A stretch of DNA of 64,000 bases from Pyrinomonadaceae bacterium (GCA_026129865.1 JAHCHG010000016.1:1-64000), one strand, 5' to 3'; positions 1 to 64,000 are shown, counted from the stretch's first letter. Notes: generated from the sequence alone by a model not told the origin. Program-made: numbers and translations.

Positions 1-5
1 AAACC

Positions 6-407
6 ATGTCAGTTAGTCATATTCCCAACGGATTTACGAGTGTTACGCCGTATTTTATCGTCGACGACGGCGATAAATTTCTAAAATTCTTAGCCGATGC
101 TTTCGCAGGCGAAATGATCGACGAGCATCGCGAAGACGGAAAATTGCACCACTTTGCAATGAAAATATTCGGTTCTATGATCGAAGGCAGCGAAGGCGGC
201 GGCGAATATCCTCCGCGTGAGTTGGCGATCCATCTTTATGTCGCCGATTGCGATGCGGTATACAAAAAAGCGATCGATGCCGGCGGCACTTCGATCCATG
301 AAGTTACCGACATGCCGTATGGCGAGCGGTCGGGCGGCGTCAAAGATCCGTGCGGAAATCATTGGTACATAGCAACGCAAAAGGTGGATATGTACCCGGA
401 AAAATGA
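6..407 (+). CDS. VOC-family (PhnB-like) protein
   Basis: A 133-residue protein of the vicinal oxygen chelate fold. The N-terminus runs VTPYFIVDDGDKFLKFL, the usual first beta strand and helix of PhnB/YdcA-like members, and the C-terminus has the family's closing motif DPCGNHWYIATQ. Such proteins are metal-binding or metal-free dimers of varied function (glyoxalase, resistance, demethylation); the substrate cannot be read from the sequence. The stop overlaps the start of the next gene as ATGA, so the two are probably translationally coupled. The start lies 5 bases inside the window edge, so an upstream ribosome site cannot be judged. Confidence 0.85.
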   Translation: MSVSHIPNGFTSVTPYFIVDDGDKFLKFLADAFAGEMIDEHREDGKLHHFAMKIFGSMIEGSEGGGEYPPRELAIHLYVADCDAVYKKAIDAGGTSIHEVTDMPYGERSGGVKDPCGNHWYIATQKVDMYPEK

Positions 408-925
408 CACTTCGCGCACGGCTTGCACAGCGCCGGTCAAAAGAGCAAACAGTTGCAATAGCACGATCTATCGGCAGCGACCGGGAACGGTTTTCCGAAT
501 TGCTGTCGATATTTTTTGGCAATGACCGCATCTTGGCGCAGCGCGCGGCGTGGGTTTTAAGCTACTGCGCAGAGTTTGAACCGACCCTTGTCGAACCGCA
601 TCTTTCAAAATTGATCGATCAGCTGATGCGCGACGATGTTCACGACGCGGTCAAACGGAGCGTTGTCCGGTTGTTCGAGTCGGTCGAAATTCCGAAAAAA
701 CTAGCCGGAAAGCTTTTTTCGATCTGTATAGATCTTCTCGATGATCCGAAACAATCTATCGCAATTCGCGTTTTCGCTATGTCCGCCGCTTTTAAAGCCG
801 CCAGCGGACAGCCGGATCTCTTAAACGAGCTTCGCTTAATAACACAAACACATCTTCCGCATTCGACCGCCGGATTTCGGGCTCGTGCAAAAAATCTCTT
901 CGGAAAGGATATTTTGAAAATTTAG
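404..925 (+). CDS. HEAT-like helical repeat protein
   Basis: A 173-residue soluble all-helical protein. The ATG at 404 overlaps the stop of the VOC gene by four bases and gives the natural N-terminus MTLRARLAQRRSKEQ; the open frame extends further upstream but only inside the VOC gene. Paired helices such as RILAQRAAWVLSYCAEFEP and DAVKRSVVRLFESVEIP resemble HEAT/adenylosucrosyl-type repeats. No signal peptide or membrane segment is seen. Function unknown; co-transcription with the VOC gene is likely from the overlap. Confidence 0.7.
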   Translation: MTLRARLAQRRSKEQTVAIARSIGSDRERFSELLSIFFGNDRILAQRAAWVLSYCAEFEPTLVEPHLSKLIDQLMRDDVHDAVKRSVVRLFESVEIPKKLAGKLFSICIDLLDDPKQSIAIRVFAMSAAFKAASGQPDLLNELRLITQTHLPHSTAGFRARAKNLFGKDILKI

Positions 926-987
926 CGAGGATCGCTGCTTCGCTAAACAAATTCTAAAATCTTTCGAAGAAAAAGATCCGTTCCGTG

Positions 988-1356
988 TCAATCAGCGTCG
1001 TTTTCCTGTCCAAACTGAAGCAAATAGCCGTTGTTGTCGTAGATCCCGAATTCGCGCATTCCGTATTCGAAATTATCAAGTTGATAACAAACCTTTGTTT
1101 TGCCTTTCAGTTCATTCCAAAGCGCGTCGATATTATCGGTATTAAAATAGAACGAGCCCGTAAATCCGATCTTTTCGTACGATGTATGAGAATTCGCAAT
1201 GGAAAGCATCAGACCGACATCGCCCTTACAGACCGATGCCCAACCCCAATCGTCATTACGCTCTACGCATGTAAAGCCGAGAATTTCGACATAAAAATTT
1301 ATCGAATCGTCAAGATTTTCGGTCCATAACATCGGACGGAGTTCTGTTAATTTCAC
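988..1356 (-). CDS. VOC-family protein (glyoxalase/bleomycin-resistance type)
   Basis: A 122-residue single-domain VOC protein. I place the start at the GTG at 1356 because a GGAGG ribosome site (1366-1370) sits just upstream, inside the last codons of the SRPBCC gene; a longer frame to 1401 has no such support. Motifs are MLWTENLDDSINFYVEILGF at the N-terminus and YDNNGYLLQFGQ at the C-terminus, the usual metal-site strand. It starts five bases after the stop of the SRPBCC gene, so the pair is one transcription unit. Substrate unknown. Confidence 0.82.
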   Translation of the reverse strand: MKLTELRPMLWTENLDDSINFYVEILGFTCVERNDDWGWASVCKGDVGLMLSIANSHTSYEKIGFTGSFYFNTDNIDALWNELKGKTKVCYQLDNFEYGMREFGIYDNNGYLLQFGQENDAD

Positions 1357-1360
1357 GTAA

Positions 1361-1789
1361 TTAAACCTCCAGACGTTTTTCGTATTCGACCACTTCGCCA
1401 AACTCGACGTAGCGCTTCAAGAGTCTCAGATACATCGCCCAGCAATACGACGTAGTTCGAAAATGTTCCGAAACTTCCCGCCAGCCGCAATGATAAAACT
1501 CGACGTTCGTATAACCGTCGACTTCCACAAGATGAAAACCCATTTTCGTACCCTTCCAGTCATTCATTGCACGGGTAAATGTCAGCTCGAACGACGTCGA
1601 GTCGATCTTTAAAACCTGCGCGATCCATTGGAAATCAGGTCCGAAACCGAGTTTGAATTCTGCCCCTGCGACGGCGCTTCCGCTGCAGGTCTTTGTCCAC
1701 CATGAATTCATCCCGCGACTAGTGCAAACTGCCGCCAATACATCTGCGAGCGGCGATGCAACAGGAAATCTATGTAAAATTTCAGCCAT
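1361..1789 (-). CDS. SRPBCC / AHSA1-like domain protein
   Basis: A 142-residue protein with the START-like helix-grip fold of the SRPBCC superfamily (activator-of-Hsp90-ATPase-like branch). Visible features are the N-terminal strand ILHRFPVASPLADVLAAV, the hydrophobic-cavity segment FELTFTRAMNDWKGTKMGF, and a long C-terminal helix (MYLRLLKRYVEFGEVVEYEK). These proteins bind lipidic or aromatic ligands, and many pair with a VOC protein, as here. Its 5' end overlaps the tail of a universal-stress-protein remnant in another frame on the same strand. Confidence 0.8.
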   Translation of the reverse strand: MAEILHRFPVASPLADVLAAVCTSRGMNSWWTKTCSGSAVAGAEFKLGFGPDFQWIAQVLKIDSTSFELTFTRAMNDWKGTKMGFHLVEVDGYTNVEFYHCGWREVSEHFRTTSYCWAMYLRLLKRYVEFGEVVEYEKRLEV

Positions 1790-2069
1790 CGTATATATTC
1801 GCTGCGTTTAACGAGCACAACCGTCTTCAGCGATTGTTTCGCGACGATCTGCGGAATGCTGCCGAAGATCATTTTCTTGAATCGATGTACGGTTGCGCCG
1901 AGCATTATTGCATCAAAGCCGCGCAGTTCGTCGAAAATTGCCTCCGCTGCAGCACTGCGTTCGAGGATCTTCGCCGCGCTTTCGAGCACCGTTCCGACCC
2001 AGGCGTTCTCTTGGATTTTTACATTATGTTGAGAACCGACGCCAGCCAGCGAATAGGGACTTTAAGCCG
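1708..2069 (-). pseudogene. C-terminal remnant of a universal stress protein (UspA)
   Basis: Read on the minus strand, the open frame from just below 2069 to 1708 encodes the second half of a UspA domain: a helix like NAWVGTVLESAAKILERS, then FDAIMLGATVHRFKKMIFGS and TVVLVKRSE, matching the family's D-x-hydrophobic-GxxG...GS...V-VVK nucleotide-loop pattern. A TAA closes the frame upstream and there is no ATG; only a GTG at 1989 could start it. The N-terminal half of the domain is missing, and the C-terminus runs on as non-family sequence into the SRPBCC gene. I read this as a decaying gene fragment. Confidence 0.5.
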
Positions 2070-2177
2070 TTATTCGGGTTTGATCTCGCGCCATCCGATC
2101 GAAAACCGCAGGTCAATGATATTATTGTCGTGAATAAATCTCACGAATGCAGCACAGCGGCGGATGATCGTTAGCAT
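2070..2177 (-). CDS. Possible 35-residue ORF of unknown function
   Basis: An ATG at 2177 on the minus strand opens 35 codons ending at 2070, with a plausible protein-like stretch (AAFVRFIHDNNIIDLRF). It is directly upstream of the UspA remnant and divergent from the MscS gene. No homologue is recognised and no clear ribosome site is visible. It may be part of the same decayed locus. Confidence 0.2.
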   Translation of the reverse strand: MLTIIRRCAAFVRFIHDNNIIDLRFSIGWREIKPE

Positions 2178-2218
2178 TGAGGGTGTTGTTCAACGGTCGG
2201 ACAAAATTGGTTCAAATT

Positions 2219-3139
2219 ATGCAGGAATACATCGCGAATTTTATAAAAAACTTTTCCGAGTCGATACAGGAATACTGGATTGTTTTCAGTAAACAGGTTC
2301 CGGGCGTAATTCTGGCGATCCTGATCGTGACGGTTGGAATATTGATCTCGATGAAGATCGGTCAACTTTCACGCCGCGCGATCGTTCGGCGAACGGACGA
2401 CCCGATCACGGTCAACTTTTTAACGAAAGCCGTAAAGATCCTGTTTTCCGCGCTTTTTATAATGTACGCGCTGAAAGTTGCCGGACTGGACACGATAGCC
2501 GCTGGAATTTTGACCGCGGCAGGCGCGTCTGCCGTGATCATCGGTTTTGCCTTTCGCGACATCGGCGAAAATTTCATTTCCGGTATAATTTTGTCATTCA
2601 ATCGACCGTTTAATGTTAATGACACGGTCAGCATCGGCGACATTTTTGGAAAGATCGAGAATATCGAATTTCGATACACAAAGCTGCGGACGTTTGACGG
2701 GCGGGACGTTTATATTCCCAACAGCGATGTCATTAAAAAGCCTGTTTACAACTACACGGAAGATGGATTTTACCGCTTCGATTTTTCTGTCGGGATCGCG
2801 TATGAAGACGATATTCCGGCAGCCGAAAAGCTGATAATGGAAACGGTTAGAAGCATGGATTCGGTTTTCGAGGACGAACATCATCAAAATTTCGTTTTCG
2901 CCGACGAACTCGGTGTCAGCACGGTTAATCTAAAGGTGCATTTTTGGATAAAGACCTACGAATACGGGATGCAAGCGCTTTTGATAAAAGGAAGAGTGGT
3001 GGCGAACGTTAAAGCAGCGCTCCTGGAAAAAGGATTCGGACTGCCGGCGGATATTGTCGAAGTAAAACTTTACGGCGCGGAAACGTCGCTGCCGTTGACG
3101 CTTGAGCGGCGCGACGGTCGTGAAAGATCGAAAAAATAA
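2219..3139 (+). CDS. Small-conductance mechanosensitive channel, MscS family
   Basis: A 306-residue inner-membrane protein. The ATG at 2219 (MQEYIANFIKNF) is preferred over an upstream TTG because it begins the usual amphipathic N-terminal helix. Transmembrane helices lie near residues 25-45 and 68-90. The pore-lining TM3 carries the Gly/Ala-rich AGASAVIIGFAFRDIGENF motif of MscS, followed by the beta domain DTVSIGDIFGKIENIEFRYT and RDVYIPNSDV. The C-terminal cage domain is present. MscS channels open under membrane tension to release solutes on hypo-osmotic shock. Monocistronic by spacing. Confidence 0.92.
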   Translation: MQEYIANFIKNFSESIQEYWIVFSKQVPGVILAILIVTVGILISMKIGQLSRRAIVRRTDDPITVNFLTKAVKILFSALFIMYALKVAGLDTIAAGILTAAGASAVIIGFAFRDIGENFISGIILSFNRPFNVNDTVSIGDIFGKIENIEFRYTKLRTFDGRDVYIPNSDVIKKPVYNYTEDGFYRFDFSVGIAYEDDIPAAEKLIMETVRSMDSVFEDEHHQNFVFADELGVSTVNLKVHFWIKTYEYGMQALLIKGRVVANVKAALLEKGFGLPADIVEVKLYGAETSLPLTLERRDGRERSKK

Positions 3140-3204
3140 ATTTGTTCGATGGGCGACCGAAACGCCTGTAAAGTCTTTGCATTAGTTGTAGTAATCTTCA
3201 GAAT

Positions 3205-4326
3205 ATGGAACCGCTAGCAAACAAGATCCGTCCGAAATCGCTCGATGATTTTATCGGTCAGAAGCATCTCGTCGGCAAGGACAAACCGCTGAGACTCGCA
3301 ATAGAACAAAGACATATTTTCTCGTTCGTGCTTTGGGGAACGCCCGGCACCGGAAAAACGACGCTTGCCAGAATTTACGCAAACGCGCTGAATGCCGATT
3401 TTTACGAGCTTTCCGCCGTTTCCGCCGGAAAGGACGATATCCGAAAGATCGTCAATAAACCAATTGTTGACGATCGACCGCGGATTCTTTTCCTCGACGA
3501 GATCCATCGTTTTAATAAAGCGCAGCAGGATTTTTTACTTCCCTTTGTCGAAAGCGGTGCGCTTTATCTGATCGGCGCGACAACGGAAAACCCGAGTTTT
3601 GAAGTAATTCCAGCCTTGCTTTCGCGGCTTCGCGTCTTCGTACTTGAAGAACATTCGGACGAGGATATGGCATCTATCATCGACAGGACCGACGTCCGGC
3701 TCGATGCGGAAGCCAAAGAATGGCTGATCGCCATGGCAAACGGCGACGCGCGGCAGGCGGTTACGATGATCGAAAACACTGTGCAGCTTTACGACAAGGT
3801 AAATCTCGAAAATCTAAAAAATACATTGCAGTCAAAATTTCTTCGCTACGATAAAAAGGGCGAAGAACATTACAACGTGATCAGCGCGTTCATAAAATCG
3901 ATGCGCGCTTCGGAGCCGGACGCGGCAATGTATTATCTTGCGCGAATGCTGGACGCCGGCGAAGATCCGAAATTCATTGCGCGCCGCATGGTCATTTTTG
4001 CTTCGGAAGACATCGGCTTGGCACAGCCGACCGCGCTTGTTGTCGCAAATGCCGTCTTCCGCGCTGTAGAAACGATCGGACTGCCGGAAGCCGCGATAAA
4101 TCTTGCCCACGGGACGGCTTTTCTCGCAAACGCCAAAAAAGACCGCAGCGCTTACAACGCCTTGCGCGCAGCGCAGGACGACGTTAAAAAGACGGGAAAT
4201 CTGCCGGTGCCGATGCATCTTCGAAACGCTCCGACAAAGTTAATGAAAGAACTCGGCTATGGAAAGAAAAAAGACGACGAAGGTTTTTTGCCGGGCAAGC
4301 TTAAGGGTAAAAAATACTTAAAGTAA
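3205..4326 (+). CDS. rarA: Replication-associated recombination protein A (RarA/MgsA), AAA+ ATPase
   Basis: A 373-residue clamp-loader-like ATPase acting at stalled replication forks. The Walker A is [16 protein letters not shown] (about residue 45), Walker B is [20 protein letters not shown] (about 92), and sensor 1 is [20 protein letters not shown], the last being diagnostic for the RarA/WRNIP1 group. The C-terminal tetramerisation region ([31 protein letters not shown]) is also typical. It is shorter than most family members (about 420-450 residues), mainly through a compact region between the ATPase core and the C-terminal domain. Confidence 0.95.
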
Positions 4327-4444
4327 TTAGAACTCGTCGATTCCGTCGGGCGACAATTTCCAGCCTCGGACAAATTAAATTTTTCAGCTAAACTCATTTC
4401 CGATTCTGCACAGGTTTGGGTATTTAGACCTTGGAGAAGAAATT

Positions 4445-6070
4445 ATGGAAACAACTCAAATAGTCTTATTATTTTGTGCCTTACTCGGCGGTGTCGTTTT
4501 GGGCGCGCTGCTTTTTTATCTTTTGTTCGGTCGGAAAACCGCAGCGGAATTTGAAGAGCGCGCAAAGCATGAATTTGAACTGCAGCGCACGAAGCTTGAA
4601 ACCGAGCGCGCTCATCTGGAAAAAACCGCCAAAGAACTCGCCGAAAAAGCGAAGGCGGCAGAAGCGGAAAACGACGAACTTTTGAAAAAGCTGAGCGCTG
4701 CCGAAACCAATTTGAACAGCGTCACTGCGCGTTTCAAAGAACTCGGCGAAGAACGATCGGCGGTTGAAACTCAGCTAAACGAGCGAATTGTTGAGCTTAA
4801 CAAACTCGGTTCGGTTAACGCACAAATTACCGCAAATTTAGAATCGGCGCACAACAATTTAATCGAGCTGAAAACAACGCGGCAAACGCTCGAAAAGAAG
4901 GTCGAAGAACTTTCCGAAGCGAACGCTTCGCTGCAAAGCAGAAATGCGACGCTTTCGGCAAATTTCGAAGCGCTGCAGGAAAGGCTCGAAACGCAAAAGC
5001 AGGAGATCGAGGACATTCGCAAAAAATCGCATCTGGAATTTGAAAATATCGCGGCAAAGATCCTCGAGACCAAAAGTGAAAAATTCACCCAGACAAACCG
5101 CGACAACATTCAAAAACTCCTCGATCCGCTGAATAAAGAGATCGGCGTCTTTAAAGCAAAGGTCGAGGAAACTTACGATAAGGAATCGAAAGAACGATTT
5201 TCGCTCGGCGAAAAGGTGCGCGAATTGATCGAAACAACGGACAAGGTCAGCGCCGAAGCGAACAATCTTGCCGCTGCGCTGAAAGGACAGGCGAAAAAGA
5301 TCGGCGATTGGGGCGAGGTTATTTTGGAACGAATTTTGGAAGTAAACGGTTTGACGCGCGGGCGTGAATACGACGTTCAGCATTCGATAAAGAGCGCGGA
5401 CGGGGCGCAGCAATATCTCGATGTCATCGTCCATCTGCCGGACGATCGAAAGCTGATAATCGATTCCAAAGTTTCGCTGAACGCCTACGAACGCTACTGT
5501 TCGGCGGAAACCGAAGAGGACCGCGCCCGCTGTCTTCAGGATCATCTGAGATCGGTTTCGACGCATATCGACCAATTAAGTGCGAAGAAATATGACGATA
5601 TGGATTCGGCAGCGGATTTTGTGATGATGTTCGTCCCGATCGAACCGGCGTATCTCGTCGCGCTGCAGCACGATCTGGAACTTTCGAAAAAGGCTTTTGC
5701 AAAGCGCGTACTTTTGATCAGCCCGACGAGTTTGATGATCGCCGTAAAGATGGTTTCAGACCTTTGGAAGCGCGATCAGCAAAGCAAAAACGCGCTTGAG
5801 ATAGCAAATCAGGGTCAGAAACTCTATGACAAATTCGTTGGTTTTATTAACAGTATGCAGGACGTCGGAACTCATCTTGACCGGTCGCGCGAATCTTACG
5901 ACAAAGCGCTCGGTCAGCTCAAAAACGGTCGCGGCAATCTGGTCAGCCAGGCGGAAAAGCTAAAAGAACTCGGCGTTAAAACCTCGAAAGCGCTGCCTGC
6001 AGCGATGGAAGACTACGAACGCGATGATGACTCGCGCACGATCATCGAGGTCAATCCGCGGCAAATTTAG
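4445..6070 (+). CDS. rmuC: DNA recombination protein RmuC
   Basis: A 541-residue protein with an N-terminal membrane anchor (residues 5-28, IVLLFCALLGGVVLGALLFY), a long coiled coil (about 35-265, rich in E/K/A/L heptads), then the conserved RmuC domain: DWGEVILERILEVNGLTRG, the nuclease-like strand KLIIDSKVSLNAYERY, and FVPIEPAYLVAL. RmuC limits recombination at inverted repeats in E. coli and is thought to be a PD-(D/E)XK-type nuclease. The ATG at 4445 follows a purine-rich GGAGAAGAA ribosome site. It lies on the same strand as rarA, so both genome-stability genes may share a transcript. Confidence 0.95.
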   Translation: METTQIVLLFCALLGGVVLGALLFYLLFGRKTAAEFEERAKHEFELQRTKLETERAHLEKTAKELAEKAKAAEAENDELLKKLSAAETNLNSVTARFKELGEERSAVETQLNERIVELNKLGSVNAQITANLESAHNNLIELKTTRQTLEKKVEELSEANASLQSRNATLSANFEALQERLETQKQEIEDIRKKSHLEFENIAAKILETKSEKFTQTNRDNIQKLLDPLNKEIGVFKAKVEETYDKESKERFSLGEKVRELIETTDKVSAEANNLAAALKGQAKKIGDWGEVILERILEVNGLTRGREYDVQHSIKSADGAQQYLDVIVHLPDDRKLIIDSKVSLNAYERYCSAETEEDRARCLQDHLRSVSTHIDQLSAKKYDDMDSAADFVMMFVPIEPAYLVALQHDLELSKKAFAKRVLLISPTSLMIAVKMVSDLWKRDQQSKNALEIANQGQKLYDKFVGFINSMQDVGTHLDRSRESYDKALGQLKNGRGNLVSQAEKLKELGVKTSKALPAAMEDYERDDDSRTIIEVNPRQI

Positions 6071-6073
6071 CTG

Positions 6074-8872
6074 TCAATCGGGCAATCCCTGCAGCGTAAA
6101 TGCCGACCAGTAATACGGCGAGTTCCAGCGCGGATCCGCCATAATTTCAAGCTGAGCCTGACGAAGCGCCGACGCTGCCGAAAGATCTTCCTTCGCATAG
6201 CCGCGGTAAAAGCGTTTCATAAATTCCGCCGTAACCTTATCGTCAACCTTCCATAAACTTGTCACGAGCCGGTCCGCGCCCGCGGCAAAGAACGTGTTGG
6301 CGAACGAGATCATTCCTTCGCCGCGAACCGTTTTTCCGATTCCGCTTTCACACGAGCTAAGTACGACCAGATCGGTTTTCAGGTTGAGCCGCAAGATTTC
6401 GTTCAAATAAACGCTGTTGTTTCGCGGCGCGCCGGTTTTGTCGATGCCGGACAACAGAATTGCCGAAAGCTCCGGATCTTTATCATCGAGCGAAACATGT
6501 GCTGCAAAATGAAGAATCGAAAACGTTTCTTCCGCAATCGAAAAAAGATTCGCGCGCGAAGCTTCAAAACCCGTTCTCTTCACGACGTTTTCCGCCGGAA
6601 AAGAAGATGCGACAAACGCGCTTTCAAATGCGGTGGCAAAAAGCCTTCGCGGAACGTTTGCAACCTTCGGTTTGCCTGCGCGCTTGCCGCGGAAACGACC
6701 GTCTTCGGTCGAATAAACGGGATCGGCGAAAATGCCGATCTTGCCGGTGCCCGATCGATCGTTATGAAGAACCAGATGTCCGAGAACGGCAAGCGACGGA
6801 AGCGAAACGATCTCGTGATCCTGCGCAAGAAACCTGCCGGTTTGCGGATCGGGCAGCGCCGAAAGCGGAATATAATTGAGCGCGCCGTGTTTGACCGCAA
6901 TTATTCGCTTTTGTTTTAGTTCGGATCTAACTGGGGATAAAAGGATCTTACTCAGTCTTTCGGAATCGGTCTTGCAAACGGCTTGGTTAAGCGGCGAGTT
7001 TATTTGCGAGTAACACCGATAGATTTTTTTCGCGAGTTGATTTATTTCTTCAGCATTTCCGAGGTCGAAAGCATGCAGCCGCGAATCGGCAAATGCAAAA
7101 AGGAACGCCTCCGAGTTCGTCAGCCAAAATTCAAGCATGACCGAGTTTTTATCGATCATCTGCAAAAGCTTTTTCTGCTCGACCTTTTTTGCAAAAGCGC
7201 GTTCCGCACTTTTATATGCGCGCGAAAGCTCGAGTTCGACTCCAACGAGCTTGCTTAAGGTATCTGTTACGGCAGCGGCGGTTTCAGCATTTTCCGTCTT
7301 TGAAAGGATCAAGAGATTGAGCCGCGAAAAAAGTTCGTGTTCTTTTTCCAAGATCGTCGAAGAGATTGTCCCGTCTTGGATAAAGGTTTTCCGCTCCATT
7401 TGATCGAGCAAGCCGCGCGCCCGCGCATTTTCGCTGACCTCAAAGGCTCGATAATCGAACCGACCGTCCGGTTCGCGCTTATGTCTCTGCATCAGCAAAA
7501 CCAGATATTGATCATAAAACTGCTGTACCGAAGCCGTGAAATTGACACGTTCGCGAAAATCGAACGTTGACGACCGCAGCCGGTCGACGATCTCAACTGC
7601 TTTTTCAATTTGGTCAACGGCAAGATCGAGTTCCGATTCGGCGCCGGAAATTCTTGAAAGTTCGATCAACACAAGTGCTTCGCCGTGCCGGTTTCCGGCG
7701 TTTTTTTGCAGAAATAGAGCGCGGTTAAAATTTGCCGCGGCGGTGCTGATGTTTCCTTTTGCAAATTCTGTTTTTCCGCGAAAGTACTTTATTTCCGCAT
7801 CCGATTCGGCTCGCGCCGGACCGAGCATCTTTTCGGCAGAATCTAGTTCGGCTGCCGACAGATCGGTTTTTCCCGTCAGTAAATACAGATGTGCAAGAGT
7901 CGTTCTGGTACGCGCCGCGCCGCGCGAGTCGTTCGAAGCTGCGCGATAGCGGAGACTTTCGTGCAAACTCTCGACCGCCTGCGCGTATTCTTCGCTGATC
8001 ATCTGATTTGAACCGAGACCATGAAACGCAATGCCGAGACCTCGGAAATTCTCGAGTTTCTTGTAGATCTCGATCGCCTGACGGTAAAGAAAAACCGAAA
8101 GTTTCGGGCTGCTGATAGAAAACTTTACCGCGCCGAGAGCAGAAAAATTTACCGCTTTTCCAAAGTCGTCGCCGCGACGCATGTGAATTTCAAGAGCGCT
8201 TGTATAACTTCGCGCGGCTTCGTAATGGCGGCTCAGTTGATAATTGGTAAAACCGGTTCCGTAATCAACGACCGCGATCTCATAATCGTCGCCGAGCGTC
8301 TTCCATTTTTCGCGCGCCTTTTCAAATTCCAGCAGCGCTTTTTCCTTCGATTCAAGCGAGCCTTCGCCGCGAAGTAACTCGGCATTGCTAGTCAAGTCTT
8401 CGGCATCGCTGCGCAGCAGATCGGCTTTTTCCGGTGTCGATTCCGTGTAACTGAATTCGTAATTGCCAACGATCGCATCTGCAAGCCACGCAGTTATTTC
8501 GACAACGTAGACGCCCGTTTCGGGCACGACGAGCGTTACGGTTTCACGACCGTGGCTGCCGCTCGGGCGATCGGTCATTTTGATGATCTCGCCTCCCTCG
8601 CGCCGGACGCCGATCATTATATCGATACCTTTCTGCTCGAAGATAAAGCGAAGACAAACATCTTTTTGTGCTTCGAGACGATAGATAGATTTTTCGCCGC
8701 CCGTCAGCGAAGCCCGGTATAGCTTTTCAGGAACGATAGTGTCCTCGGAAATTAAATTAGCGGAGTGAATGGAATCTCGAAATTGATCGCTTTCGAGAAC
8801 CTCGCCGGCGCCGCCGAAAGCAGCATTTGTCAGTAGAAACAGGACAATTAACCGAAAGCTTAAGGAAAGCAT
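6074..8872 (-). CDS. Exported TPR-CHAT domain protein (caspase-like peptidase family)
   Basis: A 932-residue protein with a signal peptide (LIVLFLLTNAAFGGA), a beta-sandwich like the pre-peptidase C-terminal domain (about 45-150), a tetratricopeptide solenoid (about 165-430), a coiled linker, and a C-terminal CHAT domain (about 620-930). The CHAT catalytic dyad is visible as His in ILHFAAHVSLDD (near 790) and Cys in DLVVLSSCESGIGK (near 840), followed by the family motif GADRLVTSLWKVDD. CHAT peptidases are relatives of caspases and separases. It is the last gene of a minus-strand cluster with a sigma factor and an anti-sigma-like membrane protein. Substrate unknown. Confidence 0.9.
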   Translation of the reverse strand: MLSLSFRLIVLFLLTNAAFGGAGEVLESDQFRDSIHSANLISEDTIVPEKLYRASLTGGEKSIYRLEAQKDVCLRFIFEQKGIDIMIGVRREGGEIIKMTDRPSGSHGRETVTLVVPETGVYVVEITAWLADAIVGNYEFSYTESTPEKADLLRSDAEDLTSNAELLRGEGSLESKEKALLEFEKAREKWKTLGDDYEIAVVDYGTGFTNYQLSRHYEAARSYTSALEIHMRRGDDFGKAVNFSALGAVKFSISSPKLSVFLYRQAIEIYKKLENFRGLGIAFHGLGSNQMISEEYAQAVESLHESLRYRAASNDSRGAARTRTTLAHLYLLTGKTDLSAAELDSAEKMLGPARAESDAEIKYFRGKTEFAKGNISTAAANFNRALFLQKNAGNRHGEALVLIELSRISGAESELDLAVDQIEKAVEIVDRLRSSTFDFRERVNFTASVQQFYDQYLVLLMQRHKREPDGRFDYRAFEVSENARARGLLDQMERKTFIQDGTISSTILEKEHELFSRLNLLILSKTENAETAAAVTDTLSKLVGVELELSRAYKSAERAFAKKVEQKKLLQMIDKNSVMLEFWLTNSEAFLFAFADSRLHAFDLGNAEEINQLAKKIYRCYSQINSPLNQAVCKTDSERLSKILLSPVRSELKQKRIIAVKHGALNYIPLSALPDPQTGRFLAQDHEIVSLPSLAVLGHLVLHNDRSGTGKIGIFADPVYSTEDGRFRGKRAGKPKVANVPRRLFATAFESAFVASSFPAENVVKRTGFEASRANLFSIAEETFSILHFAAHVSLDDKDPELSAILLSGIDKTGAPRNNSVYLNEILRLNLKTDLVVLSSCESGIGKTVRGEGMISFANTFFAAGADRLVTSLWKVDDKVTAEFMKRFYRGYAKEDLSAASALRQAQLEIMADPRWNSPYYWSAFTLQGLPD

Positions 8873-8920
8873 TTTGAAAAGCCGGTGCGGGAGTTTGAAA
8901 TTTTTAAATTTCCCGCTTTT

Positions 8921-9775
8921 CTATTTTAATTTTCGAACCAGGATCGGAACACAATCCGGAATTTCGCCGTCGGGCGCGGCGCATAAACGAAGTTTTCCGC
9001 GAACTTTTGTCAGATCAAACTCGGCGGCGACCGTTTTTCCGTCGCTTGTAATAAATTGCGAATCGACCGCCTGCTCGGCATCCGAATCGAGGATCGACAG
9101 ACGGTATCGTCCGGGCGGCGAATTGTCGATCAATCGGATCCTGACCAAAACGCGCGAAGCCGGCAGCGCGGCAGGCGTTTCGCCGTCGGAATCTCCCCGC
9201 GTTACCTGCGACGCGGCAAGATCGAAATGATAGATCCGCCGCGAAACTTCAGGCTTTTGCGGTAAAGTTCCGTTTGCATCGCGCAGCGCCGGTCCGTTCG
9301 TATTTGTCGTAACCGGAACTTCGTCGGACGTTTCGATCGCCGGTTCAGCCGGAGGTTCCGGAAGCTTGTTCACTTCCATAACGTTCGTAACCGCTTGAGC
9401 AAACTCCGGCGGATCTTGGCGGATGAAAAAGAACATTACAAAAACGGCGGCAAACACCGCAGTTGCCGGAAGCAGAAACCACCAGAAACGTCCGGAGGAC
9501 CTGGTCGAGCGCGCCGCTGCCGCAGCACTTTTTGACCGCAGTTTTTGGAGATCGTCGAAACAGTTGGAACAATGCACAAGATGTTCTGCAAGTTCCGGTG
9601 CGGGAAGTTGCGCCGCTTCGACGGTTTTTCTTAAAACAGACACGTCGGGACATCCGGCACGTTCAGGATTTGGAAAATCTTCGGCGCGGTAATTTTGCGA
9701 AAACGCCATGACCTCTTCGACAAGCTCGTCGCCGGAAAATTTTTGACCGATCTTTTTAAAAGTTTTATTCGACAT
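8921..9775 (-). CDS. Anti-sigma-factor-like membrane protein with zinc-finger motif
   Basis: A 284-residue protein. The ATG at 9775 (MSNKTFKKIGQKF) is chosen because the longer frame has no domain content. A putative zf-HC2-type site is seen as HLVHCSNCFDDLQKL (H-x3-C-x2-C), then one transmembrane helix (FWWFLLPATAVFAAVFVMFFF), then an extracytoplasmic domain with a beta-rich region (VLVRIRLIDNSPPGRYRLSIL). This is the layout of anti-sigma factors that hold an ECF sigma factor at the membrane. It lies 59 bases after the sigma gene and 48 bases before the CHAT gene, so it is probably the sensor of the three-gene unit. Confidence 0.7.
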   Translation of the reverse strand: MSNKTFKKIGQKFSGDELVEEVMAFSQNYRAEDFPNPERAGCPDVSVLRKTVEAAQLPAPELAEHLVHCSNCFDDLQKLRSKSAAAAARSTRSSGRFWWFLLPATAVFAAVFVMFFFIRQDPPEFAQAVTNVMEVNKLPEPPAEPAIETSDEVPVTTNTNGPALRDANGTLPQKPEVSRRIYHFDLAASQVTRGDSDGETPAALPASRVLVRIRLIDNSPPGRYRLSILDSDAEQAVDSQFITSDGKTVAAEFDLTKVRGKLRLCAAPDGEIPDCVPILVRKLK

Positions 9776-9834
9776 TAATTTGCGCCTAACACTTAAAGAG
9801 TGATCGCGCGGCGCAAACTGCACCCAATTTTTTG

Positions 9835-10407
9835 CTAAATTATCCGTTGATCTTCAACTTCAGCCATTTCCGTGTGGATCTCGCGCGCCAGTATTGCCAG
9901 ACGTTTACTGTATTTACTTCGGATTACGTTCGCCGCGCTCCCAAAACGCGGCACCAGATCTTCGTATTCGTAGCCGAGACTTAACAGATCGAAAACCTCG
10001 CGCATCCACAGATCCATCCGCCGACGGAGCTCATGGATCAGGATCTTGCGGTTAACGTCAGCCTCGCTATCCTCGCGGTCGAGTTTCTCAAGAGCGCGTT
10101 TCGCTAAAATTTGTTCATGAAGCGTGTCGCGGCGAAGTTCAGCCAGAACCAGGCGCTTGAACACAAGAAAAATATAGGCTCGGAGATTTGCGATCTCGTC
10201 TTTCTGCATCGCGCGCGTCGTCAGCGCAGCTGCGTTTGCCAAAAGATCGCTTGCCCTGTCCCGGTCATGAAGTATGCGTTCTGCGAATGATTGCGCGGCA
10301 AATAGAACCTCTTCGGAAACCCTGTAAACTTCCGGATCTATCTCGCCATATTCATCCGTAAAAGCCGCACAGATCGTTTGCGGTATTGTGATGGTTTCGT
10401 CCTTCAT
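9835..10407 (-). CDS. Sigma-70-family (ECF-like) RNA polymerase sigma factor
   Basis: A 190-residue protein with two recognisable sigma parts: a region-2-like helix pair (NLRAYIFLVFKRLVLAELRR) and a region-4-like helix-turn-helix (VFDLLSLGYEYEDLVPRFG with ANVIRSKYSKRL). It belongs to the divergent ECF-like sigmas that are common in acidobacteria and usually sit beside a zinc-finger membrane protein and an exported TPR/CHAT protein. Here it is first in that minus-strand unit. It probably directs RNA polymerase to its own operon and others; target promoters cannot be read here. Confidence 0.75.
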   Translation of the reverse strand: MKDETITIPQTICAAFTDEYGEIDPEVYRVSEEVLFAAQSFAERILHDRDRASDLLANAAALTTRAMQKDEIANLRAYIFLVFKRLVLAELRRDTLHEQILAKRALEKLDREDSEADVNRKILIHELRRRMDLWMREVFDLLSLGYEYEDLVPRFGSAANVIRSKYSKRLAILAREIHTEMAEVEDQRII

Positions 10408-10736
10408 CTGATCGGCGGGACGATTCTAACAGAATTTCCCGATCAATGTAAAAAAAATTTAGGAACAAAGGGTGCGCGCGGCATCGTTCGTTTTCTCTTG
10501 TTTATACGAACAGAATTTTCTTTTAGCCATTATCGTTAAATAAAAGTTCATTCGTACCTCAAAAGCGTCCACCGCGCAAAGTGATTCGTCGTTTGAACGA
10601 ATTTTACGACCAGGCGTTTTCGTCGGCGCATGGTTCATTAGATCTCACTTCCTCACTTTTTTTTGATCCGGCAATCGGATCATTTTTTTTTGACTTTCCA
10701 TTTCCGGTTTCGCTTTATTCAAGACATTTCCCATAT
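10408..10736. other. 329-bp gap between sigma gene and small plus-strand ORF
   Basis: No convincing gene lies here. An open plus-strand frame from 10581 joins the downstream ORF, but its translation (runs of F and S) looks non-coding. The stretch is rich in T-runs and contains one terminator-like hairpin (10664-10690). The promoter of the sigma operon must lie in the left part, reading leftwards. I could not pick -35 and -10 boxes. Confidence 0.5.
10664..10690 (+). terminator. Hairpin followed by T-run
   Basis: TGATCCG pairs with CGGATCA around a five-base loop and is followed by eight T on the plus strand; A-runs on the other side make it T-rich on the minus strand as well. No plus-strand gene ends just before it, so it either insulates the divergent operons or ends a short untranslated RNA. 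Confidence 0.5.
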
Positions 10737-11042
10737 ATGAGAAAAACGAACTGCAAAACGAAAACAACATTTTTGGAAATGATTTCCGGGCTTGAACGAA
10801 AGAATTCGGAAAAATTGATGAAAAAAGCGCGGCTCGCCAACCGCATTGCCAAGCGAAGCCGCGGCGCCAGCCGGCAAAACGCTTACGCCGTAAAGGCTTG
10901 CGCGCTAGCCACGCTGGTAGAAAAAATGCCCGACCGCGTCGATGTCCGAAAAGACATAATCTTGACGGATTTCGTCGTCGTCGAGCTGAAAAACACCAAT
11001 CGCGGTCTGCATTTGCCGGTCGCTTCGCTCACTTCGCATTAA
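10737..11042 (+). CDS. Small basic hypothetical protein
   Basis: A possible 101-residue protein with a strongly basic N-terminal half (KLMKKARLANRIAKRSRG) and a C-terminal half with alternating hydrophobic strands (DIILTDFVVVELKNTNRGLHLP). I use the ATG at 10737; an ATG at 10818 (MKKARLANRIAK) would give a tighter protein. No clear ribosome site precedes either one. No family is recognised. It lies 115 bases upstream of the VWA gene on the same strand. Confidence 0.45.
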   Translation: MRKTNCKTKTTFLEMISGLERKNSEKLMKKARLANRIAKRSRGASRQNAYAVKACALATLVEKMPDRVDVRKDIILTDFVVVELKNTNRGLHLPVASLTSH

Positions 11043-11157
11043 GAAAAGTTTTCTCATGTCTCACCCCGAAAAGCGGCGTGCTTTTTTTTCGGTCGCAAGT
11101 TTTTGACCGGAAATAAGCGCGCCGCCCGCAAAAATAAAAAGGAGTTTTTGAAAATTT

Positions 11158-11832
11158 ATGACAACCGAACATCACCTTCCCCGAGCGGCGCGCGTCGTTC
11201 ACAACCTGATAATTTTGGACGAAAGCGGTTCGATGGAATCGATAAAGGATGCGACAATTTCGGGCTTTAACGAACTTGTTCAATCGATCCGCGCTATCGA
11301 AAAATGTTATTCTTCGCAGCGGCATTACGTTTCGCTCTACACATTTAACAGCCTCGGCGTAAAGCAAAAGATCTTTGCAAAATCGACAAAAACGCTGAAA
11401 AAACTGACCGAAACCGATTTTCAGCCCAATGCGATGACGCCGCTTTACGATGCCGTCGGGACCGCCGTCAATGATCTCCGCCGCTATGTCGAAAAAGAGA
11501 ACGCGCGGGAAAACGGCGGAAGATTTCCCGAGTTTGAAGACGAATATGACGAAAACGTTCTGGTAACAATATTTACCGACGGCGAAGAGAACGATTCGAC
11601 CGAATATACAAAACCCGCCGTCCGTTCACTGGTTGATAGAATGACGCTGCGCGGATGGCAGTTCACGTACATCGGCACAAATCACGACGTTCACGCCGCC
11701 GCCGCCGACCTGGGCGTAGACAATATATTGAAATGCGTTGCGTCATACAGCGGCGTAACCGGCGCGTTTGATAAAGACAAAGCAGATAAAATGCGGTTTG
11801 CCGCGTCGCTCGAAAACGACAAAGATCGGTGA
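11158..11832 (+). CDS. von Willebrand factor A domain protein
   Basis: A 224-residue cytoplasmic protein consisting of one VWA domain with a complete metal-ion-dependent adhesion site: DESGS (residues 22-26), the Thr of AMTPLYDAVG, and the Asp of IFTDGEENDST. It resembles stand-alone bacterial VWA proteins related to TerY that bind partner proteins through a divalent metal. An AAGGAG ribosome site lies upstream of the ATG at 11158. The partner is unknown. The gene ends just before a strong bidirectional terminator. Confidence 0.85.
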   Translation: MTTEHHLPRAARVVHNLIILDESGSMESIKDATISGFNELVQSIRAIEKCYSSQRHYVSLYTFNSLGVKQKIFAKSTKTLKKLTETDFQPNAMTPLYDAVGTAVNDLRRYVEKENARENGGRFPEFEDEYDENVLVTIFTDGEENDSTEYTKPAVRSLVDRMTLRGWQFTYIGTNHDVHAAAADLGVDNILKCVASYSGVTGAFDKDKADKMRFAASLENDKDR

Positions 11833-11856
11833 GATTCGCCGTCAGGCATTCAACAA

Positions 11857-11915
11857 AAGAACTGCCGCGCACCGCTTCTATTAAACGAAGCGGTGCGCGG
11901 CAGTTCTTGTTTTTG
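11857..11915. terminator. Bidirectional terminator, 22-bp perfect inverted repeat
   Basis: Arms at 11857-11878 and 11887-11908 are perfectly complementary over 22 bp with an eight-base loop. The right arm is followed by GTTTTT on the plus strand, and the left is preceded by A-rich sequence giving T's on the minus strand. It sits between the convergent VWA and ligD genes, the expected place for a shared rho-independent terminator. Confidence 0.85.
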
Positions 11916-11949
11916 ACGATGTTCAACTTGTAAGTCCGGCTAAATTACA

Positions 11950-13599
11950 TTAATTTTTGAGCTTTTCCATAGCCTCTTTCAAACTCTGTTTTTCGCTCAA
12001 AACTCCGCTGAAAATATCGCCTTTTTTCTTCAGCCGTTTTACTGCATTCGCGATCGAAAAATCTTCCGTCGCGATCTTCTTTTTCTCTATCTCCGACCAT
12101 TCGACCGGCATTGAAACCGTAGCGCCCGGTTTTGGTCTGACCGAATACGGTGCGACGACCGATTTGCCGTAAGTGTTCTGCAAATAGTCGACATAAACCT
12201 GTGTTTTCTTTCGTTTAGATTTGCTTCGCTCGACCGTGGCGATCTTCGGCGCCGCGTCTGCAACGCGCCCGGCTATTGCTTTTGCAAGCTCTAAGACATC
12301 GTCAAATTCATATTCAGCCTCGATCGGGACATAAACATGAATACCGCGCGAACCCGAAGTTTTTGCAAAACTTTCCAGACCGACCGCTTTTAACTCGTCG
12401 CGCGCCAGAACCGCAACTTCGCAGATCGTCGAAAAATCTACCTTATCGCCCGGATCGAGATCGAAAACGAACCAATCCGGCGTTTCCAGCCGACCGATTC
12501 GCGCGTGCCACGGATGCCGCTCGATCGCGCCGAGATTTGTTACGTAAAGATGCGTCGCCAGATTGTCGCAGACGATGTAATCGACGATATGCGCGCCGCC
12601 GTCTTCGGCTTCGAGGCTCGCCGTGCGGACATATTCGGGAACCTTGTCCACGTCGTGCTGGTGAAACGAATCGTGTTCGACGCCGCGCGGGTAACGCTTC
12701 ATTATAAGCGGGCGATTTTTCAAATAAGGCAGAATGACGTCCGAAACTTCCGCGTAATAGCGAAGCAGATCGGCTTTCGTCAGATCTTCCTTTTTCCAGT
12801 AAACACGGTCGAGACTCGTTAATTTCAATGCGAAACCGTCGGCTTCGACACGCGCGTCTCCCTTGAGATCTTTTTTCTTCAAAAATTTTTCGACCGGCTC
12901 GAGTTTTTCGCCTTTTTTCATCCTGGCGCTTGTTTTTTCGACCTCGACGTCGTCCTTGGTGTCCGAACTTTTCCTTGATCTCCGGCGCCGCTTTTGCGCG
13001 CCGCCCTCGATAAATTTGTTTCCGTCCTTGTCCGGTATCAGCAGTTCGAGCCGCCAGTCGTCCTCGGCAAACTCGTCGCGCCCTTTTACCAGAAGCCATT
13101 GATCGGTCTTGCCCAACCGGAAGAGATTAAACTCGCCTTTCAGCTTTTTGCCTTTTAGGACAAACTGCATCTTGCCGTTTTCAAACTCTTCCTCCGGCGG
13201 CGCGCCCGACGTGATCTCGTATTTGCCGATGTCCCACTGCCGGTGTTCGCCCGCGCCGTAGCTTCCCTCGGGGATCGTGCCCTGAAAATCCTTATACTCC
13301 ATCGGATGATCTTCGGTCGGCACCGCCAAACGCTTAACCGCCGGATCCATCGAAGGACCCTTCGGCACCGCCCACGATTTCAAAACCCCTTCTATCTCAA
13401 GCCGCAGATCAAAATGCAGCCGCGAAGCATGATGCTCCTGCACAACAAACCACCGCTCATCTTTACCAGATTTCCCGCCGCTCTTCTTAGCACTCGATCT
13501 CTTCGATTTTGCAGTCTTCGAGCCCTTACCCGCAGCCTTCCCCTCCGGCTCCGGCGTCTTCTTAAAATCTCTCTTTTTCCGATACTTCTCGAGTGCCAT
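11950..13599 (-). CDS. ligD: LigD-type DNA repair protein: 3'-phosphoesterase plus polymerase domains, no ligase
   Basis: A 549-residue non-homologous end-joining enzyme. A lysine-rich tail (1-45) precedes the 3'-phosphoesterase domain (about 48-170; FVVQEHHASRLHFDLRLEI, YGAGEHRQWDIGKYEI), a basic linker (200-240), and the archaeo-eukaryotic primase-type polymerase domain (about 255-540; metal-binding FDLDPGDKVDF, KTSGSRGIHVYVPI, VVAPYSVRPKPGATVSMP). The central ATP-dependent ligase domain of classic LigD is absent. The order PE-Pol suits a split system whose ligase and Ku are encoded elsewhere; neither is in this window. Confidence 0.93.
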   Translation of the reverse strand: MALEKYRKKRDFKKTPEPEGKAAGKGSKTAKSKRSSAKKSGGKSGKDERWFVVQEHHASRLHFDLRLEIEGVLKSWAVPKGPSMDPAVKRLAVPTEDHPMEYKDFQGTIPEGSYGAGEHRQWDIGKYEITSGAPPEEEFENGKMQFVLKGKKLKGEFNLFRLGKTDQWLLVKGRDEFAEDDWRLELLIPDKDGNKFIEGGAQKRRRRSRKSSDTKDDVEVEKTSARMKKGEKLEPVEKFLKKKDLKGDARVEADGFALKLTSLDRVYWKKEDLTKADLLRYYAEVSDVILPYLKNRPLIMKRYPRGVEHDSFHQHDVDKVPEYVRTASLEAEDGGAHIVDYIVCDNLATHLYVTNLGAIERHPWHARIGRLETPDWFVFDLDPGDKVDFSTICEVAVLARDELKAVGLESFAKTSGSRGIHVYVPIEAEYEFDDVLELAKAIAGRVADAAPKIATVERSKSKRKKTQVYVDYLQNTYGKSVVAPYSVRPKPGATVSMPVEWSEIEKKKIATEDFSIANAVKRLKKKGDIFSGVLSEKQSLKEAMEKLKN

Positions 13600-13831
13600 T
13601 TGTGTCCGTTTCGTTCTTTTTCCATACAGAAAACTCTATCTGTCAAATCGTTGCAAACGAAATGCCCAAAGAACATTAAATTTCGAAAAACCGAACGAAT
13701 GAAAAAGCTGATTAAATTCTATCGATTTTCTTCAACCTTACTCTACTTAAGTGTTGATCTGGCATCTTTTTAATAAGTTGAGAATTCGCATATACTATCG
13801 AGATCAAAAATAAAGGACCGTAAATTCCCCG

Positions 13832-15559
13832 ATGATAAATGCCACTAAAGAACAGCTCAACTCGTTTTTTTCAAGCAATTTGCAATATGTTGTACCTTTT
13901 TTCCAGCGAGCCTACGTTTGGGATGTCGAAAACTGGGAGATATTGTGGGACCACGTCAGCGAGATTGCGGATGTCTCGGAAGAGTCAACTCGTTCTGAGC
14001 ACTTTATCGGCACTGTAATTATGAAACAGCGTACAGCTACTAATATCGGAGAGAACAAGCACGATCTCATCGATGGGCAACAGCGGCTGACGACATTTTC
14101 TTTACTTTTAAAGGCGATTGCGAATACCGCTAGCGGAGAAGCTCCCTATCCAAAACTCGCTGATAAAACAAATGAACTGTTGGTATTCGAAGACGCTAAG
14201 GGTAAACAGTTTATCCGCTTGGAGCATTCGAAGAACGATTTGGAATATTTTCAAGCTGTACTACTCGATTACGATCTTTCCACCTTGCAAAATCAAGAGC
14301 ATCGAATCTTAAAATGCTATGAGTTCTTTAAGAAAAAAGTAGAAGGCTTTTCCGACGAAAGGCTAGATAATCTCAAATCAGTAATCCTCACGAATGTTCC
14401 TTTAATTAGCATGTTATTAGCGGCGGATGACGATGAGCAAGAAATATTCGACACAATTAATTCGCTCGGGGTTAGGTTGACGACGGGGGAATTGTTAAAA
14501 AACTACATATTTTCCGATACCGCGATCCGGGAAAAGTTCTCCGAGCTTTGGGAACCAGTCTTCGAAGATGACGAAGAGCAAATAAACTTTTGGAATCGTC
14601 CTAAGACCTCCGGTCGAGTTTTACGTACTAATATTGAGGTTTTACTTTACTGTTATTTGGTGATTCAGAAAAAGTCCAACGTGGAACTCGAGCGACTATT
14701 TAAAGAATACAAGACGTGGCTTAGTCCGAAACCCGTTGATGAAAAGCTCGACTTCCTCAAGGAACTGAAAGAATATGCAGGAATCTTTTTTGGTTTCCCT
14801 GAAGGTACGCAACTTAATGAAATCAAGTTTTCTCAACATGAGGAAAGGTTTTTTCATGTCATCGAAAAACTCGAAATCACCACGGTTTATCCGTTAGTTC
14901 TTTATCTATATAAACGAGTTGGTGATAAGGCTTCTCTAATTCAAATGCTAGGCATTCTCGAAAGCTATTTAGTTAGACGCCAGGTTTGTCGACTCTCAAC
15001 AAAAAATTATAACAATGTGTTTATTCAAATGATCAAGGAGCTGGACATGCTTGAGGAGATATCAGTGGATAGATTCAAAGACATGTTCGATAGTTTTACA
15101 CTAGATACAAACCGATTTCCTTTAGATAGCGAGTTCAAAGATGCATTTTCAAGCCAACCGATCAGTAACGTAAATGCACGGGAAATTCTTTTTTGCATAT
15201 CTCTTTACCACATTCACAACCCGATGAATGATGTCGGGTCCCTAAGTTCATCGAGTTATACTGTTGAACATATTATGCCGCAAAAATGGGAAGACCACTG
15301 GAAGGTTGAAGAGATGAACGACCTTTCCAAACTTGAACGAAACCGGAAAATCAAAACCCTCGGGAATCTAACACTTGTATCGCAAAACCTAAATAGCAGC
15401 ATGAAAAATGCAGCTTGGGAAGTTAAAAGGGTCGCCTTAAAAAACTTCTCACTCCTTAAGATAACTAGGGAATATGTAGAAAAACCAGAATGGAACGAAT
15501 TTGAAATTGACACGCGAGCTGCGGAGTTAGCATCAGCTGCTTTGCAGATTTGGCGCTAG
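13832..15559 (+). CDS. GmrSD-type (DUF262-DUF1524) defence nuclease
   Basis: A 575-residue single-chain protein. The N-terminal DUF262 domain (about 1-230) carries FFQRAYVWDVENWEILW and the nucleotide-site motif LIDGQQRLTTFSLLLKAI (near residue 80). The C-terminal DUF1524 domain carries the His-Me-finger nuclease motif YTVEHIMPQKWEDHW (near 477) and LGNLTLVSQNLNSSMKNAAW. Fused GmrSD enzymes are type IV restriction nucleases that cut glucosylated hydroxymethylcytosine phage DNA using NTP; other DUF262 proteins serve in BREX or as stand-alone defence. Codon use is more A/T-rich than in the neighbours, suggesting transfer. It is the left-most defence gene of the island. Confidence 0.9.
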   Translation: MINATKEQLNSFFSSNLQYVVPFFQRAYVWDVENWEILWDHVSEIADVSEESTRSEHFIGTVIMKQRTATNIGENKHDLIDGQQRLTTFSLLLKAIANTASGEAPYPKLADKTNELLVFEDAKGKQFIRLEHSKNDLEYFQAVLLDYDLSTLQNQEHRILKCYEFFKKKVEGFSDERLDNLKSVILTNVPLISMLLAADDDEQEIFDTINSLGVRLTTGELLKNYIFSDTAIREKFSELWEPVFEDDEEQINFWNRPKTSGRVLRTNIEVLLYCYLVIQKKSNVELERLFKEYKTWLSPKPVDEKLDFLKELKEYAGIFFGFPEGTQLNEIKFSQHEERFFHVIEKLEITTVYPLVLYLYKRVGDKASLIQMLGILESYLVRRQVCRLSTKNYNNVFIQMIKELDMLEEISVDRFKDMFDSFTLDTNRFPLDSEFKDAFSSQPISNVNAREILFCISLYHIHNPMNDVGSLSSSSYTVEHIMPQKWEDHWKVEEMNDLSKLERNRKIKTLGNLTLVSQNLNSSMKNAAWEVKRVALKNFSLLKITREYVEKPEWNEFEIDTRAAELASAALQIWR

Positions 15560-15681
15560 TTAGATAAAAGTCTTTTTAGTAAATTAGGGTGCACACAATT
15601 CAAATTTGGATTTTAGCAAGTTTTCGAAAAGATGAAGGTCGCCTTTTCCATCACCTTAATCGTCGGAAGCCGTAGAACTGA

Positions 15682-16146
15682 CTAGTTTGGTTTCTTTTTT
15701 GCGCGGGTTTTCGGTTTCTTTTCCAGCTCCGCCGTTTTGACGAAGGTTACGAGCGGCAAAAGCACCGCGGGATATGGGCTTCGGCGTGTGACGGTTGCAA
15801 CAATCTCGCGCGAGGTTGAATAAAGCACTGCGGGACAATTGGTTTCAGCCAAGAGTTTCGAATGTTCTTTCGTCATTTCGGGATGCGTTTTGAAAAACCC
15901 CACCATTACAATCTTAAAGTTGTAATAAGGATTACTTTCTGTTTCGGAGTCAGCCGATTCAATTGTTAATTCGCACCGCCAGTCGCTATTTTCGTTGGTT
16001 GGAATAGTAATGTCCGTGATTTCCAAACCGACCGGTTCTATTGACTCAACGTCCTCGGGAATTTGCTCTAATCCATCCTTGACGGAATAATGCATTTCTT
16101 TCAAGAAATACGTCAAAAGCTGTAGATGTGAAACTGTTGCTGGCAT
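15682..16146 (-). CDS. SecB-like chaperone of a toxin-antitoxin-chaperone module
   Basis: A 154-residue protein resembling SecB. The C-terminal part NCPAVLYSTSREIVATVTRR followed by SPYPAVLLPLVTFVKT matches the SecB signature in which a conserved LYPYxRE..I..LTxR stretch leads to a PPL/LLP..F strand; the middle (DWRCELTIESADSETE and YNFKIVMVGFF) fits the beta sheet. A Lys-rich tail follows. Solitary SecB-like proteins encoded behind a toxin-antitoxin pair act as antitoxin-specific chaperones, for example Rv1957 of M. tuberculosis. This gene is third in the minus-strand unit, seven bases after the antitoxin. The assignment rests on motif resemblance. Confidence 0.72.
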   Translation of the reverse strand: MPATVSHLQLLTYFLKEMHYSVKDGLEQIPEDVESIEPVGLEITDITIPTNENSDWRCELTIESADSETESNPYYNFKIVMVGFFKTHPEMTKEHSKLLAETNCPAVLYSTSREIVATVTRRSPYPAVLLPLVTFVKTAELEKKPKTRAKKKPN

Positions 16147-16153
16147 TTTAATT

Positions 16154-16816
16154 CTAAGCGCAAGGGGCTAATTCCTGATTAACATTTGCGTGATAAATCG
16201 ACGAATGTCTCGGTACAATCCTTACATTTGCCAAAGGTTCAAATGGCAGTGTTTTTGCCTCGACATATGATGCTGAAGGCTCTTTTAAAATAGCTGAATC
16301 ATCCGGCAGATACTTAGCTGGAGCTTCCGGGTTTTCCGCATTGATTACGATTACAAAATCGGTCTCGCTTGCCGGTGTCAGATTCAAAACGGTTTCCAAA
16401 TGTCGCGCCAACTGAACATTTTCCGGGTCCTGCTGTTTCAATGCGTTAAGAAAATTGACCCGCGCCAGCGTTTCTACTTGAGCAGATATTTTACGGTCGC
16501 CTGACTCCAACCGGGCATAATGCGCCCCGGCGACGCTGATCCTTTTTGACCATTCTTGCACTTTCAATCCGGCGATTCGACGCAAAAAACGCAAATCGGC
16601 ACTTGAAAGCTTTGCATTTTGTAAAGCGATCGCAACCCCTATCGCGTTGTGCAATTTCTTTAGATTTCGCAAAAGCGGCGTTTCGGTTTTACAACCACGG
16701 CATACCTCAACCTCGACATTAGCCAAAACGATGTTATCCAAGCTTACGCCCGTATACTTAAACGCTTTATATTTTTTGATTTCGCACGTTTCGTCACATT
16801 CAAAACATTTCGTCAT
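16154..16816 (-). CDS. MqsA-like antitoxin: zinc finger, helix-turn-helix and long C-terminal extension
   Basis: A 220-residue protein. The ATG at 16816 has an AGGAGAAAGG ribosome site and gives MTKCFECDETCEI. Two CxxC pairs (CFEC, CRGC) form a YgiT/MqsA-type zinc finger (1-50). An HTH of the Xre type follows (about 65-130; LRFLRRIAGLKVQEWSKRI, VAGAHYARLESGDRKIS). About 80 extra residues lie beyond the HTH (PASETDFVIVINAENPEAP onward). In TAC systems such an extension is the chaperone-addiction segment that makes the antitoxin unstable without its SecB-like partner. It lies between the toxin and chaperone genes, overlapping neither by more than the usual operon spacing. Confidence 0.8.
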   Translation of the reverse strand: MTKCFECDETCEIKKYKAFKYTGVSLDNIVLANVEVEVCRGCKTETPLLRNLKKLHNAIGVAIALQNAKLSSADLRFLRRIAGLKVQEWSKRISVAGAHYARLESGDRKISAQVETLARVNFLNALKQQDPENVQLARHLETVLNLTPASETDFVIVINAENPEAPAKYLPDDSAILKEPSASYVEAKTLPFEPLANVRIVPRHSSIYHANVNQELAPCA

Positions 16817-16827
16817 TTTCCTTTCTC

Positions 16828-17142
16828 CTACCAATCTCTCGCGATAACAGTAACTGCGATTACGCGCCAGGTCTCTTCAATAATATTCACAATCACGCTG
16901 ATCTTTTCGGCATCGGTGTCATATCCGTTAACTTTATACTTAAATTTTTGATGCTTTTTGTCCCATTCCGGCTTGCTGTTAATAATCCCATTTTCCTCGA
17001 GCACGAGTCTTATATCCACGTCATCAACAGTGCGTTCGCCCATTCTGACGTAACAATGATCCCGGATTTTCAAGTAGCCGTCGTTGAGCAGAATTTCACG
17101 AATTTTTTCGATGGCGGTTTGCGAATCGTAAGGTTCGGGCAT
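16828..17142 (-). CDS. DUF4258-family toxin
   Basis: A 104-residue basic-fold protein with the DUF4258 pattern: a helix then KIRDHCYVRMGERTVDDVDI (His, then ERxxxxxDI), RLVLEENGIINSKPEWDK, and the strands FKYKVNGYDTDAEKISVIVNI and TWRVIAVTVI. DUF4258 proteins are RelE/MqsR-like RNase-type toxins usually paired with MqsA-like zinc-finger/HTH antitoxins, as here. The ATG at 17142 lies 12 bases after a GGAGG. It is the first gene of the TAC operon; paired palindromic operators lie upstream. Confidence 0.8.
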   Translation of the reverse strand: MPEPYDSQTAIEKIREILLNDGYLKIRDHCYVRMGERTVDDVDIRLVLEENGIINSKPEWDKKHQKFKYKVNGYDTDAEKISVIVNIIEETWRVIAVTVIARDW

Positions 17143-17218
17143 TTTTGGGAAAATCCTCCATTGCTTACTTTGGGTCTTGAAAACTCAAAAAGTAACATAA
17201 ACGCCTCCATTAAGAGTA

Positions 17219-17266
17219 TTGACATATTGGAAGACAAATTGTCAATCTTTTCTGACAGATTGTCAA
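17219..17266 (-). promoter_or_regulatory. Paired operator/promoter of the TAC operon
   Basis: Two near-palindromes, GACAAATTGTCAA at 17233-17245 and GACAGATTGTCAA at 17254-17266, are spaced exactly 21 bp (two helix turns). A related half-site (TTGACATATTGG region, 17219-17230) lies on the gene-proximal side. Read on the minus strand each copy contains TTGACA, so the repeats overlap likely -35 boxes; with the first TTGACA a GACAAT lies 17 bases downstream. Autoregulation by the HTH of the MqsA-like antitoxin is the natural explanation, but this is inference. Confidence 0.55.
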
Positions 17267-17302
17267 CCCGAATGGCTAGCCTTAAATAGGTTACTTTTGG
17301 TT

Positions 17303-20300
17303 TTATTTAGTTCTTTCTTGAATCCACATCGTTAATTCGTGTCCTGTTTTCTCGTCAGCTTGATTGCCGTTGCGGACGTATAATTTGCCGTCGTAATAGG
17401 TTGGCGTTTTTGATGATTTTGCATCAATTCGGTAGACGATTCCTTCGGGTAAATGTTCAAATGAAATATCTATTAAACCTGTCGGGGTTGGGCTTAGATG
17501 ATCGCGGATCATGTTTTGGATCTTTAACTGGAATTGGTCTTTTAGTTCATCGTTGGATTCATTGCCTGTATTTTTCAATACATCTAAATCAGATTGAATG
17601 CCTTTGATGTTGCCGGAATCGTCCACGCCGAGCAGGATTGTTCCGCCGTCGGCATTGATGAACGAGGCAATTGTTTTGAGAGTTGATTTTGAAACGTCCG
17701 AGTTTTTATTGCCGAGTCCGTCAACCGCAAAAAATTCCTTGAAGTCCAATTTTTGATGTTCAAATTCGGCGATGAGTTTTGTAACCGGATGCGAAGTCCA
17801 ATAACTCGGCGGTTTTGATAAAAGCAGATCGCAATGAGCGAGAAAGTCTTTGTGCCGTTCTTTTACTTCGCTCGTGAAACCCTGCGCTTCGGCTAGTTTT
17901 GCATAACGCCGGCAATACCAAATTTCCACTTCCCGAATGTCTTCCGGCGATAAACCGTAAAGTTCGTAAACCAATTTATCAATCTCTTTTTGTTCGTATA
18001 GATGATACGGATATTGTAGATTTTCTTTTTGTCTATCAACAATAGCATTAACAAGGTTCTCTATCTTTTCTTTATCTTCATTTGATAACTTAACGAGTGG
18101 CGTGTTGAATAAAACTTCTTCGCCTGTTTCAACCGTATGAGAAAGATAATTTTTTAAGCTGTAACGAACAAAAGTTGATGCCAATTTTCCTAAAATATAA
18201 TTTGACACTTCTTTATTAAAAAAAATTGTAGAACCTTTATTTCCAAAAATAGCCTTACATCCAAGGCGAAAAGTTGGACTGTAAATTCCAGTAGGTGAAA
18301 AAGTTAAACCAAAACGAAAGTAGTATTGAGGATTACGAAAAACTGCTGCTGTTTTATTTTCATCTCCTGCTTTTATTTTGCTTTCCTCTCCTTTTCTTCG
18401 TTTAACATCAGCAATTTTTGCTGTTCTTAAACGGTTAACGGCATTTTTCGACCAATCAATAAAATATCCTGTCGGAACGTGATAATTCGGAAGCCAACCT
18501 TCACCTGATTCGCTTTCACCGCCTTTATCAAAAGGTAGAAAATGTTTTCCGTTGTAATCATCGGGATTTATTCCGTTTCTTTTTTCATCTTCGCTCAAAT
18601 TTGAGATTTCTTCATCGCTCAACAATTTGCTTTCGTCCAAAATCTCGTAACTGCCGCGAACGCCTTCGCGTTTTCGCAGATAATACTGATTATCGGCAGT
18701 CGCCAAACCTTGTTTCACATCGGCAATATCGCCGAGTTTTGTAAAACGCCCGTCGCTCATCAATCTATAAAGTTCGGGCGAAGCGATAAAAAACGAAAGA
18801 TTGTCGTAAGTCGAAATCAGACTTTGCGGATAAGTATAGCGTGCGTAATCGAGCGTCTGCGCGTCGTAGCCGTGTTCGGCGACAGCTTTGAGATTTTCTT
18901 CGAGCATCTGCCAATCGTAATTCGGCAAATTGCGTAAATCTCCGGCGATAACTTCGTGTTTTTCATTCGCCGTTTTCCTGACAACCGTCAAAATGCAGGT
19001 GTTGACCGTCGCATCGAAAATCCACGGCGGAAGATCGAGAAAATGTTTGACTGTGCATTGTTCGAGTATGCGGTGACGCAAAGGACGAAAACTTTTGATC
19101 GTCCGCCAAGTGTCGGACACGATGTAGCTTAAAACACCGTTCGGACGAAGAATCTGCAAACCGCGAGCGATAAAAATTCCGTAAGGGTCTTTCGACTGCG
19201 AACCCTGCGTATTATCGAAGTAAGCGTTCCGCGTTGCGTCGGAAACTTTCGTTCCGCCATACGGCGGATTAGCCAGAACGATATCAAATCCTCCTTCGCG
19301 TGTCGTTGATTCGACGGGCTGTGCTTCGGTCAATTTCGGCTGAATCTCGACATCGTTAATCAGCGTATGAGTTCCGTCAATCCGCCATTCGACGACTTTC
19401 GGTGAAAAGACTTCAGCAAATTCAATCGCCCAATCAAATGCATCGTCCGGCATTTTGGAAGTATCGTTTTGATGAATCCAAAATGAAATTTCCTCGCGCA
19501 GTTTTTTGATTTTTTCAAGAAGCTGTTTTTTGTGTTCGGCATCAAAGCGGTGTTCGATTGAAGACTTAAAGAATTCGGCTTTTGCTTTTTTATATTCTCC
19601 GATCTTTTCTTCGACTCCGCTGTATTTCGCTTTGTTAGGATTCGGCGCGGTCAAACTGTCGCCCTGTTCGATCTTGAAATCGAGATTCGGCAATGGTTCG
19701 GGTTTGTCGCCGTAGAAATCAACCGCCAAACTCAGCCACAAACGAAGCCTTGCGATCTGCACGGCGAAAGCGTCCATATCAACGCCGTAGATATTGTTTT
19801 GAATGATCTTGAGTTTGCGCTCGTAAATCTCTATCGGAGAATTGCTCGTTTTGGTGTCCAATAAAGCGGTGATAGTTTTGAGTTCCTGCAAAATTCCTAA
19901 AAGATACGCGCCCGAACCGCAAGCCGGATCAACTATTTTCACATTTTCCAGATGGCTTAAAAGTTTTCGTGCTTCGGGAATGGTTATGTCTTCATCGGAA
20001 TATTCAACGACCAGACGTTTTATTTTTTCGGCGTCAATTTTTGTTTCGGCAAGATAATTTTTCAGTGCTTCGCGGCACATAAACTGAACCACACGGCGCG
20101 GCGTGTAGTAACTGCCCGATTCGTTTCTGCCGGTAACGAGTTCTTCAAAAACCTTTCCGAGCATTTCCGGGTCAACGGCAATTTCGATATCAATCGGCGT
20201 AGATTCATCGACTGTGAAATTGTACCTCTCAAAGAAATTCAACAACCCATGGAAAAGCGCATTTTCGATTTCGACGCGGTTGGCTTCATCAAACCCATCA

Positions 20301-21211
20301 TCGTCTTTCTCGAATAATCCGCCGTTTAAATAAGGAACGTCACCGCGACGCTCACGCAAAATTCTTGATTGATGTAGATCAATATTTTCATTTACGCCTA
20401 AACCGGAAAAAAACAACCATCGGAGTCTGTCCTGATAAAAATTTTCGCCATTGTCTTCAGCTTCTGTAAAGAGCCTTCGCAGGTAATTTTTATCTTCTTC
20501 GTACGAAAGCCATCCCTTTTTCTGAAGAAAATATATGAACATTAACCGGTTAAATAATCTTTGTGTAAAGAGCCGTCTTTGTTCAGCCGCTTTCCGGTCA
20601 ATTTGCTTCGCATCGGGAATGCTTTGTTTAATTGCGGTTTCAAATTTGGCAAATACGTCTTTATAATCAGCGAAGAAATCCTTACTCAGTTTTTCAACCG
20701 AAAATGCTGCCTTTAGTGCAGGTAAGTTAATTGGTTTACCAACCAATAATTCGAATCGTTCCGCCGCCGTTCTAGTGTTTTCCCCTCTGCCGAAAAGATA
20801 TGTAAAGCGCTTTGGTTCGGTTTCCTCAATAATAATCTGGTCATTTGCATCGCGAATTCTAACTTCTGATATATAGCTAAATCGCCATTTATCGCCCTGC
20901 ACAAATACTACTAGCGCACCGTCAACATCGTATTTATAAATGCTTCTAAGAAGTTCACGCAAACCAACTTTGTTGCGTTCAATGTTCGGGTTGTCATTAA
21001 GATTGACTTGATAAATTCCGATCAGTCGATCGTCGCTCGTTTCAAGACTGCCGAGTTCAAAAGCGGATACCGCAATTTTATTCGAAGATAAAATCACGGG
21101 TTCGGGGTTTTGAAAAAGATTGGTGACACTGAAAACCTCCGTCAAAACATTGCGCCACAATGCAGGCTGGTATCCCTTGGAGAAAATTTGTTCGAGTTGC
21201 TGTTTGTTCAT
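17303..21211 (-). CDS. Large N6-adenine DNA methyltransferase fused to AlbA_2/Schlafen-like domain
   Basis: A 1302-residue protein. The N-terminal 380 residues are not assigned to a family. The gamma-class methyltransferase core has motif I VDPACGSGAYLLGILQEL (near 428) and catalytic motif IV DIVLANPPYGGTKVSD (near 648). A TaqI/Eco57I-like target-recognition region follows (about 800-1080; FTKLGDIADVKQGLATADN). The last 150 residues form an AlbA_2 domain (QKLDFKEFFAVDGLG, TIASFINADGGTILLGVDDS, LYVRNGNQ), the putative nucleic-acid- or ATP-binding fold shared with Schlafens. No obvious PD-(D/E)XK nuclease motif was found, so cleavage is probably supplied by the adjacent PLD-helicase 115 bases upstream. 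The combination is not a textbook R-M type. Confidence 0.85.
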   Translation of the reverse strand: MNKQQLEQIFSKGYQPALWRNVLTEVFSVTNLFQNPEPVILSSNKIAVSAFELGSLETSDDRLIGIYQVNLNDNPNIERNKVGLRELLRSIYKYDVDGALVVFVQGDKWRFSYISEVRIRDANDQIIIEETEPKRFTYLFGRGENTRTAAERFELLVGKPINLPALKAAFSVEKLSKDFFADYKDVFAKFETAIKQSIPDAKQIDRKAAEQRRLFTQRLFNRLMFIYFLQKKGWLSYEEDKNYLRRLFTEAEDNGENFYQDRLRWLFFSGLGVNENIDLHQSRILRERRGDVPYLNGGLFEKDDDGFDEANRVEIENALFHGLLNFFERYNFTVDESTPIDIEIAVDPEMLGKVFEELVTGRNESGSYYTPRRVVQFMCREALKNYLAETKIDAEKIKRLVVEYSDEDITIPEARKLLSHLENVKIVDPACGSGAYLLGILQELKTITALLDTKTSNSPIEIYERKLKIIQNNIYGVDMDAFAVQIARLRLWLSLAVDFYGDKPEPLPNLDFKIEQGDSLTAPNPNKAKYSGVEEKIGEYKKAKAEFFKSSIEHRFDAEHKKQLLEKIKKLREEISFWIHQNDTSKMPDDAFDWAIEFAEVFSPKVVEWRIDGTHTLINDVEIQPKLTEAQPVESTTREGGFDIVLANPPYGGTKVSDATRNAYFDNTQGSQSKDPYGIFIARGLQILRPNGVLSYIVSDTWRTIKSFRPLRHRILEQCTVKHFLDLPPWIFDATVNTCILTVVRKTANEKHEVIAGDLRNLPNYDWQMLEENLKAVAEHGYDAQTLDYARYTYPQSLISTYDNLSFFIASPELYRLMSDGRFTKLGDIADVKQGLATADNQYYLRKREGVRGSYEILDESKLLSDEEISNLSEDEKRNGINPDDYNGKHFLPFDKGGESESGEGWLPNYHVPTGYFIDWSKNAVNRLRTAKIADVKRRKGEESKIKAGDENKTAAVFRNPQYYFRFGLTFSPTGIYSPTFRLGCKAIFGNKGSTIFFNKEVSNYILGKLASTFVRYSLKNYLSHTVETGEEVLFNTPLVKLSNEDKEKIENLVNAIVDRQKENLQYPYHLYEQKEIDKLVYELYGLSPEDIREVEIWYCRRYAKLAEAQGFTSEVKERHKDFLAHCDLLLSKPPSYWTSHPVTKLIAEFEHQKLDFKEFFAVDGLGNKNSDVSKSTLKTIASFINADGGTILLGVDDSGNIKGIQSDLDVLKNTGNESNDELKDQFQLKIQNMIRDHLSPTPTGLIDISFEHLPEGIVYRIDAKSSKTPTYYDGKLYVRNGNQADEKTGHELTMWIQERTK

Positions 21212-21271
21212 ACGGTTTTGGGAAACTGTGTTGGCAGTGCGAACCTAACTTTACATATTAGCTGCTTTTTA

Positions 21272-21331
21272 GACGCCGATGGCGTCATTAAGTTTAAAAC
21301 TCTCAGCGCTGCTGAGAATGTTAAACTTAAT
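21272..21331 (-). promoter_or_regulatory. Double hairpin between helicase and methyltransferase genes
   Basis: Two adjacent inverted repeats fill the gap: a perfect hairpin GACGCC-GAT-GGCGTC at 21272-21286 and a 21-bp imperfect one with arms 21287-21307 and 21311-21331 around a three-base loop. The large hairpin touches the stop of the helicase gene. No T-run follows on the minus strand, so it looks like an RNA-processing or stabilising element rather than a simple terminator. Confidence 0.5.
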
Positions 21332-24300
21332 CAAAAAATGTCTCAGATAAGACTATTTCAGGTTCGATATTGGCAGAAATTTCGCTGTCTGAAGTTTCAA
21401 GCACATCATCGTCCTTTTCAAGCGCGTCATATTTTTTAGCTAAACGCATGACTAGGTTTTCAGCCTCACTGAACGTGATAGTTTTTTTGTCAGCTCTTAA
21501 TCCAATTTTCCTAACCTCTTTTGGAATTGGCGTATATACTCCTTTTTCCACTAATTCAATTAAGTTGTCATAAGCTAGTTTATTTTTCTTAATTTGAGTT
21601 TTTGACACTAATTCTCGAAGATATTTCTGCGCTTGCTTCGAATAACCGTCGGATTTGTCCTTGGCTGTAACGGTGTCTGTTTCAGTTCCAAAGAAATCTT
21701 TCTCAAACTCGTCCAAAGCGTTTTGGACATGACTATAGTGGTTTGCAGGAAGATCATACGCGGGTTCATTTGCGTTTGCTTCGAAGATCTCCGCAGCATC
21801 CAGGAACGTGAGACTTTGGACGGTTGTGGAATCATCCGCCAGATAAAATTCGGTTTTATATGGGGATTTTAAGAAAATGACGGTTCCGGGTTTGAAATCT
21901 TCTTTCTTTGCGCGCTTAAGATCACGAGCCGTTCGCGCCTTCAGAGGAAACTTCTTGATTCGCCGAAATTCATTCGGATGCGCGTCTTTAAATTCACGAA
22001 TAAATCTTAAGTAGATAAGGCGTTTGTCTTCGTCAGATTCAATTCCTTCCTTAAATAGCTCGAACTGTTCAACCAATTCTTCATGCGTATAAATCTGGGC
22101 GTCTTCGCCAAAAGCGGTGTGGAAACCTTGAAGTTTTACCAAAGCATTATTGTAGAGCCTAATAATACTGTCGCCCTGCGATGATGGGTAAAAATTGAAG
22201 TTATAGATAACCCCGGCGGCGCTTCCGATTCGATTTACACGCCCGATGCGCTGCATTAACCTCGTCGCATTCCAGGGCGTGTCGTAATTGATAATGACAT
22301 TCGCCCGATGTAAATTCACGCCTTCGGCTAAAACGTCCGTTGTGATCAAAATTTTATATTCGTCTTTTGGTTCGCCGATGTAGTTCGCGTCGAAATTCTC
22401 CTGGATCTGATTAAATAGGCGGTTTCTGTTGTCCGCAGAAACGTTCAAAACTTTGGTATCAGTTTTTGATTCGATCTGTTCGGATAAGTAATTTGCAGTG
22501 TCTTTGCTCTCCGTGAAAATGACTAGTTTTTCGGTCGGATTAATATCGTGTTTAAAGAATTCTTCGTCGAAGGATTTAAAAAACGCTTCAAGTTTCGGGT
22601 CTTGGTTAACGCTTTTCCATTTATCGCACAACTCTCTGAGGAGAACTTCATCTTTCTTTAGCAAATCAAGAAAATCCGGCTCAAAATCTTCTTTTTCAAA
22701 CACATTATTTCGCGGATTTTCAGCAGTTAATTCAAGTAGTTTTTCTTCGATTTCCTCAAGACTTAAGCCCTTATCGATTAAATTGTTTATGTTGAGATCA
22801 GGTGCGATCATCACCCGGTTTCGTTCAAACATCGCGATCATCCGCTGCGTGGAAACATGCAGATTATTTAGGGAAATTTTGAAAGCGGTGAAGCTGCTTT
22901 CGAGTCTTTTGACGAGCAGCGTTGTCATGATTCCGGCAAGAGATCTTCCAATAAGCGTTGCCTTTTCATATTCGAATGCTTCCTGATTTTCCTGAGTTAA
23001 ATACTCAATCGCGCGATAGCGGTAAAACCCAAGTTTCTTTGATAGATCTATTTTATTGCCGAAAGCTTCTGCTAACATCGAATTAACGCCTTCGTTATCT
23101 ACAAGTACGCTAAGTGTTTGATAGAATTTTAAATTGAGGTCTTCGTCGAGAAAATATTCTTTCGGACGCGGCGCGGCAATGTCCGGAAAAACAATTCCCT
23201 GTTCATTCAAATCATCAATATATTTTGGATATTTTTTTAAATCATTTCTGGTCCGGCGAACAGTGATCGTTTCAATTACCCGATGCCGGATTGTTGAATA
23301 AAGTTCGCGAATCCGCCCCAAATCAGGTTCAAAATCTCTGATAATTTCTTTGTATTCGCGAACGATTGGACCAAAGAAATTTTGTAGATTTGTCTCCGGC
23401 AATGTGCTTCTTCGAGCATCTTGAAAAAGCAAAAGCTGATAATACAGATCCTGCGGACGATTGTTCAGTGGCGTAGCTGAAATCAAGATAACCTTTTTCT
23501 TATTTCCCTTGATTAGTCCTTCTCCAGAGCGCGGTGACTTGCAGATACGCTGCAAATTATCGAACATTTGCGAAGTGTGATTGCGATAGCGATGCGCTTC
23601 GTCAACCAGAACAAGATCATACTCTTCTTTTGCCCAATATCTGTCGTCTGTTCCGTTTAGAATTTTTTCCAGCCGACCATTTGTAATAAATTTGCAGTGT
23701 TTATCGATCTTAAAATGATTAAAGGTTTGTCTCCAGTTTTTTTCCACAGCAGGTGGGAAAATTACCAGAATTTTTGTATTTAATGAACCATTTGCGATCA
23801 AAAATCGCTTCGCGATCATCGCTGCGACGACCGTTTTTCCAAGACCCACAACATCAGCGAGGAAGAAGCCATTATGTTCGAGCAACATTCCAAATCCTTC
23901 GTTGACCGCATCAATTTGATAACTGAGTTTTTTGAATGATTTAGGTAAATCGCCAACCGTGTCCGGGTCATAATCAATATTATTCCCGAAATACTCAATT
24001 AAAAATTTTATGTAGAGTTCATACGGAGTGAAATTTTGACCAATATGGGTCTTTTCTTTGAATTGCTGGATGTCCGCGGGAAGGATCGACGTCGATTCTT
24101 TCCAGAGCTCTTCGAACTCACGCTTTGAAAATTGGACATCGTCATAATCTTTCAGAGCGACATTTAGTTCATAATTTGGCGACTGTCTAATCCCAAGTCC
24201 GGCGCAAGTCAGATTTGACGAGCCCATGATCACCCAACCATCTGAATGAGCCGAATGTTTTTCGGGAAGAAACAAGTAAAATTTAGCGTGAATTGATTTT

Positions 24301-24686
24301 GAACTGTGAGCGCGAACTTCAATCTTCCCGTCTATCAGGTCATCAACAAATTGCAGTATTCCGTTTTCCACTTCTGCGGAATACTTTGCTTCTTTTATGT
24401 CTTGAATAAACCAGTTCAGAAACTCAGTCTTAGTCTTAGCGTGATCAGCGAAGAACAATAAGCCCTTGCGTTGCGCCTGCGCGAACATCTGGTCAACGTT
24501 GATTCCTACTAAAATTTTAATGTCTTTAATGTTCTTCAGATAAGGTTGAAGGGCAAAGTATCCGGATGAGCGGAAGTAACCGACTACTGCGTGCAGCGCG
24601 TGAAGATTGCTCATATTTTCAATAATTCCTGTGAACTTATCGAAAACATTTTTGTCTGTTTGATTAGTAAAAAATTTTGAAGACAT
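21327..24686 (-). CDS. PLD-nuclease / SF2 (SNF2-like) helicase fusion
   Basis: A 1119-residue protein. The N-terminus is a phospholipase-D-like domain with one HxK motif, SIHAKFYLFLPEKH (near 133) and GSSNLTCAGLG (near 157), typical of PLD nucleases. The helicase core has Walker A LADVVGLGKTVVAAMIAKRF (near 282), DEAH box VLVDEAHRYRN (near 362), motif III ILISATPLNNRPQDLYYQLL, and the C-terminal motifs TTDVLAEGVNLHRANVIINY and RLMQRIGRVNRIGS (near 818). PLD-helicases work as the ATP-driven nuclease arm of several defence systems, with a methyltransferase marking self DNA; the partner here is directly downstream. First gene of the minus-strand unit. Confidence 0.88.
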   Translation of the reverse strand: MSSKFFTNQTDKNVFDKFTGIIENMSNLHALHAVVGYFRSSGYFALQPYLKNIKDIKILVGINVDQMFAQAQRKGLLFFADHAKTKTEFLNWFIQDIKEAKYSAEVENGILQFVDDLIDGKIEVRAHSSKSIHAKFYLFLPEKHSAHSDGWVIMGSSNLTCAGLGIRQSPNYELNVALKDYDDVQFSKREFEELWKESTSILPADIQQFKEKTHIGQNFTPYELYIKFLIEYFGNNIDYDPDTVGDLPKSFKKLSYQIDAVNEGFGMLLEHNGFFLADVVGLGKTVVAAMIAKRFLIANGSLNTKILVIFPPAVEKNWRQTFNHFKIDKHCKFITNGRLEKILNGTDDRYWAKEEYDLVLVDEAHRYRNHTSQMFDNLQRICKSPRSGEGLIKGNKKKVILISATPLNNRPQDLYYQLLLFQDARRSTLPETNLQNFFGPIVREYKEIIRDFEPDLGRIRELYSTIRHRVIETITVRRTRNDLKKYPKYIDDLNEQGIVFPDIAAPRPKEYFLDEDLNLKFYQTLSVLVDNEGVNSMLAEAFGNKIDLSKKLGFYRYRAIEYLTQENQEAFEYEKATLIGRSLAGIMTTLLVKRLESSFTAFKISLNNLHVSTQRMIAMFERNRVMIAPDLNINNLIDKGLSLEEIEEKLLELTAENPRNNVFEKEDFEPDFLDLLKKDEVLLRELCDKWKSVNQDPKLEAFFKSFDEEFFKHDINPTEKLVIFTESKDTANYLSEQIESKTDTKVLNVSADNRNRLFNQIQENFDANYIGEPKDEYKILITTDVLAEGVNLHRANVIINYDTPWNATRLMQRIGRVNRIGSAAGVIYNFNFYPSSQGDSIIRLYNNALVKLQGFHTAFGEDAQIYTHEELVEQFELFKEGIESDEDKRLIYLRFIREFKDAHPNEFRRIKKFPLKARTARDLKRAKKEDFKPGTVIFLKSPYKTEFYLADDSTTVQSLTFLDAAEIFEANANEPAYDLPANHYSHVQNALDEFEKDFFGTETDTVTAKDKSDGYSKQAQKYLRELVSKTQIKKNKLAYDNLIELVEKGVYTPIPKEVRKIGLRADKKTITFSEAENLVMRLAKKYDALEKDDDVLETSDSEISANIEPEIVLSETFFD

Positions 24687-24913
24687 GCAATTCCGTTAGA
24701 TCTATTGAATTAGAAACTAAAAACAAAATGGGACTGAGATGTCGATTTCGGAAAAATTCGTGCCTTAAACACGCAAAGAAGATTTACGCACAATTTAGCG
24801 TGTAAGAATATGGAAATCAAGCTTCAGATATTTGCTTTTATTCTGAAATGCATTTCAAGGAATCGGAACGTCGGTAGGTTAAAGTCGAATCCGATACAGT
24901 TCCTAATTGTTCT
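24687..24913. other. Intergenic, upstream of the helicase gene
   Basis: No gene is supported here. An open plus-strand frame that starts at 24810 runs across the tRNA-Asn 3' exon and intron and is an artefact. The helicase promoter must lie here, reading leftwards, but I see no convincing -35/-10 pair. The sequence is A/T-rich like the island. Confidence 0.4.
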
Positions 24914-24944
24914 AAAAAAAGAAAAAGACGCCACAGGGGCGTCT
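24914..24944 (-). terminator. Rho-independent terminator of the tRNA-Asn gene
   Basis: Read on the minus strand, a seven-base-pair GC-rich stem (24938-24944 with 24926-24932, loop of five) is followed by a run of T broken by one C (24914-24925). It lies 14 bases beyond the encoded CCA of the tRNA. Confidence 0.8.
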
Positions 24945-24998
24945 CATCTAGATAAATTGGCTCCGCAGGTAAGACTCGAACTTACAACCCTTCGGTTA

Positions 24999-25551
24999 CA
25001 CTTTATCCCAAACTTTCGTTTGAGTGTGGACTATCTCATCAACTCCTTTTCAAGAGTTGTCGGACGCTATTTGAGATATTATTGGTCTGGTTTCCTCAAT
25101 CTCTAGTCTCTGCACGTTCCTGCTTACTCTTAAACCATTCAGCAGGCTTCGCTCAGGATTACCATTCTAATTTTCATTAGTGCAGGCTTCCCTGAATTCA
25201 TCCGATTTTTCAATCACAGTCGCCTGTGAAAGCTGCAACTTTCCGGCGTGGAATTCACGATGACAATTTGCACATAAAAAAACACATTTTTCAATTTCAT
25301 CTTTTACCTTTTCCCAACTTCTGGAATAACCTTTTGCGGAAATTCCGAAATCTTTCTTTGTCGGGTCTAGATGATGAAATTCAAGTGCCTCGATACAACG
25401 ATTGTAGCCGCAAATTTCACAACTACCGCCTTTGTATTCAACAGCCATCTCGCGAACTTTTGCTCTTCGGCGTTTAACTGCCTCGAGCAAATACTCTCTG
25501 CGCTGTTGATAAGTGCGCTTTTCTGCCATTGTAAAAGACCTTGCCTAGCTT
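24999..25551 (-). mobile_element. Group I self-splicing intron in the tRNA-Asn anticodon loop
   Basis: A 553-bp intron. Core elements on the minus strand: P4 UCAGG (25195-25191) pairs with CCUGA (25157-25153) inside the conserved AATCCTGAGCGAAGCC block, closely like the R segment of cyanobacterial tRNA-Leu introns; P7 GACUA (25108-25104, in GCAGAGACTAGAG) pairs with UAGUC (25033-25029, in GAGATAGTCC). A possible guide GCAG (25526-25523) would pair with exon CUGU, leaving the usual U-G at the splice site. P3 and P1 are not securely drawn. The intron carries an HNH endonuclease frame. Confidence 0.85.
25167..25529 (-). CDS. HNH homing endonuclease encoded in the group I intron
   Basis: A 120-residue protein: a basic helical N-terminus (KRTYQQRREYLLEAVKRRR), then an HNH/zinc-ribbon nuclease with CEICGYNRCIEALEFHHLDP and CVFLCANCHREFHAG (two CxxC pairs and the catalytic His). 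The ATG at 25529 is 22 bases inside the intron, and the stop at 25167 lies beyond the 5' strand of P4, so the last dozen codons double as ribozyme core. Such proteins cut intron-less alleles and drive intron homing. A weak AAGG precedes the start. Confidence 0.88.
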   Translation of the reverse strand: MAEKRTYQQRREYLLEAVKRRRAKVREMAVEYKGGSCEICGYNRCIEALEFHHLDPTKKDFGISAKGYSRSWEKVKDEIEKCVFLCANCHREFHAGKLQLSQATVIEKSDEFREACTNEN

Positions 25552-25608
25552 ACAGCCGAATGCTCTGCCATTGAGCTACTGCGGAATATCGTCCGAAGAC
25601 GAATCTAA

Positions 25609-25637
25609 AGATTAGGAATTTTGCTGAATCTTGTCAA
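25609..25637 (-). promoter_or_regulatory. Promoter of tRNA-Asn
   Basis: On the minus strand a perfect -35 TTGACA (25637-25632) and a -10 TAATCT (25614-25609) are separated by 17 bases. The tRNA 5' end follows 23 bases after the -10. This is a standard sigma-70 promoter. Confidence 0.75.
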
Positions 25638-25762
25638 GTTTGATCTCGCTGCTCAGGACGCGGGTTTGGCGAAAAGTTATTTTAACCGCAGAGGGCGCAA
25701 AGGTTGGCGCAGAGTGCGCTGAGGCGTTCCGACTGCCGTCCATTTATTCGCGCCGTTGATCT

Positions 25763-27196
25763 TTATGTTTCGCGGACCTCGTCCCATATTTTATGTCCGT
25801 GGGTTTCGGGCAGATATTTCATTCCTACAATAAATGTAATGCCGGCGACGATCATCGGGTACCAGAGCCCGGCGTAGATGTTGCCGGTGTAGGCGCAGGC
25901 GAGCAGACCGATGGTCGGCAGCAGACCGCCGAAAACTCCGTTGCCGATGTGATACGGCAGCGAAAGCGATGTGTAGCGCACTTTTGCCGGAAAAGCTTCG
26001 ACCAGATATGCGGCGATCGGCGCGTAAACCATTGTTACGAAAACGATCTGCAGAAAGACAAGCAAAACGAGCATCGGGACATTCGGCGCGGGCGCGGTTT
26101 GCACTACGGGCGTGCCGTCGGCGGTTACGGGCGCTAGCTTCGGTTCTTTGGTCAGCGGGTCGGGCGTCGATCGGATAGCGGCGACCTCGTTTCCGGCGAA
26201 ATGAACCATTCCTTGATAGATCGGATAATATGCAAAGACCGCCAAAAGACAGCCTGCCATCATTATCTTTTTGCGTCCCAATCTATCCGAAAGCGCTCCG
26301 AAAAGTACGAATAAAGGAATTGCAAGAACGATCGCAATGGCAATTATCATCGCCGCCGTCTGGCGTTCTACTTTAAGGATCGTCTGCATATAAAACAGCG
26401 CGTAAAATTGTCCCGTGTACCAGACGACGCCCTGCCCGGCGGTCGCTCCGAACAGCGAGATCAGCACGCGGCGGCGGTTTTCGGGATTCATAAAGGCATC
26501 GACCAGCGGTTTTGCACTCGCCATTCCGGTCGATTTTATATGCGCAAATATCGGCGTTTCCTTCATCTTCAGCCGAATATAGAGCGACATGCCGACGAGG
26601 ACTATCGACAGCAGAAACGGAATGCGCCATCCCCAATCCGAAAAAGCTTCGGGCGACATATTTCGCTGGATCAGCAGAATGACCGCAAGCGATATAAGGA
26701 GCCCGAGCGATGCCGTTATCTGAATAAAGCTCGTGTAAAATCCGCGTTTTTCGTCCGGCACATGTTCGGCAACGTAAACCGCCGCGCCGCCATATTCGCC
26801 GCCGAGCGCCAAACCCTGCAAAATTCTGATAATAATTAAAATTATCGGAGCAAAGATGCCGATCGTTTCATACGTCGGCAAAAATCCGACCGCGGCGGTC
26901 GCACCGCCCATTAAAAGAAGCGTTACGAGAAAAGCATATTTTCGCCCGACGATATCGCCGAGCCAACCGAAAAACAAAGCGCCGAACGGTCGCACGATAA
27001 ACCCGACGGCAAATGTCGATAGATACGCGATCAGCGCCAGTGTGTCGTTGCCTTTCGGATAAAACAGCGGCGAGATGACGACGGCAAGTGAGCCGAAAAT
27101 GTAAAAATCGTACCATTCAATGACCGTTCCAGCGCTCGAAGCGCCGATCACTTGCCAGATCTTTGACTTTGAAATATCGTTTGCCGCGTTTGCCAT
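25763..27196 (-). CDS. MFS transporter, metabolite:H+ symporter (ShiA/ProP-like) family
   Basis: A 477-residue inner-membrane permease. I start at the ATG at 27196 (MANAANDISKSKIWQVIG); the longer frame adds only an implausible basic leader. About 12 transmembrane helices are visible. Family motifs are GTVIEWYDFYIFGSLA in TM1, RPFGALFFGWLGDIVGRKYAF in the loop 2-3, LQGLALGGEYGGAAVYVAEH in TM4-5 and LSDRLGRKKIMMAG. These identify the MHS family that imports organic acids, osmolytes or shikimate with protons. An extended loop near residue 370 (IRSTPDPLTKEPKLAP) is unusual. Substrate not deducible. Confidence 0.9.
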   Translation of the reverse strand: MANAANDISKSKIWQVIGASSAGTVIEWYDFYIFGSLAVVISPLFYPKGNDTLALIAYLSTFAVGFIVRPFGALFFGWLGDIVGRKYAFLVTLLLMGGATAAVGFLPTYETIGIFAPIILIIIRILQGLALGGEYGGAAVYVAEHVPDEKRGFYTSFIQITASLGLLISLAVILLIQRNMSPEAFSDWGWRIPFLLSIVLVGMSLYIRLKMKETPIFAHIKSTGMASAKPLVDAFMNPENRRRVLISLFGATAGQGVVWYTGQFYALFYMQTILKVERQTAAMIIAIAIVLAIPLFVLFGALSDRLGRKKIMMAGCLLAVFAYYPIYQGMVHFAGNEVAAIRSTPDPLTKEPKLAPVTADGTPVVQTAPAPNVPMLVLLVFLQIVFVTMVYAPIAAYLVEAFPAKVRYTSLSLPYHIGNGVFGGLLPTIGLLACAYTGNIYAGLWYPMIVAGITFIVGMKYLPETHGHKIWDEVRET

Positions 27197-27365
27197 TCGA
27201 TAAATTCCTCTATTTGTTTGGGTTGGAAATTGCTTGACGGTGAATATAGCAAAGCGTCGAAGTTTTGGCGAACATTCCCGGGAACTCAAGCTCGGTTTGA
27301 AAAAATGCACGCCGGATGTTTATCTAAAATTGCAAAGAACTGCCGGTAAAAAATTTAGAGAATTC

Positions 27366-28718
27366 ATGTCGGAATTTGTCGAAAGTGAAAAAAGCAGCCC
27401 GGTCAAACGCGGAGTTTCAAACACTTTTCGCGCGCTGCGCCACCATAATTTCAGGCTTTTCTTTGCCGGGCAGTTCGTATCATTGACCGGCACTTGGATG
27501 CAGTCGGTCGCGCAGAGCTGGCTGGTTTATCGTCTGACGGGTTCGGTAATTCTGCTCGGGCTGATCGGTTTTGCTTCGCAAATTCCGGTATTTCTGATCG
27601 CTCCGTTCGGCGGCGTTACGGCTGACCGTTATGACCGGCGAAAGATCTTGATCGTTACGCAATCGCTGGCAATGATCACGGCGTTCGTTTTGGCGGGCTT
27701 AACTCTTTCGGGACAAATTGAGGTCTGGCACCTTTTCGTTCTTGCGGTCGTTTTCGGGACGATAAACGCGTTCGACATTCCGACGCGTCAGGCGTTTGTG
27801 GTCGAAATGGTCGGTAAGGACGATCTGCTAAATGCGATTGCGCTGAATTCGTCAATGTTCAACGGCGCCAGGATCGTCGGACCGGCGATCGCCGGAATTT
27901 TGGTCGCGCTGGTCGGCGAAGGCTGGTGCTTTTTCGGCAACGCGGTCAGCTATCTTGCGGTAATTTCGGGTATTTTGATGATCAAGGTCGTGCCGATCGT
28001 TCGCAAACGAACCGGTTCGACGATCGCGAATATCAAAGAAGGTTTTGTGTTCTCCGCTAAAACCGAGCCGATCCGCGGGCTGCTTCTTCTTTTAGGGCTG
28101 GTCAGTTTGATGGGCATGCCGTATGCGGTTTTAATGCCGATTTTTGCCGATAAGATCTTAGGCGGCGGTTCGGACACGCTCGGTTATCTGATGGGCGCAA
28201 GCGGTTCGGGCGCGCTCATTGCCGCGCTGGTTCTGGCATCACGAAACGAGGTGTTCGGGCTCGGTCGCTGGGTCGCATTGGCATCCGGCGGTCTTGGCTT
28301 GAGCTTGATAATGTTCTCTTTTTCGAGCAATTTTTGGTTGTCGATGCTGCTGCTGGTTCCGGTCGGTTTTTCGATGATGACGCAGATGTCTTCGTCAAAC
28401 ACCTTGATCCAGGCAATGGTTCCCGACGAACTTCGCGGTCGCGTGATGAGTGTTTATTCAATGATGTTTATGGGAATGGCGCCGCTCGGCGCGCTGATGG
28501 CGGGGTCGCTGGCTGAAATTCTCGGCGCGCAATACACGGTCGCGCTCGGCGGCGCGGTCTGCATCGTCGGATCGGCGATCTTCGGCTGGAAACTGCCGAA
28601 AATGCGCCTTGAAGGTCGGCGGATGATAATTGCACTGCAAATGACCGCCGGCGTGCCTGCGTCGAAGGCGAGTTTTCAGCAACCTTCAATGTCTGCAGAG
28701 CGCAAAGTGAACGATTGA
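27366..28718 (+). CDS. MFS exporter (EntS/MFS_3-like)
   Basis: A 450-residue permease read from the ATG at 27366 (MSEFVESEKSSPVKRG); the frame is open further upstream without domain content. Twelve membrane helices are expected. Motifs: FRLFFAGQFVSLTGTWMQSV in TM1, FGGVTADRYDRRKILI in loop 2-3, AFDIPTRQAFVVEMVG in TM4-5 and ALNSSMFNGARIVGPAIAG. These mark the MFS_3 group containing the enterobactin exporter EntS and several macrolide or drug exporters. Transcribed divergently from the MHS transporter. Confidence 0.9.
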   Translation: MSEFVESEKSSPVKRGVSNTFRALRHHNFRLFFAGQFVSLTGTWMQSVAQSWLVYRLTGSVILLGLIGFASQIPVFLIAPFGGVTADRYDRRKILIVTQSLAMITAFVLAGLTLSGQIEVWHLFVLAVVFGTINAFDIPTRQAFVVEMVGKDDLLNAIALNSSMFNGARIVGPAIAGILVALVGEGWCFFGNAVSYLAVISGILMIKVVPIVRKRTGSTIANIKEGFVFSAKTEPIRGLLLLLGLVSLMGMPYAVLMPIFADKILGGGSDTLGYLMGASGSGALIAALVLASRNEVFGLGRWVALASGGLGLSLIMFSFSSNFWLSMLLLVPVGFSMMTQMSSSNTLIQAMVPDELRGRVMSVYSMMFMGMAPLGALMAGSLAEILGAQYTVALGGAVCIVGSAIFGWKLPKMRLEGRRMIIALQMTAGVPASKASFQQPSMSAERKVND

Positions 28719-28853
28719 CCTTTTGCGCAAAATCTATTGACCGGTGCGGCGATGTGAGCCACGATCCCGGAATGACGTCGGCGCCCAACGTCGAGATCGT
28801 CATAGAAATTGAACGATACCCGATGAACGAAAAAATCGTTTGAAAAGTTTGTT

Positions 28854-29135
28854 ATGGACGCGTATCTGCCGGCGGTCCGAAAGGCTGACATTCGGGCGCT
28901 TGGGGCAAATCAGTCGATCTTCGGCGGGAACGCCAACTCGTACACACTTGTCGAGCTGCAGCGAAACTTCGCCGAACTCGACAAAGGTCCTCTGGCGGGG
29001 CGCGTCTTAAAACCCGAGGAAGTCGAAAAAATGTTTCAAAAAATGCCGGAGGGAACTGTTAAAAACGTTAATATCGTTGTCGCAAAATTCCAGCCGGAAC
29101 TGAGCATTCTGGGCGAACCGCCCGGGAACGAATGA
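28854..29135 (+). CDS. Short hypothetical protein, possibly a truncated C-terminal fragment
   Basis: A 93-residue frame (MDAYLPAVRKADIRALGANQ onward) with a C-terminal strand pattern (VNIVVAKFQPELSIL). The body looks like the second half of a ferredoxin-like dimeric alpha/beta-barrel protein of the NIPSNAP/stress-response kind, starting in mid-domain. The frame is open a few codons upstream (KSFEKFV) before a stop, and sequence in another frame just before it also reads protein-like, so a frameshifted gene is possible. A terminator follows. Confidence 0.45.
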   Translation: MDAYLPAVRKADIRALGANQSIFGGNANSYTLVELQRNFAELDKGPLAGRVLKPEEVEKMFQKMPEGTVKNVNIVVAKFQPELSILGEPPGNE

Positions 29136-29157
29136 AAATTTTGTCAAAATATCTTAA

Positions 29158-29197
29158 GCCCGGACGAACTTTCCAAAGTTCTCCGGGCGTTTTTTTC
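29158..29197 (+). terminator. Rho-independent terminator
   Basis: GCCCGGA (29158-29164) pairs with TCCGGGC (29182-29188), with an inner GAACTTT/AAAGTTC extension, followed by a run of T. It ends the short gene before guaA. Confidence 0.85.
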
Positions 29198-29258
29198 TCG
29201 CAATCGGTTTTACTGTATAGTTTTAGTTTACGATTTGAACATTGGAGTTTAATTAATT

Positions 29259-30809
29259 TTGATCGGAAACCACGAATTAGTATTGATCCTCGATTTCGGA
29301 TCGCAGTACACACAGCTGATCGCGCGTCGCGTGCGCGAACAGGGCGTTTATTGCGAGATCCATCCGTTTACCGTTTCGGCGGAAGAAATTATTGCGAAAA
29401 ATCCAAAAGGCGTGATCCTTTCGGGCGGTCCGTCGAGCGTTACGGACGAAGACGCACCGCGCGTCGCGCCGGAATTTTACGAACAGATCAAATCGCCGAT
29501 GCTCGGCATTTGTTACGGAATGCAGATGATAGCGGTCGATCTCGGCGGCGAATCGATGCCGGCGGCGCGCCGCGAATACGGGCATGCCGAGCTTCGCCGT
29601 TTAAGCGGAAAAACCACACTTTTTAAAGATCTTCCGGAAAAACTCGATGTTTGGATGAGCCACGGCGACCATGTTACGACGCTGCCCGAAGGGTTTCGGC
29701 AAACAGCGACGACCGGAGATGTCGTCACGGCTATCGAAAACGACGAGCGACAGATCTATGCCGTTCAGTTTCATCCAGAAGTTTCGCACACGCCGCTCGG
29801 AAAAGACGTTTTGCGAAACTTTTTGTTCGAAATTTGCGGCTGCGCCGGCGATTGGACGGCGAAACAATTTATCGAAGACGAAGTGGCAAAGATCCGCGAG
29901 ATCGTCGGCGAATCCGATAAAGTGATCTGCGGTTTGAGCGGCGGCGTCGATTCAACGGTCGCCGCTGTTCTCGTCCACGAAGCTATCGGCGACCGGCAAA
30001 CATGCATTTTCGTCAACAACGGTCTGCTTCGCGCCGGAGAATTTGAGCAGACTTTGCGTTTGTATAAAGACAAACTGCATTTGAATGTCGTCGGCGTCGA
30101 TGCTTCGGAAGATTTTTACAAAGTTCTCGCGGGCGTTGTCGATCCGGAGTTAAAGCGCAAAGCGATCGGCGCAAAATTTATAGATGTGTTCGACGCCGAA
30201 TCGAAAAAGGTCGGCGGCGCGAAATGGCTTGTTCAGGGGACTTTATACCCCGATGTGATCGAATCGGTCAGCCTGCGCGGCGCTTCGGTTACGATAAAAT
30301 CGCACCACAACGTCGGCGGTCTTCCGGAAAAGATGGATCTGAAATTGATCGAACCGCTGCGCGAACTTTTCAAGGACGAAGTTCGTCTGATCGGTAAAGA
30401 TCTCGGAATTCCCGAAGAGATCCTGCAGCGGCATCCGTTTCCCGGTCCCGGTTTGGGAGTTCGCATCCTCGGCGACATTACGCCGGAAAAGGTCGAACTT
30501 CTGCAAAAAGCCGATAAGATCTTTATTGAAGAACTCCATAATTTCGAAGAATACAACAACGTCTGGCAGGCATTTGCCGTTCTGCTTCCGATTCAATCGG
30601 TCGGCGTTATGGGCGATTTTCGAACGTATGAGAAAACAATCGCTATCCGCGCCGTTACATCGACCGACGGCATGACTGCCGATTGGGCTCGGCTGCCGCA
30701 CGACCTGCTGCAGAAAGTTTCTTCCCGAATCACCTCAGAAATCCGCGGCATCAACCGCGTCGTTTACGACATTTCTTCAAAACCGCCGAGCACTATTGAG
30801 TGGGAATAA
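29259..30809 (+). CDS. guaA: GMP synthase (glutamine-hydrolysing)
   Basis: A 516-residue enzyme that converts XMP to GMP with glutamine and ATP. The class I amidotransferase domain (1-190) has LDFGSQYTQLIARRVRE, catalytic Cys in MLGICYGMQMIA, and His/Glu in VQFHPEVSHT. The ATP-pyrophosphatase domain has the P-loop GLSGGVDSTVAA, and the C-terminal dimerisation domain ends KPPSTIEWE as usual. The start is a TTG at 29259. The last 83 bases (30732-30814) are repeated at 32277-32359, which marks the guaA 3' end as an integration site here. Confidence 0.97.
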   Translation: MIGNHELVLILDFGSQYTQLIARRVREQGVYCEIHPFTVSAEEIIAKNPKGVILSGGPSSVTDEDAPRVAPEFYEQIKSPMLGICYGMQMIAVDLGGESMPAARREYGHAELRRLSGKTTLFKDLPEKLDVWMSHGDHVTTLPEGFRQTATTGDVVTAIENDERQIYAVQFHPEVSHTPLGKDVLRNFLFEICGCAGDWTAKQFIEDEVAKIREIVGESDKVICGLSGGVDSTVAAVLVHEAIGDRQTCIFVNNGLLRAGEFEQTLRLYKDKLHLNVVGVDASEDFYKVLAGVVDPELKRKAIGAKFIDVFDAESKKVGGAKWLVQGTLYPDVIESVSLRGASVTIKSHHNVGGLPEKMDLKLIEPLRELFKDEVRLIGKDLGIPEEILQRHPFPGPGLGVRILGDITPEKVELLQKADKIFIEELHNFEEYNNVWQAFAVLLPIQSVGVMGDFRTYEKTIAIRAVTSTDGMTADWARLPHDLLQKVSSRITSEIRGINRVVYDISSKPPSTIEWE

Positions 30810-30814
30810 TTTGA
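30732..30814. repeat. Direct repeat 1: 3' end of guaA (attachment-site-like)
   Basis: These 83 bases, covering the last 26 codons of guaA, its stop and a few bases more, match 32277-32359 with a single mismatch (ATTTC versus ATCTC). The guaA 3' end is a well-known target of integrative elements, which bring their own copy of the gene end and leave the original displaced at the far boundary. Confidence 0.9.
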
Positions 30815-30893
30815 TTTTAGATTTTGGATTTTAGATTTGCGATTGCTTAAATAATTCTCTTTACAATCGGTATTTCGTCTGTATATCATCGGT

Positions 30894-31199
30894 ATGGAGT
30901 TTGAATGGGACGAGAATAAAAATCTTGCCAATATCAAAAATCACGAAGGCGTTTCGTTTCAAGACGCGGTGAAAGTTTTTCACGATATTTGGTCAATCGA
31001 AGATTTTGACGAATCTCATTCAGCCGTTGAAGAAAGATTTTCGGTGATCGGTTTGGTTGAATATACGCTTTTGCGCGTGGTTTTTACATATCGTGAAACC
31101 GAAGCGGGAGAGCAAATTATTCGGATAATTTCAGCTTGGAAAGCAACGAGTAGAGACAAAGAAATTTATGAAAAATCCAGAAACCGATTCGACATCTGA
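30894..31199 (+). CDS. brnT: BrnT-family toxin
   Basis: A 101-residue RelE-fold ribonuclease toxin. The N-terminus MEFEWDENKNLANIKNHEGV and FQDAVKVFHD are the BrnT signature, and the C-terminus has IIRIISAWKATSRDKEIYEK with the conserved RIISARKA-type strand and terminal YE. BrnT inhibits growth by RNA cleavage and is neutralised by BrnA, whose gene overlaps it by 32 bases. Located in the guaA-bounded mini-island. Confidence 0.92.
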   Translation: MEFEWDENKNLANIKNHEGVSFQDAVKVFHDIWSIEDFDESHSAVEERFSVIGLVEYTLLRVVFTYRETEAGEQIIRIISAWKATSRDKEIYEKSRNRFDI

Positions 31200-31554
31200 A
31201 ACATTTGAAGCCGAATATACGGAAGCCGATATTCAGGAAATGCGCGATCAAGGTGTGAGTGAAGAAGATTTGCCAAGCGTCGGAAAACATACATTTCGGC
31301 GTTCGAGATTTATCGTTCCGCGCAAAGAACAAAAATTAAAAGTTACGATTATGCTCGATGCCGACGTTTTGGATTTTTACAAAGAACAAGCCGCCAAAGC
31401 CGGAAATCTCCCGTATCAAACTCAAATCAACCGCCAACTTCGCAAAGCTATGGAAAAAGCTAAAGACCCGAAAAGTCAGGTCGTTACCCTTGAGATGTTG
31501 GAAAATCCGGCTTTTCTTTCAAAGCTTGCCGACAAATTAAAAAAGGTCGCGTGA
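31168..31554 (+). CDS. brnA: BrnA-family antitoxin
   Basis: A 128-residue antitoxin overlapping brnT. The C-terminal ribbon-helix-helix is seen as KLKVTIMLDADVLDFYKEQA, then NLPYQTQINRQLRKAMEK. BrnA dimerises through the RHH, binds its own promoter and covers the toxin. The N-terminal 50 residues (EAEYTEADIQEMRDQGVSEE) are acidic and likely form the toxin-wrapping part. Both genes look intact. Confidence 0.88.
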   Translation: MKNPETDSTSETFEAEYTEADIQEMRDQGVSEEDLPSVGKHTFRRSRFIVPRKEQKLKVTIMLDADVLDFYKEQAAKAGNLPYQTQINRQLRKAMEKAKDPKSQVVTLEMLENPAFLSKLADKLKKVA

Positions 31555-31575
31555 TTTCATTTTAAAAGGGTAGTT

Positions 31576-31926
31576 TCAATTCAAAGGCAAATAAACTGTA
31601 TTATTCAACCATTCTTCCGGTTTGGTCGCTTTGGCGACCAATTTCAGATCGTTAAAACACTAACCGAGCGTGATGTTTAACTGATGCGCGTAAATTACGC
31701 CCGCGACTGTTTCGCCGGTTTGCTGTCGCTTGTTCGCTTCGCGCAAAAGATCGTCGTCCTGTGAAAATAAAACGCGGTTTAATTTCGTCGCGCGGTCTAA
31801 CAGTTTATCGTCTTCAAATTCCGCGGTTCCGTCTTCCTGCGCCGTTAAAACATCAACACCGCGCAGACACAAACCGTTCGTTACAGCACGTCTGACGTGA
31901 ACGTTCATAAAACGTTTGACGCTCAT
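31576..31926 (-). pseudogene. DUF5615 PIN-like toxin with in-frame amber stop
   Basis: The frame starting at ATG 31926 (MSVKRFMNVHVRRAVTNGL) encodes a DUF5615/Mut7-C-like PIN domain (GVDVLTAQEDGTAEFEDD, RVLFSQDDDLLREA, VAGVIYAHQLNITLG) and then meets TAG at 31662-31660. The same frame continues without break for 27 codons (CFNDLKLVAKATKPEEWLNN and YLPLN) to a TGA at 31576, which matches the expected C-terminus of the family. A single CAG-to-TAG change at a glutamine explains it. ATG overlaps the DUF433 stop. Confidence 0.8.
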
Positions 31927-32234
31927 TTGCGGGTTTGCATTTCGCGCAGTTTCTTTTGCAGAGGCGAATCGGATTGCTGTGCGGCGAGATCGTTGACTTC
32001 GTGCAGACGGCGCAGGATTTCCGCTTCGAGTTCTTCCCGGTGAGCGTAGTAATAGGCAAGCGCACTGTGAATCTGCGCCATTGAAAGATGCGGATATTGA
32101 AAATGCAGTTCTTCGGGGCTTTAGCCGTGCGCGATTTTATCAACTGCGATTTCGATAACCTTAATGCGGGTGCTGGATATCCACGCTGCGCGGTTTTCGT
32201 CAATCTCAATATAGCCTTCAATAACGGCTGTCAT
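31923..32234 (-). pseudogene. DUF433 antitoxin with in-frame ochre stop
   Basis: From ATG 32234 the frame reads [20 protein letters not shown] and [17 protein letters not shown], meets TAA at 32123-32121, and continues [20 protein letters not shown] and AYYYAHREELEAEILRRLHE to TGA at 31923. This is a full DUF433 protein interrupted once, probably at a Trp/Leu codon. DUF433 is the usual antitoxin for DUF5615. Both members carry one stop each, so the module is decaying as a pair. Confidence 0.82.
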
Positions 32235-32276
32235 AATTTACAATTCTATCTTTATTGTAATTATCCGCACAGTATT

Positions 32277-32359
32277 ACCTCAGAAATCCGCGGCATCAAC
32301 CGCGTCGTTTACGACATCTCTTCAAAACCGCCGAGCACTATTGAGTGGGAATAATTTGA
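32277..32359. repeat. Direct repeat 2: displaced guaA 3' end
   Basis: This is an 83-base copy of 30732-30814 with one mismatch. It reads in frame as the C-terminal residues of GuaA including the stop, but has no upstream gene. It marks the right boundary of the mini-island. Confidence 0.9.
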
Positions 32360-32473
32360 AAATGTTGTAGAATAAAGCACCCCCCAATAAGATTAGGTCT
32401 GTTTGCGGCGCATTTACGTCTTCCCTAAAGGCGGCGAATTACAATTCGAATTGCGGCGGATTGGAAATAGAAT

Positions 32474-33979
32474 ATGACGAATAGTGAATTTGGGAAATTT
32501 GATCATGTTTCGACGGGAATCGAAGGATTGGATTTCATTTTGCGGGGCGGTTTGCCGAAAGACCGTCTTTATCTGCTTCAGGGTAATCCCGGCACCGGGA
32601 AAACCACAATGGGACTGCAGTTTTTGCTCGACGGTGAAGAAAAAGGCGAGCAAGGGCTTTATATCACTCTTTCCGAAAGTAAGGATGAATTGATCGCCGT
32701 CGGCAGATCGCATTACTGGGATCTGACAAAGCTGGAGATCTTCGATCTGACCATTTCCGGTGAAAGCCTTCGCGACAATTCTAAATACACGGTCTTTCAT
32801 CCGTCCGAGGTCGAGCTCGACGAAACTACGAAACTAATTCTGAACGAAGTTGAACGAATTAATCCGAAAAGGATAGTTTTCGATTCCCTTTCCGAAATGC
32901 GAATGCTAGCGAGTGAGCCGCTTCGGTTTCGCCGGCAGATTCTGGCGATGAAACAGTATTTTAACGGGCGGCAATGCACCGTTATGATGCTCGACGATCT
33001 GACGGCACAGACGGCACAGCGCCAGTTGGAATCGATCGCGCACGGTGTGATAACGCTCGAATATGTTCCCACCGAATACGGCAAGCAGCGGCACGCTTTA
33101 CGAGTCGTAAAGATGCGCGGGGTCAATTTTCAAAGCGGCTCGCACGATTTTAATATAGAAACCGGCGGACTTGTCGTTTTTCCGCGTCTCGACGGACCGC
33201 CGACCGAAGAAACCGTTCACACGGGCACCATCAGAACCGACAATCATGACCTCGAAGAACTGCTTGGCGGTTTGGATTACGGGACGAGCACGATCTTGAC
33301 CGGTCCTGCGGGAATTGGAAAATCGACGCTCGCTTTGATCTACGCCTGTAAAGCCGCGGAAAACGGCGAGCGTTCTTCATTATATTTGTTTGACGAAGGC
33401 GTCGACACACTTTATAAACGCACTTCCGCGCTCGGACTAGACGTAAAACGTTTCGTGGCTGAGGGTTTGATGAACATTCAGCAGATAAAACTCGCGGAGC
33501 TCACGCCCGGCGAGCTCGCTCACCGCGTCAGCCGCGATGTCGAAGAAAATGGAACGCGCGTTGTCGTCATCGACAGCGTCAACGGCTATTTGATGTCGAC
33601 GCCTCAGGAACGATTTCTGACCATGCAATTTCATGAACTGCTCGGCTATTTAAATCGAAAAGGTATCGTCAGCATTCTCGTCGTTGGTCAATACGGACTT
33701 GTCGGAACAATGAAAGCGCCGATCGACATGAGCTATCTTGCCGACAGTGTGGTTTTGCTCCGGTACTTCGAAGCCGAAGGCGAAGTAAGACAGGCAATCT
33801 CGGTTCTAAAGAAAAGGACCGGCAAACACGAACGGACGATTCGCGAATTTCGAATCGATAAAGGCGGCATACAACTCGGACAACCGCTGAGCGAATTTCG
33901 CGGGGTTCTAACAGGCACGCCGGTTTTTCACGGCAAAAACGAGCGGTTGATGGATAACGATGAGGAACGGCGATCATAA
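32474..33979 (+). CDS. KaiC-like double-domain ATPase
   Basis: A 501-residue protein with two RecA/KaiC domains. Domain 1: Walker A GNPGTGKTTMGLQFL (about 37) and Walker B RIVFDSLSEMRML. Domain 2: Walker A GPAGIGKSTLALIYACKAA (about 278) and Walker B TRVVVIDSVNGYLMS. Outside cyanobacteria such KaiC homologues are signalling ATPases that often work with histidine kinases. The next gene, a hybrid kinase, overlaps its 3' end by 20 bases, so the two are co-translated and probably form one signalling unit. No kaiA or kaiB is present. Confidence 0.9.
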   Translation: MTNSEFGKFDHVSTGIEGLDFILRGGLPKDRLYLLQGNPGTGKTTMGLQFLLDGEEKGEQGLYITLSESKDELIAVGRSHYWDLTKLEIFDLTISGESLRDNSKYTVFHPSEVELDETTKLILNEVERINPKRIVFDSLSEMRMLASEPLRFRRQILAMKQYFNGRQCTVMMLDDLTAQTAQRQLESIAHGVITLEYVPTEYGKQRHALRVVKMRGVNFQSGSHDFNIETGGLVVFPRLDGPPTEETVHTGTIRTDNHDLEELLGGLDYGTSTILTGPAGIGKSTLALIYACKAAENGERSSLYLFDEGVDTLYKRTSALGLDVKRFVAEGLMNIQQIKLAELTPGELAHRVSRDVEENGTRVVVIDSVNGYLMSTPQERFLTMQFHELLGYLNRKGIVSILVVGQYGLVGTMKAPIDMSYLADSVVLLRYFEAEGEVRQAISVLKKRTGKHERTIREFRIDKGGIQLGQPLSEFRGVLTGTPVFHGKNERLMDNDEERRS

Positions 33980-35543
33980 AAAGAACAGCATCGAAACACG
34001 TGTTTTGGTGCTGATGCCGACCGGGCGCGACGCGTCGCTTGTCTGCCGCACGCTGGGAGCAGCCGGAATTCAGTGCTGCATTTGCCGCGACGTTGAGGAA
34101 CTGACGGCAGAGATCCAGAAAGGCGCAGGCGCCGTGCTCCTGGCTGAAGAAGCTCTGACAAGCGACTCGCTTGACCTCTTGAGTTCGGCGTTCGATTCTC
34201 AACCTGTCTGGTCAGATCTTTCCGTCACGCTTTTTGCCGGAAACGCACAAAATGCCGAACTTCTTGCAGCCACGGTCGGCAACCGTTTTAACGTGACAAT
34301 TGTTGAACGACCGATACGAATCCCGATGCTCTTAAGCGGTGTCCGCGGAGCTTTGCGGGCGCGCCAAAGGCAATATGAATCACGCGATTTTCTTCGCCAG
34401 CTGGAAGAATCGGACTATCAAAAAGATCTTTTTCTGGCGACGCTTTCGCACGAACTGCGGACGCCGCTAAATTCAATTCTCGGTTGGATACAGCTGCTTC
34501 GGTCCAATGACCGGTCGGTAAATGCCGAACGCGGACTCGAGGTCATCGAACGAAATGCGATGGCTCAGGCGGAAATCATCTCTGACATTCTTTTCGTTTC
34601 GCGGATAATTACGGGAAAACTTGAGCTTGAAATAGAACCGGTTGCGATCGTCCCGGTCATCGAACAGGCGATCGAAGTGGTTCGTCCGTCAGCCGAACTG
34701 AAAAAAATTAAGATCACGACAGATTTTGATGTCGACGGCGCGATAGTTGAAGGAAATCCGGAGCGGCTGACGCAGATCTTTTGGAATATTCTTTCAAATG
34801 CGGTCAAATTTACGAGGGAAGGCGGCGCGATCGGCGTTGAGGTCAAATTTGATGAAGGAAAAGCCAAGATCGTAATAACTGACAACGGACAGGGTATTGA
34901 ACCGGAGTTTTTGCCGCTTATATTTGAAAGGTTTCGACAGGCGGACAGTTCGTTTACGCGCAAGGTCGGCGGTCTCGGACTCGGGCTCGCCATCGTCAGG
35001 CATCTCGTCGAGCTTCATAAGGGCGAAGTTTCCGTTTACAGTGCCGGTCTCGGTTACGGTACGAGTTTTACAGTCACGCTGCCGCTTGCCGAAACCGAAG
35101 TTTTGCCGACCATTGTCGACGACGATGAGGTTCAGCGAGATATAAATGCCGAAAATATCCTTAAGGGAGTCAGAATTTTAATAGTCGAAGACAACGAAGA
35201 TTCCCGCGATATGTTAACCGTTTTGTTTTCGCAGATGGACGCCGAAATCACCGGCATGCCGTCCGTCGACGACGCGATAGAAGAGCTGAAAAAGCGAAAA
35301 TACGATGTTTTGATCAGCGATATCGGAATGCCGGACCGCGACGGTTACGATCTGATCCGGAATGTTCGCAGTTTGCCTTCCGAAAATGGCGGATCGATTC
35401 CGGCGATCGCTCTGACGGGTTATGCTAGTCTTCAAGACCGCGAACTCGCGCTCGAAGCAGGGTTTCAGGCACATTGTTCAAAGCCGCTGGACATTGAAGA
35501 ATTGATAAACACACTTAGCGATATCCTACAGCCTTCTGTTTGA
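33960..35543 (+). CDS. Hybrid sensor histidine kinase with N-terminal pseudo-receiver and C-terminal receiver
   Basis: A 527-residue soluble kinase. The N-terminal 130 residues (TRVLVLMPTGRDASLVCRTL) look like a receiver-fold domain lacking clear phospho-acceptor motifs. HisKA follows with the H-box LATLSHELRTPLNSILGWIQ (about 160), then the HATPase with N-box FWNILSNAVKFTREGG, G1 ITDNGQGIEPEF and G2 GGLGLGLAIVRHLVE. The C-terminal receiver (400-527) has VEDNEDSRDM, phospho-Asp in VLISDIGMPDRDGY, and the switch Thr and Lys. No membrane segment, so it probably senses state through the overlapping KaiC-like protein. Confidence 0.93.
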   Translation: MRNGDHKKNSIETRVLVLMPTGRDASLVCRTLGAAGIQCCICRDVEELTAEIQKGAGAVLLAEEALTSDSLDLLSSAFDSQPVWSDLSVTLFAGNAQNAELLAATVGNRFNVTIVERPIRIPMLLSGVRGALRARQRQYESRDFLRQLEESDYQKDLFLATLSHELRTPLNSILGWIQLLRSNDRSVNAERGLEVIERNAMAQAEIISDILFVSRIITGKLELEIEPVAIVPVIEQAIEVVRPSAELKKIKITTDFDVDGAIVEGNPERLTQIFWNILSNAVKFTREGGAIGVEVKFDEGKAKIVITDNGQGIEPEFLPLIFERFRQADSSFTRKVGGLGLGLAIVRHLVELHKGEVSVYSAGLGYGTSFTVTLPLAETEVLPTIVDDDEVQRDINAENILKGVRILIVEDNEDSRDMLTVLFSQMDAEITGMPSVDDAIEELKKRKYDVLISDIGMPDRDGYDLIRNVRSLPSENGGSIPAIALTGYASLQDRELALEAGFQAHCSKPLDIEELINTLSDILQPSV

Positions 35544-35561
35544 CGAACACGCTTGATCTTA

Positions 35562-36302
35562 ATGGACAATCCCCAAAATATAATCGTGGAATTTCGCAGT
35601 GTCGATTTTTCAGTCGGACAAACGAAGATTCTCGAAAATATTAACTTCTCGGTGTTCGCAGGCGAGATCATGATACTGCTCGGAGAATCCGGATGCGGAA
35701 AGACGACGACGCTGAAGCTTATAAATCGTTTGATCGAACCGACTTCCGGCGCGATCTTTGTCGAAGGGCGTTCAACAATCGATTGGGATCCGATAAAGCT
35801 TCGGCGAAGCACGGGATATGTTCTGCAGGAAGGCGGTCTGTTTCCGCATTTTTCGGTCGCGGAAAATGTAGCGCTTGTACCTGAACTTGAAAAATGGGAC
35901 TCGTGTAAGGTAAACGAGCGGGTCGGCGAACTCCTCGATCTTGTCGGACTCGACCATAAGAAATTTTCCCGTCGTTTTCCCGCGGAACTTTCAGGCGGAC
36001 AGCGGCAGCGCGTCGGTGTGGCGCGTGCGCTGGCTGCGGATCCCGACCTGCTGCTGCTCGACGAGCCATTCGGCGCGCTTGACGCAATTACGCGCACAAA
36101 TCTTCAGAAAGAATTTGCCGGACTTGTAAAACGGCTCGGGAAAACCGCAGTTTTTGTGACTCACGATCTGCACGAGGCTTTTATTCTAGGAACGCGAATC
36201 TGCCTGATGGACAAAGGCACGATCGCGCTGATCGCTACGCCCGACGAGTTTAAAAAGAGCGAATTGCCGTTGGTCCGTGAATATCTGGAGACGATCGGTT
36301 AA
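35562..36302 (+). CDS. Osmoprotectant ABC transporter ATP-binding protein (OpuCA-like)
   Basis: A 246-residue ATPase. Walker A LLGESGCGKTTTLKLINR, Q-loop YVLQEGGLFPHFSVAENVAL, signature LSGGQRQRVGVARAL and Walker B DLLLLDEPFGALDAITR are complete, and HDLHEAFILGTRICLMDKG gives the switch His. The C-terminal CBS domains of many OpuCA proteins are missing. The ATG at 35562 is 18 bases after the kinase stop; the fused permease gene follows, so the transporter pairs with it to import glycine betaine, choline or similar solutes. Confidence 0.9.
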   Translation: MDNPQNIIVEFRSVDFSVGQTKILENINFSVFAGEIMILLGESGCGKTTTLKLINRLIEPTSGAIFVEGRSTIDWDPIKLRRSTGYVLQEGGLFPHFSVAENVALVPELEKWDSCKVNERVGELLDLVGLDHKKFSRRFPAELSGGQRQRVGVARALAADPDLLLLDEPFGALDAITRTNLQKEFAGLVKRLGKTAVFVTHDLHEAFILGTRICLMDKGTIALIATPDEFKKSELPLVREYLETIG

Positions 36303-36343
36303 CGTGATGAGAATTTTGTTTTCGAAGTTGAACCGCCCGAAAA

Positions 36344-37903
36344 ATGAAATTTTTTGAGTTTATCAGTCAAAATTCTTTAGAAATACTTTCGCTGACGCGC
36401 GAGCATATTTTTCTCGTTTTTGTCTCGACCGCCATCGCCGTCGGCATCGGTGTGCCGCTCGGCATCCTTCTAACGCGAAATGAATCGCTGAAGATGCCGG
36501 TTCTCGGATTCGCGAACATAATGCAGACCGTTCCGAGTCTGGCGCTTTTCGGTCTTTTGATACCTATTTCATTTATCGGGATCGGCGCGACCGCGGCGAT
36601 AATTGCGCTGACGCTTTATTCGTTTCTGCCGATCATTAGAAACACCGTAACCGGAATTTCCGGCGTCGACAGAAAAGTGAAAGAAGCCGCCGTTGCAATG
36701 GGAATGACGGATCTTCAGATCTTGAAAATGGTCGAACTGCCGCTTGCGGCGCCGGTTATTCTGACGGGAATTCGAGTCGCAGTTGTTATAGCCGTCGGCG
36801 TTGCGACGATCGCCGCGGCGGTCGGTGCGGGCGGTCTTGGAACTTATATCTTCCGGGGTTTGCGGCAAAACGACAACAATCTTTTGCTCGCGGGCGCGGT
36901 GTTTTCGGCGCTGTTGGCGCTTTTGGCTGATCTTGCACTCGGGCAGATCGAGAAAAGTTATTCGCTCGAAGGTCTGCGAAATCGCGGATCGGCGACGCGA
37001 AGGAAGATCATCGCGGCGGCGGTCGGATTAATCGCGGTTGCCGTTTTTGCCTTTCCGTACGTTTCGCGCATAGTTCAAACATCCGAAAACACGCAAGGGA
37101 AAATTGTTCGCATAGGTTCAAAAGATTTTACGGAATCGGTAATTCTTGCGGAAATTCTTGCTCAAATTCTTGAAAACAAAGGAATCCACGTCGAGCGAAA
37201 TTTAGAACTCGGCGGAAATCTGGCGCATGAAGCGCTTCTTTCGGATCAGATCGACGTTTATCCCGAGTACACGGGCACGGCGTTTACGGCGATTTTAAAG
37301 AACGATCCGATTAACGACCCGGCGAAGGTTCTCGAGCTGACGAAGAAACAATACAAAGACCGCTTTGATCTGCAGATCAGCCCGCCGGTCGGATTTTCGA
37401 ACGACTTCGCGATTCTCGTTCGCGGCGACGCGGCGCGGAAGCAAAATCTTCGGACGATCTCTCAAGCCGTGCCCGTTTCCAAAAACTGGCAGGCTGGTTT
37501 CGGTCAGGATTTTATGTCGCGCGCCGATGGTTACGAAGGATTTCGAAAAGCATATGGCTTTGATTTTGCGAAACAGCCGCGCGAAATGGACCTGGCGCTG
37601 ACATATCGCGCGCTGGCATCCGGCGAGTTGGACATCATCGCGGGAAATTCGACGGACGGTTTGATCGATTCGCTCGATCTCGTTCAGCTTGCCGATGATA
37701 AACGCTTTTTCCCGCCGTATCAGGCGGTTTTCGTCGCGCGAAACGATAAATTAGAATTGCTGAAAATAGTCTTTGACAATATAGCCGATTCGATCTCGAC
37801 CGCCGAAATGCGAAAAATGAATTACGAGGTCGACGGCAAAAACCGGCAGCCGTCGGAAGTTGCAAAGGAATTCGTCGCGAAAAGATTTTTTGCTCAGCAA
37901 TAA
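36344..37903 (+). CDS. Fused permease/substrate-binding protein of osmoprotectant ABC transporter (OpuCB-OpuCC)
   Basis: A 519-residue fusion. The N-terminal half is an ABC permease with six membrane helices and the EAA loop KEAAVAMGMTDLQILKMVELP. After a seventh helix (KIIAAAVGLIAVAVFAFPYV) the C-terminal half is an OpuAC-type binding domain: VRIGSKDFTESVILAEILAQ, NLAHEALLSDQIDVYPEYTG, ALASGELDIIAGNSTDGLID. Such fusions occur in OpuC/ProWX relatives and tether two binding domains to each permease dimer. With the upstream ATPase it forms the complete importer. Confidence 0.92.
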   Translation: MKFFEFISQNSLEILSLTREHIFLVFVSTAIAVGIGVPLGILLTRNESLKMPVLGFANIMQTVPSLALFGLLIPISFIGIGATAAIIALTLYSFLPIIRNTVTGISGVDRKVKEAAVAMGMTDLQILKMVELPLAAPVILTGIRVAVVIAVGVATIAAAVGAGGLGTYIFRGLRQNDNNLLLAGAVFSALLALLADLALGQIEKSYSLEGLRNRGSATRRKIIAAAVGLIAVAVFAFPYVSRIVQTSENTQGKIVRIGSKDFTESVILAEILAQILENKGIHVERNLELGGNLAHEALLSDQIDVYPEYTGTAFTAILKNDPINDPAKVLELTKKQYKDRFDLQISPPVGFSNDFAILVRGDAARKQNLRTISQAVPVSKNWQAGFGQDFMSRADGYEGFRKAYGFDFAKQPREMDLALTYRALASGELDIIAGNSTDGLIDSLDLVQLADDKRFFPPYQAVFVARNDKLELLKIVFDNIADSISTAEMRKMNYEVDGKNRQPSEVAKEFVAKRFFAQQ

Positions 37904-38043
37904 GCGATCCGCGCGCGATATGGTAAACTAATTTCTGGCGAAAAGCCGCTTCAGAAAACAATTCCGGGTTCCGCTTGTCCGAATCATGCTCAAATGGATT
38001 CGGGATTGTCGTTTGGGGATCCAAAAAAATCAGGAAGTAACTT

Positions 38044-38394
38044 ATGAAAATACCAAAGTATGAAGCCGGACAAACGGTCGAAATGTCGTGTTCCGCTTGT
38101 GATTCGGATCAACCGCATACGGTGCAGTCCGTTACCAAATTGGGAAAGATGACAAAAGCGATGTGCGATGTTTGTGAAACCGTCAGCACTTTTCGACGGG
38201 GCAAAAAGGTTTCAGTAGATATTAACAAGGCGAAAGCCGGCGCTCCGTATAATTTCTCGCAGAAATACCGAAAAGGGCAGGCGATCATGCATCCGACGTT
38301 TGGACAAGGCGAGGTCACAAACGTTGTTGACGGACAAAAGATCGATGTTCTGTTCGGCGACGATGTAAAGCGTTTGATCCATGGTCAGGAATAA
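38044..38394 (+). CDS. Small zinc-ribbon protein of unknown function
   Basis: A 116-residue protein with CSACDSDQPHTVQS and CDVCETVSTFRRGKK forming a four-Cys zinc ribbon (residues 17-55), followed by a small beta domain (GQAIMHPTFGQGEVTNVVDG and KIDVLFGDDVKRLIHG) that resembles the CarD/TRCF-type Tudor-like RNA-polymerase-binding strand pattern. The role may be regulatory but is not known. A strong terminator follows. Confidence 0.7.
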   Translation: MKIPKYEAGQTVEMSCSACDSDQPHTVQSVTKLGKMTKAMCDVCETVSTFRRGKKVSVDINKAKAGAPYNFSQKYRKGQAIMHPTFGQGEVTNVVDGQKIDVLFGDDVKRLIHGQE

Positions 38395-38413
38395 TTTTGA
38401 CGTTTGATAAAAG

Positions 38414-38455
38414 AAAAATGCGGTTCGGAAAACCTTCCGGACCGCATTTTTTATT
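38414..38455. terminator. Bidirectional terminator
   Basis: A 16-bp stem (38415-38430 with 38435-38450, one mismatch) with a four-base loop is flanked by A's on the left and T's on the right. It lies between the convergent zinc-ribbon and DUF883-like genes and should end both transcripts. Confidence 0.85.
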
Positions 38456-38471
38456 TAATTTCGGCAAAGAA

Positions 38472-38804
38472 TTATTTTCGTCTTAAAAGCAATCCGACAA
38501 AAAGTCCGACCGCGGCTGATATCAAAATCGTTTGACCCGGTTTTTTCCTTGCGTATTCCTTCGCGTCCTCAACGAGTTCCCGCGGATCTTTATCCTGCAG
38601 CTCTTTGAATTTTTCCCCGGCGGCGGCGATCTTTTCTTCAGCAAAATCTTTCGCTTTGAGCGCCGCGTCCTGAATTTTATGTCCGTATTCTTCAGCCTGC
38701 AATCTAATATCGTTCATATAATCGTTTGTAGTGTCTTCTCCGTTTAGCGGTTCCAACGCCATTAATCCTTTTTCTTCCGTTTCGGTTCCTTCGTGATGCG
38801 ACAT
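38472..38804 (-). CDS. DUF883/ElaB-YqjD-like small membrane protein
   Basis: A 110-residue protein: an acidic, helical region with KAKDFAEEKIAAAGEKFKEL, then the typical ending YARKKPGQTILISAAVGLFV with GLLLRRK, a single C-terminal membrane anchor with a glycine-rich helix and terminal arginines. Members of this family (ElaB, YqjD) bind ribosomes at the inner membrane in stationary phase. An AAGGAG ribosome site lies upstream. Confidence 0.8.
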   Translation of the reverse strand: MSHHEGTETEEKGLMALEPLNGEDTTNDYMNDIRLQAEEYGHKIQDAALKAKDFAEEKIAAAGEKFKELQDKDPRELVEDAKEYARKKPGQTILISAAVGLFVGLLLRRK

Positions 38805-38920
38805 TTTAATAATCTCCTTTTCTCAGTGATCTTTTTCGTCCGCTTTTGACGCGTGTAACTATTTGAGCATGTTCTGCATGTGAAGGTTGTTACGAAATTT
38901 TTATTTTTTTTGTTCCGCTG

Positions 38921-38977
38921 CTTGCATTCTTGCGGGGTATTATTTTAATGTCGAAATTAAGTTAGTAAGTGCTTACT
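38921..38977 (+). promoter_or_regulatory. Promoter and palindromic operator of the TetR/efflux operon
   Basis: AGTAAGTGCTTACT at 38964-38977 is a near-perfect palindrome of the half-site AGTAAG, as used by AcrR/TtgR-type repressors. A plausible promoter (-35 TTGCAT, 16 bases, -10 TTTAAT) lies just upstream, so a bound repressor would sit over the start of transcription. The regulator gene begins 23 bases later. Autoregulation of the whole efflux operon is inferred. Confidence 0.55.
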
Positions 38978-39000
38978 TATCAATTTTGACGGAGATATTT

Positions 39001-39651
39001 TTGATAGAACAGAAAGAGAATATTCGAATGAGCGGCGACGAGCGCCACGCGCAGCTCCTGCATATAGCGGTTAAATTGTTTTCGGAAAAAGGATTTAGCG
39101 GAACAACGACGCGCGAAATAGCGAAGTGTGCGGGCATTTCGGAGGCGATGGTCTTTCGGCATTTTGCCAATAAAGACGAACTTTATAATGCGATCCTCGA
39201 CCACAAAGCCTGCAGCCACGGTTTGCAGTCTTTTCCGTGGGAAGACGAAGAAATTCACCATCTGCGTGAAACGAAGGACGATTTCGCTTTCTTCAACCGG
39301 CTCGCTGCCAGCGCTTTTAAAAATCATAAAAAAGACATCGCATTTATCCGTCTGCTGCTGCATTCGGCGCTTGAAGGGCACGAACTTTCGGAGACGTTCC
39401 TCGAAAAGTTTGTCCTGCGGCTTTACGATTTCATCGGCAGCTACATTGAGCAAAGACAGGCGGACGGCGCTTTTCGCGACGGTGATCCGAGGATCTTCGT
39501 CCGCGCATTTCTCGGGATGCTTGTCCATCATTCATTAAACAACCTTGTACTGGACCCGAAACGGAGGATGCTCGACGTTTCGGATGAAGATGCGGCGGAA
39601 AATTTCGCACGGATATTTTTGAACGGAATTAGAAAAACAACGGTTCGGTAA
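39001..39651 (+). CDS. TetR/AcrR-family transcriptional regulator
   Basis: A 216-residue repressor. I choose the TTG at 39001, preceded by GGAG; an ATG at 39028 is the alternative. The DNA-binding helix-turn-helix is LFSEKGFSGTTTREIAKCAG followed by ISEAMVFRHFANKDELYNAI, fully typical. The C-terminal ligand-binding domain is helical. It is the first gene of a TetR-adaptor-RND-TolC operon and probably derepresses it when a pump substrate binds. A palindrome upstream is the likely operator. Confidence 0.92.
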   Translation: MIEQKENIRMSGDERHAQLLHIAVKLFSEKGFSGTTTREIAKCAGISEAMVFRHFANKDELYNAILDHKACSHGLQSFPWEDEEIHHLRETKDDFAFFNRLAASAFKNHKKDIAFIRLLLHSALEGHELSETFLEKFVLRLYDFIGSYIEQRQADGAFRDGDPRIFVRAFLGMLVHHSLNNLVLDPKRRMLDVSDEDAAENFARIFLNGIRKTTVR

Positions 39652-39661
39652 TTTAACAGGA

Positions 39662-41005
39662 ATGAACATTAAACTAAAGATTTCAGGAGCATTGACGCTG
39701 GCGGCTGCAGTGATTTTCGCGGCTTCGTGCGGAAGTTCGAACGCAAACGAGAGCAATGCGAACGCCGACGAAAACGGTCAACCGGTAACGGTAGCGACCG
39801 CACCGGCAGTTGTCCGGCAGATCCCGACTTATCTGGAAGCGACCGGTTCGCTGACGAGCGACGCCGAATCGAACGTCGCGCCGACCATCGGCGGCAAGAT
39901 CGTCGAAGTAAATTTTGATGTCGGAAGTTTTGTACAGAGGGGCGATCCGCTCGTTCGGCTCGATGCGCGCGACGCGCAGATTCGTCTGGAACAGGCGCAG
40001 GCACAGGTGGAACAGCAGCGAAAGGCGGTTGCATCGGCGCAAGCCGCGGTCGACCAGGCGATAGCAAATCTGCGGCAGACACAGGTACGGCTCGGGGTAA
40101 AGGACGGAGAGAATTTTGACATCAAAGATTTTTCTCAGGTAATTACGGTTTCGGCGCAGCTTGAATTGGCTGAAAAAGAACTTCGCAGATTTGAGAGGCT
40201 TTTGGAATCGGGCGATGTTTCACGATCGGCTTACGATCAGAAAAAATCGCAGCGCGACGCCTTGCTTGGTCAGCTTGCAGAGGCGCGTTCAAATGCGGCA
40301 GTCGCGATAAAAGCGATAAATACGGCGGAAGCCGGAGTTGCGACGGCGAAAACGCAGGTTGCAAATGCGCGTGCGGCGGTTGCGACCGCAGAAACCCAGG
40401 TCGATCAGGCGCGAAAAGCCGTTTCGGACAACACGATCTATTCGCCTTTAAGCGGCTATGTGTCGGAACGAAACGCGGATGTTGGAGAATATATTTCGCC
40501 GAATCAGCCAAACGCAAAGCTCGCGACGATCGTGCGAACTGCGGTTTTACGGCTTCAGATCGATATTCCCGAACAGTCTATCGGAAAGATCGCGATCGGA
40601 CAGGGAGTTTCGGCGCAGGTTTCGGCGTACCCGGACCGCAAGTTTGCCGGGACGATCGTCAGAATTTTGCCGACGCTAAATCCGCAGTCGCGAACCTTAA
40701 AGGTCGAAGCCGAGATCGAAAACGTCAACGGACTGCTTAAACCCGGACAATTCGCAACGGTCAGAATAACTCAGTCGAAACCGTCGCCCGCGGTAATGGT
40801 GCCGGCAACTGCGGTAAAAGCGGACGGAAACCGGAATTTGATCTTTGTCGTCAAAGACGGAATCGCCTCGGAGCGCGTCGTTCAAACAGGTCTGCTCGAA
40901 GACGATTATATTGAGATCAAGCAAGGCGTGCAGGAAAACGAACAGGTCGTCGTGAACAACGTTGAGAATGTGTCAGACGGAGTTATTGTGGTCCAGTCGA
41001 ACTAA
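39662..41005 (+). CDS. RND efflux periplasmic adaptor (membrane fusion protein)
   Basis: A 447-residue lipoprotein with signal peptide and lipobox FAASC (Cys near residue 22). The lipoyl half-motifs PTIGGKIVEVNFDVGSFVQR and YSPLSGYVSERNADVGEYI flank a long alpha-hairpin (QAQVEQQRKAVASAQAAVDQ onward, longer than in AcrA, with many A/Q repeats). The beta-barrel and membrane-proximal domain follow (VPATAVKADGNRNLIFVVKD). It bridges the inner-membrane pump and the TolC-type channel. It starts 10 bases after the tetR stop. Confidence 0.93.
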   Translation: MNIKLKISGALTLAAAVIFAASCGSSNANESNANADENGQPVTVATAPAVVRQIPTYLEATGSLTSDAESNVAPTIGGKIVEVNFDVGSFVQRGDPLVRLDARDAQIRLEQAQAQVEQQRKAVASAQAAVDQAIANLRQTQVRLGVKDGENFDIKDFSQVITVSAQLELAEKELRRFERLLESGDVSRSAYDQKKSQRDALLGQLAEARSNAAVAIKAINTAEAGVATAKTQVANARAAVATAETQVDQARKAVSDNTIYSPLSGYVSERNADVGEYISPNQPNAKLATIVRTAVLRLQIDIPEQSIGKIAIGQGVSAQVSAYPDRKFAGTIVRILPTLNPQSRTLKVEAEIENVNGLLKPGQFATVRITQSKPSPAVMVPATAVKADGNRNLIFVVKDGIASERVVQTGLLEDDYIEIKQGVQENEQVVVNNVENVSDGVIVVQSN

Positions 41006-41008
41006 AAA

Positions 41009-41051
41009 GTTCAACGTTTAAAGTTCAAGGTTCAAAGTTTTCAATTTGAAA
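41009..41051. repeat. Left inverted repeat flanking the four-helix-bundle gene
   Basis: A stretch built from copies of AGTTCAA/GGTTCAAAGTT between the adaptor stop and the small gene. Its reverse complement resembles 41444-41495 on the other side, so the gene sits between imperfect inverted repeats that could fold together in RNA. Confidence 0.6.
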
Positions 41052-41055
41052 GGGT

Positions 41056-41445
41056 ATGGCTCGAATCGAGAAATTTGAAGATATTCAGGCTTGGAAGTTA
41101 GCCCGCGAGGTAACAAAAGAGGTGTATAAAATGAGTTCAAAAGAGCGCTTTTCCCGAGATTTTGCGCTCGTGAATCAAATTCGCCGGGCGTCAATTTCAA
41201 TTCTTTCAAATATTGCGGAAGGCTTCGAAAGAAGCGGGAACAAAGAATTCCTTAATTTTCTGGCAATTGCAAAGGGTTCTTGCGGCGAAGTTCGTTCTCA
41301 GCTTTATGTCGCTTTGGACCAGCAATATATTGAAGAAGCGGAATTTCGGGAGATCGTGGAAAAAGTGTTGGAAACAAGTCGGCTCATTGGAGGATTTATG
41401 AAATATCTCATGCACTCAGAAATGCGCGGCAGTAAATTCAGTTAA
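41056..41445 (+). CDS. Four-helix-bundle protein (23S rRNA intervening-sequence protein family)
   Basis: A 129-residue protein with the family hallmarks FEDIQAWKLAREVTKEVYK, LVNQIRRASISILSNIAEGF, NKEFLNFLAIAKGSCGEVRS and RLIGGFMKYL. Members were first found inside 23S rRNA intervening sequences and occur in scattered genomic sites; their function is unknown. Here it splits the efflux operon between adaptor and pump and is bracketed by inverted repeats, which suggests that it moved in as a small cassette. Confidence 0.9.
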   Translation: MARIEKFEDIQAWKLAREVTKEVYKMSSKERFSRDFALVNQIRRASISILSNIAEGFERSGNKEFLNFLAIAKGSCGEVRSQLYVALDQQYIEEAEFREIVEKVLETSRLIGGFMKYLMHSEMRGSKFS

Positions 41446-41495
41446 CTTCAAACTTTGAACCGTTAATTTGAACTTTGAACTTCGAACTTTGAACT
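41444..41495. repeat. Right inverted repeat flanking the four-helix-bundle gene
   Basis: Copies of AACTTTGAAC and TTTGAACTT in tandem, complementary to the left repeat at 41009-41051. It ends nine bases before the RND pump start, so it may also affect translation of the pump. Confidence 0.6.
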
Positions 41496-41503
41496 AAAAT
41501 TCT

Positions 41504-44500
41504 ATGCAGTGGTTAGCAGAAATTTGTGTAAAACGACCGGTATTTGCGACGATGTTGATCTTGTCGCTTGTGGTTGTCGGTGCTTTTTCGTTCTTTTCTT
41601 TGGGAGTCGATCTTTTTCCGAAAGTCGATTTTCCGACGATCACCATTACGACTGTCAATCCCGGATCTTCTCCGCAGGAAATTGAAACTGAGATCACGGA
41701 AAAGATCGAAGAAGTTGTAAATACGGTGAGCGGAATCGACGAACTTCGTTCTACGTCGCTCGAAGGCGTTTCACAGGTATTCGTCCAATTCATTCTCGAA
41801 AAGGACGTAAATATCGCGGCGCAGGAAGTTGAAAACCGCGTTCAAACGGCTATTCCGAATTTGCCGGAAACTTCTGAACAGCCGACGGTGCAAAAACTCG
41901 ACTCCGACGCCGCGCCGGTTCTGCGCATCGTCGTTTCGGGACCGGACAGTTTGCGCGACGTAACGGAAATCGCGAAAAACAAAGTTAAAGAACGGATCGA
42001 ATCTGTCAACGGCGTCGGTCAGGTTCAAATAATCGGCGGTCGCGAGCGGCAGATCGACGTTTGGGTCAATCCGGATAAAATGCGTGCGTTCAACATCACT
42101 CCGGTCGAAGTTACCGCCGCGCTGCGCATTCAAAATCAGGAGTTTCCGGGCGGACGCGTTGATGAAGGCACGCGCGAGGTCAACGTCAGAACGCTCGGAA
42201 AAATAAAGGAAGTTGACGGATTTAAGGATGTCGTTGTAGCGAATCGCGACGGTTACGAAGTAAAGATCAAAGATATCGGAACGGTCGAGGACGGTGCGGA
42301 AGAACTTCGTTCGCAATCGTTTCTAAACGGAAAACCCGCGGTAACGCTGATCGTTTCCAAACAGTCGGGACAGAACACGGTCGCCGTAGCGCACGAAGTA
42401 AAAGCCGTTTTGGACGAGATCTCGCCGACCTTGCCGAAAGATTACCGGCTGCAGGTGATCGGCGACAACTCGATCTTTATCGAAAATTCGCTTAATGCAA
42501 TTGAGGAACACCTTCTGCTAGGCGGATTTTTGGCGACGGTCGTCGTATTTCTCTTTCTTTGGAATATAAGATCGACGCTGATCGCCGCGATCGCAATTCC
42601 AACGTCCATCATTTCAACTTTTGCGCTTATGTATGTGATGGGTTACACGCTTAACCAGATCACGATGTTGTCGCTGACTTTGATGGTCGGCATTGTCATC
42701 GACGACGCGATCGTCGTGCTTGAGAACATCTATCGATTTATCGAAGAAAAAGGGATGTCGCCGTACCGCGCCGCGATCGAAGGAACAAAAGAGATCGGAT
42801 TAGCGGTTTTGGCGACGACGCTCAGCCTGATGGCGGTATTTGTTCCGATCGGTTTCATGGGCGGAATCGTCGGGCGTTTTATGTCGTCGTTCGGTCTGAC
42901 CTCGGCTTTCGCGATCGGCGTTTCGCTGCTGGTTTCGTTTACGCTGACTCCGATGCTGGCGGCGCGGATCATTAAATGGAAACCGCCCGAGGAAGCAGAG
43001 GACCCGCACGCCTCTGAAATGGAAACCGATGACGATTCGGAAGGTCTGCTGGTAGACCTTTCAAAAGAAGAGGTTTACGGCGACAGCGACCCGGAAGCGG
43101 AAAATATTTCGCCGCTTGTCGAAGGCGGTAAAAAATCTGCCGGTGGTCACACATCGAAAGATTCGTGGGTTTACAGCAAGATCGACGCTGTTTATACAAA
43201 GATGCTCAAGTTTTCGATGGCGAACAGATGGATGATCGTCGTCGCCTGCGTGCTTGTTGTTATCAGCATTGTCCCGCTGTTTATGTTCGTAGGGAAAAAC
43301 TTTCTTCCGGTCGACGATCAATCGCAATTTGAAGTTTCGGTGCGGACGGCGGAAGGAAATTCGCTCGAATCGACGACTGTGTTGCTCGAACGAATTGCGT
43401 CGGACATCCGAAAATTGGAGGGCGTAAGAGATACGCTGATAACGGTCGGCGGCGGACAGCAGAGCGTGGTGAATGCCGGGACGATCTATGTCCGTTTGAC
43501 GGACATTGGCGAACGCACTAAATCTCAGGACGAACTGATGGTCGACGCGCGTAATTTGATGATTGACAAATATCCGAAAGATCTTAGAACCGCGGTTCAG
43601 CAGGTTCAGGCTTTTTCGGGCGGCGGATTCAGGAACGCGAACGTACAGTTTTTCATCGGCGGACCCGATCTTTCAAAATTGGAGGAGTATTCGCAAAAGT
43701 TAGTTGAAGTTCTTAAAACGAATCCGGACGCGGTTGACGTCGACTCGACATTGATCAGCGGAAAACCGGAGTTTCAATTGACGGTCGACAGGCAGCGCGC
43801 CGCTGATCTGGGCGTTCGAGTCGGCGACGTTTCGCAGGCGCTGAATATTCTGGTCGCCGGACAGGAAGCGACGACATTTAATGAGGGAACCGAACAGTAC
43901 GAGGTGCGCGTGCGCGCAAAAAATGAGTTTCGATCAGACCTCGAAGGATTGCAGCGAATGATCGTTCCGTCTTCGAAACTCGGCGCAGTTTCGCTCGATA
44001 ACGTTGTAAATGTTAAGGAAGGAACGGGACCGAGCGCGATCGACCGGATAAATCGGCAGCGGCAGGTGACGATCCTGGCAAATACGCGTCCGGGCGGATC
44101 GGCGGTCGTAATTCAAACGGCGCTGGACAACGCGGTCAAGAGTTTGAACATTCCGACAAATTACTCGTTCGGCTATGTCGGACAGTCAAAAGAACTTCAG
44201 AAAGCCGGATTTTATTTCCTTTTGGCGATCGTCTTATCATTCATTTTCATGTACATCGTGCTCGCTGCGCAGTTTGAATCGTTCATTCATCCGATAACGA
44301 TCCTGCTGACGCTGCCGATCGCGATACCGTTTGGAATTCTTTCCATTTTGATCGCGGGACAGACGGTCAACATCTTTTCCGGACTAGGACTGCTGCTGCT
44401 TTTCGGCGTGGTCAAAAAGAACGCGATCCTTGTGATCGACCATATCAACACGCTGCGCGAACAGGGAATGACCCGCTACGACGCGATAATTCAGGGAAAT

Positions 44501-44794
44501 CGCGACCGTCTGCGTCCGATCCTGATGACGACGATCGCGCTCGTCGCCGGCATGATACCGCTGGTCGTTTCAACCGGCGCCGGCGCAGGAACAAACCGTT
44601 CCGTGGGCGTTCTAGTCGTCGGCGGACAGTCGCTGTGTCTTCTATTAACGCTTCTTGCAGTTCCGGTTTTTTATTCATATTTTGACGACCTGGGAAATCT
44701 GAAGATCTTTAGAAGATTGAACCAGGGAATGGAAGTTGTCAGACGCAAAACCGCGTCGGCGGCTTCGAGTTTACTGAACATTGTTAATAAATAG
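41504..44794 (+). CDS. RND efflux pump, inner-membrane subunit (HAE1 family)
   Basis: A 1096-residue permease with the AcrB layout: TM1 PVFATMLILSLVVVGAFSFF, periplasmic pore domains, TM2-6 with the proton-relay helix MLSLTLMVGIVIDDAIVVLE, a second TM group ending FGVVKKNAILVIDHINTLRE, and RPILMTTIALVAGMIPL. The central cytoplasmic loop (about 495-560) is enlarged and acidic (HASEMETDDDSEGLLVDLSK). These pumps export hydrophobic drugs, solvents or lipids by proton antiport. It works with the adaptor upstream and the TolC-type gene downstream. Confidence 0.95.
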   Translation: MQWLAEICVKRPVFATMLILSLVVVGAFSFFSLGVDLFPKVDFPTITITTVNPGSSPQEIETEITEKIEEVVNTVSGIDELRSTSLEGVSQVFVQFILEKDVNIAAQEVENRVQTAIPNLPETSEQPTVQKLDSDAAPVLRIVVSGPDSLRDVTEIAKNKVKERIESVNGVGQVQIIGGRERQIDVWVNPDKMRAFNITPVEVTAALRIQNQEFPGGRVDEGTREVNVRTLGKIKEVDGFKDVVVANRDGYEVKIKDIGTVEDGAEELRSQSFLNGKPAVTLIVSKQSGQNTVAVAHEVKAVLDEISPTLPKDYRLQVIGDNSIFIENSLNAIEEHLLLGGFLATVVVFLFLWNIRSTLIAAIAIPTSIISTFALMYVMGYTLNQITMLSLTLMVGIVIDDAIVVLENIYRFIEEKGMSPYRAAIEGTKEIGLAVLATTLSLMAVFVPIGFMGGIVGRFMSSFGLTSAFAIGVSLLVSFTLTPMLAARIIKWKPPEEAEDPHASEMETDDDSEGLLVDLSKEEVYGDSDPEAENISPLVEGGKKSAGGHTSKDSWVYSKIDAVYTKMLKFSMANRWMIVVACVLVVISIVPLFMFVGKNFLPVDDQSQFEVSVRTAEGNSLESTTVLLERIASDIRKLEGVRDTLITVGGGQQSVVNAGTIYVRLTDIGERTKSQDELMVDARNLMIDKYPKDLRTAVQQVQAFSGGGFRNANVQFFIGGPDLSKLEEYSQKLVEVLKTNPDAVDVDSTLISGKPEFQLTVDRQRAADLGVRVGDVSQALNILVAGQEATTFNEGTEQYEVRVRAKNEFRSDLEGLQRMIVPSSKLGAVSLDNVVNVKEGTGPSAIDRINRQRQVTILANTRPGGSAVVIQTALDNAVKSLNIPTNYSFGYVGQSKELQKAGFYFLLAIVLSFIFMYIVLAAQFESFIHPITILLTLPIAIPFGILSILIAGQTVNIFSGLGLLLLFGVVKKNAILVIDHINTLREQGMTRYDAIIQGNRDRLRPILMTTIALVAGMIPLVVSTGAGAGTNRSVGVLVVGGQSLCLLLTLLAVPVFYSYFDDLGNLKIFRRLNQGMEVVRRKTASAASSLLNIVNK

Positions 44795-44809
44795 TTGGTC
44801 GAAAATCGA

Positions 44810-45289
44810 ATGGGAATCAATGAGAAAGATAGTCCGGGAGTTATAGCGCCGCCGCCGCTGATATATTTTTGCGGATTGGCGCTTGGCGGAATAATACACT
44901 GGTTTTTCCCGCGGCATATTTTTCCGGCTGAATTTGGGGCGATGACGAAGATAGCGGGAGCTTTATTGATCGTTGCCGGACTCGGATTAATTCTTATCGC
45001 CAGATCAAAGATGCAGAAAGCACAAACGAATATCGAACCGTGGAAACCGACGAAAGCGATCATTTCGGACGGCATTTATTCCGTCAGCCGAAACCCGATC
45101 TACGCCGCAATGATAATCATCTATTTCGGCGCGACGCTGATCGTAAATTCCGTCTGGTTCGTTCCATTTTTGCCGGTGGTGATCTTGGCAATGCATTACG
45201 GAGTCATCTTGCGCGAAGAAAAGTATCTCGAAAGAAAATTTGGCGACGAATATCTAGCTTATAAGAATCGGGTTCGCAGGTGGATCTGA
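44810..45289 (+). CDS. Isoprenylcysteine carboxyl methyltransferase-like membrane protein
   Basis: A 159-residue membrane protein; I start at the ATG at 44810 rather than the TTG at 44795. It has four or five helices and the PEMT/ICMT signature GIYSVSRNPIYAAMIIIYFG and REEKYLERKFGDEYLAYKNR, which forms the SAM-binding C-terminal part of that fold. Substrate unknown; bacterial members methylate lipids or small thiols. Embedded in the efflux operon, its stop lies 30 bases before the TolC start. Confidence 0.88.
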   Translation: MGINEKDSPGVIAPPPLIYFCGLALGGIIHWFFPRHIFPAEFGAMTKIAGALLIVAGLGLILIARSKMQKAQTNIEPWKPTKAIISDGIYSVSRNPIYAAMIIIYFGATLIVNSVWFVPFLPVVILAMHYGVILREEKYLERKFGDEYLAYKNRVRRWI

Positions 45290-45318
45290 CAGCGGGCGCG
45301 TTTACGCGAAAGGTAATA

Positions 45319-47124
45319 ATGAGCGGTAGAAAAGTTTTTAATTTCAAGCATTTATCATATTTTATACCACTAGTGTTTCTGGCGGCTTCGCCGGTTGTGA
45401 CCGTTGGTCAAAGTCCGACACCGACGCCGGTTTCACCGGTGATAGTCGAAAGCAAGATCGACGCGGTTCCGCCGATCGCTCCCGGGTTTGAATCATCTGA
45501 CCGGAGTTATCCCGAGGTCGGACTTGTCGGCGTTGATCTGATGCGGCAAAAAGCGCTTTCGCTTCGCGAGGCGATCACACTTGCGCTTGAGAATAACAAA
45601 GACATCGAGGTTTCCCGGCAGAACGTGAAGATAGCGGAATTTGATCTCAAAGCTGCGCGCGGATTTTACGAGCCGCGATTTACCGGAACAACCCAGTATG
45701 AACGTGCGACCACGCCGAATGTCAGCGTTTTTACCGACGTGCGCAAGATAACGCAGGAATCGATCATCGGAAATGCGGGCGTTCAGGGAAATCTTGAGCG
45801 ATTTGGAACGCAGTATAATGCGAATTTCAGTAATCAGCGGTTAAATTCGGGAAGTCCGCTTTCGACCCTGACGCCTCAATACAATACTTCTTTTAATTTC
45901 AGCATTACGCAGCCGCTGCTTCGCGGACGTTCTATCGACCAGTCGCGTAGGACGATCGAGATCGCCAAGCGAAATCTTTCATTGACCGATACGCAGTTTC
46001 GGCAGCGTTCGATCGAAATAATTACAAATGTTCAGCGTGCGTATTGGGATTTGACATACGCATTGAGAAATCTGCAGGTTCAGCGCGAATCGGTTCGCGA
46101 CGCGAAAGATCAGCTGGAACATAACAGACGTTTGGTTGACGAAGGCGTTTTAGCGCCGGTCGACGTCATCGCGTCCGAAACGCAGGTCGCAAACTTCGAA
46201 CAGAATGTTTATACCGCTCTTGAAGAAGTCAATCGTGCGGAAAATACATTGAAAAACCTGATCGCGGAAAATCGCACGGCTTCGATTTGGAATGAATCGG
46301 TAATTCCGACGGATTCGGTCGATCTGGAAGCGCCGCGGACAAGTTTAAACGAAGCTTTAGCGCTCGCGCTCGATAATCGACCGGAAATAGAAGTGAACGA
46401 GGCGCAGAAGGATATCAATTCGATCGATCAGAAATATTACAAAGAGCAGACAAAACCGCAGATCGACCTTGTGGCAGGCTACAGCTCGTCCGGAATTAGC
46501 GGCAGTGCAAATCCGAACGCGCTGAACATTTTTTCCAACACTTCGACTGCGGACAAGATAAATGAGGTCATTTCACGCGTCAATCCGACGCTTCCGCCCG
46601 ATCAGCAGATAAATCCGCTTGTGATCGCGCCCCCGCGTTCGATTCCGGAGGAATTTCTCGGAAATTATACCAGTGCGGTAAGCGATATATTTCAGAATAA
46701 ATATCCGACATATCGCGTCGGACTTCAGTTTAATTTGCCGTTTGGAAATCAAACTGCAAAAGCGCAATTTGGAAAATCTCTGGTTCAGGGCGACCAGCTT
46801 CAAACGCAGCGCGAGCAACTCGAGCAGCAGATTCAGGTTGAGGTAAGAAACGCTCTTCAATCGGTAAGAACGGCTGAAGCCAGGCTTCGTTCGGCAGCGG
46901 TTTCCCGTGAAAACTCCGAAGCTCAATACGAGTCGGAAAAGCGAAAACTCGATGCCGGACAGACGCAGATCTACACCGTACTCGAACGCCAAACGGCGTT
47001 AATGACCGCCCGAAGCGCCGAGCTTCGCGCTCAAACCGAGTTAAACAAAGCGATCGCCGAACTGCAAAGAGCAACCGGAAACTCTCTGAAAGCCAATGAC
47101 GTAGAAGCGAGATTGCGAAAATAG
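45319..47124 (+). CDS. TolC-family outer-membrane efflux protein
   Basis: A 601-residue exported protein read from the ATG at 45319 (MSGRKVFNFKHLSYFI); a GTG at 45280 would add a non-signal leader. The signal peptide ends near VVTVGQ. Two OEP repeats are seen: LSLREAITLALENNKDIEVS with WDLTYALRNLQVQRESVRDA, and SLNEALALALDNRPEIEVNE with RNALQSVRTAEARLRSA, giving the two coiled-coil hairpins and barrel strands of TolC. Last gene of the efflux operon. Confidence 0.93.
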   Translation: MSGRKVFNFKHLSYFIPLVFLAASPVVTVGQSPTPTPVSPVIVESKIDAVPPIAPGFESSDRSYPEVGLVGVDLMRQKALSLREAITLALENNKDIEVSRQNVKIAEFDLKAARGFYEPRFTGTTQYERATTPNVSVFTDVRKITQESIIGNAGVQGNLERFGTQYNANFSNQRLNSGSPLSTLTPQYNTSFNFSITQPLLRGRSIDQSRRTIEIAKRNLSLTDTQFRQRSIEIITNVQRAYWDLTYALRNLQVQRESVRDAKDQLEHNRRLVDEGVLAPVDVIASETQVANFEQNVYTALEEVNRAENTLKNLIAENRTASIWNESVIPTDSVDLEAPRTSLNEALALALDNRPEIEVNEAQKDINSIDQKYYKEQTKPQIDLVAGYSSSGISGSANPNALNIFSNTSTADKINEVISRVNPTLPPDQQINPLVIAPPRSIPEEFLGNYTSAVSDIFQNKYPTYRVGLQFNLPFGNQTAKAQFGKSLVQGDQLQTQREQLEQQIQVEVRNALQSVRTAEARLRSAAVSRENSEAQYESEKRKLDAGQTQIYTVLERQTALMTARSAELRAQTELNKAIAELQRATGNSLKANDVEARLRK

Positions 47125-47128
47125 TTAG

Positions 47129-47440
47129 CCAGAGAAACGCCGTCAGGCGTGAGAACTGTCAGAGTAACGCCTTCAGGCGTGAGAACGTCAGAGTAACGCC
47201 TTTAGGCGTGAGAAATGTTCGCATGCATAAAAACTCGCACTCACCTAACGTTTCTCATCGCGAAGCGGTTTCACGGCTAAAGCCGTAACTCTGGCAACAC
47301 GTCAGAGTAACGCCTTCAGGCGTTAGAACTGTTGGCATGCACAAAAGCTCGCAAGGACCTAGCGCTTCTCATGGCGAAGTGGTCTCACGGCTAAAGCCGT
47401 AACTCTGGCTGCAGTCGTGACTCGGGAGTAACAAACTATC
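47129..47440. repeat. 114-bp REP-like tandem array, left of the RAYT gene
   Basis: Two 114-bp units start at 47189 and 47303 (exact 114 spacing), preceded by two short partial copies at 47129-47188. Each unit carries two short palindromes, ACGCC-TTC-AGGCGT and ACGGCTAAAGCCGT, joined by a less conserved spacer with GCGAAGNGGTTTCACGG. This fills the 328-bp gap after tolC. The palindromes are the likely recognition elements of the transposase next door. Confidence 0.85.
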
Positions 47441-47452
47441 CCAAGCCTCAAG

Positions 47453-48058
47453 TCAATCTTCATCCCAATCTTTACCCATATCCAAAATCGGGTATTCCCG
47501 CCAGGTTTCTGCCGCTTTTTCCCGCCCAACCTCTGCCAGATAACGTGCTGCGCTGGAATAGGTCCAGTCTTGCCAGCGGGTTACATATCCATGTTTTACC
47601 GGATTGTGATGAATATAATTTAAACTTGCAAAAAAATGCCGATTGGAATTCATTGGACGCTCAAGCGATTTGTACCAGACTTTGCGTCCGCGGGAACCGT
47701 CTTCGTTGTTCCATTTAAATGATGTTAGACCGTGAAATTTTCCAAGCGCTTTAGATTGAAATTGACGCACATCGTCAGTTTGAATCAGCAGATGATAATG
47801 ATTCGGCAAGACGCACCAGGCATATAATTGAACGCCGCAGGATTCGCACAATTTGATCAATCCGTCTTCGCATTCTGCAAGCCGCTCGGGCGAAATGCCG
47901 ATAATCGGTTTGTGCTCGAAACAGGTGGCTGTGATGATAAAGCGGATCTCACCCGCGTATTCGCGATGAGGCGGCGCGTGCCACGGAACTTTTCGCGCCT
48001 TTCGCTCAAGAAGTGCTTCGACTCTTTCTTCTTCGGTGAGCTTTCGCCAACGATACAT
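47453..48058 (-). CDS. REP-associated tyrosine transposase (RAYT, IS200/Y1-like)
   Basis: A 201-residue single-strand transposase. The fold motifs are EYAGEIRFIITATCFEHKPI (first strand), the metal-binding HUH motif VLPNHYHLLIQ, and the catalytic Tyr in FFASLNYIHHNPVKHGYV. RAYT proteins cut and move or multiply REP/BIME palindromes and are usually single, domesticated genes. Here the gene is flanked on both sides by arrays of palindromic units, the expected context. Confidence 0.92.
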   Translation of the reverse strand: MYRWRKLTEEERVEALLERKARKVPWHAPPHREYAGEIRFIITATCFEHKPIIGISPERLAECEDGLIKLCESCGVQLYAWCVLPNHYHLLIQTDDVRQFQSKALGKFHGLTSFKWNNEDGSRGRKVWYKSLERPMNSNRHFFASLNYIHHNPVKHGYVTRWQDWTYSSAARYLAEVGREKAAETWREYPILDMGKDWDED

Positions 48059-48139
48059 GGCGGAAAATTAACATACGCTTGTTTATGCGGCAAGAGATTT
48101 TTAAGATTCGGCAAGAAACTATTTGCGTATCGAAACGAT

Positions 48140-48721
48140 GGGAGAGTTTCTCACGGCTAAAGTCGTAACTCTGGCAACACGTCAGAGTAACGCCGTCAGG
48201 CGTGAGAAATGTTCGCACGCACACGAGTTCGCACTCACCTAGCGTTTCTCATCGCGAAGCGGTTTCACGGCTGAAGCCATAACTCTGGCAACACGTCAGA
48301 GTAACGCCTTCAGGCGTGAGAACTGTTCGCATGCACAAAAGCTCGCACTCACCTAGCGATTCTTATCGCGAAGCGGTTTCACGGCTGAAGCCGAAACTCT
48401 GGCAACACGTCAGAGTAACGCCTTCAGGCGTGAGAAATGCTCGCAGGCACAAAGCTCGCAAAGTCCCTAAATTCCATCATCGCGAAGTGGTTTCACGGCT
48501 AAAGCCGTAACTCTGGCAACACGTCAGAGTAACGCCTTCAGGCGTGAGAAATGTTCGCAGGCACAAAAGCTCGCAAGGACCTAGCGTTTCTCATCGCGAA
48601 GTGGTTTCACGGCTGAAGCCGTAACTCTGGCGACACGTCAGAGTAACGCCTTCAGGCGTGAGAAATGTTCGAATGCACAAAAGCTCGCAAGGACCTAATG
48701 TTTCTCATGGCGAAGTGGTTT
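48140..48721. repeat. 114-bp REP-like tandem array, right of the RAYT gene
   Basis: Five units start at 48183, 48297, 48411, 48525 and 48639, each exactly 114 bp apart, after a partial unit at about 48148. They share the same two palindromes as the left array, with variation in the spacer (TTCGCAGGCACAAAAGCTCG). The perfect period shows recent unequal expansion. No gene is supported in this stretch. Confidence 0.9.
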
Positions 48722-48845
48722 CACGGCTAAAGCCGTAACTCTGACGGGGTTTCACGGCTGAAGTTGTAACTCTGACGGGGTTTCACGGCTAAAGCCGTAA
48801 CTCTGACGGGGTTTCACGGCTGAAGCCGTAACACTGACGGGGACA
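48722..48845. repeat. 31-bp tandem repeats, four copies
   Basis: Units start at 48722, 48753, 48784 and 48815, exactly 31 bp apart, each carrying the palindrome CACGGCTAAAGCCGTAAC followed by TCTGACGGGGTTT. This is the second palindrome of the 114-bp unit amplified by itself, a secondary expansion at the array's end. Confidence 0.88.
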
Positions 48846-48885
48846 CGCCGAAAACCGTGGCTTTGGCGCGACAGATTCTTTAGGT

Positions 48886-49656
48886 CTATTCAAATAAATC
48901 GATGCACAAACCATCAAATCCTTTAATAATTTCGACAGATGGAGTAAGTTTTGCGATTTCTGAATCAAAATTTACTTCGTCCCATTCCGGATAGAGATGC
49001 GAGAGCATCGCGCGTTTCGGTTTTGCGCGTTCGATGAGCGCGACGGCTTCGGCTAGCTCCAGATGCTTTTCTACAGGTTTGTTTTTAACGAACGAACATT
49101 CCAATACAAACAGATCGACCTTTTTCGCAAAAGCGGCTAGATCGCGGGAATATCCCGTGTCCGCGGAAAAAACGACCGATCGTCCGGCTTCGTCTTCGAG
49201 CCTGATCGCACAGCTTTCTTTCGTATGCGGCGTCGGAATGACCGCGGCGGCGGCATCAGATAGTATTTGAAATTTTTCGTACGGTTCGACTTCGACGATC
49301 TCAACGGGAAACGGCTGTTCCAACAGTCCATAATTGTTCGCTTTATCAAACGCATTGACCAAATTTTCTATTCCTTTTGGTCCAAAGATCGTCAATGTCT
49401 TCGTCCGAACCTGCGTTTCCGGTGCCCATTTCGTACCGAACAGAAATGGCGCCAAGCCGCCGACATGATCGAGATGAAAATGCGATATCCAGATAGCGTC
49501 AAGATTCGCCCAATCAAGATTTTCCTGCGCCATACGGTGAATAGCCGAAGCCGAACAATCGAGCAAAAGCGACCCGCCGCGCGTTTCCAGCCAGTAAGCG
49601 GAGCTGCTTCTTTCTGCATGCGGGACCGAAGTGCCCGAACCTAAAACAACAAATTT
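48886..49656 (-). CDS. MBL-fold metallo-hydrolase (RNase Z-like)
   Basis: A 256-residue enzyme started at ATG 49656 (MKFVVLGSGTSVPHAERSS). The metal-binding HxHxDH motif is ISHFHLDHVGGL, with further ligands in PTPHTKESCAIRL, VVFSADTGYSRDL and MLSHLYPEWDEVN. The N-terminal GSGTSVPHAERSSSAYWLE resembles RNase Z and related phosphodiesterases, but the flexible arm is missing, so the substrate may be small. Probably a monocistronic gene. Confidence 0.88.
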   Translation of the reverse strand, partial: KFVVLGSGTSVPHAERSSSAYWLETRGGSLLLDCSASAIHRMAQENLDWANLDAIWISHFHLDHVGGLAPFLFGTKWAPETQVRTKTLTIFGPKGIENLVNAFDKANNYGLLEQPFPVEIVEVEPYEKFQILSDAAAAVIPTPHTKESCAIRLEDEAGRSVVFSADTGYSRDLAAFAKKVDLFVLECSFVKNKPVEKHLELAEAVALIERAKPKRAMLSHLYPEWDEVNFDSEIAKLTPSVEIIKGFDGLCIDLFE

Positions 49657-49769
49657 CATACGATAATTAAAGCGGAACCGATGCAATTTCGCCAGTCATT
49701 ATAAAAATTCTGTTTTCGCCGTTTTTTAAGCTCATTTTTCTCGACACATTTTTATGATAGATTTTCTCT

Positions 49770-50504
49770 ATGACAAAAGTCGACGTTCTTGCCGTTTTCG
49801 CGCATCCCGACGATATGGAACTTACCGTCGGCGGTACGCTGTTGAAGATGAATTCGCTCGGCTACCGCACCGGCGCGATCGATGTTACGCGCGGCGAGAT
49901 GGGCACGCGCGGAACGGTTCAAGGGCGAGCAAGCGAGGCGAAAGAAGCTGCGGAGATTTTGAAACTTGAAGTCCGCGAAAATCTCGGATTGCCGGACGGT
50001 CATGTTTTTGCGACCGATGAAGCGCGCCGGAAACTCGTCCGAAAGCTGCGCGAATTTAAGCCGAAACTGATTTTGACCCATCAATTTGACGACCCGCATC
50101 CGGATCACGATCACATTGCGCAGCTCGTTCGCGAATCGGCACGGCTTTCTTCAATGAAAAATTACGATGCCGAGGCAGGCTTAGACCGCATTCCCGTGCC
50201 GCGCGTCGCTTACAATATTTTCTCGCGCCGCGTTCAGCCGTCGTTTATCGTGGATATTTCCGATTTTCTTGAAACGAAAATGCAGGCGATTCGCGCGCAT
50301 CGATCGCAGTTTCACGACCCCGATTCGAACGAGCCCGAAACGCGGTTGACGGACGCGCGGTTTCTTGACGAACTTGAAAACCGTTCGCGCTATTTCGGAA
50401 GTCTGATCGGGGTTGAAGCCGGAGAACCGTTCTTTGTAAGAGAGGCGCTCAATGTAGACGATCCGGTCAAACTGCTAAGTTTCCCTTTCAATCTCTATTC
50501 TTAA
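49770..50504 (+). CDS. bshB1: Bacillithiol biosynthesis deacetylase BshB1
   Basis: A 244-residue LmbE/PIG-L-type zinc deacetylase that removes acetate from GlcNAc-malate in bacillithiol synthesis. Motifs: AVFAHPDDMELTVGGTLLKM (zinc ligands HPDD), DVTRGEMGTRGTVQGRASEA, NLGLPDGHV, LILTHQFDDPHPDHDHIAQL (third His ligand) and AIRAHRSQFHD. These are specific to the BshB1 branch. It suggests the organism makes bacillithiol, although bshA and bshC are not in this window. Confidence 0.93.
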   Translation: MTKVDVLAVFAHPDDMELTVGGTLLKMNSLGYRTGAIDVTRGEMGTRGTVQGRASEAKEAAEILKLEVRENLGLPDGHVFATDEARRKLVRKLREFKPKLILTHQFDDPHPDHDHIAQLVRESARLSSMKNYDAEAGLDRIPVPRVAYNIFSRRVQPSFIVDISDFLETKMQAIRAHRSQFHDPDSNEPETRLTDARFLDELENRSRYFGSLIGVEAGEPFFVREALNVDDPVKLLSFPFNLYS

Positions 50505-50628
50505 ATTTTTATAAAAAACTTTTTGGAAGTTGCTTCCTGTGGTACATTTCCGGCAAACCCTGCGCGTTAAATGTCACCGGAAACCTTTTTTCGGCACTAT
50601 TTTGTTTTAAAAAAAAGGAGAGAAAGAA

Positions 50629-51657
50629 GTGAATTCAACAGCACAAAAACCTGAAATATCATTGCCGCCGGAAGCGCAGATGATGGATCTGGCGATGAGT
50701 TTTATTAAATCGCAGGCGGTCGCGGTCAGCGCCCGGTTAAAAATTGCAGATCATTTAAAGGACGGCGCGAAAACCGCCGGCGAATTAGCCGAAGCGACCG
50801 GCGCGCACGAGGCTTCGCTTTATAGATTGCTTCGTGCTTTGTCGAGCCTCGGTATCTTAAAGCGAGATGCGGAAGGTCGTTTTTCAAATACCGAGCTGGG
50901 CGAAGTTCTGCGTTCCGATCATCCGCGTTCGATGCGCGATGCATTGCATATGATATGCGATCCACCGCACTGGAATCCGCATGGAAATATGCAGCACAGC
51001 GTTGAAACGGGCGAGGTAGCCTTTGATCATACGTTCGGAAAACCGGTGTTTCCATATTTTGCCGACCATCCGGAAGAAGCACGTGTTTTTGATAACGCCA
51101 TGTCCAGTTTCAGTTCAATGGTCGCTAGCTCGCTTCCTGCGGAGTACGATTTTAGTAACGCGAAAACGATAGCGGACATCGGCGGCGGGCACGGCATTTT
51201 GCTTGCGAAGGTATTGCAGGAAAACCCGCACGCAAAAGGAATATTGTTCGATCAGCCGCAGGTTTTGGAGGGAAATGTCCTGGATTCGGAAGGCGTTTCC
51301 GACCGAACCCAAACGGTCGGCGGCGATTTTTTCTCGGAAATTCCGGTCGCTGCCGATGTTTATTTGATGAAATTTATCCTTCACGATTGGAATGACGAGC
51401 AGTGTGAAACGATCTTGAAAAATCTTGCTGCTTCCGCTCCAACCGGCTCAAAGCTCTTACTTCTGGAAACTCTGGTCGAAGAAGATGACAACGAACCGTC
51501 GATAAGCAAGATCATGGACTTGAACATGCTCGTTATGACCGGCGGCAAAGAACGAAAGCCGAGCGAATATGCGGAACTGCTCGAGAAGACAGGATTTAAG
51601 CTTGAAAAAGTTTATCCGACCGCGCCGCTGCAGATCGTTGAAGCGGTCAGAGTATAG
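50629..51657 (+). CDS. SAM-dependent O-methyltransferase (family 2, acetylserotonin-type)
   Basis: A 342-residue enzyme with a GTG start after AAGGAG. An N-terminal winged-helix dimerisation domain (MMDLAMSFIKSQAVAVSARL, GELAEATGAHEASLYRLLRA) precedes the Rossmann methyltransferase domain with motif I IADIGGGHGILLAKVLQE, catalytic-His region LMKFILHDWNDEQCETILKN and VEEDDNEPSISKIMDLNMLV. It methylates a hydroxyl on an aromatic or polyketide-type small molecule; substrate unknown. A terminator follows. Confidence 0.93.
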   Translation: MNSTAQKPEISLPPEAQMMDLAMSFIKSQAVAVSARLKIADHLKDGAKTAGELAEATGAHEASLYRLLRALSSLGILKRDAEGRFSNTELGEVLRSDHPRSMRDALHMICDPPHWNPHGNMQHSVETGEVAFDHTFGKPVFPYFADHPEEARVFDNAMSSFSSMVASSLPAEYDFSNAKTIADIGGGHGILLAKVLQENPHAKGILFDQPQVLEGNVLDSEGVSDRTQTVGGDFFSEIPVAADVYLMKFILHDWNDEQCETILKNLAASAPTGSKLLLLETLVEEDDNEPSISKIMDLNMLVMTGGKERKPSEYAELLEKTGFKLEKVYPTAPLQIVEAVRV

Positions 51658-51716
51658 TACTCAAATTTTCAAAAGTGCGGAAAGCCTATGGCGTTCCGAT
51701 GATTGTTTTTTAACCC

Positions 51717-51740
51717 CGGGAGGCTCAGCCTCCCTTTTTT
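51717..51740 (+). terminator. Rho-independent terminator
   Basis: GGGAGGC pairs with GCCTCCC around TCA, followed by six T. It ends the O-methyltransferase transcript. Confidence 0.85.
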
Positions 51741-51802
51741 AATTGAGTCCTTCCGGAAAGGCAGAGCCTTTCCGCGCTTATCCTTTCGCATCAAATCTCT
51801 CA

Positions 51803-53521
51803 TTAATATTTCTGGTAAATGACCTTTCCATTAAAGATCGTGTAAACCGGTTCGGTTGTTAAGATTTCCTTATGCGGAATCGTCAAAAGATCTTTTGAAT
51901 GCACGACGAGATCGGCGAGCATTCCAACCTTTATCTCGCCTTTTTCCTTTTCGGCAAATTCGGCATAGGCGGATTCGTAAGTATATGAGCGAATCGCGTC
52001 TTTCATCGAGAGTTTTTCCTGCGGCTGCCAGCCGTTTGCGGGGTCGCCGGAAATATCCTGACGCGAAACGGCGGCGTAGAGCGTTTGATATGTGTCCAAA
52101 GATTCGACGGGAGCATCCGTTCCGAAAGCGACGTGGACATTATTTGCCATAAATGTATGCCAGGAATAAGCGCCCAAAACGCGGTATTCGCCGAGCCGTT
52201 CGCCTGCCCAACGCTTATCAGAGATCGCGTGCGAAGGCTGCATCGAAGCAATTACACCGAGTTCCGCAAAACGCTTAAAATCTGAAGGTGCAACAACTTG
52301 TGCATGTTCGATGCGATGACGTTTTTCAACATAAAATTCATTTTCAGGTCCGCCCCCGTCAGTACGAAAAGTACTTTCTTTTCTGCCTTTTTCAAAACCA
52401 TCCAAAGCAATCCGATTTGCACGGTCGCCGATGGCGTGGAGTCCGATCTGAAAACCTGCGGCGTCGCGTTCGACGATCATTTTGATCATTTCATCCGCGG
52501 CGCGGCGCGGAATTCCGCTGTTGCCGGGATCGTCGGAAAAAGGGGCGAGCATTGCAGCGGTGCGCGAACCCAAAGTTCCGTCGACGAAACCTTTCAAAAT
52601 TCCCAGTTTCAAATGCGACGGATTAATTTTCAAAGCCTGAAAATCGTCGCGCTGCCGTTTTAATGTTTCCACCGGCAGTTCAAAATTTTGCCAGACGGCG
52701 ACTCGCGCGGTTAATTTATCTTCATCAAGAAGTTTTCGATATAGCGGAATCGCTTCATAATCCGCCCCGCCCTGAACGCTCGTCAGACCGTATCGCTTCG
52801 CCTGTTCCAGCGCGAGTTCGATGCCTTTTGCGACTTCTTCCGCTGTCGGCTCCGGCACAATTCTACCGACAAGTCCTTGTGCCGTTTCCTTTAGGACTCC
52901 GCTCAATTCGCCTTTATCGTCAAAAACAAGCTCACCGCCTTCCGGTGCTTTCGTGTCTTTTGTAACATTTGCCAATTTCAGCGCCAGCGAATTTGCCCAC
53001 GCGATATGCCCGTCAACTCTTTGCAGATAAACCGGATTGTCCGGCGCAATGTCGTCCAGATCCTGTCGAGTGGGCAGGCGATTATTCCACAAAGTATGAT
53101 CCCAACCCCGACCTAAGACCCACGCTCCTTTCGGCAATTCTTTGATCTTCGCCGCGATGCGCCGTTTTGCTTCGTCCAGAGTTAGTGAACCAACTAGATC
53201 AACTCTAAGGAGCGCAAGCCCGACACCGACAAAATGGATATGCGCGTCATTAAATCCGGGCGTAACGAGTTTGCCTTTTAAATCAATAGATCGTTTTGCG
53301 TTGTATTTCGCCTGCAGATCTTTCGACGAACCGACAGCGACGATCTTTTCGCCGTCAACAGCGACAGCTTCGTACATCGTGCCGTTTTCATCGGCGGAAA
53401 AAACCTTGCCGTTGTGCAGCAAAAGGTCGATGTTTTGCTTCGTCTGCGCGAATACGGCAGAAGAAAGAACCATCGAGATCATTAGTACGGAAAGTGGAAT
53501 TTTCTTTATCAAAGCTCTCAT
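51803..53521 (-). CDS. Exported amidohydrolase (YtcJ-like)
   Basis: A 572-residue enzyme with signal peptide (LSVLMISMVLSSAVFAQ). The N-terminal beta domain (LLLHNGKVFSADENGTMYEA) leads into the barrel with metal ligands VTPGFNDAHIHFVG, a DHTLWNNRLPTRQDLD segment, LHAIGDRANRIALD, RIEHAQVVAPSDF and AFGTDAPVESLDTYQTLYAA. The end (GMLADLVVHSKDLL) is the typical amidohydrolase-3 closing strand. YtcJ relatives hydrolyse N-acyl or amide compounds; substrate not known. Confidence 0.92.
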   Translation of the reverse strand: MRALIKKIPLSVLMISMVLSSAVFAQTKQNIDLLLHNGKVFSADENGTMYEAVAVDGEKIVAVGSSKDLQAKYNAKRSIDLKGKLVTPGFNDAHIHFVGVGLALLRVDLVGSLTLDEAKRRIAAKIKELPKGAWVLGRGWDHTLWNNRLPTRQDLDDIAPDNPVYLQRVDGHIAWANSLALKLANVTKDTKAPEGGELVFDDKGELSGVLKETAQGLVGRIVPEPTAEEVAKGIELALEQAKRYGLTSVQGGADYEAIPLYRKLLDEDKLTARVAVWQNFELPVETLKRQRDDFQALKINPSHLKLGILKGFVDGTLGSRTAAMLAPFSDDPGNSGIPRRAADEMIKMIVERDAAGFQIGLHAIGDRANRIALDGFEKGRKESTFRTDGGGPENEFYVEKRHRIEHAQVVAPSDFKRFAELGVIASMQPSHAISDKRWAGERLGEYRVLGAYSWHTFMANNVHVAFGTDAPVESLDTYQTLYAAVSRQDISGDPANGWQPQEKLSMKDAIRSYTYESAYAEFAEKEKGEIKVGMLADLVVHSKDLLTIPHKEILTTEPVYTIFNGKVIYQKY

Positions 53522-53732
53522 ATTTTTAATAGTTAGAAATTGAATTCTCTAAACAAAAATTTTTTCCGGGTTTTTGCGCTTCCGGACCGGCGACCGTGCG
53601 AATCTTGATCGGTAACAGCACGAGCGGAAACCCGCGCGGCTTTGTTAAAAGATATTCGGTCAGATTCGGGTTGTTCTGTTAACATTAGGTATTAACACCG
53701 AAATCTTATCATTCAAAGGCAAATTTAACGCA

Positions 53733-55919
53733 ATGAAAAAATTCGCAATTGTTTTTATCGCTGTCTTTCTTCTTTCGTCTATTACCGCATTTTCGCAAAT
53801 TCCGGTAAAGACGCTGATCGCCATTTCAAAAGCCGAAGACACGTTAAATTTTAATAAAGATCTCGAAAAACTTTTAGCAGACAAAAACGGTAAAGTTCGC
53901 GCTCGCGCGGCATTGGCGGCGGGTCGCATCGGCGACGAGCGTGCGATAACTTCCCTTGCGAAACTTAGCAGAAGCAACAATTCGGAAGTTGCAGCGACCG
54001 CTGTTTTCGCTATCGGCGAGATCGAATCGATCGCGGGTGCAGATGCAATTCTGTTTCTGATCAACGATGAAAAAACACCGGCGAATGTAAGATCGCGCGC
54101 ACTCGAATCAGCGGGAAAGATCTCAGCAGCCAATTCAAAGGAAAAGCAGTCGAAGGAACTCTCGGATGCGGTCCTGCAAGCGTTGAAAAAAAAGACAGAA
54201 GTAAAAGCACCGGCAGGCAATGAGCGTGAATTCATTTTACTCGGAATTACCGCCGCGCTGCGGGCAAAGCCCGAAGGCGCCGATGTTGTTTTGGCGGAAT
54301 TTTTAAAAAGCGACGACGCGAGGATTCGCGCAGACGCGGGAAATGCTTTGTCGAGACTTCGGGCAAAAAACGCCAACGACATTTTCCGTAAAATGCTTGT
54401 TACCGAAACCGATCCGATCGCGCAGGCAAATGCCGCGCGTGCGCTCGGCGCGGCGGAAGATATTGAATCGGAGCCGCATTTGATAAAGACCGCGGTCGCC
54501 GATCCGGATCTGCGGGTTCGCGTTTCAGCGATTCGAAGTTTGGGTCAATTAAAACAGCGAACATCAGCCGAAGTTTTGATCGACCGCGGTCGAAAATTGC
54601 TTCCGGAACTAAAAAAGAATAAAAACGCCGCCGAAAAAAATGAGCTGCTAGAGATCGCCTCCGCGCTCGGACGAATTCTTGCCGGCACGGCAGATGAAAA
54701 AGCCGAGCTCTTTCTTAACGATCTGCGAAAGGCGGATGACTTTTCATCGCCGGAAACTGAGATAGCGTTGGCGCGCATTGCGCCCGCTGATTATGTGAGT
54801 TCGCTTGAGGGAATTGTTGAAAATGCATTTGGCGAATCGTGGCGGTCGAGTTCGGCGGTTTTTCAGGGGCTACGCGAGATCGCGAATGCGGAAGGAAACG
54901 ATCAGGCAAAGCTAAAAGCCAAGATCGTGCTGCTGCAGGTGATCTCGCAATGGCTCGAAAAAGATTACAAAAGTGAATTTTCCGGCAAGGCTGCGCTGGC
55001 AATTCCCGATCTGCTGCGCGCTTTCGCGGCTTTCAAATCGGGAACCACGTCGGACGTAGTCCGATCGATGCTGGCAAGCGAAACGGACCTATTCATCCGC
55101 GCCGCAGCGGCGGATATTCTTGCGGATCAGCCTTATTCGGACGAAAATTTTGACGCGATGCAAACCGCGTTCAAGCGTTCGCTCGAAACTGACAAACAAT
55201 TTAACGATGCGCAGCTTTCGATACTTTCGGCGATCGTAAAGCTTGATAAAACAAAGGCAAAGGAAAGTTTAACGATCGCGCTGGCAGCGCCGGATCATCT
55301 TGTCCGGAAACAGGCGCGGAATTTGATCAAGCAAAACGATCTCGGAAAAGAGTTTTCAGAAATTACGGAAAATTTAGAAGCAGTAAAGAAATACGACACG
55401 AAAAACGGGACAAAGCTCGGACAGGTCTTAAATTCGGAAGCCGATTACAAACGTGCGGTTTCCAGACGAAACGGAACGGTCAAAGCGGTTTTAACCACCG
55501 CAAAGGGAAAATTCACGATCGAACTTTTGCCGGAAGACGCGCCGCTGACGGTTGATAATCTTATAAAACTCGCGCGTTCCGGATATTTCAACGGATTAGC
55601 CGTTCACCGCGTTGTGCCAAATTTTGTAGTCCAGGACGGCGACCCGCGCGGGGACGGCAACGGCGGTCCGGGCTGGTCGATCCGCTGCGAAGTTAATATG
55701 GTTCCCTATGATCGCGGCGCCGTTGGAATGGCGCTTTCGGGTAAGGATACGGGCGGATCGCAGTGGTTCGTAACTCACAGTCCGCAGCCGCATCTTGACG
55801 GCGGTTATACCGTGTTCGGTCGCGTTCCGGAAAGCGAAATGAAAGCTGTTGACGCAATCGTTCGCGGAGATATTATTAGTTCGATCGAGATCATAGAAAC
55901 AGGAAAACAAAAAAAATGA
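53733..55919 (+). CDS. Exported HEAT-repeat / cyclophilin-type peptidyl-prolyl isomerase fusion
   Basis: A 728-residue protein: signal peptide (AIVFIAVFLLSSITAFSQ), a long run of HEAT repeats (about 40-540; RARAALAAGRIGDERAITSL, LRVRVSAIRSLGQLKQRT), then a cyclophilin domain (about 585-728) with ELLPEDAPLTVDNLIKLARS, YFNGLAVHRVVPNFVVQDGD and SGKDTGGSQWFVTHSPQPHL. The isomerase's Arg/Phe/Gln active-site residues are present. The fusion suggests a periplasmic folding factor that holds its client on the HEAT solenoid. Confidence 0.92.
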   Translation: MKKFAIVFIAVFLLSSITAFSQIPVKTLIAISKAEDTLNFNKDLEKLLADKNGKVRARAALAAGRIGDERAITSLAKLSRSNNSEVAATAVFAIGEIESIAGADAILFLINDEKTPANVRSRALESAGKISAANSKEKQSKELSDAVLQALKKKTEVKAPAGNEREFILLGITAALRAKPEGADVVLAEFLKSDDARIRADAGNALSRLRAKNANDIFRKMLVTETDPIAQANAARALGAAEDIESEPHLIKTAVADPDLRVRVSAIRSLGQLKQRTSAEVLIDRGRKLLPELKKNKNAAEKNELLEIASALGRILAGTADEKAELFLNDLRKADDFSSPETEIALARIAPADYVSSLEGIVENAFGESWRSSSAVFQGLREIANAEGNDQAKLKAKIVLLQVISQWLEKDYKSEFSGKAALAIPDLLRAFAAFKSGTTSDVVRSMLASETDLFIRAAAADILADQPYSDENFDAMQTAFKRSLETDKQFNDAQLSILSAIVKLDKTKAKESLTIALAAPDHLVRKQARNLIKQNDLGKEFSEITENLEAVKKYDTKNGTKLGQVLNSEADYKRAVSRRNGTVKAVLTTAKGKFTIELLPEDAPLTVDNLIKLARSGYFNGLAVHRVVPNFVVQDGDPRGDGNGGPGWSIRCEVNMVPYDRGAVGMALSGKDTGGSQWFVTHSPQPHLDGGYTVFGRVPESEMKAVDAIVRGDIISSIEIIETGKQKK

Positions 55920-55968
55920 GGAAGGCGAAAGCCGCTTTCCTCATCCGGTCTAGGTGTCGAGACATATC

Positions 55969-58401
55969 TCAGTCGCCTGAGCGCGGAACCTGCAGGCTCA
56001 ACAGCAACGACGGCAGAAACTGGTCTGTATAAAGAATTCCGTCGCTCATTAACAGTCCGTCGCTCATCAGCAGTCCGCTTCCGAAGGTAGAACTGTAATC
56101 AACGAATTCCGATCCGTTCGCAATGGTTCCGCCGTCGCTCATCAGCAATCCGTCGCTCATCAAAAGTCCGTCCGAATACAGGATTCCGTCAGAGTATAGA
56201 ATACCGTCGCTGTACAGAATTCCGTCGCTCATCAAAAGCCCTTCGCCATAAACCTTTTGATAATTTGTGATCAACTTCTGATCGTGCGCGTAGCCGCGGT
56301 CAAGCATAATTCCGCCGGACCAGTTAAACGTGTGCGACGCAATTGTCGTACGATGCTGCGGAATTTCGCTTGAATTGAGCATCCACTGATTTAGCGGTGC
56401 GTTGCGAAAATCGTCGCGCTTGATCGAACGCGCCAGCCTTACTGCGCCTTCGACGTTCAGCTGCCCTGCGCCCTGTTCAAGGTGATTGAAGCCGGAAAGC
56501 GGCTGCGCAGTGTACTGCAGGATCATTTTGATCATGTTGGGTGTCAATTTCGGATTGGCATCCAGCAAGAGAGCTGCTGCGCCGGCGACGATCGGTGCCG
56601 ACATCGAAGTTCCGCTCATGACAGCCAGTTTACGATCGGACGAACCATTTGAATTGACAACATTTTCCGGATGGTCCGAAACGTATTTACCGACTCCTGC
56701 CGAAGTGATCTTGTTGCCCGGCGCAACGATCTCGGGTTTGATTATGTGATCGTAATTCTTAGCACCGTTGTTATCGACCCAGAAACTGCGTGTCGGACCG
56801 CGCGAGCTGAACGATGCAACGGTATCGTCGTGGCGCGAATCGGTCTGAAACGTGTTGGAGGCGCCGACCGTTATCGCCGAAGGTTCGTTGCCCGGCGAAT
56901 GGATCATTCCGTACAACTTTCTTCCTGCCGCGTCTTTTCCGTTGTTTCCCGCAGCGGCGACGACTACGATTCCTTTATCAACCAACTTGCGAACAGCGCG
57001 GCAAAGCGGATCGTTCCGGTACGATTCGACGGCGGCTGTTCCAAGGCTGATATTTACAACCTTGATGTTATAGCTCGGATTACTGTAATTTTCGTAAACC
57101 CAGTCGAGCGCCCGCAGCAAGTCGGCAGTGTTACCGACGCCGTCGGAATTAAGAACACGCAGCGAGATCAGTTTCGAGCGCGAAGCGATTCCGCGGTATG
57201 GCTTTAATTGCGAGTCGTTCATGTACGTGTCGCCAACCGCAAGTGCAGCAACGTGCGAGCCATGTCCGTTTTTGTCTTCCGAACTTCCAGACAGAAAGCT
57301 TTTTTCATACACAACTCTGTTGAATTCGGTAAATAAAAAAGGCGTTCTGAAAGTCTTGTGCTCGGAATTTACACCCGAATCGATAACCGCGATTCCAATG
57401 TTTTCTCCATAAGTTCCGGTAAGCCCAAATTCGGTCCGGATGCTCGACGTTCCGGTAGTTGTTTCAATATGCCCGAGCGATGTGAGCTTGTTATCGGCGG
57501 AAATATGCCTGGTTTCGTTAAACTTCGCGACATATTCCAGCGCGGAAACCGGTAGTTCAACTTCCATAGCAGCTAGATTCGGCATCCGCGAAAGTACCTT
57601 TCCGTCAACATCTTTGAGGAATCTTTCGATTGAGGCAGCACTCGTTTCACCGGTTTGGAGAATTACGCGAACTCTTTCGTTCGGTTCGGCTGAATTCATG
57701 ATGTCGCGCAGCTGCGGCGAGATCTTGTCGCCGACAAATGAATCTTCCGCGTCTTTGTCGCCGATCCCGAGTTCTATTTGCTGCCAATCTTTCGCAAAGC
57801 TGCGGTCGGATGAGAATCGCTCGGCAAAATCCGCCTTTTTGATCGCGGTTACAATCTGAATCTTTCGCTCGCCGGCGGATCTTCTTAAAAGATCGGCGAT
57901 GTCGTTCCCAAAGAACGGCGCCGATGGGCTGAGACTTTCGGCGTTTTCTACGAACAAAGAAGCCTCGGCAAATGCCGCAATTTCAAGGATCGATTCGATC
58001 GTTCGGAGGGCTTCCCGGCGATCCGAAACGTTGGCGATCAATGAAGAAATATCGAGCGACCAGATCTTACGCTTCGATGACGACATTGTCGCAGCGATGG
58101 CGGCATTTGAGAGAACGGCAAATCGTTCAATTTCAAATTTGTCGAGCAAGATGACACTCTTTTTCGAACCCAGTGCTGACGAAAGCTTCTGAGTTTCCGT
58201 TTCAAAGCCCGGTGTGAATTTTAATACACCTGATTCAGCCTGCTTTGAAAGATCAGTCGTAAATTCGGGCACTGAATCATTAACGACTGCGGACTTCAAA
58301 CTGTTGTTTTCCGCGTTCTGTGCCAAAACCGCCAAAGGGGTCATAAGAAGCACGATCAACGCGAACGAAAGAAATTTTTGTGCGTAAGAGATTTTAGTCA
58401 T
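55969..58401 (-). CDS. Secreted subtilisin-like (S8) protease with C-terminal hexapeptide repeats
   Basis: An 810-residue exported protease: signal peptide (FALIVLLMTPLAVLAQ), a long N-terminal pro-region (about 30-320), and the S8 catalytic domain with Asp in IGIAVIDSGVNSEHKTF, His in DKNGHGSHVAALAVGDTYMN, Asn in VVVAAAGNNGKDA and Ser in VMSGTSMSAPIVAGAAALL. The last 90 residues carry about nine hexapeptide copies, LLMSDG or ILYSDG, in two blocks, then a tail. The repeats are not part of the usual subtilisin fold; they may bind metal or serve in surface display. Confidence 0.93.
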   Translation of the reverse strand: MTKISYAQKFLSFALIVLLMTPLAVLAQNAENNSLKSAVVNDSVPEFTTDLSKQAESGVLKFTPGFETETQKLSSALGSKKSVILLDKFEIERFAVLSNAAIAATMSSSKRKIWSLDISSLIANVSDRREALRTIESILEIAAFAEASLFVENAESLSPSAPFFGNDIADLLRRSAGERKIQIVTAIKKADFAERFSSDRSFAKDWQQIELGIGDKDAEDSFVGDKISPQLRDIMNSAEPNERVRVILQTGETSAASIERFLKDVDGKVLSRMPNLAAMEVELPVSALEYVAKFNETRHISADNKLTSLGHIETTTGTSSIRTEFGLTGTYGENIGIAVIDSGVNSEHKTFRTPFLFTEFNRVVYEKSFLSGSSEDKNGHGSHVAALAVGDTYMNDSQLKPYRGIASRSKLISLRVLNSDGVGNTADLLRALDWVYENYSNPSYNIKVVNISLGTAAVESYRNDPLCRAVRKLVDKGIVVVAAAGNNGKDAAGRKLYGMIHSPGNEPSAITVGASNTFQTDSRHDDTVASFSSRGPTRSFWVDNNGAKNYDHIIKPEIVAPGNKITSAGVGKYVSDHPENVVNSNGSSDRKLAVMSGTSMSAPIVAGAAALLLDANPKLTPNMIKMILQYTAQPLSGFNHLEQGAGQLNVEGAVRLARSIKRDDFRNAPLNQWMLNSSEIPQHRTTIASHTFNWSGGIMLDRGYAHDQKLITNYQKVYGEGLLMSDGILYSDGILYSDGILYSDGLLMSDGLLMSDGGTIANGSEFVDYSSTFGSGLLMSDGLLMSDGILYTDQFLPSLLLSLQVPRSGD

Positions 58402-58663
58402 AGATCATCCTGAAAATACTTAGTTGTTCCCGCGAGAAAAAACGAGAGAACTGCTCGACCTTTCCATTACAATCACCGTTCCAAAGAACTAAACGTGTAT
58501 TTTCAACGAGTTACCAGTCTACATGGATCCGGATTCGGTCAAAATGGGACGACTTTGCTGACCGATTCGATCAAATTGAATGAATTAAAGTTAGTACTTT
58601 GCGATCTTTGACCGGAATGGATGAATGGTAGAATAGTGCGATCATCCGGCGGAGGAACGAACT

Positions 58664-59212
58664 ATGGGCGAAGACAAAGAGTTTTCAGATTTAAGCCGCG
58701 AATTGTTGCAAACAGAAATAAAAAGGAAAGAGACGAAGCAGATAGAGATTGAACAAAGTCTCGAAACGCTTTCGACATATCTCGATGGATTGTTCAAAAT
58801 TCCCGGCGTCGGATGGAAATTCGGACTCGATTCGGTTGTCGGTTTAATACCAAATGTCGGCGACCTTTCGACATCGGTCGTTTCGTTTTACATTTTGATC
58901 GCCGGCGTCCGTTACGGAGTGCCGAAGATCACTCTTTTGCGGATGGCGTTTAACATCGGACTGGATTACGTTGTCGGATCGATACCTTTTATCGGCGATG
59001 CGTTCGATTTCTTTTGGAAATCGAATAAAAAAAATATGGACCTGATACGATCGCGCGGGAAAGGGCAAGGTTCCGGCACAATGGGCGATTGGATCTTTGT
59101 TATCGCGATAATCGCCGCACTCCTCATTTTGTTGATAGGTTCGATCTTGCTGAGCTTGTTTATTCTCGGAATCTTCTTCGGCGGGCTTTATGACCTGATC
59201 AAGTGGGGATAG
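58664..59212 (+). CDS. DUF4112 membrane protein
   Basis: A 182-residue protein with the DUF4112 pattern IPGVGWKFGLDSVVGLIPNV, GDLSTSVVSFYILIAG, MAFNIGLDYVVGSIPFIGDA and FDFFWKSNKKNMDLIRSR, then a C-terminal hydrophobic hairpin (IFVIAIIAALLILLIGSILL). The protein is widespread in bacteria; role unknown. GGAGGAAC precedes the ATG. Its 3' end overlaps the convergent aminotransferase gene by 14 bases. Confidence 0.88.
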   Translation: MGEDKEFSDLSRELLQTEIKRKETKQIEIEQSLETLSTYLDGLFKIPGVGWKFGLDSVVGLIPNVGDLSTSVVSFYILIAGVRYGVPKITLLRMAFNIGLDYVVGSIPFIGDAFDFFWKSNKKNMDLIRSRGKGQGSGTMGDWIFVIAIIAALLILLIGSILLSLFILGIFFGGLYDLIKWG

Positions 59213-60038
59213 AGCGAAGTTCGTTCGTTACGAACGTTCTGACCTTGTCTCCAATTTCCGAGCCGAACAACCTTTGATCGATCGATTTTACGACCGCGAC
59301 TTGTTTTATGCTTGAAGTTAGAAATATTTCGTCGGCGGAAAGCAGTTCTTCTAACGGACTTCGAACGGTTTGAACGCGAAACCCCGCGTTTTGCACGGCG
59401 TCAATGACATAGCCGCGCATAATGCCCGGCAAACAACCGGTTTCGATCGCCGGAGTAAACAACTTTTCGTTCTTGATCCAAAAAATGTTCGCAAAACATG
59501 CCGATGTTACTTCGCCGAATTCATTTAAACGAACGGCTTCCTCGAAGCCGCTTTCGACCGCATGCGAATGCGCTAAAATATTTTCCAGATAGTTGCAGGA
59601 TTTGACCGCGGCGAGCGGCGAACCGGAATTTCTAGGAAAAATTGAAATCGTAAGTTCAAACGGTTCCCGAGCCGGCGCGATTTCTGCCGTCTGAACGAGA
59701 ATCGCCGGGCTCGCGGATTTCGCGTAGTTCCATTGCGGCGGCGATGAAAGGTCAAAAATCGTTATTCGAGCCTTTGCATCGTCAAATTTGTTTAAATCCT
59801 TTAGTGCAGATAAGGCTTCTGCTATCGACGATAACGAAACAGCAGTGCACTCGACTCCGACGAAAGCTGCATTTGCAGTCAAGCGCTCCCAATGCCGCCC
59901 GAGCAAAACAGGAAAACCGTTTTTAATTAGCAATGTTGTAAAAACACCTTTGCCGTAAAGAGCGGCGAACGAGTTCAGGGGAATTTCAGGATCTTCAGCG
60001 GCAACGATCGAACCGTTAAAATAGACGAATTGATTCAT
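59199..60038 (-). CDS. Class IV PLP aminotransferase (PabC/IlvE-like)
   Basis: A 279-residue enzyme. The PLP fold motifs are FAALYGKGVFTTLLIKNGF, the region with the catalytic Lys at KSCNYLENILAHSHAVES, GFEEAVRLNEFGEVTSACF, and GCLPGIMRGYVIDA. Pattern is between 4-amino-4-deoxychorismate lyase and branched-chain aminotransferase; EVTSACFANIFW and the short N-terminus favour a PabC-like lyase, but I am not sure. It starts just seven bases from the end of the kinase gene, which lies upstream on the same strand, so they may be co-transcribed. Confidence 0.85.
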   Translation of the reverse strand: MNQFVYFNGSIVAAEDPEIPLNSFAALYGKGVFTTLLIKNGFPVLLGRHWERLTANAAFVGVECTAVSLSSIAEALSALKDLNKFDDAKARITIFDLSSPPQWNYAKSASPAILVQTAEIAPAREPFELTISIFPRNSGSPLAAVKSCNYLENILAHSHAVESGFEEAVRLNEFGEVTSACFANIFWIKNEKLFTPAIETGCLPGIMRGYVIDAVQNAGFRVQTVRSPLEELLSADEIFLTSSIKQVAVVKSIDQRLFGSEIGDKVRTFVTNELRSIPT

Positions 60039-60044
60039 TTAACG

Positions 60045-63011
60045 TTAGCTTACAGCGCGCGTCTGTCTTTCGGTCCGGAGAGCAGCCGACGGGAAAGTCA
60101 ATCTAAAGACCGTTCCAACTCCGATGGTGCTCGACGCTTCGATCGTTCCGGCGTGTTCCTGGACGATTCCGTAAGATACCGCCATTCCCAAACCCGTTCC
60201 GCTGCCGACCGATTTTGTCGTGAAGAAAGGATCGTAGATCTTTCCGAGATTTTCCGGCTCAATTCCGCCGCCGTTGTCCGAAACTTCAACCACGATCGTG
60301 CCTTCGTCTTCAAGCTTTGTTTTTAAGGTTATTTTTCCTTCGCCAAGAATCGAATCTCTCGCATTCAAGATCAAATTGGTAAATACTTGCTGAAGTTTGC
60401 CTGCGTTTCCGTAGATCAACGGCGGCTGGTCGGAATAGACCTTTGCCACATTGATCTGCGTGTTTCGAAGCTGTGGTTCGAGAAGCTGAAGAGTGTCATT
60501 CAAGAGCTTATTGACGTCGATCTCATTAAATTCCGTTGCATTACCGGTTCTCGAAAAATTAAGTAAATTTCCGACAATGTTCGAAGCGCGCTCGGTTTGT
60601 TTGCTGACTTTTTGCAGCAGCGCATGCTTCGGATCGGTTTCCGGAATCATACCCAGAAGCATTTGAGTGTAGCTTGAAACACCTGTCAGAGGCGTGTTAA
60701 CTTCGTGCGCAACACCGGCAGCAAGAAGTCCGATACTTGAAAGTTTTTCGCTCTGCTGCAGAGTTTCTTCGAGCTTAACCCGCGAAGTAACGTCTTCTAG
60801 AACGATGATCGCACCGGTTTGATTCTGCGAAACCGGTCTGAGCGGTGCAATAGCAACGTTTAAGATCAACGAATGCCCGAGGAAATTCTTCGTGTGAAGC
60901 TTATACGCATTTCTGATCTCGGTAAGGTGCCAGCTCGACTTTCCGACGATGTTTTCGAGGTTCAATGCGAAACCTTCGTCAAAAACTTCGCGAATCGGCT
61001 TTCCGACCGCTTCTTCGCGTTTTAAGCCGAGCATTTCTTCAAACCTCGTATTACAACGTGTTATTTGACCGAATTCATCAACCGCCAGCAACCCGACGTT
61101 GACCGATTCAACGATCGATTCGTTAAATTCTTTCAAAAGTTCAAGTTCGACCGCGCGCTGCTCCTGATCTTGATAAAGCAGGCTGTTTTCGACCGCAACC
61201 GCAACGTATCCGGAAACGGTCTTCAAAATATCGAGATCTTCCGAAGAAAGAAGCGATCCGTCGGATGCGCGACCGAGTCCGAGCACGGCAACCATTCGAC
61301 CGCGCACAACGCACGGTACAAAATAATGAAGTTCCTGCCGTTTGATCCCGTTGCCGTTGGTGTTTTCGATGTCTAAAAGTTCAAGTTCGTCGGCACGGAC
61401 AATTCCACGTTCTGCGGACTTCTGCCGGATCATCTGCCGAAAATCGCTGGGGATCTTGTACTCTTCACTCAAACCGCTCGACCGCGCGATCATGTATTGT
61501 TCCGGCGCCGATTCGTCTTCGATAAACACCGCAACCTTTTGCACATCAAGCACCTGGCGAAGCCGTTCCGTAAGCGCATCGAGCAGCGGACCGAGTGCGG
61601 TAGTTGTCGAGATCGTTCGCCCAAAATCAAGCAATCCGTTCCGAAGATCGTACCGCTCGCCGTAAAAGAACCGTTCGGCACGTTCCTGAAGGAAATTCTT
61701 CAGCGGTTCGGAAAGAAGAATAATTCCCGCCATTGCAACAACTGCGATCAGACTGCGGAGCATTATCTCAGTCGTTGAAAGATTGTTCCCAACCGCCAGG
61801 TAAACGAGTCCGAGCGCAACCGTCCCGATCATTACCGCAATCGCAACGGTTGTCATCGCAAACACCAGAGCTCGGCGGACAACGACATCGACGTCCATCA
61901 AACGATAGCGGACGACGGAATGCCCGAGACTGAGCGGAATAAGTGCAAGCGGCAGAGTCGTAAGTGATGCTGTGATCGTGTCAAGCGGGATAAAAATGAA
62001 CTGTTTTGCGATCTGAAAAACTACGATCGGAATTACCGCGGTGATAGCGCCCCACATCGCCCATTTCAAGCGCTGGCGAACAAGGTGCTGCTGATCACGC
62101 TTAAAGAACCGCCACAACAGGACCGATGCACCAATGGCAATGCCGGAAACAAAATGATAGAAGCTGATATCGATCAGCCACCCGATCAGATCAAAACGGT
62201 TTATCAGATCAGAGATCGTATCGACAAGTGCATCGCTCGGGATGAGATAAAAATAAAGCGAAAACGACAGACTCGCCAACGATAAGATGGCAGCGGGAAT
62301 GTAAAGCGAGACGGTTTTGAACGGCTTTTCGTCGAAAACTTCGCTGCGGACGGGATAGCGAAGACAAAAATGAACAAACAGCGGGACGAAAAACGCAAAT
62401 GCGATGTCGTCGAGAATGTTGACCGCAAGGTCGAAATCCTTGCCGATCCCGAGCGGACGATAAACATGAAAAACGAAAGCAGCCAGACAAATACTTCCAA
62501 AATGAAGTACGAATGGGGAACGGCTGCCTTGTTTGAAAAATACGAATAATCCGACACCGAGCCAAACGCAGCCGACAAGCGCGAGTAAAATAATCGACGG
62601 AGTCCAGCGCGGAAAAGAATCAATGTTCTTCAAATCCGCGTAATAATAATTGTCGGAAAAAGAATAAGACGGACGCTGGTAAAGGTAAGTAATGCTGCCG
62701 CCGACGCCTGCTGCTTCAAGATAGATCTGAACGTCACTGGCTTTTGTAAGTTCGAGCTCTTCGAACTTTTCGTCGTTCAGGCTCGCGGCGATCAGCTCAT
62801 CTCCGACTGCAATTCCGGCACGGGAAGCAGCTAAGCCGGGAAGAACTTTTTCCGCATAAATTCCGCCGGATTTTTGCGACCATAGAACACCGTCGGTCGG
62901 AGGAAGATCGTGATTTGCACGCTGGAAAAGATTTAGAGCGCCGCCCGCAATGAAAATAACCGTAGCGAGAAGCCAAATCAAACTCCAACTTGTGAGCATC
63001 TTCCCTTTCAT
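60045..63011 (-). CDS. Large membrane histidine kinase: PDZ, seven-helix, GAF, PAS, kinase
   Basis: A 988-residue kinase. TM1 (SWSLIWLLATVIFIAGGALN), then a PDZ-like domain (about 50-110; VLPGLAASRAGIAVGDELIA), about eight more membrane helices (130-415; FALHFGSICLAAFVF-like segments), a GAF domain (about 440-610), a PAS domain (about 640-740; VGLLAVDEFGQITRCNTRFE), HisKA with H-box GLLAAGVAHEVNTPLTG (about 765) and HATPase with NLILNARDSI, VSDNGGGIEPENLGK and KSVGSGTGLGMAVSYGIVQE. Layout resembles acidobacterial NtrB-like sensors; its response regulator is not adjacent. Confidence 0.92.
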   Translation of the reverse strand: MKGKMLTSWSLIWLLATVIFIAGGALNLFQRANHDLPPTDGVLWSQKSGGIYAEKVLPGLAASRAGIAVGDELIAASLNDEKFEELELTKASDVQIYLEAAGVGGSITYLYQRPSYSFSDNYYYADLKNIDSFPRWTPSIILLALVGCVWLGVGLFVFFKQGSRSPFVLHFGSICLAAFVFHVYRPLGIGKDFDLAVNILDDIAFAFFVPLFVHFCLRYPVRSEVFDEKPFKTVSLYIPAAILSLASLSFSLYFYLIPSDALVDTISDLINRFDLIGWLIDISFYHFVSGIAIGASVLLWRFFKRDQQHLVRQRLKWAMWGAITAVIPIVVFQIAKQFIFIPLDTITASLTTLPLALIPLSLGHSVVRYRLMDVDVVVRRALVFAMTTVAIAVMIGTVALGLVYLAVGNNLSTTEIMLRSLIAVVAMAGIILLSEPLKNFLQERAERFFYGERYDLRNGLLDFGRTISTTTALGPLLDALTERLRQVLDVQKVAVFIEDESAPEQYMIARSSGLSEEYKIPSDFRQMIRQKSAERGIVRADELELLDIENTNGNGIKRQELHYFVPCVVRGRMVAVLGLGRASDGSLLSSEDLDILKTVSGYVAVAVENSLLYQDQEQRAVELELLKEFNESIVESVNVGLLAVDEFGQITRCNTRFEEMLGLKREEAVGKPIREVFDEGFALNLENIVGKSSWHLTEIRNAYKLHTKNFLGHSLILNVAIAPLRPVSQNQTGAIIVLEDVTSRVKLEETLQQSEKLSSIGLLAAGVAHEVNTPLTGVSSYTQMLLGMIPETDPKHALLQKVSKQTERASNIVGNLLNFSRTGNATEFNEIDVNKLLNDTLQLLEPQLRNTQINVAKVYSDQPPLIYGNAGKLQQVFTNLILNARDSILGEGKITLKTKLEDEGTIVVEVSDNGGGIEPENLGKIYDPFFTTKSVGSGTGLGMAVSYGIVQEHAGTIEASSTIGVGTVFRLTFPSAALRTERQTRAVS

Positions 63012-63177
63012 GTTGTTAGACGCAGATCACCGTTTTTAGCGACGCAATAGTTGTTCCATATAAAACTCGGATAAATTTCGCGTAAACTTCTTAAAACATC
63101 GACTTTCGTTGATTATATAGCAAAACGGTTGTAATTCCTTCTACAAAATTTCACTTAATATCCGAGATTTCGGAAAC

Positions 63178-63211
63178 AAAAAAACCAAAGCCGCATTGAA
63201 GCCGGCTTTGG
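63178..63211 (-). terminator. Rho-independent terminator
   Basis: On the minus strand CCAAAGCCG (63211-63203) pairs with CGGCTTTGG (63193-63185), followed by a run of seven T. It ends the barrel-protein gene at 63241. Confidence 0.85.
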
Positions 63212-63240
63212 ATCAGAAAGTTGACACAGTTTTTCGAACG

Positions 63241-64000
63241 CTAAAAACGAACCGAAATACCGCCCCGAAGAACCATTCCTTGCGAGGTCAGTCTTAAAAT
63301 CCCGTCTTCGCCGCTGATCGCCGGCTGAACATCGAAAATGTTCCTTGCGTCCACGATCGCCTCGGCACGGATCGGCAAACCGAGAGTCGGAAGCGCCTGC
63401 GTTACAAAAATGCTTAGACTCGGGTCATAGATAGCAAGCCGTCCGGCAAAGGGATCGATCGCAAAAACGGTTGCCTGCGGCGAAAGTCTAAAAACGGTCT
63501 TAACGTTTGTGCCCGTCTTGAGATCGGCGTCAAGCTGTCCAACCACTGTCTGGAAAAAGCCGTTGGTAAAGATTTCAGAAGGATCGGTAAAACCTTCGGA
63601 ACTTAATTTCTGCCCATTTCCTGCCGAATATCCGGCGGATGCCGTAAACATTCCGTTTATCCGGCGAGTGTAAACGACACGAAAACCCTGAGATTTCCCG
63701 TGCTGACTTGCCGTCATCTGATCATTTAGATTAGACCCCAGCGATTCGAACGGAAGATTTACGAGCCCGACTCCGCGTCCGGTTATTGCGTCAAAAAAGA
63801 AATTCGCTTCCAAATTTGACCGGTTGCTCAAAACCTTTTCAATTCCAAATTCCAACCTTCTATTCTTGTTCATTTGAGGACGGTCATCCTCAAAAACAAT
63901 ATCGGAAACCGAAACCGGCTCACGGAACAAAACCTGTGTATCTTCGAGTTCCAAAGCCCTCTGCCACGTGCGTTCTTCCGATCCTGATGTATATGACGCT
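63241..64000 (-). CDS. C-terminal part of an outer-membrane beta-barrel protein (partial)
   Basis: The frame is open to the window edge, so the 5' end lies outside. The 252 residues visible alternate as amphipathic strands (RRLEFGIEKVLSNRSNLEAN, GFRVVYTRRINGMFTASAGY, GTNVKTVFRLSPQATVFAID) and end in VLRGGISVRF, the aromatic C-terminal signature recognised by the BAM complex. It resembles the last strands of TonB-dependent-receptor-like or carboxypeptidase-regulatory barrel proteins of acidobacteria. A terminator lies just after the stop. Confidence 0.8.
   Translation of the reverse strand, partial: ASYTSGSEERTWQRALELEDTQVLFREPVSVSDIVFEDDRPQMNKNRRLEFGIEKVLSNRSNLEANFFFDAITGRGVGLVNLPFESLGSNLNDQMTASQHGKSQGFRVVYTRRINGMFTASAGYSAGNGQKLSSEGFTDPSEIFTNGFFQTVVGQLDADLKTGTNVKTVFRLSPQATVFAIDPFAGRLAIYDPSLSIFVTQALPTLGLPIRAEAIVDARNIFDVQPAISGEDGILRLTSQGMVLRGGISVRF

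Follow-up and report, generated by a model that had tools for sequence, protein, structure and literature searches.

The window, a 64,000-nucleotide stretch of DNA from a Pyrinomonadaceae bacterium, carries two neighboring genes for a PLD nuclease-SNF2 helicase and an N6-adenine DNA methyltransferase, a pair that looks like a widespread, unnamed bacterial antiviral defense. The two products quite probably form an ATP-dependent restriction-modification complex, resembling a split Type ISP or Type I enzyme, in which a PLD nuclease replaces PD-(D/E)XK and the AlbA_2 tail of the methyltransferase is an optional addition. The core pair was already noticed in 2018 on the Lactococcus plasmid pLd8, yet as far as we found it has neither a name nor an experiment in the literature searched. 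The core mechanism would be an ordinary one; what is of interest in this widespread and under-described system is the Schlafen-type tail fused to the methyltransferase, which is reused across restriction systems.

The locus and its two proteins

The initial annotation had described a PLD HxK nuclease joined to an SF2 helicase, beside a gamma-class methyltransferase with an AlbA_2 domain, and the open reading frames, Pfam assignments and motifs bear this description out (Table 1). The helicase gene lies upstream of the methyltransferase gene on the same strand, with a gap of 115 nt.

Table 1. Positions of the genes, domains and motifs of the locus within the window.
Feature	Position	Strand	Remarks
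PLD nuclease-SNF2 helicase gene	21327..24686	-	1119 aa, intact ORF; presumed restriction/translocation subunit
PLDc_2 domain, residues 112-195	24102..24353	-	Pfam, E 7e-9
PLD HxK motif H133-A-K135	24282..24290	-	translation checked; invariant in 25-helicase alignment
PLD GSSN motif, residues 155-158	24213..24224	-	alignment and base-level check
Helicase Walker A ADVVGLGKT, residues 277-285	23832..23858	-	alignment and base-level check
Helicase_C domain, residues 714-821	22224..22547	-	Pfam, E 4e-19
N6-adenine DNA methyltransferase gene, C-terminal AlbA_2 tail	17303..21211	-	1302 aa, intact ORF
AdoMet-binding motif I DPACGSG, residues 428-434	19910..19930	-	alignment and base-level check
Catalytic motif IV NPPY, residues 648-651	19259..19270	-	alignment and base-level check
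Presumed target-recognition region, ~residues 800-1100	17912..18814	-	proposed from variable C-terminal region, exchanged by inversion in relatives
SLFN_AlbA_2 tail, residues 1151-1286	17354..17761	-	Pfam E 9.5e-16; E1151, D1156, D1198 match Schlafen13 active site
GmrSD-like (DUF262/DUF1524) gene	13832..15559	+	Pfam and PADLOC profiles; within low-GC island
Small HNH gene	25167-25529		in low-GC island region

In the helicase, Pfam also places SNF2-rel_dom at residues 260-485, and a DEAH motif is present; the ATPase and nuclease motifs (Walker A, DEAH and HxK/GSxN) are thus complete. The catalytic motifs were invariant or nearly so in an alignment of 25 helicases, and HxK...G[ST]xN was kept in 79 of 80 related proteins. 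The AlphaFold2 model (mean pLDDT 84.8) has an SNF2 fold, and its Foldseek matches include the solved PLD-helicase SauUSI (7clg). The best PADLOC model for this protein was the unassigned 'C3a139 HKD+Snf2' (161 bits).

Pfam assigned Eco57I (residues 472-727, E 9e-33), N6_Mtase and MmeI_Mtase to the methyltransferase. DPACGSG precedes NPPY and the recognition region lies downstream, which is the gamma order; both motifs were invariant or nearly so among 21 aligned methyltransferases. The same 21 homologues showed no conserved D/E-x-K in residues 1-170, and nothing before residue 170 was invariant. The chain therefore appears to lack a type IIG nuclease and should not cut alone as true type IIG enzymes do; the PLD partner would have to do the cutting. 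Membership of Type IIG was rejected on this ground, although PADLOC places the family in 'type IIG' (L074 scored 757 bits) and its best models for the window protein were the generic 'REase_MTase_IIG'. The AlphaFold2 model of residues 1-1135 (mean pLDDT 70) found BrxX/PglX as its best solved structural match, followed by MmeI and other gamma methyltransferases. A search of genome contigs with the whole methyltransferase returned only a distant Borreliella relative.

GC content is 40-44% across ~13.5-25 kb and 50-53% in both flanks, a drop of about 10 points. This is consistent with the low-GC stretch (13500-25000), which includes the pair, the GmrSD-like gene and a set of toxin-antitoxin-chaperone genes, being a probable acquired island. 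The GmrSD-like gene is probably a separate defense gene. The toxin-antitoxin-chaperone set (15682-17142, minus strand) comprises a DUF4258 toxin, an MqsA-like antitoxin and a SecB-like chaperone in tandem, with a weak likeness to PD-T4-9. Elsewhere in the window are a LigD-type protein that has 3'-phosphoesterase and primase-polymerase domains and lacks the ligase domain (11950-13599, minus strand) and a BrnT/BrnA toxin-antitoxin pair (30894-31554, plus strand). Promoter-like sites in the window did not exceed their frequency in shuffled sequence, and terminator-like sites exceeded it only slightly.

Pairing, distribution and invertible specificity

A profile of the 25 helicases, used alone, was searched against 162 genomes of the class together with viral contigs. 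Thirty-seven helicases reached 750 bits or more; a related methyltransferase lay no more than three genes away in 35 of them and was immediately adjacent in 29. The two exceptions are a locus that runs off the contig end (L181) and a helicase that starts 763 bases from the end of a short contig, on which a methyltransferase was not seen (L115). Records of the pair come from Bacteroidota, Deinococcota, Cyanobacteriota, Bacillota, Thermodesulfobacteriota and Euryarchaeota, and it was found in bacteria, archaea, plasmids and prophage-like contigs. Examples include Prevotella, Parabacteroides, Thermus, Allomeiothermus, Pelobacter, Natrinema, Methanothermococcus and Lactococcus, as well as Deinococcus and Microcystis plasmids, in which other genes intervene between helicase and methyltransferase.

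The two proteins also diverge together: across 58 pairs, helicase and methyltransferase pairwise distances were correlated (Spearman 0.546), while the maximum of 999 permutations was 0.219. Partners are sometimes exchanged, however. The helicase of L098 is 77% identical to that of the window and its methyltransferase only 40%, which indicates that the fit between helicase and methyltransferase is loose. On sequence evidence, the pair is a real and widespread system. The co-occurrence across phyla and the joint divergence uphold the view of the initial annotation that the two genes make up a restriction-modification system, and no named system in PADLOC matched both proteins.

Several relatives vary this arrangement. 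In a neighboring helicase subfamily (~700 bits), the adjoining methyltransferases carry a Type_ISP_C specificity domain, and in some relatives the methyltransferase is split into catalytic and recognition genes. One locus (L068:9496-12812) has the methyltransferase split over two genes that overlap, and a YaaC-like gene adjoins them. Other extra genes lying between or beside the pair include a YhcG-type PD-(D/E)XK protein (L098 and L103) and GmrSD (L076, L112 and L194). On a Microcystis plasmid, a SMODS nucleotidyltransferase and a SLATT membrane effector lie between methyltransferase and PLD-helicase (L195:9047-10514).

Five relatives (L089, L116, L121, L122 and L193) carry an inverted methyltransferase recognition fragment downstream of the methyltransferase and joined by inverted repeats, with an Mpi-type serine invertase adjoining the cassette. 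The repeats measured 291 bp at 98% identity (L121), 306 bp at 88% (L122) and 270 bp at 75% (L193). Neither an inverted recognition cassette nor a long inverted repeat was found in the window itself. Such cassettes point to phase-variable specificity in the methyltransferase family. A switch of specificity would be survivable only if restriction switched too, and the restriction subunit thus probably borrows the methyltransferase's reader. The cassettes support this sharing of one reader independently of the pairing of the two genes.

Proposed mechanism and comparison with known systems

In the mechanism that we propose, the C-terminal recognition region of the methyltransferase would read a short DNA site, and host DNA would be methylated there at adenine N6. 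When invading DNA is unmodified, this reader would load or activate the PLD-SNF2 helicase, which would move along the duplex, and cutting would take place at a dimeric PLD (HxK) active site. The AlbA_2 tail would most likely act as a secondary RNA-targeting effector or as a nucleic-acid sensor. This ATP-dependent restriction-modification model is favored because the motifs are complete, the pairing recurs, the distances are correlated and the methyltransferase has no nuclease of its own; the Type_ISP_C partners, the split methyltransferases, the invertible cassettes and the precedent of SauUSI favor it further. SauUSI forms dimers through the PLD domains, translocates along DNA and shreds it (PMC7913695).

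The same precedent can be turned the other way. SauUSI, a Type IV ATP-dependent endonuclease that depends on 5mC, is the closest solved PLD-helicase and, like the window protein, has an N-terminal PLD HxK nuclease fused to an SF2 motor. The window helicase might accordingly be a SauUSI-like Type IV enzyme directed at modified phage DNA, next to a separate methyltransferase of the orphan or type IIG kind, and REBASE and PADLOC do class such methyltransferases as stand-alone type IIG (PMC6098607). SauUSI, however, carries a C-terminal SRA reader of 5mC and has no partner methyltransferase, whereas Pfam detected no SRA or other modified-base reader in the window helicase, whose C-terminal 250 residues carry no domain assignment and might hold one. 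The pairing in 35 of 37 loci with correlated divergence, the missing nuclease motif in the methyltransferase and the invertible cassettes, which imply that restriction uses the methyltransferase's specificity, also speak against a Type IV enzyme, and we regard it as improbable.

Less plausible still is a degenerate or minimal relative of DISARM or BREX. The domains of the locus do overlap with DrmD, DrmMI and DrmC of class 1 DISARM and with the HKD-SNF2 helicase and N6-methyltransferase of the Type-2 BREX-related system (PMC12839542), and the DrmD and PglX profiles gave weak matches; these NCBIfam scores nevertheless fell far under the cut-offs (140 versus 610 bits for DrmD and 173 versus 500 for PglX). 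BrxX/PglX (9ewz, 8c45), the best structural match of the methyltransferase, aligned over nearly its full length with a TM-score of only ~0.45, and PglZ (PF08665), which BREX carries, is absent from the genome. DUF499 (PF04465), which the Type-2 BREX-related system needs together with DUF3780 (PMC12839542), is likewise absent from the genome. The whole genome also lacks the DrmB domain DUF1998/MZB (PF09369), in agreement with the initial annotation, which had set the pair apart from DISARM; the neighbors include no DrmA-like gene, and no further helicase gene adjoins the pair. With these hallmark genes missing genome-wide, membership of DISARM, BREX and the Type-2 BREX-related system was rejected. 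Moreover, the bare pair is conserved alone in dozens of loci.

The preferred ATP-dependent restriction-modification complex has its nearest parallels elsewhere. Type ISP enzymes (LlaBIII type) share with the pair a motor, a gamma methyltransferase and a recognition region. They are single polypeptides with an Mrr-type nuclease, whereas the window system consists of two polypeptides, from two genes, and has a PLD nuclease; Type ISP membership was rejected accordingly. In the CglI and NgoAVII systems a PLD nuclease and an SF2 ATPase also cooperate and a methyltransferase gene is present, but the nuclease and ATPase are on separate proteins and the nuclease bears a B3 reader (PMC4267653). The bare helicase-methyltransferase pair is also present on Lactococcus pLd8 (orf33/orf34), where it was reported in 2018 as a putative restriction-modification system with DISARM-like domains (PMC6098607). 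As in the window, these genes and the related pair of pJM1F (L193) encode a protein with PLD, SNF2 and helicase C domains beside a 'type IIG' N6-adenine methyltransferase that lacks a nuclease domain; in the Lactococcus pLd8/pJM1F comparison the methyltransferase is ~31% identical to that of the window. Unlike the window, the pLd8 pair has no reported AlbA_2 tail (PMC6098607), and the pJM1F relative possesses the inverted recognition cassette and invertase.

The AlbA_2 tail

The SLFN_AlbA_2 match in the window scored 58.8 bits against a Pfam gathering threshold of 25.3, and an AlbA_2 profile matched rat Schlafen13 (5yd0) with an E value of 5e-11. Rat Schlafen13 is a tRNase with the catalytic residues E205, E210 and D248 (PMC5862951), to which E1151, D1156 and D1198 of the tail correspond, respectively, in the alignment. 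The active-site residues of the Schlafen13 tRNase core thus align with the tail; the window protein differs in having a single AlbA_2 copy, which is joined to a DNA methyltransferase.

The initial annotation had included the AlbA_2 domain in the proposed system; the wider sample does not place it in the core. Only three methyltransferases (window, L067 and L082) carried the fusion among about 60 pair loci. The window and L067 are sisters in the tree, while L082 falls in a different, well-supported clade, and the fusion therefore probably arose twice. In three further loci a separate AlbA_2 gene lies between or beside the pair: Prevotella L087, the related viral-collection contig L117 and Parabacteroides L088, the genes of L087 and L088 also carrying an HATPase domain. 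With three fusions and three separate genes among ~60 loci, AlbA_2 was rejected as a conserved third component. The interchangeable extras found at these loci (AlbA_2, YhcG-type PD-(D/E)XK, GmrSD, and SMODS with SLATT) support an accessory role.

The same subtype also forms the tail of other restriction proteins. A profile of ten AlbA_2 domains was searched against 396 genomes, in which the strong subtype (>100 bits) occurred in 29 places; the common chromosomal AlbA_2 domains scored below 81 bits. Twenty loci of the strong subtype were read. It formed the C-terminal ~165 residues of type I HsdR beside HsdS in L220, L221 and L225 (by Pfam), and four further proteins (L222, L223, L224 and L227) were judged HsdR-like with an AlbA_2 tail from their position and N-terminus. 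GmrSD (DUF262) proteins had a C-terminal AlbA_2 tail in L229:5112-7241 and L233:5744-8464 (by Pfam), with L230 and L231 alike by eye, and on plasmids in L197:5357-7492 and L198:5363-7489. Tails were also present on UvrD-like helicases (L228 and L234) and on a HARE-HTH protein (L232), and in a plasmid type I locus AlbA_2 occurred on an N6-methyltransferase (L196). The UvrD/AAA_30-type helicase of L228 (1417 aa, L228:4406-8659) adjoins a PLD-helicase and a Type ISP-like methyltransferase. Scanned against viral sequences, the AlbA_2 profile found a single locus, one already in the set. The tail is thus an addition that recurs at the C-terminus of restriction proteins, and its recurrence on HsdR, GmrSD and UvrD-like proteins makes it look like a portable restriction-modification add-on.

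What the tail does is a matter on which an RNase back-up and a sensing or tethering role appear about equally likely. One tentative and rather doubtful proposal is that this subtype is a portable effector, repeatedly added to the C-termini of HsdR, GmrSD, UvrD-like helicases and the methyltransferase of the PLD-helicase system, which would answer DNA recognition by cleaving tRNA and arresting growth once ordinary restriction has failed. That the tail is instead a module for regulation or nucleic-acid binding (for tethering, sensing or dimerization), with no RNase effector function, has close to an even chance. Regulators with HATPase_c_4 widely carry AlbA_2, and in the Prevotella versions encoded by separate genes the third acidic residue, D, is replaced by K. 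Against such a module, all three acidic residues of the Schlafen13 site were kept in seven of seven aligned tail-type sequences (six C-terminal tails and the 322-aa L199 protein), and the subtype occupies the C-terminal ~165 residues of HsdR, GmrSD and UvrD-like proteins, a position typical of back-up effectors. The E, D/E and D are nevertheless also retained in most of 20 chromosomal AlbA_2 domains sampled, stand-alone ones included; as housekeeping AlbA_2 proteins share the triad, it was dropped as a distinguishing mark of the tail and offers no specific argument for RNase activity. The tRNA binding or abortive infection put forward in the initial annotation may apply to the tail.

An uncharacterized restriction pair would seem to be common among prokaryotes, with specificity switching built into several relatives. 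The fused tail, a relative of the antiviral Schlafen proteins of humans, directly ties a eukaryotic antiviral tRNase fold to restriction enzymes. It raises the question of whether restriction systems may contain a built-in RNA-cutting back-up, which could be addressed by means of single-residue mutants.
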